Origin: Candidatus Aminicenantota bacterium
GTDB taxonomy: Bacteria; Acidobacteriota; Aminicenantia; Aminicenantales; UBA4085
Assembly (NCBI GenBank): GCA_003141555.1
Contig: PLMN01000022.1
Coordinates: forward strand, 53,215-96,540
Direction of reading: 5' to 3'
Length of the DNA: 43,326 nt
A program made the translations under genes and the position numbers. Shown here piece by piece: positions 1 through 43,326 of this stretch (positions within the stretch are counted from its first letter, which is position 1; the number at the start of each line of letters is the position of its first letter). A model generated the notes under the pieces. That model was given only the letters and a program-made list of their open reading frames with translations, did not search any database and had not been told where the DNA came from.

Positions 1-320
1 GGGCCGTCGGCACGCCGGTTTCCCCGGCGAGGAAACCGGCTCGGGGTTACGGCTCGCCGCCAGCGCCGCTGCGCGTCGCTGGTCCATGCCGGCTCGCCTC
101 CACACCGGCCGACTTACCCTCTCCCCCCTCGCCTCCCGGACAACGACTTCAGCCCGGCGAGGTGGATGGGGCGCAGCGACCTTAATCGCCTACGGCCGTA
201 GAGCGGGTGGCGCCGGCCGGGGCGCCCCGGCGGCCGAAGCGAATGGGACCCTCGTCAGGGTGATGAGCGAGGCCGCTGGGGCTGGCCGGCGACAGGACCC
301 GCTCCCCCCGAGCACTCCGC
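1..320. other. GC-rich stretch without a recognised gene
   Basis: No convincing coding frame or known RNA is visible here. The stretch starts with a perfect 10-bp inverted repeat (GCCGGTTTCC at 14-23, GGAAACCGGC at 31-40, 7-nt loop) and contains several other GC-rich short inverted repeats, for example CCAGCG at 60-65 with CGCTGG shortly after. The open frames crossing it on both strands have no family resemblance and run antisense to, or out of frame with, real genes. It may be the end of an upstream unit or a structured intergenic region. Confidence 0.4.
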
Positions 321-349
321 TGGACTTGGACCGGCGAAAAAAGTAGAAT
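321..349 (+). promoter_or_regulatory. Possible sigma70-type promoter for the TPR-glmU-glmS unit
   Basis: TGGACT at 321-326 (4 of 6 to TTGACA), a 17-bp spacer, and TAGAAT at 344-349 (5 of 6 to TATAAT). It would give a leader of about 30 nt before the ATG at 386. Motif match only. Confidence 0.4.
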
Positions 350-385
350 GGCTTTCAGCGGACAATTCCGATTTTGGGAGCGATC

Positions 386-898
386 ATGAAAGACGAAAAA
401 GCCAAGAAAGATGAATACCAGAAAGCCCTGACGGCGTATGCCGAGGCCATGAGGGAGTTCCGCAAGGGCAAGGACGACAAGGCCCTCGAGACCCTCAAGT
501 CGTTCATCGAGAAATTTCCCGAGGAACGAGAGCTCGTCGACCGGGCCCGGCTCTACGTCGCGATCTGCGAAGCGCGCCTCAAGGGCGACAAGGACGCGGC
601 TCCCCTCAAGACGGCCGAAGATTATTACCAGCACGGGATCTACAAGACCAACGCCCGCGAGTTCGAGGAAGCACAGAAGTTCCTGGAAAAAGCGCTGAAG
701 ATGAGCCCGGACGAGGGACGGATCCACTATGCCCTGGCCGACCTTCACTGCCTGTTGGGCCTGGCCGACCCCAGCCTGGAATATCTGCGGAAGGCCATCC
801 AGATCGACAAGCAGTTCCGCATCCTGGCCCAGAACGAGATCGACTTCGAATCCCTGTGGGAAGACAAGAAATTCAAGGCCATCACCCGCATCTCCTGA
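386..898 (+). CDS. TPR-repeat protein, 170 aa
   Basis: A small cytoplasmic protein with no signal peptide or membrane segment. It is highly charged and helical: the N-terminal half (about residues 8-55) has a TPR-like helix pair (ALTAYAEAMREF), and the C-terminal half (about 80-150) holds a clear TPR pair ending near LEYLRKAIQID. TPR units usually mediate protein-protein contact; the partner is unknown. The ATG at 386 is chosen because GGGAG lies at 376-380; an in-frame TTG at 374 would start inside that ribosome-binding site. The stop is one base before the glmU start, so the two are probably translationally coupled. No catalytic function is implied. Confidence 0.8.
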   Translation: MKDEKAKKDEYQKALTAYAEAMREFRKGKDDKALETLKSFIEKFPEERELVDRARLYVAICEARLKGDKDAAPLKTAEDYYQHGIYKTNAREFEEAQKFLEKALKMSPDEGRIHYALADLHCLLGLADPSLEYLRKAIQIDKQFRILAQNEIDFESLWEDKKFKAITRIS

Positions 899-899
899 G

Positions 900-2306
900 A
901 TGACCAAACCCCTGGTGGCGATCGTCCTGGCTGCGGGCGAAGGGACGCGCTTCAGGTCGGGGGCGAACAAAGTCCTCCATCCTCTGCTCGGGACATCCAT
1001 GCTCGGGCTGATTTTGGACGCCGTCGGATCCCTCGCGCCGGCTTCGACCGTGGTCGTGACGGGGTATGACGGCGAATCCGTGGCGCGCCACGCGGCCCCC
1101 TGGGGAGTGACCACAGCCGTCCAGAGGGAGCGCCGGGGAACGGGCCACGCCGTTCTTGCCGCGAGACTGGCCCTTCGGTCCGCCGGCGCCTGCGATGTGC
1201 TCGTCGTCCCCGGCGATCTGCCTCTCCTCCGGCCGGCCGCCCTCAAGGCCCTCGCCGCCCGGCACCGGCGGCGGGAAAATGCGGCCACCGTGCTGAGCGC
1301 CATCGTCCCGGATCCTTCTGGTTTCGGGCGGATCGTCCGCGACGGCAAGAGCCGGGTCCGCATCGTCGAGGACGCGGACGCGGGGCCCGAGACGCGCCCC
1401 ATCACCGAGGTCAATTCCTCCGTCTATATCTTCGATTCCGGCGCGCTCTGGAGGGCCTTGGCAAAGCTCTCGCCGGCCAACGCTCGGGGGGAGTATTATC
1501 TCTCCGACGCCGTGGGCCTTCTTTCGGAGGCCGGCCGGCAGGTCGAAGTCGTCCCGACGCCCCAGCCGGGCGATATCCGCCAGGTGAACACCCGCTACGA
1601 CCTGGGCCCCGTGGTCGAAGCGCTGCGCGACCGGAAGATTCGGGCGCTCTCCGACCGGGGCGTCACGGTGCTCAACCCCGCCTCCGCCTGGATCGACCTT
1701 GGCGTCGAGATCGGACCGGAAACCGTCCTGTTTCCCTCCGTGGTCATCGAAGGCGCCACGACGATCGGCCGGGCCGGCCGCATCTTCCCCGGGGCCCATA
1801 TCATCGCTTCGCGCCTCGGGGACGGCGTCACGGTCTTCAGCTCCACGGTCATCGAAGGGGCGACGATCGAGGACGGGGCCACCGTCGGGCCCTTCGCCCG
1901 GCTCCGGCCGAAGACCATCATCCGGGCCGGCGCCCACATCGGCAATTTCGTCGAGATGAAAAACACCGATTTCGGCCGCGGGGCCAAAGCCGGCCACCTG
2001 TCCTACCTCGGCGACACCGAAGTGCAGGAGGGGGTCAACATCGGCGCGGGGACCATCACTTGCAATTATGACGGCGTCCGGAAGAACCGGACGGTCATCG
2101 AGGCGGGGGCGTTCATCGGCTCGGGGACCGAGCTCATCGCTCCCGTTCGGGTCGGCCATGGGGCCTATGTCGCCGCCGGGTCGGTGATCACCAAGGACGT
2201 CTCGCCGGACGCCCTGGCCGTGGCCCGGGGCCGGCAGGTCGAGAAGCCGGGCTGGGCCCGGAAAAAGAGGGAACAGCAGGCGCAGGACAAGCCGGGTTCG
2301 AAATAA
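900..2306 (+). CDS. glmU: Bifunctional GlmU, GlcN-1-P acetyltransferase / GlcNAc-1-P uridyltransferase
   Basis: Makes UDP-GlcNAc from glucosamine-1-phosphate, acetyl-CoA and UTP for peptidoglycan and LPS. The N-terminal pyrophosphorylase domain opens with the nucleotide-binding signature LAAGEGTRF (residues 10-18), followed by NKVLHP with the conserved lysine. From about residue 250 the protein is a left-handed beta-helix of hexapeptide repeats, with the acetyltransferase-type block GAGTITCNYDG and the tail VAAGSVITKDV. Length 468 aa is normal for GlmU (about 450-460). It starts one base after the TPR gene stop with no strong ribosome-binding site of its own, which suggests coupling, and is followed 21 bp later by glmS, the pathway's first enzyme. 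Confidence 0.95.
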   Translation: MTKPLVAIVLAAGEGTRFRSGANKVLHPLLGTSMLGLILDAVGSLAPASTVVVTGYDGESVARHAAPWGVTTAVQRERRGTGHAVLAARLALRSAGACDVLVVPGDLPLLRPAALKALAARHRRRENAATVLSAIVPDPSGFGRIVRDGKSRVRIVEDADAGPETRPITEVNSSVYIFDSGALWRALAKLSPANARGEYYLSDAVGLLSEAGRQVEVVPTPQPGDIRQVNTRYDLGPVVEALRDRKIRALSDRGVTVLNPASAWIDLGVEIGPETVLFPSVVIEGATTIGRAGRIFPGAHIIASRLGDGVTVFSSTVIEGATIEDGATVGPFARLRPKTIIRAGAHIGNFVEMKNTDFGRGAKAGHLSYLGDTEVQEGVNIGAGTITCNYDGVRKNRTVIEAGAFIGSGTELIAPVRVGHGAYVAAGSVITKDVSPDALAVARGRQVEKPGWARKKREQQAQDKPGSK

Positions 2307-2327
2307 ATTTCCTGTTCGGGGGGGAAT

Positions 2328-4157
2328 ATGTGCGGCATCATCGGCTACATCGGGCCCAAGAGCGTCGTCCCGGTCATCCTCGACGGGCTGAAGCGGCTCG
2401 AATACCGGGGCTATGATTCGGCCGGGATCGCGGTCGTCGACCGGGGGGAAATCCGGGTCCGGCGGGTCAAGGGCAAGGTCAAGGATCTCGAGGACAGCCT
2501 CCGTGAGGAGCCGCTTCAGGGGACGTACGGACTGGGCCACACGCGCTGGGCGACGCACGGCCGGCCGAGCGAGGAAAACGCCCATCCCCACAAGGACTGC
2601 TCCGGCCGCCTGGTGATCGTCCACAACGGCATCATCGAGAACTACCTCGCCCTGAAGCAGAAGCTGCGGGCGGAGGGCCACACCTTCAAGACCGAGACCG
2701 ACACCGAGGTCATCGTCCATCTCCTTGAAAAATACTACCGAGGGTCCCTCGAGGAGGCCATGCGGGCGGCCATCGGCGAGATCGAAGGGGCGTTCGCCGT
2801 GGCGGCCCTGGCCGCCGACGAGCCGGACCGGATCGTGGCGGCGAAGCAGGGGCCGCCCATCGTCGTAGGCCTCGGCGACGGCGAATTCCTGATCTCCTCG
2901 GATATCAACGCCATCCTGGCCCATACGCCGAACGTCGTCTTCCTCGAGGACGGCGAGATGGCGATCCTCGACCGGTCGGGCGCCCGGTTCACGGATTTCC
3001 ACGGCGTCCCGAAAGCGAAGACGGTCGAGCGCGTATCCTGGAGCCCGCTCATGATGGAGAAGCGGGGCTTCAAGCACTTCATGCTGAAGGAGATTTTCGA
3101 GCAGCCCGAAGTCGTCCGCGATACGCTCCTCGGGCGGATGTCGCTCGACACGGGCCGGGTGATGCTCGACGAGATCGGCATCCCGGAGGCGACCCTCCGG
3201 CGCGTCCGCAAAGCCGTGATCATCGCCTGCGGAACGTCCTATCATGCCGGACTTGTCGGCAAGTATCTGATGGAATCGTTGGCCGGCATCCCCGTGGACG
3301 TCGAGTATGCCTCGGAGTTCCGCTACCGGGATTTCATCCTCGATCCGGACACTCTGGTGATCGTCGTCTCCCAGTCGGGCGAGACCGCCGACACGCTCGC
3401 CGCCCTGAGGGCGGCCAAGGACCGGTGCGCGGCCGTCCTGGCCGTGACGAATGCCCGCAGCTCCTCGATCGCACGCGAGGCCTACGGCGTGCTCTACACC
3501 AACGCCGGACCGGAGATCGGCGTCGCGGCGACCAAGACCTTCACCGCCCAGATGACCGCCCTGGCCCTCATCGCCCTCTATCTGGCCCAGGTCCAGGAGC
3601 GGATGGATCACGCCGCCCTCCTCGAGTTCATCCAGGAGTTCCAGCGGATCCCGTATAAGATGGAGAAGATCCTTGGCCGGGCCAAGGCGGTCGAGGACCT
3701 GGCGGCCCGATTCGTGTCGTTTTCCCACTTCCTGTTTCTCGGCCGGTGGGTGAATTTTCCCGTCGCCCTCGAGGGCGCGCTCAAGCTGAAGGAGATCTCC
3801 TACATCCACGCCGAGGCTTATCCCGGGGGAGAGATGAAGCATGGCCCGATTGCCCTGATCGACGAGAAGATGCCGACGCTGGCCATCGTCCCCGAAGACC
3901 GGGTTTACGACAAGATGCTGAGCAATATCTCGGAAATCAAAGCCCGCAACGGATACGTCATCGCCGTGGCGTCTGACGACGACGCCAGGATCCGGGAACG
4001 GGTCGACGCGGTCATTGCCGTGCCGGCCGCTCCTCCGCTCTTGATGCCGTTCCTGACGGCCGTGCCGCTCCAGCTCTTCGCCTACTACATCGCCGCCAAG
4101 CGGGGGGCGGATGTCGACCAGCCCCGCAACCTCGCCAAGAGCGTCACGGTCGAATAA
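2328..4157 (+). CDS. glmS: GlmS, glutamine--fructose-6-phosphate aminotransferase (isomerizing)
   Basis: Makes glucosamine-6-phosphate from fructose-6-phosphate and glutamine, the first committed step to UDP-GlcNAc. It starts MCGIIGYIG, with Cys2 as the N-terminal nucleophile of the glutaminase domain, and has RLEYRGYDSAGIA typical of the family. Two SIS sugar-isomerase domains follow (IACGTSYHAGL near 300, then ALKLKEISYIHAEAYPGGE), and the C-terminus PRNLAKSVTVE is diagnostic. At 609 aa it is full length. A G-rich ribosome-binding site lies just before the ATG. Only 21 bp separate it from glmU, too little for a glmS ribozyme. A terminator-like hairpin follows at 4179. Confidence 0.97.
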   Translation: MCGIIGYIGPKSVVPVILDGLKRLEYRGYDSAGIAVVDRGEIRVRRVKGKVKDLEDSLREEPLQGTYGLGHTRWATHGRPSEENAHPHKDCSGRLVIVHNGIIENYLALKQKLRAEGHTFKTETDTEVIVHLLEKYYRGSLEEAMRAAIGEIEGAFAVAALAADEPDRIVAAKQGPPIVVGLGDGEFLISSDINAILAHTPNVVFLEDGEMAILDRSGARFTDFHGVPKAKTVERVSWSPLMMEKRGFKHFMLKEIFEQPEVVRDTLLGRMSLDTGRVMLDEIGIPEATLRRVRKAVIIACGTSYHAGLVGKYLMESLAGIPVDVEYASEFRYRDFILDPDTLVIVVSQSGETADTLAALRAAKDRCAAVLAVTNARSSSIAREAYGVLYTNAGPEIGVAATKTFTAQMTALALIALYLAQVQERMDHAALLEFIQEFQRIPYKMEKILGRAKAVEDLAARFVSFSHFLFLGRWVNFPVALEGALKLKEISYIHAEAYPGGEMKHGPIALIDEKMPTLAIVPEDRVYDKMLSNISEIKARNGYVIAVASDDDARIRERVDAVIAVPAAPPLLMPFLTAVPLQLFAYYIAAKRGADVDQPRNLAKSVTVE

Positions 4158-4178
4158 CCGCCCTTTGATGATCGGGCG

Positions 4179-4206
4179 AGCCCGTCGTCCTCAGGCGGGC
4201 TTTTTT
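4179..4206 (+). terminator. Rho-independent-like terminator after glmS
   Basis: AGCCCG (4179-4184) pairs with CGGGCT (4196-4201) across an 11-nt loop, followed by six T (4201-4206) on the + strand. The hairpin and T-run overlap the last codons of the convergent inositol-phosphate synthase gene. The stem is short, so strength is uncertain. Confidence 0.6.
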
Positions 4207-5288
4207 CTCTCGTATCTCCGGATGAACTTCTCGGTCAGGGCCCGGGCCTCCTCGTCCGTGTGCTGGACCGGCGGCGATTTCATGAAATAGGCCGACGGCC
4301 CGGCGAGCGCGCCCGAGAGGCCTCGGTCGAGGGCGAGCTTCGCGCAGCGGAGGGCATCGATCACGACCCCGGCCGAATTGGGCGAGTCCTCGACCGACAG
4401 GCGGCATTCGAGCGAGGCCGGGACGTTGCCGAAATGCCGGCTTTCGATCCGGAGGAAGCAGACCTTGTTGTCCTTCTGCCAGGGGACGTAATCGCTCGGC
4501 CCGATATGGAGGGTGGCCGGGTCGAGGGGGAGGTTGCGGGCCAGGATCTGGGATGCAACGGCATTGGTCTTGGAGATCTTCTTCGACTGGAGGCGCTCGC
4601 GCTCGAGCATGTTCAGGAAGTCCGTGTTGCCCCCGGTGTTCAGCTGGTACGTCCGGTCGATGGGCATCCCCCGGTCGAGAAACAGGTTGACGAGCGTCCG
4701 GTGGAGGATCGTAGCTCCGACCTGGGACTTGATGTCGTCGCCGACGATGGGCAGGCCCCTCTTCTTGAACCGGTCCCGCCAGGAGGCCTCGCTGGCGATG
4801 AAGACGGGGATGCAGTTGACGAGGGCACAGCCCGCCTCGAGGATCTGCTCGACATACCACCTCGTGGCGATCTCGCTGCCCACGGGCAGGTAGTTGACCA
4901 CGACGTCGGTTCGCGTCTCCTTGAGCACGGAGGCGATGTTCGCGGTCCGGCCGGGAGCGGGCTGAACGATCTTGGCCAGGTATTTGCCGATGCCGTCGTG
5001 GACCATGCCCCGGACGACCGGGACGCCGAGCCGGGGGACGGGGGAGAAGACGGTGGTGTTGTTGGGCGGGGCGAAGATCGCCTCGCCCAGGTCTTTGCCG
5101 ACTTTGTTCCGGTCGATGTCGACGGCGGCCGAGAACTCGATGTCCCGGATGTGGTAGCCGCCGAGGTCGACGTGCATGACGCCCGGGACGCGGTCGCCCG
5201 CTTTCGCCGAGCGGTAGTAGGCCACGCCCTGGACGAGCGACGACGCGCAGTTGCCGACGCCGATGACGGCGACCCGGATCTTAGCCAT
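4191..5288 (-). CDS. myo-Inositol-1-phosphate synthase (Ino1/MIPS family)
   Basis: Converts glucose-6-phosphate to 1L-myo-inositol-1-phosphate with NAD+ as catalytic cofactor. The Rossmann motif [14 protein letters not shown] opens the protein (about residues 8-21). Family blocks follow: [32 protein letters not shown] and [10 protein letters not shown]. At 365 aa it matches the short archaeal/actinobacterial class rather than the eukaryotic enzyme of about 530 aa. The start overlaps the stop of the upstream CDP-alcohol phosphotransferase by 8 nt, so both are translated from one message. The pairing indicates that the product feeds an inositol-phosphate lipid or a related phosphodiester. The 3' end carries the convergent glmS terminator. 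Confidence 0.93.
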
Positions 5289-5934
5289 GGGGGGGCTCCT
5301 TGGCCCGCCGCGCGGCCTTCTCCGCGCTCCGGACGCGGGCCGCGCGCTGGACGGCCGTGATGTTGGAGAACAGGGCGATCACCCCCAGCGCGGCGATCAT
5401 CGCCTCGTCGAAAACCGCGGCCAGCGCACCGATGAAAGCGGCCAGCCCGAGGAGAAGGAAACGCTCCGGCCGCCGCATCAGGCCGGCCCGGCCGTCGAAC
5501 CCCAGGCTCTCGGCCCGGGCGCGCGTATAGCTGACCATGAACGAGCCGACGAGGGCGGCAAGAGTGAGCCAGAGGATCCATCGGCCGCGGAAGCGGACCG
5601 CCAGGCCCAGAAAAAGGAAGGCCTCGGCGTACCTGTCGAGAGTGGAATCCAGGAAGGCGCCGAAGGCCGTGGCCGTCCCCGTCGCGGCGGCCACCTTGCC
5701 GTCCAGGCCGTCGAGAATCCCGCAGACCAGGATCGCCATCGACGCCGGGAAGGGGAGGCCCAGGGCGAAAAGCAGGCCTCCGGCCGCGGCGGCGGCCAGG
5801 CTGAGGACCGTCAGGACATTGGCCGGCCAGCCCAGGCGGACGAAGATCCGCGCGGCCGCGCGCGCGGCCCGGGTCACGCCCGCGTCCCAGCGGGGGGGAA
5901 GGAATTGGAAGTTCTTTGCGTTGTTTGTCTGCAC
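5281..5934 (-). CDS. CDP-alcohol phosphatidyltransferase, likely inositol-phosphate lipid synthase
   Basis: An integral membrane enzyme (217 aa, about six hydrophobic segments) that would transfer the phosphatidyl or archaetidyl part of a CDP-linked lipid to an alcohol. The family signature reads DGLDGKVAA (D75, D78, G79, A82), then G92, D96 and D100, so all four metal-binding aspartates are present. The usual Arg after the conserved Ala is Ala83 here. Its downstream partner is inositol-1-phosphate synthase, with overlapping reading frames, so myo-inositol-1-phosphate is the likely acceptor, as in mycobacterial PgsA-type and archaeal AIP synthases. A di-myo-inositol-phosphate synthase role is an alternative. 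The start is uncertain: the GTG at 5934 has no clear ribosome-binding site. Confidence 0.82.
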
Positions 5935-5954
5935 GATCGCCCGGATAACGCCTC

Positions 5955-5963
5955 ATTTTAACA
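5955..5963 (-). promoter_or_regulatory. Possible extended -10 element for the inositol-lipid operon
   Basis: On the minus strand the sequence reads TGTTAAAAT (TG-N then TAAAAT, 5 of 6 to TATAAT), 21 bp upstream of the GTG at 5934. No good -35 is seen. It sits in a small palindrome, CTCA...TGAG. Confidence 0.35.
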
Positions 5964-6019
5964 TTGAGGGGGGGCGGGGACAAGGCGGCCGGGGGGGCGA
6001 TTGTTTTTTCTTTCGGGCT

Positions 6020-6190
6020 GTGATATTTTTTGGGATACATGAAGCCTGCCCCGGGCTTTGCCCGGGGGCTGCTTCCGCCGTCCTCAGGGACCTCACGGCC
6101 GAGCTCCGCCGCCGGGAGTCCGAGGTTGGCGACTCCGACGAGCTGGCCCGCTCGCTCCTGGCCAAGGACTTGACAGAGCTGAAAAAGTAA
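6020..6190 (+). other. Coding-like 56-codon stretch, possible small gene or remnant
   Basis: A frame from GTG 6020 to TAA 6190 whose last 39 codons look genuinely coding: strongly GC-biased third positions and an amphipathic charged peptide ending DELARSLLAKDLTELKK. The first 17 codons are odd (Phe/Cys/Pro-rich) and span a GC hairpin, and no ribosome-binding site precedes the GTG. It may be the tail of a decayed gene or a small helical protein with a different start. No family is recognised. It fills most of the 304-bp gap between divergent genes (5935-6238). Confidence 0.3.
6042..6074. repeat. Strong GC hairpin in the 5935-6238 intergenic region
   Basis: AAGC-CT-GCCCCGGGC (6042-6056), loop TTT, then GCCCGGGGGC-TGCTT (6060-6074). 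The inner stem is nine base pairs with one bulged G, flanked by an AAGC/GCTT outer pair. It lies between divergent genes and lacks a T-run, so a terminator role is not obvious; it may be a dispersed palindrome. Confidence 0.45.
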
Positions 6191-6197
6191 CAATACT
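6170..6197 (+). promoter_or_regulatory. Possible promoter for the M4 protease gene
   Basis: A perfect TTGACA at 6170-6175, a 16-bp spacer, and AATACT at 6192-6197 (4 of 6). It is followed by an AT-rich leader and AAAGGAGG at 6227-6234 before the ATG at 6239. The abrupt change from GC-rich to AT-rich DNA supports a promoter region. Confidence 0.45.
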
Positions 6198-6238
6198 AAA
6201 AAGTAATAATACGTAAAATAAATTCAAAGGAGGATTCG

Positions 6239-7879
6239 ATGAAGAGATTCCTGGCGTTTGTGTTGCTCCTCTCCGCGGCCTCGGGCCTCTTCGCGGTGCA
6301 GGCCGGACTGATGCGAGTGGTCGATCCCTCCCAGCCGCAGATGGCGTCGGGAGCCAAATCCCAGAAATTCGCCCTGGCCTACTTGGACGGCGAAATCCGG
6401 GCGGGCCGATTCGTGCTCCAAGCCACCCAGCGCGACACCTTGAGCCCCGTCGTCCACCAGCGCTACCAGCAGTTGGCCTCCGGGCTTCCGGTCTGGGGCG
6501 GCGAGATCATCGTCCATCTGCGGAACGGTGTCGCCGAGTCCTGCGACGGGCAGTATTACATCCTGCCTTCGCCGGTCGACCCCGCGCCGAAGCTCACTCG
6601 CGATCAGGCCCTCCAGGCCCTCGAAGGCGCCCTCGTCAAGTCCGACCTTGAGGTGGACGCCGAGCGGAGCGGGCTCGTGATTTTTCCCGTAAGCGAGACC
6701 GAGTTCCGCCTGGCTTACAAGCTCTGGGTCCGCAAGCCCGACGGACCGATGTTCAACGAAACGGCCCTCGTCGATGCTGCCAACGGGGCGGTCTTCCTCC
6801 ATTTCTCCAACATCCAGACCGACGGCCTGACCATCGGCGTTGGAACCGGCCAACGCGGGGATACCCTCAAATTCCCAACGACCCTGAGCAGCAGCATTTA
6901 TTACATGGTGGACTTAGCCGTGGCCCGGCCGTTCGTCCAGAGAACCTACGACGCCAAGCACCAGTTCGGCGCCGCGATCTCCCAGTCCTCGTCATCGACC
7001 AATACCTGGGCGAGCGACAACATCGTCAACGTCAACACCTACATCGGCTATACGTACGATTTCTACTATGCCACGTTCGGTCTCAAGGGCCCGAATAACG
7101 CCAATATGCCCCTGATCTCCTTCGCCCATATCTACTCGGTCTCGCAGGGCCTTTACGACAACGCCTACTGGCAGATGGACACCTCGGGCTACGGCCAGGG
7201 CATGTATTTCGAAGATCCTTACAACGGGAACAAGGACTACGGGGCGGCGCTGGACGTCTGCGCCCACGAGCTTTCCCACGCCGTGACGAGCTTCCACTCC
7301 AACCTGACCTATTACGGCGAATCCGGAGCGCTCAACGAATCGTTCTCGGACATCATGGGCACGGCCTGCGAGTGGTTCTTCCAGCCGGCGGGTACGGGCT
7401 ACAACATGGCCGACTGGGTTAACGGCGAGGACGCGGGGCCGACGTTCACCTACGACAAGTGCCGGCGGCAGGACAACCCCAACCTCAACTCCCAGCTGAA
7501 GGACGCGGGATACTCCTCCGCATATTGGTATCCCGATCCGGCCCACATCGCCCAGAAGGTCCCGACGCTGTATTCCGGGAGCACGGCCATCGATAACGGC
7601 GGCGTCCACCTCAATATGACGATCTTTCCCCATGCGTTCTATCTCCTGGCCCACGGGGGGGTGAACCCCTATTCCGGATTGACCGTATCCGCCATCGGCC
7701 TCGCGGCCGCGGAGAGGATCTTCTACGACGCGTGGATCAACCGAATGACGAGCTCGACGACTTTCTTGCAGGCGGCCCAGGCCCTCTTGAATTCGGCCTA
7801 TTACCTCTACGGCTCGTCGTCCAACGAATACGCCCAGACGATCGCGGCGATCCGGGCGATCGGCTACACCGTCAGTTGA
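6239..7879 (+). CDS. Secreted thermolysin-like (M4) zinc metalloprotease
   Basis: An exported neutral protease precursor of 546 aa. A signal peptide covers about residues 1-20 (KRFLAFVLLLSAASGLFAV). A PepSY/FTP-type propeptide follows to about residue 190 (WGGEIIVHLRNG). The catalytic M4 domain has the zinc site HELSH at 343-347 and the third ligand Glu367 in GALNESFSD (spacing from His343 is 24, as in thermolysin). His457 in DNGGVHLN matches the transition-state histidine. There is no C-terminal PPC or sorting domain. The ribosome-binding site AAAGGAGG is strong. The next gene, another exported protein, starts 10 bp after the stop, so the two are probably co-transcribed. A housekeeping or scavenging role in protein degradation is likely. 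Confidence 0.93.
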   Translation: MKRFLAFVLLLSAASGLFAVQAGLMRVVDPSQPQMASGAKSQKFALAYLDGEIRAGRFVLQATQRDTLSPVVHQRYQQLASGLPVWGGEIIVHLRNGVAESCDGQYYILPSPVDPAPKLTRDQALQALEGALVKSDLEVDAERSGLVIFPVSETEFRLAYKLWVRKPDGPMFNETALVDAANGAVFLHFSNIQTDGLTIGVGTGQRGDTLKFPTTLSSSIYYMVDLAVARPFVQRTYDAKHQFGAAISQSSSSTNTWASDNIVNVNTYIGYTYDFYYATFGLKGPNNANMPLISFAHIYSVSQGLYDNAYWQMDTSGYGQGMYFEDPYNGNKDYGAALDVCAHELSHAVTSFHSNLTYYGESGALNESFSDIMGTACEWFFQPAGTGYNMADWVNGEDAGPTFTYDKCRRQDNPNLNSQLKDAGYSSAYWYPDPAHIAQKVPTLYSGSTAIDNGGVHLNMTIFPHAFYLLAHGGVNPYSGLTVSAIGLAAAERIFYDAWINRMTSSTTFLQAAQALLNSAYYLYGSSSNEYAQTIAAIRAIGYTVS

Positions 7880-7889
7880 GGAGCTTCCC

Positions 7890-8948
7890 ATGAAACGCCG
7901 CATCACGACTCTCCTCGCCCTGGTCCTCATCGTCCTCGCCGCCGTCGCCTTCGCCGGGAACGCGACGAGGGTCAAGGTCAAGGTCCAGCTGGCCAACGTC
8001 CGCAAATCGGCCGAAATGACCGCGCCGGTCCTCATCCAGGTCCCGCAGGGGACAATCCTCGACGTGGTCGAGAAGATCGGAGATTGGTATAAAGTTACGC
8101 TATCCCTCGGCGCGGCTCCGGGCACGGGATTCATCCACAGCTCGGTCGTGGACGAAACGGCAGAGGCCGCGGCGCCCGCGCCGATTGCGGCCCCGGCTGC
8201 CGCGCCCCAGGCCGCCCGTCCGGCGCCCGCCCGCGTGCCGGAGCGCGCGCCCGCCTACGCTCCGCGGGAAGAGACATCGGCGAAGAAGATCTTCATCATG
8301 GTCGGGTATCAGGTCGGATTCCAGAAGGACTCGTCCACCCTGGACTACACGGAGACGATCTACCAGGAAGCCGCATCCTACAGCCTGGCTTACAACGTCG
8401 CCAAGGGCAACACGATCGACGCGGCCGTCGGATACTACGTCGGCCCATCGTGGGGCGTCAAGGTCGGGGCGAGCCTGACCTCCCGGGACGTCGCGGATAC
8501 CACCTCGTTCTCCATTCCCCATCCCCTCTGGATGAACACGCCCCGCACCGGTTCCCTCGCCGGCGCCGGGATGGCCGTCAAGGAGACCGATCTTTATCTC
8601 GACCTGTTCTATACGTTCAACCTCGGGCCGGTCACGGCGGACCTGTATGGAGGCCCGTGCTATGTCCTCTCGACGGGGACGATCGCCTCGGCGATCACGG
8701 TCACCGAATCGGCCTATCCCTATTCGACCGTCTCGGTCTCGCAGGCCTCCGCGGATTTCAAAAGCAACAAGTTCGGCTTCAACGCGGGATTGAGCCTGGG
8801 CTTCCAGCTTGGGTCGGGCTTCGGCCTGTACCTCGATGCCCGCTATCTCGCGGCTACGGGGACGTATGCCACGGGCGGGAGCATCCCTGACCTGTCGGTG
8901 ACCCTCGGCGGGTTCCGGGCGGGCGGCGGCCTCAAAGTGATGTTTTAA
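7890..8948 (+). CDS. SH3b-domain protein with predicted outer-membrane barrel
   Basis: A 352-aa exported protein. Residues 1-23 are a signal peptide (LLALVLIVLAAVAFAG). About 28-85 is a bacterial SH3 domain (VQLANVRKSAEM, then IGDWYKVTL), a fold often binding cell-wall peptides. An Ala/Pro-rich linker (about 90-128) leads to a C-terminal domain of alternating beta-strands with many Gly and aromatic residues (GYYVGPSWGVKVGASL, GFNAGLSLGFQLGSGF), like small outer-membrane barrels; the last residue is Phe. This suggests a barrel with a periplasmic wall-contacting arm. The protease gene lies 10 bp upstream. Exact function is unknown. Confidence 0.7.
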   Translation: MKRRITTLLALVLIVLAAVAFAGNATRVKVKVQLANVRKSAEMTAPVLIQVPQGTILDVVEKIGDWYKVTLSLGAAPGTGFIHSSVVDETAEAAAPAPIAAPAAAPQAARPAPARVPERAPAYAPREETSAKKIFIMVGYQVGFQKDSSTLDYTETIYQEAASYSLAYNVAKGNTIDAAVGYYVGPSWGVKVGASLTSRDVADTTSFSIPHPLWMNTPRTGSLAGAGMAVKETDLYLDLFYTFNLGPVTADLYGGPCYVLSTGTIASAITVTESAYPYSTVSVSQASADFKSNKFGFNAGLSLGFQLGSGFGLYLDARYLAATGTYATGGSIPDLSVTLGGFRAGGGLKVMF

Positions 8949-8958
8949 AACGCGGGAA

Positions 8959-9000
8959 CGGCGGGCGCTCACCCGGCCGCGGCCGGATGAGCGCCCGCCG
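8959..9000. terminator. Bidirectional hairpin between convergent genes
   Basis: A perfect 13-bp inverted repeat: CGGCGGGCGCTCA (8959-8971) and TGAGCGCCCGCCG (8988-9000), with a loop that is itself GC-palindromic. It lies directly between the barrel gene stop (8948) and the convergent NYN gene stop (9007). There is no T-run, so it may act as a transcript-end stabiliser or a Rho-aided terminator. Confidence 0.6.
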
Positions 9001-9006
9001 GCCGCC

Positions 9007-9828
9007 TCAGGCCTCGGCCTTTTCCTCTTTCATCCTCACGAAGACGTCGGTCCGCCCTTCGAGCTCCTGATAGCGGGTCTCGAACAGGTCGGAGTACGAC
9101 CGGATGAGCTGCGAGAGCTGGCGGAAGCCGAACGTGCGCGAGTCGAAGCCCGGGTCGAGCTGGCGGAGGTAGCCGCCGATCATACCCAGCTCCGCCCAGC
9201 CGTCCTCGCCTATGGCCATGTCGAAGGCCGCCTTGAGAAGGGGGATGGGGTCGTATTTGCGGGGCGCCTCCGTCTTGTCCTCGCGCTCGTCGGCGTGTTC
9301 CTCCCGGGGCTCGCGCGCTTCGGCCTTGCGGGCCTCCCTTTTTCGGGGGGGCGCGGACTGGGACGACCGGCCTTTGGGGGCGAGGTTCTCGGTGTAGATA
9401 AACAGGTGGCAGGCATTGACGAACGACTTGGGCGTCGTCCGCTTGCCGACGCCCATGACGAAGAAGCCCATCTCCCGGATCCTCGTGGCGAGGCGGGTGT
9501 AGTCGCTGTCGCTCGAGACGAGGCAGAACCCGTCGACGAGATGGTTGTAGAGGATGTCCATGGTGTCGATGATCATGGCGCTATCCGTGGCGTTCTTGCC
9601 CACGGTGTAGCGGAACTGCTGGATCGGCTGGATGGCGTTGTCGTGGAGGGTGTGCTTCCAGCCGGACATGCTGACCGTCGTCCAGTCGCCGTAGATCCGG
9701 CGGATGGTGACCAGGCCATACTTGCCCGCCTCGGCCATGATCTTGTCGATCAGGGCCGGCTGGGCGTTGTCCCCGTCGATGAGCAGGGCGATCTTCTTCC
9801 GTTTGTCGTCGAGAAAAGGCTCGTTCAT
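9007..9828 (-). CDS. NYN-domain (PIN-like) nuclease with C-terminal LOTUS/OST-HTH domain
   Basis: A 273-aa cytoplasmic protein. The N-terminal NYN domain (about residues 12-150, limkain-type) shows ALLIDGDNAQ with Asp18 and Asp20, IYGDWT, NATDSAMIIDTMDIL and VSSDSDYTRLATRI, the acidic residues expected to bind metal in an RNase active site. A charged, probably disordered linker (about 155-195) follows. The C-terminal part (about 198-265, PLLKAAFDMAIGEDGWAEL) fits an OST-HTH/LOTUS RNA-binding fold. The combination points to RNA cleavage or RNA handling; the target is unknown. GAGGAGC precedes the ATG. It follows the GH27 gene by 34 bp on the same strand. Confidence 0.85.
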   Translation of the reverse strand: MNEPFLDDKRKKIALLIDGDNAQPALIDKIMAEAGKYGLVTIRRIYGDWTTVSMSGWKHTLHDNAIQPIQQFRYTVGKNATDSAMIIDTMDILYNHLVDGFCLVSSDSDYTRLATRIREMGFFVMGVGKRTTPKSFVNACHLFIYTENLAPKGRSSQSAPPRKREARKAEAREPREEHADEREDKTEAPRKYDPIPLLKAAFDMAIGEDGWAELGMIGGYLRQLDPGFDSRTFGFRQLSQLIRSYSDLFETRYQELEGRTDVFVRMKEEKAEA

Positions 9829-9862
9829 GTTCGCTCCTCAGCGGGCCCGGGCCGGCGCTCGA

Positions 9863-11059
9863 TCACGGGGTAACCCGGATCATCGCCACGCCGTGCGCCG
9901 GAACGGCCGCCGCGTAGGTCGTCTTGAATATTCCCATGTCCTTGTGCTTCCAGAGGTCGCGGACCTTGGCCGGGAGGCCGGCCGGGTAGCCGATGTCGGT
10001 CCAGGACGCGGTGATCTTCGCCTCGGCCGCGCTCCGGTTGAGGAGAATGACCGCCCGGCTCCCGTCGGCCATCTCCTTGGCCCAGACCTCGAGGTCTCCG
10101 TCGTCCCGCACCTTCCGACCCTGGCGGCCGAGCCCGTCCTGGTCGACCAGGAGGACCTCGGTGTTGGTCAGGATCCGGGCGATGTCGGGCGTCATCGAGC
10201 GGAGGTCGTTGCCGGCCATCAGCGGCGCGGCCAGCAGGCACCACAGGCTGAAGTGGGCCTCGTATTCGGCCGTCGTCATTCCGCCGTTGCCGACCTCGAG
10301 CATGTCGGGATCGTTCCAGTGGCCGGGTCCGGCGGCGGACTCGAGCCCGACCTGGAGGTCAAGGATGTCGACGACGCCGAGGTCCTGCCGCTTGTCCTTG
10401 GACTGCCAGATGTCCGAGATGTCGCCGGTCGTACGCCAGAGGTTGCCGATGGCCGGGGCCCAGGTCCAGGGCTTGGTGCTGCCCCATTCGCAGATGCTGA
10501 AGACGATCGGCCGACCGCAAGCGGCCAGGGCGTCGCGCATCCGGGAATAGGCCGCCTCGGAATTCTGCTTGCCGCTGTTGCACCAGTCGTACTTGAGGTA
10601 ATCCACACCCCAGGCGGCGTACTGGCGGGCGTCCTGGAACTCGTAGCCCCAGCTGCCGGGCCGGCCCTGGCAGGTCTTGGCCCCGCCGTCGGAGTAGATG
10701 CCGAACTTCAGGCCCTTGGAATGGACGTAGTCGGCCACGGCCTGGATGCCGTGGGGGAAGGCCTTGGCGTCGGGGATGATGTTCCCCTGCGCGTCGCGGT
10801 CGACCTGCCAGCAGTCATCGATGACGACGTACTGGTAGCCGGCGTCGCGCATGCCGCTCGCGACCATGGCCTCGGCGATCTGCTCGACGATGGTCTCGCC
10901 GATCTTGCAGCCGAACTTGTTCCAGCTGTTCCAGCCCATGGGCGGGGTGAGGGCCAGGCCGTTGTTCAGGGCGCGGCCGGGGGTCGGGCCGAACCAGAGG
11001 ACGATCGCCGCCGCCGCGACGGCCAGAAGAACGGTTTTCACCGGAATGAGACGTTTCAT
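9863..11059 (-). CDS. GH27 alpha-galactosidase, exported
   Basis: Removes terminal alpha-galactose (possibly alpha-N-acetylgalactosamine) from oligo- or polysaccharides. It has an N-terminal hydrophobic leader (about residues 8-24) for export or anchoring. The GH27 signature PPMGWNSWN (39-47) and DDCW (81-84) are present. The nucleophile is Asp158 in YLKYDWCN and the acid/base is Asp213 in RTTGDI. At 398 aa it is a typical minimal enzyme with a TIM barrel and short beta-domain. A strong ribosome-binding site, GGAGGAGCG, precedes the ATG. A TATAAT lies 35 bp upstream. Other sugar-related enzymes are found at 20153-23318. Confidence 0.93.
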   Translation of the reverse strand: MKRLIPVKTVLLAVAAAAIVLWFGPTPGRALNNGLALTPPMGWNSWNKFGCKIGETIVEQIAEAMVASGMRDAGYQYVVIDDCWQVDRDAQGNIIPDAKAFPHGIQAVADYVHSKGLKFGIYSDGGAKTCQGRPGSWGYEFQDARQYAAWGVDYLKYDWCNSGKQNSEAAYSRMRDALAACGRPIVFSICEWGSTKPWTWAPAIGNLWRTTGDISDIWQSKDKRQDLGVVDILDLQVGLESAAGPGHWNDPDMLEVGNGGMTTAEYEAHFSLWCLLAAPLMAGNDLRSMTPDIARILTNTEVLLVDQDGLGRQGRKVRDDGDLEVWAKEMADGSRAVILLNRSAAEAKITASWTDIGYPAGLPAKVRDLWKHKDMGIFKTTYAAAVPAHGVAMIRVTP

Positions 11060-11093
11060 CGCTCCTCCTCTCCGGGGATCATTCGATGGGAAT

Positions 11094-11099
11094 ATTATA
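11094..11099 (-). promoter_or_regulatory. Perfect -10 hexamer upstream of the alpha-galactosidase gene
   Basis: TATAAT on the minus strand, 34 bp before the ATG at 11059, inside an AT-rich patch of an otherwise GC-rich region. No convincing -35 is found 16-18 bp upstream. Confidence 0.45.
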
Positions 11100-11127
11100 A
11101 TACGAGGGGAGGTCGTTTGTCTCGTTG

Positions 11128-11145
11128 TCCCGCCCGGCGGCGGGA
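11128..11145 (-). terminator. Weak hairpin just after argH
   Basis: TCCCGCC (11128-11134) and GGCGGGA (11139-11145) form a 7-bp stem with a 4-nt loop immediately after the argH stop codon. There is no T-run, so its activity as a terminator is doubtful. Confidence 0.35.
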
Positions 11146-11147
11146 TT

Positions 11148-12518
11148 TCAACTCTTGCACAGGGCCTTCGCCCGGCGGATCTGGTCCTTCACCCGGGCGG
11201 GATGAGTGGACCCGGCGCCTTTCTTGCGGCGGACCGAGCGGCCGGGATCGAACACCCGGCCGACGTCGTCGCCGAAAAGAGGATGGGCCGCCTGGAGCTC
11301 CCGCGTCGTCAGGGCGGTCAAGGGGCGGCCCGCTTTCTCTGCGGCGCGGACGAGAGCCCCGACCGCCCCATGGGCCTCGCGGAAGGGGACGCCCTTGGCG
11401 GTCAGGTAATCGGCGAGGTCGGTCGCATAGAGGAGCGGCTCGGCTCGCCGGGCGATCGCCTTGCGGTCGGGCCGGATGTTCCTCAAGGCGATCTCGAAGG
11501 CGTCCAGAGTCCGGCGCGCGTCCTCGAGGCCGAGGCGGAGGGGGGCCTTGTCGTCCTGAAGGTCTTTGTTGTAGGTCGAGGGAAGCCCCTTGACCGTGAC
11601 GAACAGCCGGCTGAAGTGCCCGAACAGCCGGCCGGCGCCGGCCCGGACGAGCTCAAAGATATCCGGGTTCTTCTTCTGGGGCATGAGGCTGCTCGACGTG
11701 GCGATCGCGTCGTCGAGCAGGAGGAAGCCGAATTCCCGGCTGGCGAAGACGACGAAATCCTCGGCGGCCCGGGCCAGGTCGAGGAGGAGGAGGGCCAGGG
11801 CAGACAGTGTCTCGAGGATGAAGCTCCGGTCCGCGACCGCGTCCAGGGAATTCTCCGACAGGGCGGCGAAGACGAGGGCGCGGGCCAGGAACGCCCGGTC
11901 GACGGGCGCGGTCGTGCCGGCCAACGCGCCCGAGCCGAGCGGCAGGACGTCGATCCGGACGAGGGCGTCCTTGAGCCTCGATTTGGCCCGCTCGAGCGGC
12001 CAGAAATGGGACATGATCGCGTGGGAGAAGAGGACGTATTGGGCCTGTTGGAGATGGGTGTAGCCGGGCAAGATGACGTCGGGATACCGCTCGGCGAGGG
12101 CGACGAGCGCCCGCTGGCAGGCGCGGAGGCCGTCGAGGATCCCCGGGATCGCGTCTTTCAGGAAAAGCCGTTCGTCGGTCGCGACCTGTTCGTTCCGGCT
12201 CCGCCCGGTATGGAGCTTCTTCCCCGCCTCGCCGATCTCGTCGACGAGCAGGAGCTCGACCGCGGAATGGATGTCCTCGTAGGCGCCGAGGTCCTCGCCG
12301 GCGGCGATCCGCCGCTTCACCTTCGACAGGCCGGCGGCGATGCGGGCCGCCTCCCGGGCCGTCAGGACGCCCCCTCGGCGCAGGGCGGCGGCGTAGGCCT
12401 TGGAGGCCGCGATCTCGGCGCCGGCCAGGAAGGCGTCCTCGCCGATGGAGGCGTTGAAGGCCTCGAGCCGGGGATCTTCGCGCCGGCCCGCGAAGCGGCG
12501 GCCCCAGACGCTCTTCAT
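11148..12518 (-). CDS. argH: Argininosuccinate lyase
   Basis: Catalyses the last step of arginine synthesis, argininosuccinate to arginine and fumarate. The N-terminus [12 protein letters not shown] and [12 protein letters not shown] are typical, and the fumarase/aspartase signature reads [12 protein letters not shown], with the catalytic serine loop. At 456 aa it is full length. The C-terminus is Arg/Lys-rich. Its ATG overlaps the argG stop by 4 nt (ATGA), so translation is coupled to argG, which makes its substrate. It is probably under ArgR control from the promoter upstream of argR. Confidence 0.96.
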
Positions 12519-13771
12519 CGGCCGTTCCTCATGAAGTCCGTGACTCCCTTGCCCTGCTTGGTCATGATCGCGTTGTGGGCCTCGAGGCGCAGGGCGTGGA
12601 TGTTGATGAATCCGACGGAATCCTGCTGGTTGAAGCCGCCCTCGATGTCCATGCTCGACAGCTCCTTGTCGTAGAGCGAGCTGTGCGACTCCCGGCCGCG
12701 GACCGTGACGTTGCCCTTGTAGATCGAGAGATGGACGATGCCGTCGATGACCTCCTGGCTCTTGTCGATCGCGGCCATGAGGAAGTCCATCTCGGGCGAG
12801 AACCAGAAGCCGTTGTAGACGATCTCGGCGAACTTCGGGGCGAGCATGTCCCGGAGGCGCATGACCTCCCGGTCCATGGCGATGCCCTCGATATCCATGT
12901 GGGCCGCCCGGAGGATGGTCATGCCCGGCGTCTCGTAGACGCCCCGGCTCTTGATCCCGACGAAGCGGTTCTCGACCATGTCCACCCGGCCGACGCCGTT
13001 CTCGGCCCCGACCTTGTTCATGTGGAGGAAGAGGCGGAGCGGGTCGCTCTCGTCGACGCCGTTCGTTTCGTCGACCACCCGGACGGGGATCCCGTCCTTG
13101 AAGTGGAGGCTGAGCCGGGTCTCGCGGTCGGGCGCGTCCTGCGGGCTCCGCGTCAGGGAGAAGACGTGCTCCTCGGGCGCGGTCCGCGGATCCTCGAGGA
13201 TCCCCGACTCGTGGCTGATGTGGATCAGGTTGCCGTCCTCGCTATAGGGCCGGTCGGCCGAGGCCTTGACCTCGATCCCGTGGCGGTTCGCGTAGGCGAT
13301 CATGTCCGAGCGGCCCTGGAACTCGGCCAGGAAGGCGGCGTCCTTCCAGGGCGAGATGACCTTGATCGTCGGGTCGAGGGCATGGTAGGTCAGCTCGAAC
13401 CGGACCTGGTCGTTGCCCTTGCCCGTGGCGCCGTGGGCCACCAGGCGCGCGCCTTCGCGGTGGGCGATCTCGACCTGGCGCTTGGCGATCAGCGGCCGGG
13501 CGAGGGCCGTGCCGAGCATGTAGCGGCCCTCGTAGACGGCGTTGGCCTTGATGGCCGGGAAGACGTAGTCCGTGACGAGCTCGCGCTTCAGGTCCTCGAC
13601 GAACGCCTTGGAGGCGCCCGTTTTCAGGGCCTTGGCCCGGGCGGCTTCGAGGTCTTCGTCCTGGCCGACGTCGGCCACGTAGGCGATGACGTCGTGGCCG
13701 CGGGCGACGAGCCAATGGAGGATGATGGAGGTGTCGAGCCCTCCGGAATAGGCGAGAATGATTTTGTCCAT
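12515..13771 (-). CDS. argG: Argininosuccinate synthase
   Basis: Joins citrulline and aspartate with ATP to give argininosuccinate. The N-type ATP-pyrophosphatase P-loop AYSGGLDTS (about residues 7-15) begins the protein. Typical blocks include [13 protein letters not shown] and [10 protein letters not shown]. Length 418 aa is within the usual range. AAGGAG sits before the ATG. It lies 50 bp downstream of argR with no ARG-box-like AT-rich site in that gap, so it is most simply read as the second gene of an argR-argG-argH operon. No other arginine genes are in the window. Confidence 0.97.
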
Positions 13772-13821
13772 GGTGTCTCCTTAGGCGGTGCGGGGATGCG
13801 GTTGGGGGGCCGGGTCCGTCC

Positions 13822-14286
13822 TCAGCCCAGAAGCGCCTGAAAATCGCGGACTACCGCCTTGCGGTGTTCGCGGGAATCGACGACGACTAGGATCGTGTCG
13901 TCGCCGGCCACCGTGCCCAGAATCTCCCGGCGGCGGAGGGCGTCGATGAGGCTGGCGACGCCGTTGGCGTTCCCGGGCGAGGTCTTGACGAGCACCAGGT
14001 TTTCCGTGCCGCGGACCTCGGTCACGAAGTTCTGGAACAGGACCTTGAGCTTGGGCCGGATCGATTCCTCCGGGGTCTTCTCGTAGAAGTCATAGCGGTA
14101 GGCGCCCGAATCGAGCCGGACCTTGACGTAGCCCATGTCCTGGAGGTCGCGCGAGATGGTGGCCTGGGTGGTGTCGATGCCCCGGCGGGCGAGCTCGGTC
14201 TGGAGATGGTGCTGATCGCCGATCCCCTGCCTGGCCACGATGTCCCGGAGGACCTGCCGCCGCTTTTCTTTTGTATAATTATTCAT
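13822..14286 (-). CDS. argR: Arginine repressor ArgR
   Basis: A 154-aa arginine-responsive DNA-binding regulator. The N-terminal winged-helix domain contains TQATISRDLQDMGYVKV (recognition helix). The C-terminal oligomerisation and arginine-binding domain has GTVAGDDTILVVV with the paired Asp residues that contact arginine. The start at 14286 (MNNYTKEKRRQ) matches family N-termini. An upstream in-frame ATG at 14307 overlaps the predicted -10 region and would lie before the transcript start. The message would then be nearly leaderless. Two ARG boxes cover the promoter and first codons, indicating autoregulation. argG and argH follow on the same strand. Confidence 0.93.
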   Translation of the reverse strand: MNNYTKEKRRQVLRDIVARQGIGDQHHLQTELARRGIDTTQATISRDLQDMGYVKVRLDSGAYRYDFYEKTPEESIRPKLKVLFQNFVTEVRGTENLVLVKTSPGNANGVASLIDALRRREILGTVAGDDTILVVVDSREHRKAVVRDFQALLG

Positions 14287-14308
14287 AACGATTGCATATT
14301 TATGCATA
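14270..14308 (-). promoter_or_regulatory. Tandem ARG boxes (ArgR operator)
   Basis: Two 18-bp boxes on the minus strand, separated by 3 bp. Box 1 (14291-14308) reads TATGCATAAATATGCAAT and matches the Bacillus-type consensus CATGAATAAAAATKCAAK at 15 of 18 positions. Box 2 (14270-14287) reads TATGAATAATTATACAAA, 13 of 18. The 3-bp spacing is the arrangement known from E. coli operators bound by an ArgR hexamer. Box 1 overlaps the predicted -10; box 2 overlaps the argR start codon. Confidence 0.8.
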
Positions 14309-14326
14309 GGTCCCCACTTCTGTCAA
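14298..14326 (-). promoter_or_regulatory. Promoter of argR (and probably argG-argH)
   Basis: On the minus strand, a perfect TTGACA (14321-14326), a 17-bp spacer and ATAAAT (14298-14303). A one-base shift gives CATAAA with a 16-bp spacer. Transcription would start close to 14291, only about five bases before the ATG at 14286. The -10 lies inside ARG box 1, so ArgR binding should block polymerase. Confidence 0.65.
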
Positions 14327-14360
14327 GGAAAATGTTCGGGGCGGGGCGCCGTCGCGTCCG

Positions 14361-17300
14361 TCAGCGGGCGAGGAGGCCGCGGAGCGCGGCCCCGGTGGCC
14401 GAGCCCGGGCAGGCAGCCACGGCGGCCGGCGGGCCGGCGGCCACGAGGGCCCCGCCCGCGTCGCCGCCCCCGGGGCCGAGGTCGATGACCGCGGCCGCCC
14501 GGGCGATGAACCGCGGGTCGTGCTCCACGGCGACGAGGGTGTGGCCGTCCCGGATCAGGCGGGCGAAGATCTCGAGAAGCCGGGCCGTGTCGTCGGCATG
14601 GAGCCCGGACGTCGGCTCGTCGAAGAGGTACAGGACGGGGCCCGGGGCGGGCTTCATCAGCCCGGCCGCGAGCTTGAGGCGCTGGGCTTCGCCTCCCGAG
14701 AGCGTGTCGAGCGGCTGGCCGAGCCGGAGATAGCCGAGGCCGATCTCGTCGAGCGCGGCCAGGGCCCCGGCCAGGGGGCGCGGCTCGGGGAAGAACGAGC
14801 GGGCCTCGGAGGCGGTCAGGTCCAGGACGTCGGCGATCGTCTTGCCCCGGACGGCGACCTCGAGAATCTCGGGCCGGTAGCGCCGGCCGCCGCAGTCCTC
14901 GCACGGCGTCAGGACGTCGGCCAGGAAATCCATGCTGATCCGGGTCAGGCCCGTCCCGCCGCACGTCTCGCACCGGCCCTCCCGGGACAGGTACGAGAAG
15001 TGGGCCCGGCCGAACCCCCGCCGGCGGGCCTCCTCGGCCGCGGCGAAGATCGTCCGGACCGGGTCGAACAACCCGAGATACGTCGCGGGCGTGCTCAGAG
15101 GCCCGCCCCCCGGAGGCGACGGATCGACGGCGATAACGCCCGCGAACCGCTCCAGTCCTTCGATGCCGGCGCAGGACACGGGCTTCCCGGCCCGGGCCGA
15201 GGCGAGCAGGACGTCGAAGACGAGGCTCGATTTGCCGCTTCCCGAAACGCCGGTGACGGCGGTCAAGCCGCCTCCGGGGATGTCGACGTCGATCCCGCGC
15301 AGGTTATGGGCCCGCGCCCCGCGAATGCGGACCCCGGGGCCGGGGCGGACGGGGAGGGGCGGAAGATCGGGCGTCCGATCCGCGAGCAGCCGGCCCGTGG
15401 CCGAGGCGGCCGAGGCGGCGAGGTCCCGGGGCGCGCCTTCGGCGACGATGGCCCCGCCGCCGCGGCCCGCGCCGGGTCCCATGTCGATGACGTGGTCCGC
15501 CGCCGCGATCACGTCAGGGTCGTGCTCGACGGCCACGACGGTGTTCCCGAGCCGGGTCAATTCGCGGAGAAGCCCGACGAGCTTCTCCGTGTCGCGGGGA
15601 TGGAGGCCGGCGGTCGGCTCGTCGAGGCAATAGGTGATGCCGGTCAGCCGGGCGCCGAGCTGGCCGGCCAGCCTGAGCCGCTGGGCTTCCCCGCCCGAGA
15701 GGGTCGAGGAGGGACGGTCGATCGCGAGATAATCCAGGCCCATGTCGCGGACGAGCTCGAGCCGCCTGAGGATCTCGCCGCGCACGGCGTCCAGGACGGA
15801 CCGGACTCTCTCCTCCCCCGGCCCCGCGGCCGCGTCCCTGAAGAAGGGGATGGCCTCGCGCGCGGTGAGGGCGGAGAGCTCGGCGATCGTCCGGCCGAGG
15901 ACGCGCACGGCCAGAGCCGCGGGCTTCAGGCGCCGGCCGCCGCACTCCGGGCACGGGCCCTCGGACATGAGGGCCCGCAGGGCTTCGCCTCGATGATCGG
16001 CGTGCTTGCGCTCGTACTCTTCGTCCACCAGGGCGGCGAACCCCTTCCAGGGGCCGTGAAAGCGATGCTCCCCGGCGCGCTTGCCGCGGCGATAGGACCA
16101 GACGATCTCGTAGGTCCGGCCGCCGCTGCCCCGCATGGCCAGCCGCCTGGCCTTCTCGTCGAGGTCCCGGTACGGCTTCGACAGGTCGAGGCCCGCCGCG
16201 TCGGCGGCCGTCCGGAGGGCGGCCAGAAACTGGCCATGCGGCTCGCCGTAGTAGCGGCCGGTCTTGGTCCCGTCGAGGGCGCCGTCGAACAGGGATTTTC
16301 CCGGGTTGGTCACGAGCTTGTCCGGGTCGCAGGTCGTGAGGACGCCGAGGCCCTTGCAGCGGGGGCAGGCGCCCTGTTCGTGGTTGAACGAGAACAGGCT
16401 GGCCCGGAGCGGCCGTTCCGGCACGCCGGCCGCGGTGGAGCCGGCCCGGGCGAAGAGGAGGCGATAGTAGTCGTAGATCTCGGTCATGGTTCCCACGGTC
16501 GAGCGCGGGTGGTGCCCCGCCGCGGCCCGGCTGACCGCCACGGGCGGGGTCAGGCCGGTCGCCGCGGCGAGATCGGCCCGGCCGCCCTTGGAGATGAGCC
16601 CGCGGACATAGGCCGAAAAGCTCTCGATGAACCGCTGTTGCGCCTCGGCGAAGAGCGTGTCGAAGACCAGCGAGGATTTGCCGCTGCCCGACGGGCCGGT
16701 GACCACGGTCAGGCGCTTGAATGGGATCCGGACGTCGAGATTCCTGAGGTTGTGGGTGGAGACCCCCGCGAGCGCGATCGGCGGCTCTTCGACGGCTCCG
16801 AAGCGGGGACGGCGAGGCGCCTCCGGCGGAACGACCGGGGCGGGGGCCAGGGCCTTGGCCAGGGCGCGGCCGGTGAGCGAGCCTTCGACCGCGGCGACCT
16901 CCTCCGGCGGGCCGCAGGCGACGATCGATCCGCCCCGCTCCCCGCTTCCCGGCCCGAGGTCGATCACCCGATCCGCCGTCTTGATGAAATCCGGATGGTG
17001 CTCGATGGCGATGATCGTGTTTCCCTTGTCGACGAGCGCCTGGAGCGACGAGATCAGCACGCCCACGTCGTGGAGATGGAGGCCCGTCGTCGGCTCCTCG
17101 AGGATGTAGAGCGTCTCGCCGGAGGACGGGCGGGCGAGCTCGGCGGCCAGCCTGATGCGCTGAGCCTCGCCCCCGGACAGGGTCGCCGAGCTCTGTCCGA
17201 GCTTGAGGTAGCCGAGGCCGAGGCGGGCCATCGCCTCGAGGATGCGCTTCAAGGGAGGCAGATCGGCGAAGAAGGCTGCGGCCTCGTCCACGGACATCTC

Positions 17301-19316
17301 GAGCACATCGTGGATCGTCTTCCCCCGGTAGAGGACCCGGAGCGTCTCGTCGTTGAAACGGCGGCCGTCGCAGGCGGGGCAGTCGATGTCCACATCACCC
17401 AGGAAATGCATCCCGATCCGGATCAGGCCTGCGCCCTGGCAGGTCTCGCACCGGCCGCCCGCGACGTTGAAGGAAAAGCGGCCCTTCCCCCAGCCGCGGG
17501 AGCGCGAATCCTCGAGCCCGGCGAAGAGGTCCCGGATGCGATCGCTCAACCCGGTATAGGTCGCGGGGTTCGACCGCGGCGTGCGGCCGATCGGCGCCTG
17601 GTCGATCTCGATGACCTTGCCCATCCGCCCCTCGATCCGCAGCCCTTCGGCGTCGGCGGCCGGCCCTTCATCCCCGTCACGGAGCCGCCGGGCCAGGATC
17701 CCGCGGACGAGCGTCGCCTTTCCAGCCCCCGAAACGCCGGTCACGACGTTGAACGCGCCCAGCCGGAACTCGACGTCGATCCCCTTGAGGTTGTGGAGGT
17801 GGGCCCCGCGGATGGCGATCGACCCCCGCCCGGAGCGCCGCTCTCCCGGCGCCGGCGCGGCGATGCGGCGGTCGCCGAGGAGGAAATCGCGCGTGGCGCT
17901 CGCGCCGCGCGACAGGCGGGCGAGGCCCTCGGGGGGGCCGCTGAACAGCACCCGGCCCCCGTTCTCGCCGGCCCCGGGTCCTAAATCGATGAGGTGGTCG
18001 GCGGCCCGCATCACGGCCTCGTCGTGCTCGACGACGACGATCGTGTTCCCCGCCTCGCGCAGCGACTCGAGGACGCCGAGGAGCTTTTCGGTGTCCGCGG
18101 GGTGGAGGCCCATCGTCGGCTCGTCGAGGATGTAGGTCACGCCGCGCAGGCCGCCGGTCACCTGGGCGGCGAGGCGGAGGCGCCGGGCGTCGCCCGCCGA
18201 GAGCGTGTCCGATTCGCGGTCGAGGGCCAGGTGGTCGAGGCCGAGGCGGAGGAGGACCGTTGTCCGCTTCAGGAGGGCGTCGCGGATGGGGAGTCCGGCC
18301 GGCTTCTCGGCGTCGGACGGAACGAGGTCTCTGAAGAAGCGGTCGAGGCGCCCGAGCGGGAAAGCGCTCATGTCCGCGATCGAAAGGCCGCGGAACGTCA
18401 CCTGGAGCGCCTCGGGCCGCAAGCGCCGGCCGCCGCAAGCCCGGCAGGGGAGGGTGCGGGCGAAGCGGAGGATGTTCTTGTTGCGCTTGCCCGTCAAGGT
18501 GGCGTCCATGATGGGCAGGATGCCTTTGTAAAATCCTTCCTGGCGGGGCCGGGGGGTGATCCCTTTCCAGCGCAGCCGCGATTCGAGGGGGTGCTTGCCG
18601 TAGGCGATACGGATCCGATCGCTGCCGTTGAGGACGACGTCCCGCTCGTCGTCGGTCAGGTCCTTCCAGGGGATGTCCACGCTGAAGCCGTGGGCCCGGC
18701 AGACCTGGTCGAGGACGCTCATCGTGACCTGGGAATAGATGATGTAGCCGCTCGGCGTGGTGATGGCCAGGGCGCCCTGGCGGAGCGTTTTCGCGGGATC
18801 GGAGACGAGGAGGGCGGGATCGATCCGGTCCTCGACGCCCAGGCCGCGGCAGGCGGGACAGGCGCCGTGGGGCGAATTAAAGGAAAAAAGGCGCCGCTGC
18901 GGACGGACTCCGGGAGGGGCTTCTCCCAGGCGGGCGTACAGGAGGCGGAGGATGTCGTGGATCTCGGTCAGCGTGCCGACCGTCGAGCGCGGCCCGGCCG
19001 GCGGCGTCGGCCGCCCCAGGGCCATCGCCGGGGATAAGCCGGCGAGGCGGCCGACGTCGGGCCGACGGAGCTTGCCCATGAACTGGCGGGCGTGGGCCGA
19101 GAACGACTCCAGGTAGCGGCGCCGGGCCTCCTGGTAGATCACGTCGAAGGCGAGCGTCGACTTGCCCGAGCCCGAAACGCCGGTGATGACGGTGAGCCGG
19201 TTGTGCGGGATATCGACGTCGACCGCCCGGAGGTTGTTTTCGGATGCTTCGCGGACGACGATGCGCCCGGCCTCGGGATCGAGGGGCGGTCCCGAGGCTG
19301 CGCTACTTGACGACAT
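14361..19316 (-). CDS. Tandem-duplicated UvrA-like ATPase, 1651 aa, lacking UvrB-binding domains
   Basis: A cytoplasmic ABC ATPase built of two complete UvrA-like units (about residues 15-820 and 835-1651), so four ATPase heads. Walker A motifs: GVSGSGKST (46-54), a deviant GVSGAGKAT (about 530), GPSGSGKSS (about 875), GVSGSGKSS (about 1360). Signatures: degenerate LSAGD (about 370), then LSGGEAQR near 711, 1205 and 1537. Walker B is ILEEPTTGL rather than DEP in head 2. UvrA zinc modules are kept (CPACRGLG, CETCQGAG, CPRCKGLG, CETCGGTG). Between LLYARLG (125-131) and LFSFN (143-147) only about 12 residues remain where UvrA1 carries its UvrB-binding domain; unit 2 is the same near 957-970. It is therefore UvrA2-like in each half. 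The start overlaps the TupA stop by 14 nt. DNA damage surveillance or drug tolerance is possible; standard excision with UvrB is not supported. Confidence 0.9.
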   Translation of the reverse strand: MSSSSAASGPPLDPEAGRIVVREASENNLRAVDVDIPHNRLTVITGVSGSGKSTLAFDVIYQEARRRYLESFSAHARQFMGKLRRPDVGRLAGLSPAMALGRPTPPAGPRSTVGTLTEIHDILRLLYARLGEAPPGVRPQRRLFSFNSPHGACPACRGLGVEDRIDPALLVSDPAKTLRQGALAITTPSGYIIYSQVTMSVLDQVCRAHGFSVDIPWKDLTDDERDVVLNGSDRIRIAYGKHPLESRLRWKGITPRPRQEGFYKGILPIMDATLTGKRNKNILRFARTLPCRACGGRRLRPEALQVTFRGLSIADMSAFPLGRLDRFFRDLVPSDAEKPAGLPIRDALLKRTTVLLRLGLDHLALDRESDTLSAGDARRLRLAAQVTGGLRGVTYILDEPTMGLHPADTEKLLGVLESLREAGNTIVVVEHDEAVMRAADHLIDLGPGAGENGGRVLFSGPPEGLARLSRGASATRDFLLGDRRIAAPAPGERRSGRGSIAIRGAHLHNLKGIDVEFRLGAFNVVTGVSGAGKATLVRGILARRLRDGDEGPAADAEGLRIEGRMGKVIEIDQAPIGRTPRSNPATYTGLSDRIRDLFAGLEDSRSRGWGKGRFSFNVAGGRCETCQGAGLIRIGMHFLGDVDIDCPACDGRRFNDETLRVLYRGKTIHDVLEMSVDEAAAFFADLPPLKRILEAMARLGLGYLKLGQSSATLSGGEAQRIRLAAELARPSSGETLYILEEPTTGLHLHDVGVLISSLQALVDKGNTIIAIEHHPDFIKTADRVIDLGPGSGERGGSIVACGPPEEVAAVEGSLTGRALAKALAPAPVVPPEAPRRPRFGAVEEPPIALAGVSTHNLRNLDVRIPFKRLTVVTGPSGSGKSSLVFDTLFAEAQQRFIESFSAYVRGLISKGGRADLAAATGLTPPVAVSRAAAGHHPRSTVGTMTEIYDYYRLLFARAGSTAAGVPERPLRASLFSFNHEQGACPRCKGLGVLTTCDPDKLVTNPGKSLFDGALDGTKTGRYYGEPHGQFLAALRTAADAAGLDLSKPYRDLDEKARRLAMRGSGGRTYEIVWSYRRGKRAGEHRFHGPWKGFAALVDEEYERKHADHRGEALRALMSEGPCPECGGRRLKPAALAVRVLGRTIAELSALTAREAIPFFRDAAAGPGEERVRSVLDAVRGEILRRLELVRDMGLDYLAIDRPSSTLSGGEAQRLRLAGQLGARLTGITYCLDEPTAGLHPRDTEKLVGLLRELTRLGNTVVAVEHDPDVIAAADHVIDMGPGAGRGGGAIVAEGAPRDLAASAASATGRLLADRTPDLPPLPVRPGPGVRIRGARAHNLRGIDVDIPGGGLTAVTGVSGSGKSSLVFDVLLASARAGKPVSCAGIEGLERFAGVIAVDPSPPGGGPLSTPATYLGLFDPVRTIFAAAEEARRRGFGRAHFSYLSREGRCETCGGTGLTRISMDFLADVLTPCEDCGGRRYRPEILEVAVRGKTIADVLDLTASEARSFFPEPRPLAGALAALDEIGLGYLRLGQPLDTLSGGEAQRLKLAAGLMKPAPGPVLYLFDEPTSGLHADDTARLLEIFARLIRDGHTLVAVEHDPRFIARAAAVIDLGPGGGDAGGALVAAGPPAAVAACPGSATGAALRGLLAR

Positions 19317-20142
19317 CGGGGAAGAAAAGCGGGGCGCCGAACTTGTCCTTGCCGTAGTCCCGGATGATGGCCTGCCCCTCGGCGCTCCGGATGAACTCGG
19401 CGAAGCGCGCGGCCAGCTTGACGTTGAGATGGGGGAACTTGACCGGCGAGACGACGATCACGGAGTAGGGATTGAAGAGGTCGGGATCGCCCTCGACCAG
19501 GACGTCCAGGGCGTCGATTTCCCTGCGGTGCGACAGCCACGTGGCCCGGTCGACCAGGGTGTAATAGCCCTTCTCGTTGGCGATGCGGAGCGTGGCCTCC
19601 ATCCCCGTTCCGCTCTCGACGTACCGGCCGGCGGGCGGCTTCGCGCCGGCGGCCCGCCAAACGCGCAGCTCCTTCATGTGCGTCCCGGAATCGTCGCCGC
19701 GCGACACGAAGGCCGTCGTTCCCGCGGCGATCTTCCTGAAGGCCTCGACCGCCTTCAGCCCCCGGGCGCCGGCCGGATCGGCCTTGGGCCCGACGACGAA
19801 GAAATCGTTGTGCATGACGTCGAGCCGCTCCAAGCCGAAACCGTCGGCCACGAACGCCTCCTCGGACTCCCGGTCGTGGACGAGGAGGACGTCGGCGTTC
19901 CCATCCCGGCCGAGGCGCATGGCCTGCCCCGTGCCGACGGCCACGACCCGGACCTGGCAGCCGAACTTCTTCTCGAAGGCGGGGATGAAGACGTCGAAGA
20001 AACCGGAGTCCTGGGTCGAGGTCGTCGAGGCCAGCGTGATCTTGTCGACGGGGGAGGCCGAAGCCTGCGCCCCCGGGCCGGAGATAAGGACAATCAAGGA
20101 GGCCGCCGCGGCGGCCGCACGGAACAATCTTGCGACGGACAT
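19303..20142 (-). CDS. TupA-like tungstate (or related oxyanion) ABC transporter binding protein
   Basis: A 279-aa exported substrate-binding protein with a signal peptide (about residues 1-28, ending near SGPGAQASA). The oxyanion-binding start of the mature protein, LASTTSTQDSGFFDVF, is the TupA-type motif. VGTGQAMRLGRDGNADVLLV and MHNDFFVVGP are further blocks shared with tungstate-binding TupA; molybdate or another oxyanion cannot be excluded. No permease (TupB) or ATPase (TupC) is next to it, so it is an orphan in this window. AAGGAG precedes the ATG. It follows the GH127-like gene by 10 bp and its end overlaps the UvrA-like gene by 14 nt, so all three are probably on one transcript although their functions look unrelated. 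Confidence 0.85.
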   Translation of the reverse strand: MSVARLFRAAAAAASLIVLISGPGAQASASPVDKITLASTTSTQDSGFFDVFIPAFEKKFGCQVRVVAVGTGQAMRLGRDGNADVLLVHDRESEEAFVADGFGLERLDVMHNDFFVVGPKADPAGARGLKAVEAFRKIAAGTTAFVSRGDDSGTHMKELRVWRAAGAKPPAGRYVESGTGMEATLRIANEKGYYTLVDRATWLSHRREIDALDVLVEGDPDLFNPYSVIVVSPVKFPHLNVKLAARFAEFIRSAEGQAIIRDYGKDKFGAPLFFPDVVK

Positions 20143-20152
20143 CTCGATCTCC

Positions 20153-22180
20153 TTACGCTTTGAGCTTCGGAAACTCGGTCACCCGGATCTTTGCGCATCC
20201 GTAAGGAATAAGCGTCAGGTCCTCGAGCGGCTCCTTCGACTCCGCGTCGCCCGGCGCGATCTCGCCCGCCCAGCCGTGGGCCAGCTTCCAGGTCGGGATC
20301 TTGCGGCCCTTGGCCTTGGCCGCGACGCCCGCCCCCTCGGGCGAGAACGGGCTCTCCCCGATGGGCCGCTCCTCGAAGGCGATGCTCTTCTCCGGCGCGG
20401 CTTCGTCGACGACCAGGCCGTAGTTCCAGGGCGTCGAGGGCCGGACTTCGAAATCGCCGTGGGGGAGCTCGCGATGCGGCTTGTCCGCGTTGACCCGGGT
20501 CCAGGTCCCGCCCAGCGCGAGCGAATACACGAGCGGCCCGCGCTCGACGGCGACGGCGCCGTTGTAGCGGCGGCTCGCCCGAGCTTTCATCGGGAATCGG
20601 AGGACGAGCGTGTCGCCGTCCTTCCATTCCCGCTCCGTCCGATAGAACGATCCCGCCCGGAGCGAGACCTCGCTGCCGTGGGGCGGGACGAGCGTCGCGT
20701 CCTCGGCCCAGGCGGGCACGCGGAGGAGGAGCGGGAACCGGGCGGGCTTGTCCGGCCGGACGGTGATCGTCAGGCGGTCGCGGAACGGGTAGTCGGTCTC
20801 GCAGGCCACGCGCACGGCCGTCCCGCGCGCGTCGAACCTGGCTTCGCTCGGCGCATAAGCCGCGGCCGCGAGGCCGCCGTCGGGCGTCTTCATCCACAGA
20901 TGGGCGGCGAACTTGGGCCAGCCTTGGTGCATGTTGGACGTGCAGCAGCCGAAATTCGGCTCGAGACCGAAGAGGTTCGATTCCGGCCCGTTCGTCGTCC
21001 ACATGTGATCGGGGTTGATCGTACACTGGACCTGGTTCACCTGCTGGTCGTACTGGTGCGACCACATATCGGGGGCAAGGGTGGCGGGCAGGGCGTTGAA
21101 CGCGACGCGCTCGAGCCGGTCGGCGTAGGCGGCCTCGCCCGTCAGGGAAACGAGGTGCTCGAGCGAATACATGAATTCGACCACGGCGCAGAGCTCGGTG
21201 CCCTGGACGGGGTTCTTGCCGGCGAGGCACTCGTCGCCCGTGAACATTCCGGTCACCAGGCCGTGGTGGCGGTCGAGGACTTCGAGGATCTTCGCCGGGA
21301 AGGCGCGCTCGTCCTCCCGGCGGGTGAGGCGCCAGGTCAGGGCATAAGCCTTGGGGGCCATGCCCGTGTTGACCACGTGCTTGTCCCATTTCCAGAGGCC
21401 GCGCCGCGGCGTGGGGACGGTCACGTCTTCGCCGCCGTAGAAAGTCCGGTAGTCGAAGCCCTGGGCCTGGAGCTTATGGGCCAGGTCGAGGAGCCAAGCT
21501 TCGCCCGTCTTTTCATAGGCGTAGTAAGTCGGGATGAGGCCTTCGAACCAGCGGAACCTGCCCCAGCCGAAAAGCGGGGTGCGGTCGAGCGCGGCCAGGA
21601 CGGCCTTGAGGTTGGCCGCGACGGCGTCGAGGACCCGCGCGTCGCCCGTTGCCTCGTGGAATTGGACGAGCATCTTGTTCGCCAGCAGGATCGCCCAGAG
21701 GTCGTAGGGCTTGGCGGCCGCGTCGACGGGGTAGGGCGCGTACCAGCCGTCGGCCCTCTGGCTCTTGACGATGTGGTCGATGTAGCCCTTGATCCGCTCC
21801 TTCAGCGGCTTGTCGTCCAGGATCCAGGCCAACGGGATCGCCCCGTCGAGCCAGTACGGGGCGCGCTCCCACCCTTCGGCCGAGCCGCCGAACCACTGGC
21901 TTTGGCCCACGTCGGGCCAGAATTCGTCGAGATGGCCCGTCAGCCCGTCGGCCTGCTGGCGCAGCTGGCGGAGGAGCCAGCCCTTCGGAAGGATGGAGCC
22001 CAGGGGGAGCGGCCGGAATGCCGGCTCCGCAAGTCCCCCGGCCGGCGCCTGGGTGCGGGGTTTCGGACCGCCGGTCACGCGGCGCTTCGCCGGTTCGGAG
22101 TCCGCCCGGCCCGGAGCGGCGATGACGGCGGCGCCGGCGGCCATGCCGGTCAGGAATTCGCGGCGATTCAAGTGGGGCAT
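20153..22180 (-). CDS. GH127-like (DUF1680) glycoside hydrolase, Tat-exported
   Basis: A 675-aa exported enzyme of the beta-L-arabinofuranosidase/DUF1680 group. The leader NRREFLTGMAAGAAVIA has twin arginines (Tat type). The body is an (alpha/alpha)6 barrel, with GTELCAVVEFMYSLEHL (likely catalytic Glu region) and FGCCTSNMHQGWPKF, whose adjacent cysteines match the zinc-binding Cys cluster of characterised GH127. A C-terminal beta-sandwich follows. The start at 22180 is chosen because AAGGAGGAGAAC precedes it and the Tat leader follows; a longer frame to 22477 lacks these. Substrate specificity cannot be fixed: arabinofuranosides are typical, others are known in related families. Confidence 0.82.
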   Translation of the reverse strand: MPHLNRREFLTGMAAGAAVIAAPGRADSEPAKRRVTGGPKPRTQAPAGGLAEPAFRPLPLGSILPKGWLLRQLRQQADGLTGHLDEFWPDVGQSQWFGGSAEGWERAPYWLDGAIPLAWILDDKPLKERIKGYIDHIVKSQRADGWYAPYPVDAAAKPYDLWAILLANKMLVQFHEATGDARVLDAVAANLKAVLAALDRTPLFGWGRFRWFEGLIPTYYAYEKTGEAWLLDLAHKLQAQGFDYRTFYGGEDVTVPTPRRGLWKWDKHVVNTGMAPKAYALTWRLTRREDERAFPAKILEVLDRHHGLVTGMFTGDECLAGKNPVQGTELCAVVEFMYSLEHLVSLTGEAAYADRLERVAFNALPATLAPDMWSHQYDQQVNQVQCTINPDHMWTTNGPESNLFGLEPNFGCCTSNMHQGWPKFAAHLWMKTPDGGLAAAAYAPSEARFDARGTAVRVACETDYPFRDRLTITVRPDKPARFPLLLRVPAWAEDATLVPPHGSEVSLRAGSFYRTEREWKDGDTLVLRFPMKARASRRYNGAVAVERGPLVYSLALGGTWTRVNADKPHRELPHGDFEVRPSTPWNYGLVVDEAAPEKSIAFEERPIGESPFSPEGAGVAAKAKGRKIPTWKLAHGWAGEIAPGDAESKEPLEDLTLIPYGCAKIRVTEFPKLKA

Positions 22181-22256
22181 GTTCTCCTCCTTGGGCAGAA
22201 AATCATTCTGGCACAGGACCGCGGGCAAGGCAAGACGGCGAATCGCGCGGGCCGGG

Positions 22257-23318
22257 CTAGAAGCGTGCGGGGTCCAGGACGACGTGCTTGATCGCCTCGC
22301 GCTTCCACGTGTACGTGACATGGACCGCGCCGTCGGCCGCCTGGATGACGGCGGGATAGGAATATTCGCCCGGCTCGTCCTCCAGGGTGAGGACGGGCGT
22401 CCAGGCTTCGCCGTCCTTGGAAACGGCGACGTTGAGCGGGGTACGAGCGGTTTCCGAATGATTATAGACAAGGACATGGCGGCCGTCGTGGAGCGTCACG
22501 GCGTCCGTGCCTGCGTTGGGATTGGGAAGGGAGGTCAGGCGGACGCCGGTCCAGGTCCGGCCGCCGTCGGCGGAGCGCGCTTCCCAGATGCGCCCCTGCC
22601 GGCTCCGCCCGAGGGCCAGGAGGCCGCCTCCGCGCAGGAAGAGGAGGCTGGGCTGGATGGCGCCGACGGCGGTTCCGTCGTTGATCGCTTCGGTGCGCGT
22701 CCAAGTGAGGCCGAAATCGGAGGTTCGCTCGAAGTGGACGCGCCAGCCCCGGTCTTCCGTGCTCGATCCGCAGAGGATGTCTCCTCCGGGAAGGGCGACG
22801 GGCTTGTTCTTGATCGGGCCCAGGATGCCTTCGGGCAGACGCCGGGCCGGCGACCAGGTGGCGCCTCCGTCCGCGCTGGCCGTCATCATCCCCCACCACT
22901 CGCTCGGACGAAGCCCCACCTTATAAAAGAGAAGAAGGGGGCCGCGGTCGGCTTGAAAGAGGACGGGATTCCAGCAGGGCATGATGGGCGGAAGAGCAGT
23001 ACTCTGGCCCGGAGGGAGGGGCTGCATGCCGTTGGCGACTTCGACCGGCGCGGTCCAAAGCCCTCCCGCCTTCCGGGCGAACCAGATGCCCACGTCCGAA
23101 GCGCCCTCGCGCGTCCCCCCGAACCAGGCGGCGGCGAGCGTCCCGTTCGCGAGTTCGACGATGGTCGAAGCGTGGCACTGGGGGGTGGGCGGCGCGCTGG
23201 GAGGGAAGACAAATTCGGCGGCGACGATGGGGGACGGCGGCCGTCCGGCCGCCGCCGATAGAAGCGCCAAACCCGTGAACGCAGCGATCGTAAAGATCCG
23301 CCGAGGCGATAACCTCAT
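22257..23318 (-). CDS. Exported sialidase-like (BNR/Asp-box) protein
   Basis: A 353-aa protein with a signal peptide (about residues 8-25). It has a beta-propeller pattern with Asp-box motifs SADGGATW, SDFGLTW, SADGGRTW and SKDGEAW, and an N-terminal block CHASTIVELANGTLAAAWFGG typical of the BNR/sialidase-related family in bacterial polysaccharide clusters. The full catalytic set of GH33 sialidase (Arg triad, Tyr/Glu pair) was not verified, so sialic acid is not asserted. It sits 76 bp upstream of the GH127-like gene on the same strand; the two probably act on the same glycan. Confidence 0.75.
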   Translation of the reverse strand: MRLSPRRIFTIAAFTGLALLSAAAGRPPSPIVAAEFVFPPSAPPTPQCHASTIVELANGTLAAAWFGGTREGASDVGIWFARKAGGLWTAPVEVANGMQPLPPGQSTALPPIMPCWNPVLFQADRGPLLLFYKVGLRPSEWWGMMTASADGGATWSPARRLPEGILGPIKNKPVALPGGDILCGSSTEDRGWRVHFERTSDFGLTWTRTEAINDGTAVGAIQPSLLFLRGGGLLALGRSRQGRIWEARSADGGRTWTGVRLTSLPNPNAGTDAVTLHDGRHVLVYNHSETARTPLNVAVSKDGEAWTPVLTLEDEPGEYSYPAVIQAADGAVHVTYTWKREAIKHVVLDPARF

Positions 23319-23326
23319 GCCTCCAC

Positions 23327-23353
23327 ATTATCTTCGGCGCCCCGCTCGGTCAA
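23327..23353 (-). promoter_or_regulatory. Possible promoter for the sialidase-like gene
   Basis: On the minus strand TTGACC (23348-23353), a short 15-bp spacer and GATAAT (23327-23332), ending 9 bp before the ATG at 23318. The spacer is below optimum and the leader would be almost absent. Confidence 0.35.
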
Positions 23354-23373
23354 GGCTGGTTTCCCTCAATCCC

Positions 23374-23402
23374 TTTACAATTCCGGGGCGTTCAGATAAA
23401 AT
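23374..23402 (+). promoter_or_regulatory. Promoter of the bacterioferritin gene
   Basis: TTTACA (23374-23379), an exact 17-bp spacer and TAAAAT (23397-23402), 5 of 6 for each hexamer. The predicted leader to the ATG at 23455 is about 45 nt and carries GGCAGGAGG as ribosome-binding site. Confidence 0.7.
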
Positions 23403-23454
23403 AGTCTTGCGATCCACAAGGTTCGGCGAACGAACAGAAAAGGCAGGAGGCACC

Positions 23455-23919
23455 ATGAAAGGCGATAAAAAACTAATCGATTCCCTGAATTCACTTCTCG
23501 CGGACGAGCTGACGGCCGTCAGCCAGTACATGGTCCATTCCGAGATGTGCGACAACTGGGGCTACGAGAAGCTGCACAAGTTCATCGAGAAGAGGGCCGT
23601 AGACGAGATGAAACACGCCGAGAAGCTCATCGGCCGGATCCTGTTCCTCGAGGGCCTGCCGATCGTCAGCGACCTCAAGAAGATGCACATCGGGGCCGAA
23701 ATCCCGAAGATGATGGCTAACGACCACGAGTCCGAGGAAGGCGCCATCAAATCCTACAATGCGGCCATCAAGCTGGCCGGCGACGTCAAGGATTACGCCA
23801 CGCGGGAAATCCTCGAGGCGATCCTCAAGGATGAGGACGCCCACATCGACGGCATCGAGATGAACCTCGACCAGATCTCCCAGATGGGTCTGGCCGTCTA
23901 CTTGACGACCCAGGTCTGA
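23455..23919 (+). CDS. bfr: Bacterioferritin
   Basis: A 154-aa four-helix iron-storage protein, co-linear with E. coli Bfr from MKGDKKLIDSLNSLLADEL onward. The ferroxidase ligands are in place: Glu18, Glu51, His54, Glu94, Glu127 and His130. Met52, the heme-binding methionine of bacterioferritins, is present in DEMKHA, so this is a heme-type Bfr rather than a plain ferritin. AGGAGG precedes the ATG at 23455, and a longer upstream frame lacks sequence support. It stores iron and detoxifies Fe2+/peroxide. It is a single gene with its own promoter, followed by a 295-bp gap before the iron-sulfur-rich respiratory cluster. Confidence 0.95.
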   Translation: MKGDKKLIDSLNSLLADELTAVSQYMVHSEMCDNWGYEKLHKFIEKRAVDEMKHAEKLIGRILFLEGLPIVSDLKKMHIGAEIPKMMANDHESEEGAIKSYNAAIKLAGDVKDYATREILEAILKDEDAHIDGIEMNLDQISQMGLAVYLTTQV

Positions 23920-23964
23920 CCTCGTTTCTATCTTTTAAGGCGGCCCTGGGGCGGGGCTGGGGCT

Positions 23965-24123
23965 TTGGGGACTGCCTTTCCGGTCCCGTCCGTTTCGGCC
24001 GCCGTCCTTCCCGTTCTGTACTTCGTCCTGCCCTTTTTGATGAATTTCATTGCCGCCGCCGGCCTCGCTCGGGTCTGCAATCGCGAGCGGGTGCTTCCCC
24101 GCTTAAATAAATATTGTTCCTGA
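23965..24123 (+). other. Possible 52-aa single-span membrane peptide in the bfr-sdh gap
   Basis: The 295 bp between bfr and the SDH genes (23920-24214) hold no clear gene. One frame, from TTG 23965 to TGA 24123, would encode 52 aa with a good hydrophobic helix (VLPVLYFVLPFLMNFIAAAG) and then a basic tail (RVCNRERVLPRLNKY). There is no ribosome-binding site better than a G-run, and the stop overlaps the predicted sdh promoter. It may be chance. No family is recognised. Confidence 0.2.
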
Positions 24124-24142
24124 AATATCTCTTTGATATAAT
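24114..24142 (+). promoter_or_regulatory. Promoter of the sdh-Rieske-cytochrome b cluster
   Basis: TTGTTC (24114-24119), a 17-bp spacer and a perfect TATAAT (24137-24142), in an AT-rich island of GC-rich DNA. The leader to the ATG at 24215 is about 65 nt and contains AGAGGGAATG before the start. Confidence 0.7.
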
Positions 24143-24214
24143 CGCGCCGTGTGCGCGTTGACCGTTTCTGAGCCTTCGTCTCCAGTCAATCCTAATCTAT
24201 AGAGGGAATGCCAC

Positions 24215-24523
24215 ATGTTCATATGGGTCTTTCATCGTCTGAGCGGTCTTTTACTGATCCTTCTTCTGGGCCTTAAATTTTTCACCTCGTTTTTCCTGAT
24301 GACCAAGGGCCAGAAACCGGATTGGGCGATCATCCTCCACACCAATCCGCTGACGGACACGTTCCTCATCGTCCTCGGCGTCTACCACGCCTTCTACGGG
24401 CTGAGGACCGTCCTGATCGACCTCGGGCTGCGCAAGGAAAAGCTCCTGTTCTGGATCTTCACTGGCCTCGGCACCGCCACCGCCTCCTCCCTCCTGCTCA
24501 TCTACTTCACCAGGAATTACTGA
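24215..24523 (+). CDS. Succinate dehydrogenase/fumarate reductase membrane anchor, single small subunit
   Basis: A 102-aa integral membrane protein with three predicted helices (about residues 9-28, 46-66 and 78-98). HRLSG at 7-11 matches the SdhC signature of the first helix, and YHAFYGLRTVLIDLG (57-71) carries His58, the likely heme b ligand, followed by the family Arg/Asp pair. It is the only anchor gene: sdhA starts 3 bp after its stop. Classical complexes have either two such subunits or one five-helix subunit of about 200 aa. It would hold SdhAB on the membrane and bind quinone; it may work as a homodimer or with an unlinked partner. Confidence 0.85.
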   Translation: MFIWVFHRLSGLLLILLLGLKFFTSFFLMTKGQKPDWAIILHTNPLTDTFLIVLGVYHAFYGLRTVLIDLGLRKEKLLFWIFTGLGTATASSLLLIYFTRNY

Positions 24524-24526
24524 GCG

Positions 24527-26224
24527 ATGGTCAGCCACGACATTCTGATCGTCGGAGGAGGCCTGGCCGGCTTGGCGGCGGCCCTGACCTCCGATCCGAA
24601 GCTCAAAGTGGCGGTCCTGTCGAAGGTCCACCCCGTCCGGTCGCATTCGATCTCCGCCCAGGGCGGGATCAACGCCGCCCTGGCCAACAACCCGAACGCC
24701 AAGGACGACACCTGGGAAAAACACGCCTTCGACACGATTAAGGGCAGCGACTACCTGGCCGACCAGGACGCCGTCGAGCTCATGTGCAAGCTGGCCATCC
24801 CGCTGATGTACGAGCTCGACCACATGGGCGTCCCGTTCAGCCGGTTCCCGGGCGGGGTCATCGCCCAGCGGCCCTTCGGCGGCGCGGGGTATCCGCGCAC
24901 CTGTTACGCCCAGGACCGGACGGGCCAGGTCCTGCTCCACACGCTGTACGAACAGTGCGTCAAGAAGGGCGTCGTCTTCTACGAGGAGGTCCTCGTCACC
25001 AGCCTTGTCGTCCGGGACGGCCGGTGCGTCGGGCTCGTGGCCTACGACATGGGCACGGGTGAAATCCGATCGTTCGCGGCCAAAGCCGTGATTTTCGGTA
25101 CGGGCGGCTACGGCCGGATCTTCAAGCTCTCGACCAACGCCTACATCAACTTCGGGAGCGGCATCGGGATGGCCTATCGAGCCGGGATCCCGATCAAGGA
25201 CCTGGAATTCGTCCAGTTCCATCCCACGGCCCTCTACGGCAAGAACATCCTGATCTCCGAGGCGGCCCGGGGCGAAGGCGGCTATCTGATCAACAACAAG
25301 GGCCGGCGCTTCATGGAGGACTATACCCCCACGGTCATGGAGCTCGCCCCGCGCGACATCGTCTCGCGCTCGATCACGACCGAGATCCTGAAAGGCAACG
25401 GCTTCGAGAACGCCTACGTCCACCTCGACCTCCGGCACCTCGGCCGGGAGAAGATCGAGAAGCGCCTGCCCGGGATCCAGGACATCTGCATCCACTTCGC
25501 CGGGCTCGATCCCGTCGACACGCCGATTCCCATCCAGCCGGCCCAGCATTACTCCATGGGCGGCATCGACGTCGACAAGGACTGCGCCTCGCCGGTCAAG
25601 GGTTTTTACGCCGCGGGCGAATGCGCCTGCGTCAGCGTCCACGGGGCCAACCGCCTCGGCGGAAACTCGCTCCTCGACGCGATCGTCTTCGGTAAGATCG
25701 CCGGCCTATCCGCCTCCCGATTCATCAACGAGGGAGGCTTCGCCGGCTCCAAGGACGCCGAGATCGACGGGGAGGCGGGGAGGCTCACCTCCGACTTCGA
25801 AGGCATCCGGAAGCGGGACAAGGGCCACAACGTCTATCGGCTCCTCAACGATCTCAAGATCCTGATGAGCGACAAGGCGGGCATCTACCGCGATGCGAAG
25901 CAGCTCCGGGAAGGCATCGACGGCCTGGGCCGCCTGCGCGAAGCGTACAAGGACGCCTGCATCTACGGCAGCTGCACCCGGTTCTGCCAGGAGTTCGTGA
26001 CCCTGGTCGAGTTCGATTACATGATGGACCTGGCTGAGGCCATCCTCCGCGGGGCCGATCTCCGCACCGAGACGCGCGGGTCGCACTTCCGGACGGACCA
26101 CCCCAAGCGGGACGACGAAAGCTGGTTGAAGCACACCCTGGCGGCCTACACGGAGAAGGGGCCGGTCTTCTCCTATCGGGCCGTGAACGTGGACAAATAC
26201 AAGCCCCAGGAACGGAAATACTGA
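24527..26224 (+). CDS. sdhA: Succinate dehydrogenase/fumarate reductase flavoprotein subunit
   Basis: Oxidises succinate to fumarate, or the reverse, with covalent FAD. The Rossmann start DILIVGGGLAGLAAAL (5-20) is followed by RSHSISAQGGINAAL, where His40 is the expected FAD-linked histidine. Substrate-side blocks include ISEAARGEGGYLINNKG and PAQHYSMGGIDVD. At 565 aa it is full length. It lies 3 bp after the anchor and 14 bp before sdhB. Direction of operation cannot be decided from sequence; the linked Rieske/cytochrome b favours succinate oxidation, the ferredoxin-dependent Kor genes also permit a reductive mode. Confidence 0.95.
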   Translation: MVSHDILIVGGGLAGLAAALTSDPKLKVAVLSKVHPVRSHSISAQGGINAALANNPNAKDDTWEKHAFDTIKGSDYLADQDAVELMCKLAIPLMYELDHMGVPFSRFPGGVIAQRPFGGAGYPRTCYAQDRTGQVLLHTLYEQCVKKGVVFYEEVLVTSLVVRDGRCVGLVAYDMGTGEIRSFAAKAVIFGTGGYGRIFKLSTNAYINFGSGIGMAYRAGIPIKDLEFVQFHPTALYGKNILISEAARGEGGYLINNKGRRFMEDYTPTVMELAPRDIVSRSITTEILKGNGFENAYVHLDLRHLGREKIEKRLPGIQDICIHFAGLDPVDTPIPIQPAQHYSMGGIDVDKDCASPVKGFYAAGECACVSVHGANRLGGNSLLDAIVFGKIAGLSASRFINEGGFAGSKDAEIDGEAGRLTSDFEGIRKRDKGHNVYRLLNDLKILMSDKAGIYRDAKQLREGIDGLGRLREAYKDACIYGSCTRFCQEFVTLVEFDYMMDLAEAILRGADLRTETRGSHFRTDHPKRDDESWLKHTLAAYTEKGPVFSYRAVNVDKYKPQERKY

Positions 26225-26238
26225 GGAGGGCGCCGACC

Positions 26239-26964
26239 ATGAGCACCATTTTCAAAATCCTCCGGTTCGACCCTCCCAAGGACGAGCAGCCCCATTTCCA
26301 GGAATATATTCATACGCCCAAGCCCGGGGACACGATGCTCGAAGTTCTCAAGGACATCCGGGACCAACAGGACCCCTCGCTCTCCTTCCGGTACAGCTGC
26401 CGCGAGGCGGTCTGCGGGTCGTGCGCCCTGACGATCAACGGCGAGATCGGCCTGGCTTGCAGGACCCAGTTCGAGGCCCTCAAGACGGACGTGGTCGTCA
26501 TCGAGCCCCTGCCCAACCTGGAGATCATCAAGGACCTGATCGTCGACTTCAAGCCCTTCTGGGACGCCTATAACTACATCCAGCCCTACCTCCAGCCGGA
26601 GGGGGAAGCCCCGCCCAAGGGCCACTGCGTCGACGAGAAGGACATGGAGGAGGTCTACCAGTTCATCACCTGCATCCTCTGCGGCAGCTGCTATGCCGCC
26701 TGCCCGGTCGCGACCCGCGACGGGCGCTACCTCGGCCCCGCGGCCCTGGCCAAGCTCTACCGGTTCGCCATCGACCCGCGCGATAAGCGGCCGTGGCCGG
26801 CCCTGGCCCGGGTCGACAATCCGACCGGCGTCTGGGGCTGCGACACGGTCTTCCGCTGCAACGACGTCTGCCCGAAGGAGGTCCGCCCGGCCGACGGCAT
26901 CGAAGGCCTCCGCCGGCGGATGGTCGTCGGCCGGACCAAACACCTTTTTGGACGGAAAAAATGA
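26239..26964 (+). CDS. sdhB: Succinate dehydrogenase/fumarate reductase iron-sulfur subunit
   Basis: A 241-aa electron-transfer subunit linking the flavin to the membrane quinone site. The [2Fe-2S] ligands are Cys54, Cys59, Cys62 and Cys74 (SCREAVCGSC). The second domain has Cys145, Cys148, Cys151 and Cys155 (CILCGSCYAACP), then Cys201, Cys207 and Cys211, which together bind [4Fe-4S] and a third cluster of the [3Fe-4S] type. The stop overlaps the Rieske start by 4 nt (ATGA). The normal order A-B is kept, but a Rieske protein follows instead of another SDH subunit. Confidence 0.95.
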   Translation: MSTIFKILRFDPPKDEQPHFQEYIHTPKPGDTMLEVLKDIRDQQDPSLSFRYSCREAVCGSCALTINGEIGLACRTQFEALKTDVVVIEPLPNLEIIKDLIVDFKPFWDAYNYIQPYLQPEGEAPPKGHCVDEKDMEEVYQFITCILCGSCYAACPVATRDGRYLGPAALAKLYRFAIDPRDKRPWPALARVDNPTGVWGCDTVFRCNDVCPKEVRPADGIEGLRRRMVVGRTKHLFGRKK

Positions 26965-27419
26965 GAATCGACAACGCCTATTTCACCCGCCGCAAGTTCC
27001 TCAATTCGATCCTCGGCGGCTGGCTGGGCACCCTGGCGGTGACCTTCGTCAGCCCCATCGTCAAGTTCGTCTGGCCGCCCTATAAGGAGCCGGACGAGGT
27101 TAAGCTCGCCTTCGCCGACTTCGCCGGGATGAAGCCCGGCGAGGTCAAGGGCTTCCCCTGGGGAGCCAAGCCCGGACTGCTCAAGCGGGCCGAGGACGGG
27201 AGCTTCATCGCTTTCATAGGCGTCTGCAGCCACCTCGACTGCAACGTGAGCTGGATGGCCGACAAGAAGAAGTTCTTCTGCGCCTGCCATGAGGGCTGGT
27301 ACGACGAGAACGGGATGAATATCGCCGGTCCGCCGCCCAAGCCGCTCCGCCGGCTCGAGACCTCGGTCGAGGGCGAGGACTTCTTCGTCCGGAAGCCGGG
27401 GGCGGGAGCGAAAGCATGA
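26961..27419 (+). CDS. Rieske [2Fe-2S] protein of a bc/b6f-type complex
   Basis: A 152-aa membrane-tethered Rieske subunit. The N-terminus has a Tat-like TRRKFL followed by one hydrophobic segment (about 14-38). The cluster-binding domain has CSHLDC (Cys89, His91, Cys94) and CACH (Cys107, Cys109, His110): the four Fe ligands and both disulfide cysteines of bc1/b6f Rieske proteins. It takes electrons from quinol at the Qo site of cytochrome b. The start is set by the ATGA overlap with sdhB; its own stop overlaps the cytochrome b start (ATGA). A longer upstream frame would lie inside sdhB. Confidence 0.93.
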   Translation: MRIDNAYFTRRKFLNSILGGWLGTLAVTFVSPIVKFVWPPYKEPDEVKLAFADFAGMKPGEVKGFPWGAKPGLLKRAEDGSFIAFIGVCSHLDCNVSWMADKKKFFCACHEGWYDENGMNIAGPPPKPLRRLETSVEGEDFFVRKPGAGAKA

Positions 27420-28486
27420 AGATCGACATGAAAAAAGTCGGGGCCTGGTTCGATGATCGGCTGGCGCTGACCCCCATCTTCAAGTACATGACCAAGAAAG
27501 AGGTCCCCCAGCACGAGCACTCGATCTGGTATTACACCGGGAGCTCGATCCTCCTCTTCCTGGCGATCCAGATCGTGACGGGGATCATGCTCGCCCTGTA
27601 TTACAAGCCCACCCTCGAGGGGGCCAACGACAGCGTCGGCCGGATCATGACCGACCTGCCCCTCGGCTGGCTCGTCCGCTCGATCCACAGCTGGTCGGCG
27701 ACGTTCATGATCGCCTTCGTCCTGACCCACCTCCTGGCCATCTGGTTCACGAAGTCCTACCGCAAGCCGCGGGAGGCGACGTGGATGACGGGGATGATGC
27801 TCCTCGTGGTGTCCATGGTCTTCGGATTCACCGGCTACCTCCTCCCGTGGGACGACCTGTCGCTCTCGGCGACCAAGGTCGGGACGAACATCCCCAACGC
27901 GATCCCCGTGGTCGGAAAGTGGGTGACCCAGTTCCTCCGCGGGGGCGACGACGTCACGGGCGACACCCTGACCCGCTTCTTCCTCTTCCACGTCTGCATC
28001 CTGCCGCTGGTCATCTTCGCCATCCTGGCCGTCCACATCCTCCTCGTCCAGAAGGAGGGGATGAGCGTCCCGCTCGAAGCCGAGGTCAAGAAGAAGAAGG
28101 TCCCGGCCCTCCCGTTCTGGCCGAACTTCATCCTCCGCGAGGTCATGATCTGGCTCGTCCTCCTCGGGACGCTCCTGACCGTGGCCCTCGTCTTCGCCCC
28201 GACCCTCGGTCCCTCGGCCGACATGATGGCCCCCGCGCCCGCCGGGGTGAAGCCGGAATGGTACTTCCTGTTCCTGTTTCAGACCCTCAAGATCTTTCCG
28301 GGCAACATGGGGCCCGTCACGGGCGAATTCGTGGCCGTGGTCCTGATCCTCGTGGCCATCGTGGCGATCTTCTTCCTCCCGTTCATCGACACCAAGCCCG
28401 AGGGGAAAAAGGGGAGGATCATCAACTACCTTGGGGTTTTGGGCCTGATCTACGCGATCGTGTTCAGCATATGGAGCCTGTTATGA
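27416..28486 (+). CDS. Cytochrome b of a Rieske/cytochrome b complex, b6-type heme spacing
   Basis: A 356-aa membrane protein joining the b6-like N-terminal half and a subunit-IV-like C-terminal half in one chain. Heme ligands are His91/His105 in helix B and His192/His207 in helix D. The second pair is 15 apart, as in cytochrome b6, not 14 as in mitochondrial cytochrome b. The Qo-site motif is PEWY at 280-283, and GYLLPWDDLSLSATKVGT is the cd-loop block. It oxidises quinol with the Rieske protein upstream. No cytochrome c1 or f gene follows; a small membrane protein does, overlapping by 4 nt. A second ATG at 27428 could be the true start. Confidence 0.93.
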   Translation: MKIDMKKVGAWFDDRLALTPIFKYMTKKEVPQHEHSIWYYTGSSILLFLAIQIVTGIMLALYYKPTLEGANDSVGRIMTDLPLGWLVRSIHSWSATFMIAFVLTHLLAIWFTKSYRKPREATWMTGMMLLVVSMVFGFTGYLLPWDDLSLSATKVGTNIPNAIPVVGKWVTQFLRGGDDVTGDTLTRFFLFHVCILPLVIFAILAVHILLVQKEGMSVPLEAEVKKKKVPALPFWPNFILREVMIWLVLLGTLLTVALVFAPTLGPSADMMAPAPAGVKPEWYFLFLFQTLKIFPGNMGPVTGEFVAVVLILVAIVAIFFLPFIDTKPEGKKGRIINYLGVLGLIYAIVFSIWSLL

Positions 28487-28911
28487 GAGGGATCCGCATC
28501 GTCATCCTCGTCGCGTTCGCGGCCCTCGTCCTTTCGCCCCTGACGGCGGCGGCCCAGGTCCCCTCGTCGCCGGCCGCGAAGGCGAGCATCGAAAAGGAGC
28601 TGTCCCAGACGCCGGCCGCGCCTCAGGAGGTCAAGCCCGAGACCCAGTCGGCCGCGCCGGCCCCCGCCGTGAAGCCGGCCAAGAAGGTCCCGGAAAAGCG
28701 GACCGAGACGATCGTGCCGGCGTTCTCGGGCATCAAGGAACGGACGGCCGTCTTCGTGTTCTACGTCTGGCTGTGGCTTTCGATCGTCGTCCTGATCTAC
28801 TTCCTCCGGCTGTGGGTCAAGGAATCCGACCGGGTATACCACGCGAAATATTACGAGCCGGACGAGAGCCCGCGCAAGGCCAACCCGATGCCTCCCACCC
28901 TGGGAGATTGA
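28483..28911 (+). CDS. Small exported/membrane protein linked to cytochrome b
   Basis: A 142-aa protein with no recognised family. It has an N-terminal signal segment (about 4-23, RIVILVAFAALVLSPLTAAA), an Ala/Pro/Lys-rich and probably disordered stretch (about 25-80), one transmembrane helix (about 88-108, FVFYVWLWLSIVVLIYFLRLW) and a charged C-terminal tail with Tyr/Pro (residues 115-142). Its ATG overlaps the cytochrome b stop (ATGA), so it is likely a supernumerary subunit or assembly factor of the Rieske/b complex. It has no CxxCH heme motif, so it is not a c-type cytochrome. Confidence 0.7.
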   Translation: MRGIRIVILVAFAALVLSPLTAAAQVPSSPAAKASIEKELSQTPAAPQEVKPETQSAAPAPAVKPAKKVPEKRTETIVPAFSGIKERTAVFVFYVWLWLSIVVLIYFLRLWVKESDRVYHAKYYEPDESPRKANPMPPTLGD

Positions 28912-28988
28912 GCGGGCCGCGGCCCGTCGCGTCCCGGAGAACGGAGAGGAAGCCGAGAGAGCATCATCTCATCTATGAAAGAGGACTC

Positions 28989-29240
28989 ATGGCCGAATTA
29001 CTCCAGAAGAAAAAAGGTCTCGGATCGGTCGTCATCAACGCGGAGCGGTGCAAGGGCTGCGGGTTCTGCGTGGAGTTCTGCCCGATGCGCTGCCTGGAGC
29101 TGTCCGAGCAATACAACGCCAAGGGATACCATCCTCCCGTGCTCTCCCTTCCGGAGAAGTGCACCGGATGCAACATGTGCGGGCTGGTCTGTCCGGACTT
29201 CGCCATCTACGGCTTCCTGTTCAAGAAGAAGCAAAAGTAG
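28989..29240 (+). CDS. korD: 2-oxoacid:ferredoxin oxidoreductase ferredoxin-like (delta) subunit
   Basis: An 83-aa protein with two [4Fe-4S] motifs, CKGCGFCVEFCP and CTGCNMCGLVCP, each of the CxxCxxCxxxCP form. It passes electrons from the TPP/Fe-S core to soluble ferredoxin. The start at 28989 follows AGAGGACTC; another in-frame ATG is absent close by. It stands at the head of the four kor genes (delta-alpha-beta-gamma), 9 bp before korA and 77 bp after the cytochrome b accessory gene. The gap includes GGGCCGCGGCCC, a palindrome of unknown role. Confidence 0.9.
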   Translation: MAELLQKKKGLGSVVINAERCKGCGFCVEFCPMRCLELSEQYNAKGYHPPVLSLPEKCTGCNMCGLVCPDFAIYGFLFKKKQK

Positions 29241-29249
29241 GAGACCGAC

Positions 29250-30410
29250 GTGAAAGCTGATCCGAAAGGCGTCATGACGGGCGCGTATTTCATCGACGGC
29301 GACCACGCCTGCGCCGAGGGGGCGATCGCCGCCGGTTGCCGGTTCGTGGCCGGCTACCCGATCACTCCCTCGACCGAAGTCGTGGAGCGCATCGCCGAGC
29401 GTTTCCCGCTGATCGGGGGGATGTTCATCCAGATGGAGGACGAGATCGCGTCCTCGATCGCCATCCAGGGCGGCGTCTGGGCCGGCAAGAAAGCCATGAC
29501 CGTGACGTCCGGCCCCGGGTTCTCCCTGATGATGGAGCATCTCGGCCTGGCGGCGATGACCGAGACTCCGTGCGTCTTCGTCGACGTCCAGCGCGCCGGT
29601 CCCTCAACCGGCCTCCCCACGCTCCCCGCCCAGGGCGACATGATGCAGGCCCGCTGGGGCTCGCATGGGGATTATGCCATCATCGCCCTCTGTCCCAACT
29701 CCCCCCAGGAATCGTTCAATCTGACGATCAAGGCCTTCAACCTCGCCGAACAGTATCGGGTGCCCGTCCTGCTGATGCTGGACGAGTGCGTAGGCCATAT
29801 GACCGAGCGGGTCGTCATTCCCCCGGCCGACCAGATCGAGATCACCCCCCGCCGCTATTGGGAAGGCCCGAAGGAGGACTTGCTGCTCTTCAAGGCGGAC
29901 AAGGACCTCGTGCCTCCCATGGTCAAGGCGGGCGACGGCTACAACATCCATGTCACCGGCCTGACCCACGACGAGCGCGGCTACCCGGACATGACCCCGG
30001 CCGCCCAGGAGAAGCTCGTCCGCCGCCTGGTGGACAAGATCCGGCTGAATGCGGACGCAATCGTCGAATACAAGGAAGATCAGGTGGAGGGGGCCGAGAT
30101 CGTGGTCGTGTCGTACGGCATCACCTCGCGCGTCGCGATCCCGGCGATCGAGCAGGCCCGGGCCGAGGGGATGAAGGTCGGCCACCTGCGTCTCATTACC
30201 GCCTGGCCGTTCCCCACGAAGCGGATCCGGGAGCTCTCGACCACGGTCCGGGGCTTCGTCGTGCCCGAGATCAACTTCGGCCAGATGGTCCGCGAGGTGG
30301 AGCGCTGGGTCGCCGGCCGGGCCCGGGTCCGGCTCGTGCCCCACGGCGGGGGTTCGGTCCACGACCCCAAAGACATCTACGCCGCCATCGCCTACGTGGG
30401 GAAGGGATAG
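29250..30410 (+). CDS. korA: 2-oxoacid:ferredoxin oxidoreductase alpha subunit (2-oxoglutarate type)
   Basis: A 386-aa subunit of the oxygen-sensitive enzyme that converts 2-oxoglutarate and CoA to succinyl-CoA, CO2 and reduced ferredoxin, or the reverse. The alpha signature YPITPSTEVVERIAE is present near residue 35, followed by the FIQMEDEIASSIAI substrate-side block and TSGPGFSLM. The start is a GTG at 29250, with GGAGACC upstream. The domain order and the separate alpha, beta, gamma and delta genes are typical of KorABCD. The oxoglutarate assignment is by similarity of the alpha/beta sequences and by SDH linkage; another oxoacid is possible. Confidence 0.88.
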   Translation: MKADPKGVMTGAYFIDGDHACAEGAIAAGCRFVAGYPITPSTEVVERIAERFPLIGGMFIQMEDEIASSIAIQGGVWAGKKAMTVTSGPGFSLMMEHLGLAAMTETPCVFVDVQRAGPSTGLPTLPAQGDMMQARWGSHGDYAIIALCPNSPQESFNLTIKAFNLAEQYRVPVLLMLDECVGHMTERVVIPPADQIEITPRRYWEGPKEDLLLFKADKDLVPPMVKAGDGYNIHVTGLTHDERGYPDMTPAAQEKLVRRLVDKIRLNADAIVEYKEDQVEGAEIVVVSYGITSRVAIPAIEQARAEGMKVGHLRLITAWPFPTKRIRELSTTVRGFVVPEINFGQMVREVERWVAGRARVRLVPHGGGSVHDPKDIYAAIAYVGKG

Positions 30411-30415
30411 CCGCC

Positions 30416-31291
30416 ATGACCGAAGAAACCATGGACACCGACATCAGCCTGCCCACCAATAGGGTGGAAGATTTCCTGCGCATGGAGCGCCTGCCCCACA
30501 TCTGGTGCCCCGGCTGCGGCATCGGGACGACGGTCAACTGCTTCGCCCACGCCCTCGATGCGAGCGGCCTCGACCTGAAGAAGGTCGCGATCGTCTCCGG
30601 CATCGGCTGCACCGGCCGCGTCGCGGGTTACATGAAGCTCGACTCGTTCCACACGACCCACGGCCGGGCGATCCCGTTCGCCACCGGCCTGAAGCTGGCC
30701 AATCCCGAGCTCAAGGTCGTCGTCTACAGCGGCGACGGCGATCTGACGGCCATCGGCGGCAACCATTTCATCCATGCCGCCCGGCGGAACGTGAACATGA
30801 CCGTGATCCTGATCAACAACTTCATCTACGGCATGACCGGCGGCCAGGTCGCGCCTACGACCCCCATCGGGGCCACGGCCTCGACGGCCCCCTACGGGAA
30901 CTTCGAGGAGCCGTTCAACCTGCCCTACCTCGCCGAGTCGTGCGGCGCGGTGTACGTCGCCCGCTGGACGTCCTTCCATGTCCGGCACGCGACCAAGGCC
31001 ATCAAGGACGCGCTCCTCAAGAAAGGCTTCTCCTTCGTCGAGATCATGGCCCCCTGCCCGACGCTCTACAGCCGGCGCAACCGCCTGGGCGATGGCCTCG
31101 ACCAGATGAAGTTCTACCGGGACAACAGCGAAATCCAGAACGGGGCCGACACGAAGACCGTCGGCCTGAGCTTCCAGGGCAAGATTGTCGTCGGCAAGTT
31201 CGTGGACAAGGAGAAGCCGACATACCTCGAATCGATGAACGCCTTCTATGCCCAAAAGCTCGGTGATCAGTTCACCCCTTACAAAGGATAA
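30416..31291 (+). CDS. korB: 2-oxoacid:ferredoxin oxidoreductase beta subunit
   Basis: A 291-aa TPP-binding subunit. IWCPGCGIGTTVNCF near residue 30 contains cluster-binding cysteines, GDGDLTAIGGNHFIHAARRN is the TPP-Mg motif, and NNFIYGMTGGQVAPTTP is the diagnostic family block. The start at 30416 is chosen by position 5 bp after the korA stop; a longer frame would overlap korA almost entirely. The enzyme makes or uses succinyl-CoA with CoA and ferredoxin together with KorA, C and D. Confidence 0.92.
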   Translation: MTEETMDTDISLPTNRVEDFLRMERLPHIWCPGCGIGTTVNCFAHALDASGLDLKKVAIVSGIGCTGRVAGYMKLDSFHTTHGRAIPFATGLKLANPELKVVVYSGDGDLTAIGGNHFIHAARRNVNMTVILINNFIYGMTGGQVAPTTPIGATASTAPYGNFEEPFNLPYLAESCGAVYVARWTSFHVRHATKAIKDALLKKGFSFVEIMAPCPTLYSRRNRLGDGLDQMKFYRDNSEIQNGADTKTVGLSFQGKIVVGKFVDKEKPTYLESMNAFYAQKLGDQFTPYKG

Positions 31292-31294
31292 GCC

Positions 31295-31843
31295 ATGGCC
31301 AGGACAGAGATCAAAATCGGCGGATTCGGCGGTCAGGGCATCATCCTGAGCGGGTATATCATCGGCCGGGCGGCGTCCATCTACGACGCCAAGTTCGCGA
31401 CCATGATCCAGGCCTTCGGCCCCGAGGCGCGGGGAAGCGCCTGCAGCGCCCAGATCGTTGTGGACGACCATGAGATCGCGTATCCTTACATCACCTCCCC
31501 CCGGATTATGGTCGTGATGTCGCAGGAGGCTTATACCAAGTTCTCGCCGGAGGTCGCCGAGGGCGGGATCCTGATCACCGAGGACGAACTGGTCAAGCCC
31601 CATAGCCTCCGCAAGGACCTGACCCACTATTCGATCCCGGCGACGCGCATCGCCGAGGAGCTGGGCCGGAAGATGGTCCTGAACATCGTCATGATGGGCT
31701 TCATGACGGCCGTCACCGGCCTCATCGGCGTCGAGGCCATGCGGAGCGCGGTGAAAGTCTCCGTGCCGCGCGGGACGGAGATGCTGAACTCCAACGCCTT
31801 CAACCGGGGCTACGAGTTCGGGCTCGGCCTCAAGCGGGCGTAG
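31295..31843 (+). CDS. korC: 2-oxoacid:ferredoxin oxidoreductase gamma subunit
   Basis: A 182-aa subunit beginning EIKIGGFGGQGIILSG, the hallmark of the gamma family, followed by MIQAFGPEARGSACSAQIV. It completes the KorDABC set, 3 bp after korB. The C-terminus is ordinary. After its stop comes a 210-bp gap with a REP-like inverted repeat and the terminator of the convergent gdhA; no separate terminator for the kor transcript is obvious. Confidence 0.92.
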   Translation: MARTEIKIGGFGGQGIILSGYIIGRAASIYDAKFATMIQAFGPEARGSACSAQIVVDDHEIAYPYITSPRIMVVMSQEAYTKFSPEVAEGGILITEDELVKPHSLRKDLTHYSIPATRIAEELGRKMVLNIVMMGFMTAVTGLIGVEAMRSAVKVSVPRGTEMLNSNAFNRGYEFGLGLKRA

Positions 31844-31865
31844 CTCGCGGCCGCGGAATCGAATC

Positions 31866-31940
31866 AATTGGTGACAGTAACCTGATTTCCGCATTTCGCA
31901 AATCCGGAAAATTCGGAAATCCAGTTACTGACACCAAATT
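31866..31940. repeat. REP-like inverted repeat downstream of korC
   Basis: GGTGACAGTAACCTGATTTCCG at 31870-31891 (22 bp) is matched by the inverse complement at 31914-31935 with 19 of 22 identities; AATT/AAATT flank both ends. The centre has two similar GGAAA-type units. A third, related piece (GTTACCTGAATTCAGG) follows near 31959. The pattern looks like a mobile or REP-type palindrome; no transposase is nearby. Confidence 0.6.
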
Positions 31941-31974
31941 AGAGAATTGCGCTGCCCGTTACCTGAATTCAGGC

Positions 31975-32012
31975 AAAAAAATACCGGCAGGGCTCACCCG
32001 AGCCCTGCCGGT
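31975..32012 (-). terminator. Rho-independent terminator of gdhA
   Basis: Perfect 13-bp stem: ACCGGCAGGGCTC (31983-31995) and GAGCCCTGCCGGT (32000-32012) with a 4-nt loop. On the minus strand it is followed by ATTTTTTTG (31974-31982). It lies 41 bp after the gdhA stop. Confidence 0.9.
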
Positions 32013-32053
32013 GTGAAAATCCGTCCTAAATCAGTCGAAGATCGGGTCCGGCG

Positions 32054-33415
32054 TCAGACCAGCCCCTGGGCCATCATCGCCCGGGCGACCTTCAGGAACC
32101 CGCCGATGTTCGCCCCGTTGACGTAGTTGCCGGGCGTGCCGTAGGCGTTGGCCGCCTCGACGCAGGTCTTGTGGATGCTCTTCATGATCCCGTGGAGCCG
32201 CTGGTCGACTTCCTCGCGGGTCCAGCTCAGGCGCATGCTGTTCTGGCTCATCTCCAGGCCCGACGTGGCGACGCCGCCGGCGTTCGCGGCCTTGCCCGGC
32301 CCGTAGAGGATCTTGGCGTCGATGAAGACGTCCACGCCTTCGGCGGTCGTCGGCATGTTGGCCCCTTCCGCCACCACGTACACGCCGTTCTTGACCAGGT
32401 TCTTGGCGTCCTTGGCGTTGATCTCATTCTGCGTGGCGCTCGGGAAGGCGCAGTCGGCCTTGATGTCCCAGAGGGGGTTGAAGTCGGCGCCGGCGCTGAG
32501 CGGCTTGTAGGTCGCGGTCTTGAACTTGTCGGCGTACTCGCTGATCCGGCCGCGCCGGACATTCTTGAGGTCCATGACGAAGGCCAGCTTCGGGGCGTCG
32601 ATGCCGGCGGGGTCGTAGATGAACCCGTTGGAATCGGACAAGGTGACGGCCTTGCCGCCGAGCTGGTTGATCTTCTCGACCGTGTACTGGGCCACGTTGC
32701 CGCTGCCCGAGACGAGGCAGGTCTTGCCGGCCATCGTCTGGTTGCGGGTCGTGAGCATCTCGGCGGCGAAGTAGACCGCGCCGTAGCCCGTGGCCTCGGG
32801 CCGGATGAGGGATCCGCCCCATTCCAGGCCCTTGCCCGTCAGAACGCCGACGAACTCGTTCCGCAGTTTGCGGTACTGGCCGAAGAGGAATCCGATCTCC
32901 CGGCCGCCGACGCCGATGTCGCCCGCCGGGACGTCGGTGTCTCCTCCGACGTGGCGGAAGAGCTCGCTCATGAAGCTCTGGCAGAGGCGCATGACCTCAT
33001 TGTCGCTCTTGCCCTTGGGGTCGAAGTCGCAGCCGCCCTTGCCGCCGCCCATGGGGAGGGTCGTCAGGCTGTTCTTGAAGACCTGCTCGAAGGCCAGGAA
33101 CTTCAGGATGCCCAGGTTGACGGTGGGGTGGAAGCGGAGGCCGCCTTTGTAGGGGCCGATGGCGCTGTTCATCTGGATTCGATAGCCCTTGTTGACGTGG
33201 ATCTCGCCGGCGTCGTCCATCCAGGTGACGCGGAACAGGATCACCCGTTCGGGCTCGGCGATGCGTTCCAGGATCTTGGCTTTGCGGAACTCGGGGTTGC
33301 GGTCGAGGACGAGCGAGAGGGAGTTGACGACCTCGAAGGCGGCTTGGTGGAACTCGGGCTGGCCGGGGTTCTTGGCTTTGAGCTCGGCCATGAAATCGGA
33401 GGCAAAATTACCCAT
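32054..33415 (-). CDS. gdhA: NADP-type glutamate dehydrogenase
   Basis: Interconverts 2-oxoglutarate plus ammonia and glutamate. A 453-aa hexameric-class enzyme. The catalytic region contains PYKGGLRFHPTVN, PMGGGKGGCDFDPKGKS (with the active-site lysine) and PAGDIGVGGREIGFLFGQY. The Rossmann motif is VSGSGNVAQY, followed by Leu/Ser residues of the NADP group (LSDSNGF). Similarity to anabolic bacterial GDH (E. coli type) is clear. AAAGGAG lies 9 bp before the ATG; an earlier ATG in that window opens only a four-codon frame. A promoter and a terminator flank it, so it is monocistronic. Confidence 0.96.
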   Translation of the reverse strand: MGNFASDFMAELKAKNPGQPEFHQAAFEVVNSLSLVLDRNPEFRKAKILERIAEPERVILFRVTWMDDAGEIHVNKGYRIQMNSAIGPYKGGLRFHPTVNLGILKFLAFEQVFKNSLTTLPMGGGKGGCDFDPKGKSDNEVMRLCQSFMSELFRHVGGDTDVPAGDIGVGGREIGFLFGQYRKLRNEFVGVLTGKGLEWGGSLIRPEATGYGAVYFAAEMLTTRNQTMAGKTCLVSGSGNVAQYTVEKINQLGGKAVTLSDSNGFIYDPAGIDAPKLAFVMDLKNVRRGRISEYADKFKTATYKPLSAGADFNPLWDIKADCAFPSATQNEINAKDAKNLVKNGVYVVAEGANMPTTAEGVDVFIDAKILYGPGKAANAGGVATSGLEMSQNSMRLSWTREEVDQRLHGIMKSIHKTCVEAANAYGTPGNYVNGANIGGFLKVARAMMAQGLV

Positions 33416-33480
33416 TGAACATGACTCCTTTATGGTAAGTTTTTAACGAGATTTATGAAGCTATGAAACTTCATCGAGGT

Positions 33481-33509
33481 ATCATAATTAATCCATAGAT
33501 AAAAATCAA
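33481..33509 (-). promoter_or_regulatory. Promoter of gdhA
   Basis: On the minus strand, TTGATT (33504-33509), a 17-bp spacer and TATGAT (33481-33486; 5 of 6). The leader to 33415 is about 60 nt and AT-rich, with a small hairpin near 33455-33474 (ATGAAG/CTTCAT). Confidence 0.7.
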
Positions 33510-34462
33510 ATGGTTTCGTAGCGCCGGGGGGCCGCCTCGCCGTCCAGGACGCGAAGGACATCCTCGGCGACCATAGCCATCCGGCGGAGCGCTTCTCCGG
33601 TGTGGGCCGACATGTGGGGCGAGAGGACGACGTTCTCCAGGACCAGGAGCGGATTGTCGGCCCGGAGAGGTTCGGTCTCGTAGACGTCCAGCCCCGCCCC
33701 GCCGATGCGCCCGCCGCGGAGGGCGGCGACGAGAGCCGTCTCGTCGACGATCGGGCCGCGCGCGGAGTTGAGGAGGAAGGCCGTCGGCTTCATCCGGGCG
33801 AGTTCGGCCGGACCGATCATTCCGCGCGTGTTCGGCCGGAGGGGCACATGGACGGACACCACGTCCGCCCGCTCCAGGAGTTCGTCGAGGGGGACGAGGC
33901 GCGCCTCGAGGCCGGGCGGGGCCAGCGTCCGGCCGGCGTGATCGAAATAGAGGATCTCCATGCGGAGCGCGGCCCGGGACATCTCCGCCAGGCGGCGTCC
34001 GATCCGCCCGAACCCGACCAGGCCGAGCGTCCTGCCGAAAAGCTCCGTGCCCGTCAGCTCATAGCGGGCACCCCAGAGGGCCCGGCGCGCGGCCCGGTCG
34101 GCGGGCAGGATTCTCTTGGCCAGGGCGATCATGAACCCGAGGCACTGTTCGGCGACCGATTCGGTGTTCGCGTCGGGCGTATTCACCACGACGATGCCCC
34201 GCTCCTTCGCGGCGGCGAGGTCCACGGCGTCGAGGCCGACGCCGTGGCGGCCGATGACCTTGAGCCGCGGGGCATGTTCCATCAGCCGCCGAGTGACGGC
34301 GCCGTGCGCCCGGATGATCAAGGCGTCGACGTCGGCCACGGCGCGGATGAGGGCCTCCTCGTCGAGCGAGTCCGCGATGCGGACGTCGCATCTTTCCCGG
34401 AGCAGGGCGACGGCGTCCTCGTGGATGGGCTCAAAGAGAAGGACGACGGGTTTCATGATCAT
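33506..34462 (-). CDS. D-2-hydroxyacid dehydrogenase (3-phosphoglycerate dehydrogenase-like)
   Basis: A 318-aa NAD-dependent oxidoreductase. The Rossmann motif is LGLVGFGRIGRRLAEM. The catalytic set is in place: Arg in NSARGPIVDE, Glu in VYETEPL and His in LSPHMSAHT. Length is that of the short form without the ACT domain, so serine-pathway phosphoglycerate dehydrogenase, hydroxypyruvate reductase or another 2-hydroxyacid substrate is possible. The start at 34462 (or 34456) is preferred since a perfect extended -10 lies at 34500-34508, which excludes the longer frame to 34528. AAAGGAG is about 14 bp before the ATG, rather far. Confidence 0.85.
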   Translation of the reverse strand: MIMKPVVLLFEPIHEDAVALLRERCDVRIADSLDEEALIRAVADVDALIIRAHGAVTRRLMEHAPRLKVIGRHGVGLDAVDLAAAKERGIVVVNTPDANTESVAEQCLGFMIALAKRILPADRAARRALWGARYELTGTELFGRTLGLVGFGRIGRRLAEMSRAALRMEILYFDHAGRTLAPPGLEARLVPLDELLERADVVSVHVPLRPNTRGMIGPAELARMKPTAFLLNSARGPIVDETALVAALRGGRIGGAGLDVYETEPLRADNPLLVLENVVLSPHMSAHTGEALRRMAMVAEDVLRVLDGEAAPRRYETI

Positions 34463-34499
34463 GGTCCGGATGCCGGCTCCTTTGGCCCAGGGACGAGGA

Positions 34500-34508
34500 A
34501 TTATATCA
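34500..34508 (-). promoter_or_regulatory. Extended -10 promoter for the hydroxyacid dehydrogenase gene
   Basis: On the minus strand TGATATAAT: TG-A followed by a perfect TATAAT at 34500-34505. A weak -35 (GTGATG) lies 17 bp upstream. It lies 38 bp before the proposed start. Confidence 0.6.
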
Positions 34509-34555
34509 GAGGCGGGATTCCCCATCACGCCCGCGGAAGGGCTGCTGGTTCAACC

Positions 34556-34670
34556 TCACTCTTCGAGCAGCCGCTTCTCGCCCTCGAGGGCCTTGATCTT
34601 CGAGACTTCCTGCGACACTTCGATGACGCCCCGGTAGGCGCCCGCGGCTGAGATCGATGATTTCGCTCAT
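34556..34670 (-). pseudogene. Frameshifted small gene, about 37 codons
   Basis: A strong ribosome-binding site (AAGGAGG, then TTCCC) leads to an ATG at 34670 that encodes MSEIIDLS. After seven or eight codons the good coding signal moves by one base. In the other frame, up to a TGA at 34556-34558, it reads AAGAYRGVIEVSQEVSKIKA then LEGEKRLLEE, with strongly GC-biased third positions and a helical, coiled-coil-like pattern. The length 34556-34670 is 115 nt, one more than a multiple of three. It could be a true frameshift mutation, a sequencing or assembly error, or a programmed shift. No family is recognised. Confidence 0.5.
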
Positions 34671-34777
34671 GGGAACCTCCTTGGATATTGACATCTCCAG
34701 TATAGCCGAAGAGGCTCCTGCCGGACCATGATTTTTGTCAAATCCGCGCTCGCGGCGCCGCCGCGGCGCTCGCCTTC

Positions 34778-34807
34778 TTGCTATCGCCTCCGGACTGGCG
34801 CTATGAT
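34778..34807 (+). promoter_or_regulatory. Possible promoter for the large Asp-box gene
   Basis: TTGCTA (34778-34783; 4 of 6), an 18-bp spacer and TATGAT (34802-34807; 5 of 6). The leader to the ATG at 34926 would be about 110 nt. Confidence 0.4.
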
Positions 34808-34925
34808 ACGCCGATAAGGACATGCCCCGATTCGAATGTCTCCGTATCTCGAGAGCGGTTCCTTCCGAAAGCTCTTTCCCCCAAAAAATTCCGCGGGCGT
34901 GTCCATCATGAAAGGGTGGTCAAAC

Positions 34926-37900
34926 ATGACAATGCGTAGAGTGTTCCTTCGGCGGTGGGCGTTGTTGGGCCTGGTCCTGGCGGGGTCGTTGGCCTTCGCC
35001 GCGCCGCATGTCGAGCCCGGTTTCCTCTCGGGCCTGGCCTGGCGCAACATCGGCCCGCTCCGCGCCGGCCGCGTCTCGGCCGTGACGGGCGTCGTCGGCC
35101 GGCCCGGCATATTTTATATGGGCTTGCCCCTCGGCGGCGTGTGGAAGACGACGAGCGCCGGAGAGACCTGGTTTCCGATCTTCGACGACATCAAGGAAGC
35201 CTCGTCCGTAGGCGCCATCGAAGCCGCCCCATCCGATCCCTCCGTGATTTATGTCGGGATGGGCGACCTCATTACGGGAGGCGGCATCAACGAGGGCAAC
35301 GGCGTCTACAAATCCGTAGATGCCGGCAAGACCTGGCAGCACCTGGGATTGGACGAGACCAAGCAGATCCCATCGATCCTGGTGGACCCGCATGATCCCA
35401 ACTTCGTGCTCGTGGCCGCCCAGGGCAATGTCCACACGCATACGGAGGAACGGGGCGTCTTCCGCAGCTCCGACGGAGGCAATACCTGGCAGAAGACCCT
35501 CTATATCAACAACGAGACCGGGATCCAGAAGATCGCCTGGGCCTACGACCGTTCCGACGTGATCCTGGCCACGACCGTGCGGCATTACCAGGCGCCGGGT
35601 GGCGCGGCCCGCGGCGGGGCCCCCGGGGCCCCGGCCCCGGGCGCGGCCGCTGCGGCGGGAGCGGCCGGAGGCCAGGGCGCGCCGGCGGCTCCGGCATCCA
35701 CGGGCACGGCGCTCTATAAATCCACCGACGAAGGCCTGACCTGGAAGGAAATCGCCGGCGGCGGCATGCCGACGCTCGCCGGCCGCACCGGCGTCGCCGT
35801 CGCGGCGAACACGAACGCCCAGCGGATGTTCCTGATCGGCACCTTCGGCCTTTACCGCTCGGACGACGGCGGCGCGACGTGGCGGCAGATGGACGCGGCG
35901 GACCGGCGCATCGCCGGCAGCGGCTACATCTGCGACGTCTACGTCGATCCCAAGAATCCCGACATCGTCTATACCCTGAATACCTCGAGCTACCGTTCCC
36001 TCGACGGCGGCCAGACCTTCGCCGCGTTCAAGGGCGCGCCGGGCGGCGACGATCCGCACGTGATGTGGATCGATCCGACCGACGGCCAGCGTCTGTTCCT
36101 CGGCGTCGACCAGGGCGCCACGATCTCGCTTGACGGCGGGCTGACCTGGAGCTCGTGGTACAACCAGTCGACGGCCCAGCTCTACCACATCTCGGCCGAC
36201 AACCAGTATCCCTACTGGGTCTACGCCTCGATGCAGGACAGCGGCTCGGTCGCCGTCCGCAGCCGCGGCGACATGGGGGCCGTCGGCCCGTTCGACTGGT
36301 TCCCGACGCAAGGCTATGAGTTCGGGACCGTCGTGGCCGATCCGCTCAATCCCCAGATCGTTTACGCCGGCGGGCCGGCGAGCGGCATCGTGAAGATCAC
36401 GGGATCCAACGGCCAGTGGATCAACGTCAGCCCCAACATCGACGCGAGCGAGGCGCTTCGCAAAGTCGGCAACCAGCCTATGATGTTCTCTCCGTTCAAC
36501 CCGCGCGAGCTCCTGGTGGGGTTCCAATACGTGATGGCCACGACCGACGGAGCGATGCATTGGAAGAAGCTCAGCCCGGACCTCGGTTATCCGAAAGGAC
36601 AGTCGCCTCCGCCTCCCGGCGCGGCCCCGGCCGCCCCGGCCGCGGGGGCCCCGGCGGGAGCGCGCGGCGGGCAGGGCGGCCCGGGCGGCGGCTCGATCGA
36701 ATCGATGTCGCCCTCCACGATCGCCCAAGGCGTGATCTGGGTAGGGACGAACAACGGTCTGATCAAGCTGACGAAGGACCACGGGGCCACCTGGGAGGAT
36801 GTCACCATCCCCGGCCTGCCCAATCCGACACGGGCCGACATATCGGCCATCGACGCTTCGCATCTGGATCCCGCCACGGCCTATGCGGCGATCGACTATC
36901 ACACGACGGGCGACTACAAGCCCTATTTCTACCGGACCCATGACTACGGCAAGACCTGGACCGCGATCGTCGCCGGCCTGCCGACCGACCAGCCGAGCGG
37001 CAGCTTCGCCCGCGTCATCCGGGTCGACACGAAAAAAGCGGGCCTGCTGTTCGCGGGCACGGAAAGCTCCGTCTACGTCTCTTTCGACGACGGGGACAGC
37101 TGGCAGTCGCTGATGCTGAACCTGCCCAACACGTCGTACCGCGACATGGTGATCAAGGACAACGACCTCGTCGTCGGCACCTACGGCCGCGGGATCTGGA
37201 TCCTCGACGACTATTCGCCGCTCCGGCAGATCACGCCCGCCCTGGGGTCCGAACCGGCGCACTTGTTCAAGCCGGGCGACGCCATCCGCGTGCGGCGCAA
37301 CGTCAATGGCGACACGCCCTTCCCGCCCGAGGTGCCGCACATGCCCAATCCGCCGCTCGGGGCGATCATCTATTACTCCCTCGGCGCGAAGCCGGCGGGG
37401 ATCATCGCCCTGGAAATCCTGGATGCGGCCGGCAAGGCCGTGCGCCACATGTCCAGCGCGCCGATTCCGCCGCTGCCGGACGCTCCTCCTGCGGTGCCCG
37501 ACTATTGGCTCGAAAAGCCCAAGCCCATGCCCGCTGAGATCGGCACGAACCGGATCAATTGGAATATCCGCTACGACAATCCGCCGGCCTTCAGCCATAA
37601 TTACGCCCAGGTGATGGGCGCTATGCCGGGGGACACCCCGGCGGCGCCGGAAGGGCCGCTGGCCCTGCCCGGCATCTATACCCTCAAACTCACGGTGGAC
37701 GGCAAGGCCTCCACCCAGACCCTGACCGTGAAGAACGATCCGCGGTCGCCCGCAAGCGCGGACGACGTGCGCGCCCAGCATGCGCTGCAGATGAAGCTCT
37801 ATGACGGCATTAGGACGGCCTGGGACGGTTACACCCAGGTCGCCGCCATGAAAGCCGCCGTCGCGGAGATCAGCAAATCGAACCCGCCCGCCGACGTGGC

Positions 37901-38294
37901 GAAAGCCGCCGCCGATTTCGACGCCAAGCTGACCGGCGCCGGCGGTACGGCGGGCGGCGGCCGACGGGGCGGCGGGCCGGGAGGCTTCCCTGGCGCCGGC
38001 GGCGCGGCCGCGGCGCCGAACTTCGCGGGGCTGAACGGCACCCTTCTCCGCCAGCTTGACACGCTCGACTACGGCGACATGGCGCCCAACGAGCCGATGA
38101 CCAAGGTCTTCGCGACGGCCTGCGCCCAGCTGACGACGGCGATCGCCAATTGGAAGGCTCTCGTCGCCCAGGACCTGGCCGCGTTCAACGCGCTCCTGGC
38201 GAAGAGCGGCCTCAAGCCGGTTCCGGCGCCGGCGGCGGCCCTGGCCAATCCGATGTGCGGGCCCGCTCCGGCGGCGGGCCGCGAAGGCAGATAG
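34926..38294 (+). CDS. Large exported Asp-box (sortilin/VPS10-like) beta-propeller protein
   Basis: A 1122-aa protein with a signal peptide (about residues 7-26). At least ten Asp-box-like turns are visible, e.g. SVDAGKTW, SSDGGNTW, STDEGLTW, SDDGGATW, SLDGGLTW, TKDHGATW and THDYGKTW, arranged as a double or large beta-propeller over about residues 35-770. Gly/Ala/Pro-rich inserts without fixed structure occur near residues 219-258, 559-589 and in the C-terminal region (about 1005-1040). The C-terminal 300 residues have a beta-sandwich-like and then a helical part. This group is often annotated as glycosyl hydrolase; no catalytic residues support that. The start at 34926 has GGTGG upstream; ATGs at 34908 and 34932 are alternatives. 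Confidence 0.8.
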   Translation: MTMRRVFLRRWALLGLVLAGSLAFAAPHVEPGFLSGLAWRNIGPLRAGRVSAVTGVVGRPGIFYMGLPLGGVWKTTSAGETWFPIFDDIKEASSVGAIEAAPSDPSVIYVGMGDLITGGGINEGNGVYKSVDAGKTWQHLGLDETKQIPSILVDPHDPNFVLVAAQGNVHTHTEERGVFRSSDGGNTWQKTLYINNETGIQKIAWAYDRSDVILATTVRHYQAPGGAARGGAPGAPAPGAAAAAGAAGGQGAPAAPASTGTALYKSTDEGLTWKEIAGGGMPTLAGRTGVAVAANTNAQRMFLIGTFGLYRSDDGGATWRQMDAADRRIAGSGYICDVYVDPKNPDIVYTLNTSSYRSLDGGQTFAAFKGAPGGDDPHVMWIDPTDGQRLFLGVDQGATISLDGGLTWSSWYNQSTAQLYHISADNQYPYWVYASMQDSGSVAVRSRGDMGAVGPFDWFPTQGYEFGTVVADPLNPQIVYAGGPASGIVKITGSNGQWINVSPNIDASEALRKVGNQPMMFSPFNPRELLVGFQYVMATTDGAMHWKKLSPDLGYPKGQSPPPPGAAPAAPAAGAPAGARGGQGGPGGGSIESMSPSTIAQGVIWVGTNNGLIKLTKDHGATWEDVTIPGLPNPTRADISAIDASHLDPATAYAAIDYHTTGDYKPYFYRTHDYGKTWTAIVAGLPTDQPSGSFARVIRVDTKKAGLLFAGTESSVYVSFDDGDSWQSLMLNLPNTSYRDMVIKDNDLVVGTYGRGIWILDDYSPLRQITPALGSEPAHLFKPGDAIRVRRNVNGDTPFPPEVPHMPNPPLGAIIYYSLGAKPAGIIALEILDAAGKAVRHMSSAPIPPLPDAPPAVPDYWLEKPKPMPAEIGTNRINWNIRYDNPPAFSHNYAQVMGAMPGDTPAAPEGPLALPGIYTLKLTVDGKASTQTLTVKNDPRSPASADDVRAQHALQMKLYDGIRTAWDGYTQVAAMKAAVAEISKSNPPADVAKAAADFDAKLTGAGGTAGGGRRGGGPGGFPGAGGAAAAPNFAGLNGTLLRQLDTLDYGDMAPNEPMTKVFATACAQLTTAIANWKALVAQDLAAFNALLAKSGLKPVPAPAAALANPMCGPAPAAGREGR

Positions 38295-38329
38295 CGTCTT
38301 TTTCAGCGGGCCGGGGATGAGGCAGGGAG

Positions 38330-39154
38330 CTAGACGTTCCGCCGCTGGATTCCAAACGCCCGGCAGAGCCGCTGGATCTCTTCCTCGTTGAGGCCCTCGC
38401 CGGCTTCGCCGGAGGCGAGATTCAGGCATTCATACCGGGCGGCCGTCTCGGCGTATTCGATGCGGTCCACGGCCCGCTTGACGGACTGGTCCGATCGGGC
38501 CATGACCCCGTGCTTTCTCCAGACGACGATCCGATACGAGCGGAGCGAGACGACGCTGGCCGCGGCCATCTCGGCGGATCCGGGGACGAAAAAGGGAATG
38601 ATGTCGATCCCTTCGGGGAGGTTCAAGATGGTCTCGGGCTGCCAGCGCAGCAGGCGCCGGCTCAGTTCGCTTCCCGACTGATAGCGGGGGATGTGGCTCA
38701 AGTAAGTCAGGGAAACCGGCTGGGCATGGACGACGGCGTGAAAATGGGTGCCGGTCGCCTCGACCTGATCCTGATGAACGGCCAGGTGGGAGTTGAATTC
38801 GCTGGTCAGGCGGTCGAACAGGCGGCGGGGTGAGGTATGGAGCCGGCCGCTGCGGCCGTCCTTGTCGACGACCACCATCCCGAGGTTCGCCGCCGGGTCC
38901 TTAAGGGCTTCGCGAAGGCGCCGCCCCGAGCCCGTCACGAGCAGGACGCCGCGAGCCAGGGCGGGGACGGCGATGGGCAGGTCGATGGTTTCCACCGCCG
39001 TGAAGCGCGGGCCGGGATCGAAGGGCCGGTCGATGAAGACGGAGATGTTGCCGGCGGCGCCCTCGCTCGCCCCGATCTCGGACAGGCGCTCGCCCGCCTC
39101 GCCGATGGCGGTGATCATCTCGTCAAGGCTGGGAAAGGGCGTTTCTCTCGACAT
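38330..39154 (-). CDS. rhaD: Class II aldolase, likely rhamnulose-1-phosphate aldolase
   Basis: Would split L-rhamnulose-1-phosphate to dihydroxyacetone phosphate and L-lactaldehyde. The protein is 274 aa, the same as E. coli RhaD, and aligns along its length: GAAGNISVF near the start (GGNLTLR in E. coli), VTGSGRRLRE with DPAANLG, the zinc region HFHAVVHAQPVSLTYLSH, NLPEGIDIIPFFVPGS, and the third zinc histidine in WRKHGV. The ATG at 39154 follows GAGGAGCCGGTG; a GTG one codon upstream is an alternative. No other rhamnose genes are near, so another class II aldolase substrate cannot be ruled out. Confidence 0.75.
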   Translation of the reverse strand: MSRETPFPSLDEMITAIGEAGERLSEIGASEGAAGNISVFIDRPFDPGPRFTAVETIDLPIAVPALARGVLLVTGSGRRLREALKDPAANLGMVVVDKDGRSGRLHTSPRRLFDRLTSEFNSHLAVHQDQVEATGTHFHAVVHAQPVSLTYLSHIPRYQSGSELSRRLLRWQPETILNLPEGIDIIPFFVPGSAEMAAASVVSLRSYRIVVWRKHGVMARSDQSVKRAVDRIEYAETAARYECLNLASGEAGEGLNEEEIQRLCRAFGIQRRNV

Positions 39155-39170
39155 CACCGGCTCCTCGGCG

Positions 39171-39200
39171 ACTATATCGTCTGCCTCGAGTTCGTGTCAA
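39171..39200 (-). promoter_or_regulatory. Promoter of the RhaD-like gene
   Basis: On the minus strand a perfect TTGACA (39195-39200), an 18-bp spacer and TATAGT (39171-39176; 5 of 6), 16 bp before the ATG at 39154. The leader would be short but holds GAGGAG. Confidence 0.65.
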
Positions 39201-39290
39201 GACGCGTTTCTCAAGGAATTCGAAATATTTTTCGCCCGAGAGCCAGTTCGGAGCTGGAATATCGTCTAACTAGAAGACAAAGAGAATGTC

Positions 39291-40712
39291 ATGAGAAAAC
39301 ACGTCTGGCTTGTGCTGGTGCTCGGGCTCGCCTCCTGCGCGGTCGGCCCCGATTTTCGGCCCCGGACGCCGGCCGAGCTGAGTGTGCCGGCGGCCTGGCA
39401 TTCCTCCCTCCCGGAGAATGCGAAATCGGGCGATCTTTCAACGTGGTGGCAGCAGCTCGGCGACCCCCTCCTCTCGGCCTTCATTGGAGATGCCCTGAAG
39501 GCCAGCCCGACCATGGACCTGGCCCGCGCCCGCCTGCGTGAAGCCCGGGCCTCACGCAAGGTGACCGCGGCCGGCCTGTTCCCGACGGTCAGCGGCAATG
39601 CGGGCGCGAGCAGCTCCAAGACCGGCGACCAGGCGGCGATGTCGAACTATCAGGCCAATTTCGACGCCAGTTGGGAGCCGGACATCTTCGGCGGGACGAG
39701 GCGCTCCCTGGAGGCGTCCACGGCGTCGCTTGAATCGACGGTCGCGAGCTTTCATGACACGCAGGTTTCGCTGGCCGCCGAGCTCGCCCTCAACTACGTC
39801 GAGGTCCGCTCCTTGCAGGCCCGGATCGCGATCGCCCGGGAGAACCTTGCCTTCCAGTCGGAAACCCGCGAGATCGCCGGCTGGCGCTACCAGGCGGGAC
39901 TGGTCAGCAGCCTGGACTTCGACCAGGCTCGCGCGACGGAAGCCCAGACGCAGGCCCAGGTCCCGGCTCTTGAGACGAGCCTGGCCTCCTCGAGGAACCG
40001 GATCGCCGTCCTTCTTGGAACGGCGCCCGGATCCGTCGACGAGCGGCTGGCGGCCCAAGCCCCGATCCCGCCCGTCCCGGAGTCCGTGATCATCGGCATT
40101 CCCGCCGATGTCCTGCGCCAGCGTCCCGACGTCCGTGCGGCCGAGTGGACCCTGGCCGCGCAGACCGCGCGCGTGGGCGCGGCTGTCGCGTCCCTCTATC
40201 CGAAATTGAGCCTCAGCGGATCCCTCGGCGTCGACGGAATCACCCTGGCCGCCTTGACGGGCGGGACGTCCCTCATCCGCTCGCTCGCCGCCTCGCTCGC
40301 CCAGACGATCTTCGCCGGCGGCAGCCTCCGTCAGCAGGTCCAGGTCCAGACCGCCGTTCAGGAGCAGGCCCTGGCCACGTATGAGTCGACGGTCCTCACG
40401 GCCCTGGAGGACGTGGAGAACGCTCTGGTCTCCCTCCGCCGCAATCGTGAGCGCTTCGCCTTTCTGAAGACGGCCGACGAGGCGGCCCGGAGCGCCGCTC
40501 AATTGGCCCGGCAGCGATATGAAGTCGGCCTCGTCGATTATACGAGCGTCGTCGCCACGCAGCAGACGCAGCTTTCCGCTTCCGAAAGCCTGAAGTCGTG
40601 CGAGGCCGAGATCACCACGGCGCTCGTCCAGCTTTATAAGGCGCTCGGCGGCGGTTGGACGACGGAGGATGCCGCCGCCGGCGCAGTCCCTGTGGAAGGA
40701 AAGATCCGATGA
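39291..40712 (+). CDS. Outer-membrane efflux lipoprotein (TolC/NodT family)
   Basis: A 473-aa outer-membrane channel of a tripartite pump. A lipoprotein signal ends in LASC with Cys16 as the lipidated residue, and CAVGPDFRPRTPAE is the typical NodT-type start. Long helical repeats with ALNYVEVRSLQARIAIAREN and the conserved block IPADVLRQRPDVRAAEW follow, and the second repeat has YEVGLVDYTSVVATQQTQL. The stop overlaps the next gene (ATGA), giving an operon with adaptor and MacB-like genes, all coupled. A weak AAGAGAA ribosome-binding site precedes the ATG. The exported compound is unknown. Confidence 0.93.
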   Translation: MRKHVWLVLVLGLASCAVGPDFRPRTPAELSVPAAWHSSLPENAKSGDLSTWWQQLGDPLLSAFIGDALKASPTMDLARARLREARASRKVTAAGLFPTVSGNAGASSSKTGDQAAMSNYQANFDASWEPDIFGGTRRSLEASTASLESTVASFHDTQVSLAAELALNYVEVRSLQARIAIARENLAFQSETREIAGWRYQAGLVSSLDFDQARATEAQTQAQVPALETSLASSRNRIAVLLGTAPGSVDERLAAQAPIPPVPESVIIGIPADVLRQRPDVRAAEWTLAAQTARVGAAVASLYPKLSLSGSLGVDGITLAALTGGTSLIRSLAASLAQTIFAGGSLRQQVQVQTAVQEQALATYESTVLTALEDVENALVSLRRNRERFAFLKTADEAARSAAQLARQRYEVGLVDYTSVVATQQTQLSASESLKSCEAEITTALVQLYKALGGGWTTEDAAAGAVPVEGKIR

Positions 40713-42019
40713 CCAATAAGACCGAGAATCCCAACGAGATGATGGCTAAAGTCCTGGGGACCGATGCCGCGTCCGGACGCTCCCGCAAGCGGAAGCGCTT
40801 GATCATCGCGGTGTCCGCCGTTGCCGTCGTCGCGATCGCCCTCCTTCTGCTGTCTTGGCTCCGGACGAACGGCTCGAAGGTGGAGTACGTCACCGTCGAC
40901 GCCGTGCGGGGGAACCTGACGGTCGCGATATCGGCGACCGGCAACCTCGCTCCGATCAAGCAGGTCGATGTCGGCAGCGAGGTCTCCGGCCTGGTCGTGT
41001 CCGTCTTTGTCGACGACAACGACAAGGTCACGAAGGGCCAGCTCCTGGCCCAGGTCGACCTCTCGAAGCTCAAGGACGAAGCCGCCCGTTCGGAAGCCGA
41101 TCTGAGCTCGGCGGAGGCGAAGCTGACCCAGACGCAGGCCACCGTCGCCGAATCCCGGGCCAACCTCTCCCGCTTGAACGAAGTCCTGAAGCTCTCGGGC
41201 GGCAAGGTCCCGGCCAAGACGGAGATCGACGCCGCCGAGGCGAGCCTCCAGCGGGCCATCGCCGACGAGGCCAGCGCCAAGGGGAACGTCGCAAACACCA
41301 GGGCCGCGCTGAGCGTCAATCAGACGAACATCAAGAAGGCGACCATCACCTCGCCCGTGGACGGCGTCGTTCTGGAACGAAAGATCGAGCCGGGACAGAC
41401 GATCCAGGCGTCCTTCTCCGCCCCCGTGCTTTTCACCATCGCCGAGAGCCTGGCTCAGATGAAGCTCGAGGTCGCCGTCGACGAGGCCGATGTCGGTGAA
41501 GTCCGCGATGGGCAGGCGGCCACGTTCACGGTCGACGCCTACCCGAACCGCACCTACCGCGCGATCGTGCAGCGCGTGCGCCTGGGCTCGACGACGACGT
41601 CGGGGATCGTCTCCTACAAGGCTGTTCTGACCTTTACCAACGACGACCTGAGCCTCCGCCCCGGCATGACCGGGAACGCCTCGATTACCACGATCAACCG
41701 CGAGAACGTCATCCTCCTCCCGGCCGCGGCGTTCCGCTGGTCGCCGCCGGCGTCGGGCGCCGGGGCGCCTCCGCCCGACTCGAAGGGCGGCTTGGTCAAC
41801 AGCCTGATGCCCCGCCCGCCGGACCGAGACGAGAAAAAGGTCGCCGGCGTGGTCAACTCAGGGGAAACCCGGCAGACAGTCTGGGTGCTCCACGACGGGA
41901 AGCCCACCGCCGTCAGCGTCACCGTGGGCGCGTCGAACGGCCGTATGACCGAAGTCACCTCCGGGAACCTGGAGCCGGGGACGAAGGTCATCACCGAAAC
42001 GGCGATCCCCCTGAAGTGA
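40709..42019 (+). CDS. MacA-type periplasmic adaptor (HlyD/RND MFP family)
   Basis: A 436-aa membrane-fusion protein. One N-terminal membrane segment (about 31-49, LIIAVSAVAVVAIALLLL) anchors it. Lipoyl/barrel-sandwich pieces flank a long coiled-coil hairpin (about 112-200, rich in Ala, Glu and Lys), as in MacA. The blocks ISATGNLAPIKQVDVGSEVSG and SPVDGVVLERKIEPGQTIQA are typical. The C-terminal half has a beta-barrel domain. It connects the outer-membrane channel to the inner-membrane ABC pump. The start is set by the ATGA overlap with the previous gene; its own stop overlaps the next gene (GTGA). Confidence 0.93.
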   Translation: MTNKTENPNEMMAKVLGTDAASGRSRKRKRLIIAVSAVAVVAIALLLLSWLRTNGSKVEYVTVDAVRGNLTVAISATGNLAPIKQVDVGSEVSGLVVSVFVDDNDKVTKGQLLAQVDLSKLKDEAARSEADLSSAEAKLTQTQATVAESRANLSRLNEVLKLSGGKVPAKTEIDAAEASLQRAIADEASAKGNVANTRAALSVNQTNIKKATITSPVDGVVLERKIEPGQTIQASFSAPVLFTIAESLAQMKLEVAVDEADVGEVRDGQAATFTVDAYPNRTYRAIVQRVRLGSTTTSGIVSYKAVLTFTNDDLSLRPGMTGNASITTINRENVILLPAAAFRWSPPASGAGAPPPDSKGGLVNSLMPRPPDRDEKKVAGVVNSGETRQTVWVLHDGKPTAVSVTVGASNGRMTEVTSGNLEPGTKVITETAIPLK

Positions 42020-42744
42020 GCGAAGCCACGCCGATGACGAACCATGAGGAGCCGCTGATCGAGCTGGTGGGATTGACCAAATCCTACGGCGAGGGCGCGG
42101 CCGAGATCCAGGCCCTGAACGGGGTCGACCTGCGGATCGACGATGGGGATTTCGTGGCCATCATGGGGCCCAGCGGCTCGGGGAAATCGACCATCATGAA
42201 CATCCTGGGCTGCCTCGACACGCCGACCAGCGGCGCTTATATCTTTCGGGGCATCCACGTCGAGACGCTCTCCGGCCGGCAGAGGACGCTTCTGAGGCGG
42301 TATTTCCTGGGATTCGTCTTCCAGGGCTTCAACCTCCTGGCTCGGACGACGGCCCTGGAGAATGTCGAATTGCCCCTGCTCTATCGGGGCGTCCCGAAGC
42401 ATGTGCGCCATGAAGCGGCCGAGGCCGCGCTCGGTCAGGTCGGATTGACGGGCTGGGAGAAGCACACGCCGGCGGAGCTCTCCGGCGGGCAGGAGCAGCG
42501 TGTGGCCATCGCCCGGGCGCTCGTCACGAACCCCTCGATCCTGCTCGCCGACGAGCCCACCGGGAACCTCGACACCAAGCGCGGCCGCGAGATCATGGAC
42601 CTTCTCACCTCGCTCAACCGCGATCGGGGCATCACCGTGCTGATAGTGACGCACGACCACGACCTGGCCGCCTACGCGAAGCGCATCGTCCGCTTCGTGG
42701 ACGGCGTCGTCGAACACGACGCGGCCAACGGGGAGGGACACTGA
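42016..42744 (+). CDS. MacB-like ABC transporter ATPase
   Basis: A 242-aa stand-alone ATPase of the LolD/MacB class. Walker A GPSGSGKST (about 53-61), the Q-loop in GFVFQGFNLLARTTALENVE, signature LSGGQEQRVAIARAL, Walker B ILLADEPTGNLD and switch His in VTHDHDLA are all present, so it should be active. The GTG at 42016 overlaps the adaptor stop; an ATG at 42034 is an alternative. It overlaps the permease start by one base. In classic MacB the ATPase and permease are fused; here they are two genes. Confidence 0.95.
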   Translation: MSEATPMTNHEEPLIELVGLTKSYGEGAAEIQALNGVDLRIDDGDFVAIMGPSGSGKSTIMNILGCLDTPTSGAYIFRGIHVETLSGRQRTLLRRYFLGFVFQGFNLLARTTALENVELPLLYRGVPKHVRHEAAEAALGQVGLTGWEKHTPAELSGGQEQRVAIARALVTNPSILLADEPTGNLDTKRGREIMDLLTSLNRDRGITVLIVTHDHDLAAYAKRIVRFVDGVVEHDAANGEGH

Positions 42745-43326
42745 TGCTCTGGAACACGATCCGCCTGGCCCTCCAAGCGATCCGGCGCAACCTGCTCCGC
42801 TCATTCCTGACCATCCTGGGCATCGTCATCGGCGTCGCCGCGGTCATCACCATGGTGACCCTGGGCAACGGCGCCACCCAGGCCATCTCTAATCAGATCG
42901 CGAGCCTGGGCAGCAACCTCCTCATGCTCATGCCCGGGCAGATGATGCGGCTGGGGACAAGCGGCGCCACCCCCAAGCCGTTCGACATCCGGGACGTCGA
43001 GGCCATCCAGACCCAGATCAGCGCCCTCAAGGCCGTGGCGCCGGTCGTCGAGAGCACCGCGACGGTCATCTACGGCTCCAAGAACTGGTCCACGTCCGTC
43101 GTCGGCTCGACGAACGATTATTTCATCACCTCGAATTGGAAATTCGCCTCGGGGCGCTCCTTCACCGAGGCCGAGCTCCGGAGCGGCAAGGCGGTCTGCG
43201 TCATCGGCGACACCCTCCGGCGCGAGCTCTTCAACGGGAAGGACCCGCTCGGCAGCTCGATGCGGGTCAAGGGCTTCGGCGCGGAGGTCATCGGCGTCCT
43301 CGTCGGCAAGGGACAAGGCGGGATGG
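42744..43326 (+). CDS. MacB-like ABC transporter permease, partial (runs off the window)
   Basis: The visible part, about 194 residues, has no stop before the window end. The first transmembrane helix includes LLRSFLTILGIVIGVAAVITMV (about 18-39), the FtsX/MacB signature with conserved Gly residues. Then follows the large periplasmic domain (SLGSNLLMLMPGQMM, VIGDTLRREL, FNGKDPLGSSMRVKG), as in MacB. It starts at ATG 42744, overlapping the ATPase stop by one base. It would complete a tripartite pump exporting a toxin, peptide, macrolide or lipid; the substrate is unknown. Confidence 0.9.
   Translation, partial: MLWNTIRLALQAIRRNLLRSFLTILGIVIGVAAVITMVTLGNGATQAISNQIASLGSNLLMLMPGQMMRLGTSGATPKPFDIRDVEAIQTQISALKAVAPVVESTATVIYGSKNWSTSVVGSTNDYFITSNWKFASGRSFTEAELRSGKAVCVIGDTLRRELFNGKDPLGSSMRVKGFGAEVIGVLVGKGQGGM

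Follow-up and report, generated by a model that had tools for sequence, protein, structure and literature searches.

A single anchor gene heads the SDH operon

The window, meaning the whole stretch of 43,326 nucleotides from Candidatus Aminicenantota that was analyzed, contains a succinate dehydrogenase (SDH) operon in which one short anchor gene lies in front of sdhA and sdhB, and in which genes for a Rieske protein, a cytochrome b, a small protein and a 2-oxoacid oxidoreductase follow (Table 1). The anchor frame opens with ATG, and sdhA starts 3 bases after it ends. Its product belongs to the Sdh_cyt family (PF01127), scoring 28.7 bits against a curated cut-off of 25.8 (34.1 bits in the genome-wide search), and displays the traits of that family: three transmembrane helices, HR in helix I, a heme His in helix II and an adjoining sdhA. 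It scores below the NCBIfam cut-offs for both equivalogs, at 30.7 versus 52.3 bits for SdhC (TIGR02970) and 18.7 versus 41.8 bits for SdhD (TIGR02968). AlphaFold2, given the window anchor and 43 natural homologues and folding a single chain, predicted helices at residues 2-28, 45-69 and 75-99 with a mean pLDDT of 94.3 and a pTM of 0.82. A plain hydropathy count found three segments in the window anchor and in 38 of 46 family rows, two in 7 and none in 1; these rows take in two defective records, the frameshifted L078 and the garbled L086. The window anchor has no Cys.

Table 1. Genes of the SDH operon and the genes behind it, with positions in the window
Feature	Position	Strand	Basis
Single SdhC-type three-helix anchor, 102 aa	24215..24523	+	Pfam Sdh_cyt, alignment, AlphaFold2
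SdhA flavoprotein, 565 aa	24527..26224	+	TIGR01812, 741.6 bits
SdhB iron-sulfur subunit, 241 aa	26239..26964	+	NF004616, 256.4 bits
Rieske iron-sulfur protein, 152 aa, one N-terminal hydrophobic segment	26961..27419	+	PF00355
Cytochrome b, 356 aa, His 35, 91, 105, 192 and 207 conserved	27416..28486	+	PF00033, PF00032
Small protein, 142 aa, two hydrophobic segments	28483..28911	+	Hydropathy, conservation, co-occurrence
KorD-like ferredoxin subunit, 83 aa	28989..29240	+	Operon context
KorA, 2-oxoacid:acceptor oxidoreductase alpha subunit	29250..30410	+	NF006412, 573.3 bits (cut-off 411)
KorB-like beta subunit	30416..31291	+	
KorC-like gamma subunit	31295..31843	+	

Sixteen relatives, drawn from genomes of its genus, family and order, are 66-89% identical to the anchor along residues 1-102. 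Across 44 anchor sequences 18 columns never vary; the anchor is therefore not a chance reading frame. A truncated or misread gene can be ruled out, as all 44 complete rows have 102-106 residues and a Met start at the same place. The gap between the anchor stop and the sdhA start, located with a start-finding pattern, is -4 to 106 bases in 42 of the 44 loci; of the other two, L053 has an sdhA frame that opens 81 bases past the anchor stop, and L054 one that overlaps the anchor. At both of these loci the sdhA frame reaches well upstream of the SdhA match that lies behind the anchor. The initial annotation had described a lone 102-residue three-helix anchor with an HR motif and a His58-bearing YHAFYGLR block. 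The reading frame, the Sdh_cyt score, the predicted helices and the lack of a neighboring anchor bear out this description, and both motifs are present, HR being residues 7-8.

Elsewhere in the window, two minus-strand regions drew our attention. One is a double-size UvrA gene (14361-19316; 1651 residues) that matches UvrA models strongly in several stretches and, more weakly and under the cut-off, the 1809-residue form NF001885. The other is a GH127-type glycoside hydrolase (20153-22477) adjoining a BNR-repeat protein (22257-23318).

Genomes with this operon carry one anchor gene

The initial annotation had raised the possibility of an unlinked second anchor gene and proposed a search of the genome. 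This search gave only one Sdh_cyt match over the cut-off in the window's genome (3.79 Mb, 97.4% complete); a second anchor was found neither within 1 kb upstream, nor inside the operon, nor elsewhere in that genome. Thirty genomes were compared in the same way, comprising 16 of the 17 order-level carriers of the anchor, the genome G098, and 13 of the 20 genomes with an sdhC-sdhD pair. Exactly one match over the cut-off was found in 17/17 single-anchor genomes (86-98% complete) and two or more in 13/13 pair genomes, which served as positive controls. The order-level carrier absent from this comparison, G023, likewise has one match. A further set, which includes seven genomes titled as other groups and two single-contig chromosomes, gave one match in 10/10 genomes, nine of them new (the tenth, G420, is G019 again). 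Summed over the sets, one anchor exceeds the cut-off in 27/27 single-anchor genomes. In one genome of 76% completeness (G010), SdhB and the small protein were found and no anchor over the cut-off. Loss of a second anchor in assembly gaps is unlikely, since the one-contig chromosomes CP070750 (L059) and CP070825 (L064), whose contigs are roughly as long as the genome, have one Sdh_cyt match over the cut-off each.

An SdhD profile built from 15 sequences found no other anchor in 17/17 single-anchor genomes and recovered both C and D in 4/4 pair genomes; two further matches in single-anchor genomes had E 0.2-0.3. Sdh_cyt matches below the cut-off occur in single-anchor and pair genomes alike, and their presence in several genomes is what speaks for a very divergent second anchor gene, located elsewhere and missed by the profiles. 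Five such matches were inspected: two are permease-like frames, three have one hydrophobic segment, and the heme motif is in none. In the window's genome, the second, weak match of 12.5 bits falls in a long multi-helix permease-like frame, and the other four (in G013, G098, G003 and G422) are not anchor-like. Upstream of the anchor, same-strand reading frames with at least two hydrophobic segments lie within 1 kb at 3 of 44 loci, again with the heme motif in none; the upstream sequence was 600 bases or longer at 37 of the 44. These findings, together with the recovery of both members of the pair in every Sdh_cyt control and the agreement of the SdhD profile, speak against an unlinked second anchor, and we regard a hidden one as very improbable.

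The single anchor is rare and patchily distributed

Relatives of 102-106 residues lie directly before sdhA at 43 other loci, mostly titled Candidatus Aminicenantes. These come from a search of named genomes that yielded 45 loci, the titles being those of the depositors; the two defective records mentioned above were excluded, which leaves 43 loci and, with the window, an anchor set of 44 rows. Seven more distant loci are titled Omnitrophica (2), Deltaproteobacteria, Vicinamibacteria, Planctomycetota, Thermodesulfobacteriota and Proteobacteria. One locus, L050, is titled Clostridiales, yet its contig is that of G019, a genome of the window's order. As several loci from named genomes are also genomes of the G series (for example, L050 is G019 and L060 is G098), those counts are not summed.

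Among 39 genomes, namely the window's own and others of its genus, family and order, 17 carry the anchor, each aligned over residues 1-102, and half of the order has no SDH of the single-anchor kind at all. A search of 396 genomes from the window's phylum with the anchor profile gave 38 matches at E 0.001, 10 of them at 165-187 bits and 28 at no more than 40.5 bits; loci from 20 of these low-scoring genomes were inspected, and in 20/20 two anchor genes lie side by side. The phylum to which L079 belongs, Omnitrophota by its title, has 4 matching genomes among 384 at E 1e-8: two are the single anchors already in the set, at 132-137 bits, and the other two are pairs, at 36-38 bits. Because so few genomes match in either phylum, the single-anchor form is rare and patchy, but it is conserved where present.

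The anchor keeps one heme-ligand position and resembles SdhC

To compare residues, we aligned the 44 single anchors with 21 SdhC and 21 SdhD sequences, taken from 20 pair loci and E. coli; at one pair locus (L093) the two anchor genes have reversed likeness and were kept as ordered. The position of His58 is His throughout (44/44 single anchors, 21/21 SdhC, 21/21 SdhD). Position 21 is Lys in 43 single anchors and Gln in one, where 20/21 SdhC and 20/21 SdhD have His. When aligned to Sdh2 of M. smegmatis (6lum), His58 corresponds to His C87 and Lys21 to His C47. According to the available text of PMC7447783, these two residues are ligands of hemes bP and bD, and each heme is held by one SdhC His and one SdhD His. 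In the E. coli enzyme, likewise, the heme is described as held by one His from each anchor subunit (PMC3290573, available part). By alignment, then, His58 appears to mark the proximal-heme ligand position and Lys21 the former distal-heme ligand position. Given the conservation at positions 58 and 21 and the mapping onto 6lum, the pair enzymes of the phylum possess ligand positions for both hemes, of which the single anchor retains the proximal one only.

Other positions distinguish the two kinds of pair subunit. Arg64 is found in 44/44 single anchors and 21/21 SdhC and in 4/21 SdhD, Trp standing there in 13/21 SdhD; Leu70 stands where 14/21 SdhD have Tyr. Asp69 is common to all three groups (44/44 single anchors, 19/21 SdhC, 19/21 SdhD). 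His42, Tyr61, Thr65 and Glu75 are invariant in the 44 single anchors and rare or absent in pairs. Lys21 and His42 are thus special to the single anchors, Lys21 sitting at the old distal-heme His.

Sequence searches and a tree both place the anchor nearer to SdhC. Its best sequence match in the PDB is 6lum, with E 7.9e-07 to SdhC and 0.046 to SdhD. A tree computed by a quick method from 119 columns of 86 anchors unites the single anchors (SH-aLRT 99). A split with SH-aLRT 98 sets their side, that of SdhC, apart from 20 SdhD and a row that counts as SdhC by gene order; SdhC rows and SdhD rows do not each form one group, and with few columns and long branches the forks are unsure. These data are an indication, and only that, that the single anchor descends from SdhC, with SdhC kept and SdhD lost. 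The predicted structure superposes on SdhC chains (7jz2_C of E. coli, Z 10.5, 2.6 A, 98 residues aligned) and on SdhD chains (8gs8_D, Z 9.2, 2.1 A, 83 aligned; 2wdq_D, Z 9.1, 4.5 A, 97 aligned). We treat this superposition as supporting only, because an unrelated designed bundle also reached Z 9.1 in the same list, where by the tool's own warning Z below about 13 may mean little for helical bundles, and because Foldseek E-values were weak (best 0.049). The sequence match to 6lum SdhC is the firmer evidence.

A Rieske/cytochrome b unit is encoded with the single-anchor SDH

As notable as the single anchor itself is what follows it. A Rieske gene comes after sdhB at 39 of the 40 single-anchor loci whose contig runs past sdhB; at the exception, L077, a run of N follows sdhB and a Rieske-like N-terminus is visible. 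Cytochrome b follows the Rieske gene at 38/38 loci that run far enough, and the small protein usually comes next; contigs end too early for one or both genes at L048, L055, L065, L073, L076 and L085. The first part of this cytochrome b resembles cytochrome b6 and the last part the cytochrome b C-terminal domain or subunit IV. Near pair SDH, either gene was found at E 1e-3 at 0/12 loci (2.5 to 5.9 kb beyond and about 1 kb before the SDH genes); 13 pair regions had been taken, and L124 was too short for the Rieske test. At the order level, the anchor, SdhB and the small protein occur in 17, 19 and 18 of 39 genomes, nearly the same ones; G015 has a divergent SdhB only. Between the genes for the Rieske protein, cytochrome b and the small protein, in the window and at loci L042-L085, no gene for cytochrome c1 or f was seen. 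The 2-oxoacid:ferredoxin oxidoreductase genes of the window also lie behind the module in some close relatives (for example L042-L045, L047 and L058), and L079 has a similar set upstream of it.

The small protein had been put forward in the initial annotation as a missing anchor partner. Its genome-by-genome co-occurrence with the anchor suggests that it may belong to a larger assembly. It is, however, an unlikely anchor: 26 of 29 sequences combine a signal-like N-terminus with a C-terminal helix as their two hydrophobic segments (three sequences have one segment), there is no conserved His, and no such gene was seen directly after cytochrome b in L081 and L082.

Conserved histidines were surveyed in the anchor, SdhB, the Rieske protein, cytochrome b and the small protein. 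At a threshold of at least 90%, His is conserved at H7, H42 and H58 of the anchor (44 rows), at H91 and H110 of the Rieske protein (38 rows), which belong to its cluster motif, and at H35, H91, H105, H192 and H207 of cytochrome b (38 rows); no position of the small protein (28 rows) or SdhB (39 rows) reaches it. From what is known of the family, we take H91, H105, H192 and H207 to be the heme ligands of cytochrome b itself, H35 lying near its start.

These observations bear on the possibility that membrane parts of the Rieske/cytochrome b/small-protein unit substitute for SdhD; SDH, with a single copy of the anchor, would then form one standing assembly with the bc-type complex. The near-constant linkage at single-anchor loci, set against its absence at pair loci, and the shared occurrence of anchor, SdhB and small protein are what such an assembly would lead one to expect. 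Gene linkage can, however, mirror a pathway instead of contact, the histidines of cytochrome b other than H35 presumably serve its own four ligand positions, neither the Rieske nor the small protein has a conserved His to spare, and the small protein is missing from its usual place in the two loci named above. We consider this arrangement rather unlikely.

SdhAB lies on the inner face of the membrane and the Rieske domain on the outer face. With the two on opposite faces, direct electron transfer from SdhB to the Rieske protein, an idea prompted by what the available part of PMC3578206 says of type E enzymes, was set aside.

Residues of note in the catalytic subunits

In SdhA, the HSISAQGG stretch has Gln at what we take, placing the residue by a familiar motif, to be the position of the Gln/Glu rule. 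Under this rule the succinate-oxidising type is said to have Gln (PMC10308238, available text). In SdhB of the window, Arg is found at the position of E. coli Trp164 and Asp at that of His207. Across 40 single-anchor rows, still including the frameshifted L078, position 164 is Arg in 34 and Lys in 3, with Trp kept in none, and position 207 is Asp in 34 and His in 6. Four SdhB sequences from pair loci have Ala or Thr at 164 and, at 207, His in three and Val in one. Loss of Trp164 as a mark of the single-anchor enzymes is ruled out by these four, which also lack it; from the alignment, Asp at position 207 appears to be their special residue.

A proposed architecture with two copies of the anchor

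We propose a model, to which we would give an even chance, in which, after the loss of sdhD, one heme is held between two copies of an anchor derived from SdhC, by His58 of one copy and His58' of the other. An invariant His58 needs a second ligand; since the other conserved histidines are mostly assigned and the small protein and SdhB offer none, a second anchor copy would be its simplest source. The argument presumes the usual bis-His heme, and the second ligand could instead be H7 or H42 of the anchor, or H35 of cytochrome b. Retention of His58 in single anchors, SdhC and SdhD, and superposition of the model on chains of both kinds, lend the homodimer indirect support. Against it, the membrane face of SdhB is asymmetric, so that a single chain would need to fit two different sites; features of the SdhD type are absent (Arg64 instead of Trp, Leu70 instead of Tyr); and two Lys21 would, oddly, face each other at the old distal-heme site.

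In known complexes, the quinone site is built from SdhB and both anchors. This speaks against a heterotrimer in which the anchor acts as a single copy, a minimal three-helix form with no heme or an unusual one, and the invariance of His58 (44/44) would be hard to explain without heme. Such a form would fit the presence of only one gene. As far as the available texts go, it would also have parallels in class D (E. coli fumarate reductase), which lacks a membrane heme (PMC10238741), and in E. coli SDH, where redox activity of heme b is apparently not essential (PMC3290573). On these grounds a single-copy anchor seems to us improbable.

In the homodimer model, an ancestor lost sdhD, and below each SdhAB two copies of the anchor would stand in for SdhC and SdhD. 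Helix II of one copy would meet that of the other across the membrane, and the one proximal heme b would receive an axial ligand from each copy, namely its His58. The distal heme found in two-heme relatives would be gone, because its ligand position is Lys21 in the single anchor. Electrons would pass from succinate to FAD, the SdhB clusters and a quinone site at the boundary of SdhB and the anchor, where the residues, by analogy with E. coli, are presumably Arg8 of one copy and Asp69 of the other. The quinone reduced is probably menaquinone, and the co-encoded Rieske/cytochrome b unit would reoxidise the quinol. It is a guess that Lys21 and His42, placed near the outer face, might serve as a proton path or as another quinone site.

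If two identical anchors suffice, a functional quinone site and heme pocket would not require an SdhC/SdhD pair. Comparing a symmetric enzyme of this kind with asymmetric ones would allow the roles of SdhD, the distal heme and asymmetry to be addressed. The linkage to Rieske and cytochrome b genes, for its part, points to a testable respiratory unit of uncultured bacteria. A bolder version, which we think doubtful, combines the homodimeric three-helix anchor and a heme on its twofold axis with permanent assembly with the Rieske/cytochrome b unit of the same operon. Such a complex II would represent a seventh class, in which one machine both oxidises succinate and reoxidises quinol.

Comparison with known complex II enzymes

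The available text of PMC10238741 distinguishes six classes of complex II by their anchors: two anchors in A, C and D, one five-helix anchor in B, amphipathic anchors in E and one six-helix anchor in F. The initial annotation had stated that known complexes use two such subunits or one five-helix subunit; both forms exist, but the list was incomplete, as the six-helix class F and the amphipathic class E are described as well. The anchor gene set reported here fits none of the six classes as that text gives them. Among the matches listed in a search of open-licence literature (title and start of abstract), neither a single three-helix or homodimeric SDH anchor nor an anchor-SDH-Rieske-cytochrome b operon was found. 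Judged against these matches, we regard a complex II variant with one three-helix anchor gene as new; the homodimer itself is a prediction.

With class A (Sdh2 of M. smegmatis, 6lum, and the sdhC-sdhD pairs of the phylum), the enzyme shares SdhA, SdhB, the SdhC fold and the proximal heme His. Class A has two anchor genes and a distal-heme His, in contrast to one anchor over the cut-off in all 27 genomes and Lys in 43/44 single anchors (Gln in the other). With class C (SdhCDAB of E. coli and mitochondria) it has in common a three-helix anchor, the expectation of one heme and the structural likeness to E. coli SdhC (Z 10.5). Class C uses two distinct anchors, whereas here there is one anchor gene with one heme-His position kept, and SdhB has lost E. 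coli Trp164 in 40/40 and His207 in 34/40 rows. Class B (Wolinella FrdCAB type) also has one anchor gene and the operon order anchor-A-B, but it is described as having five helices in one chain and two hemes (PMC10238741), in contrast to three helices in 102 residues. Finally, class F (Sdh1 of M. smegmatis) likewise has one anchor gene, and a Rieske cluster is near in both enzymes by different means: the six-helix anchor of Sdh1 is itself reported to hold the cluster (PMC10238741), whereas the three-helix anchor described here has no Cys and the Rieske protein is a separate bc-type subunit.
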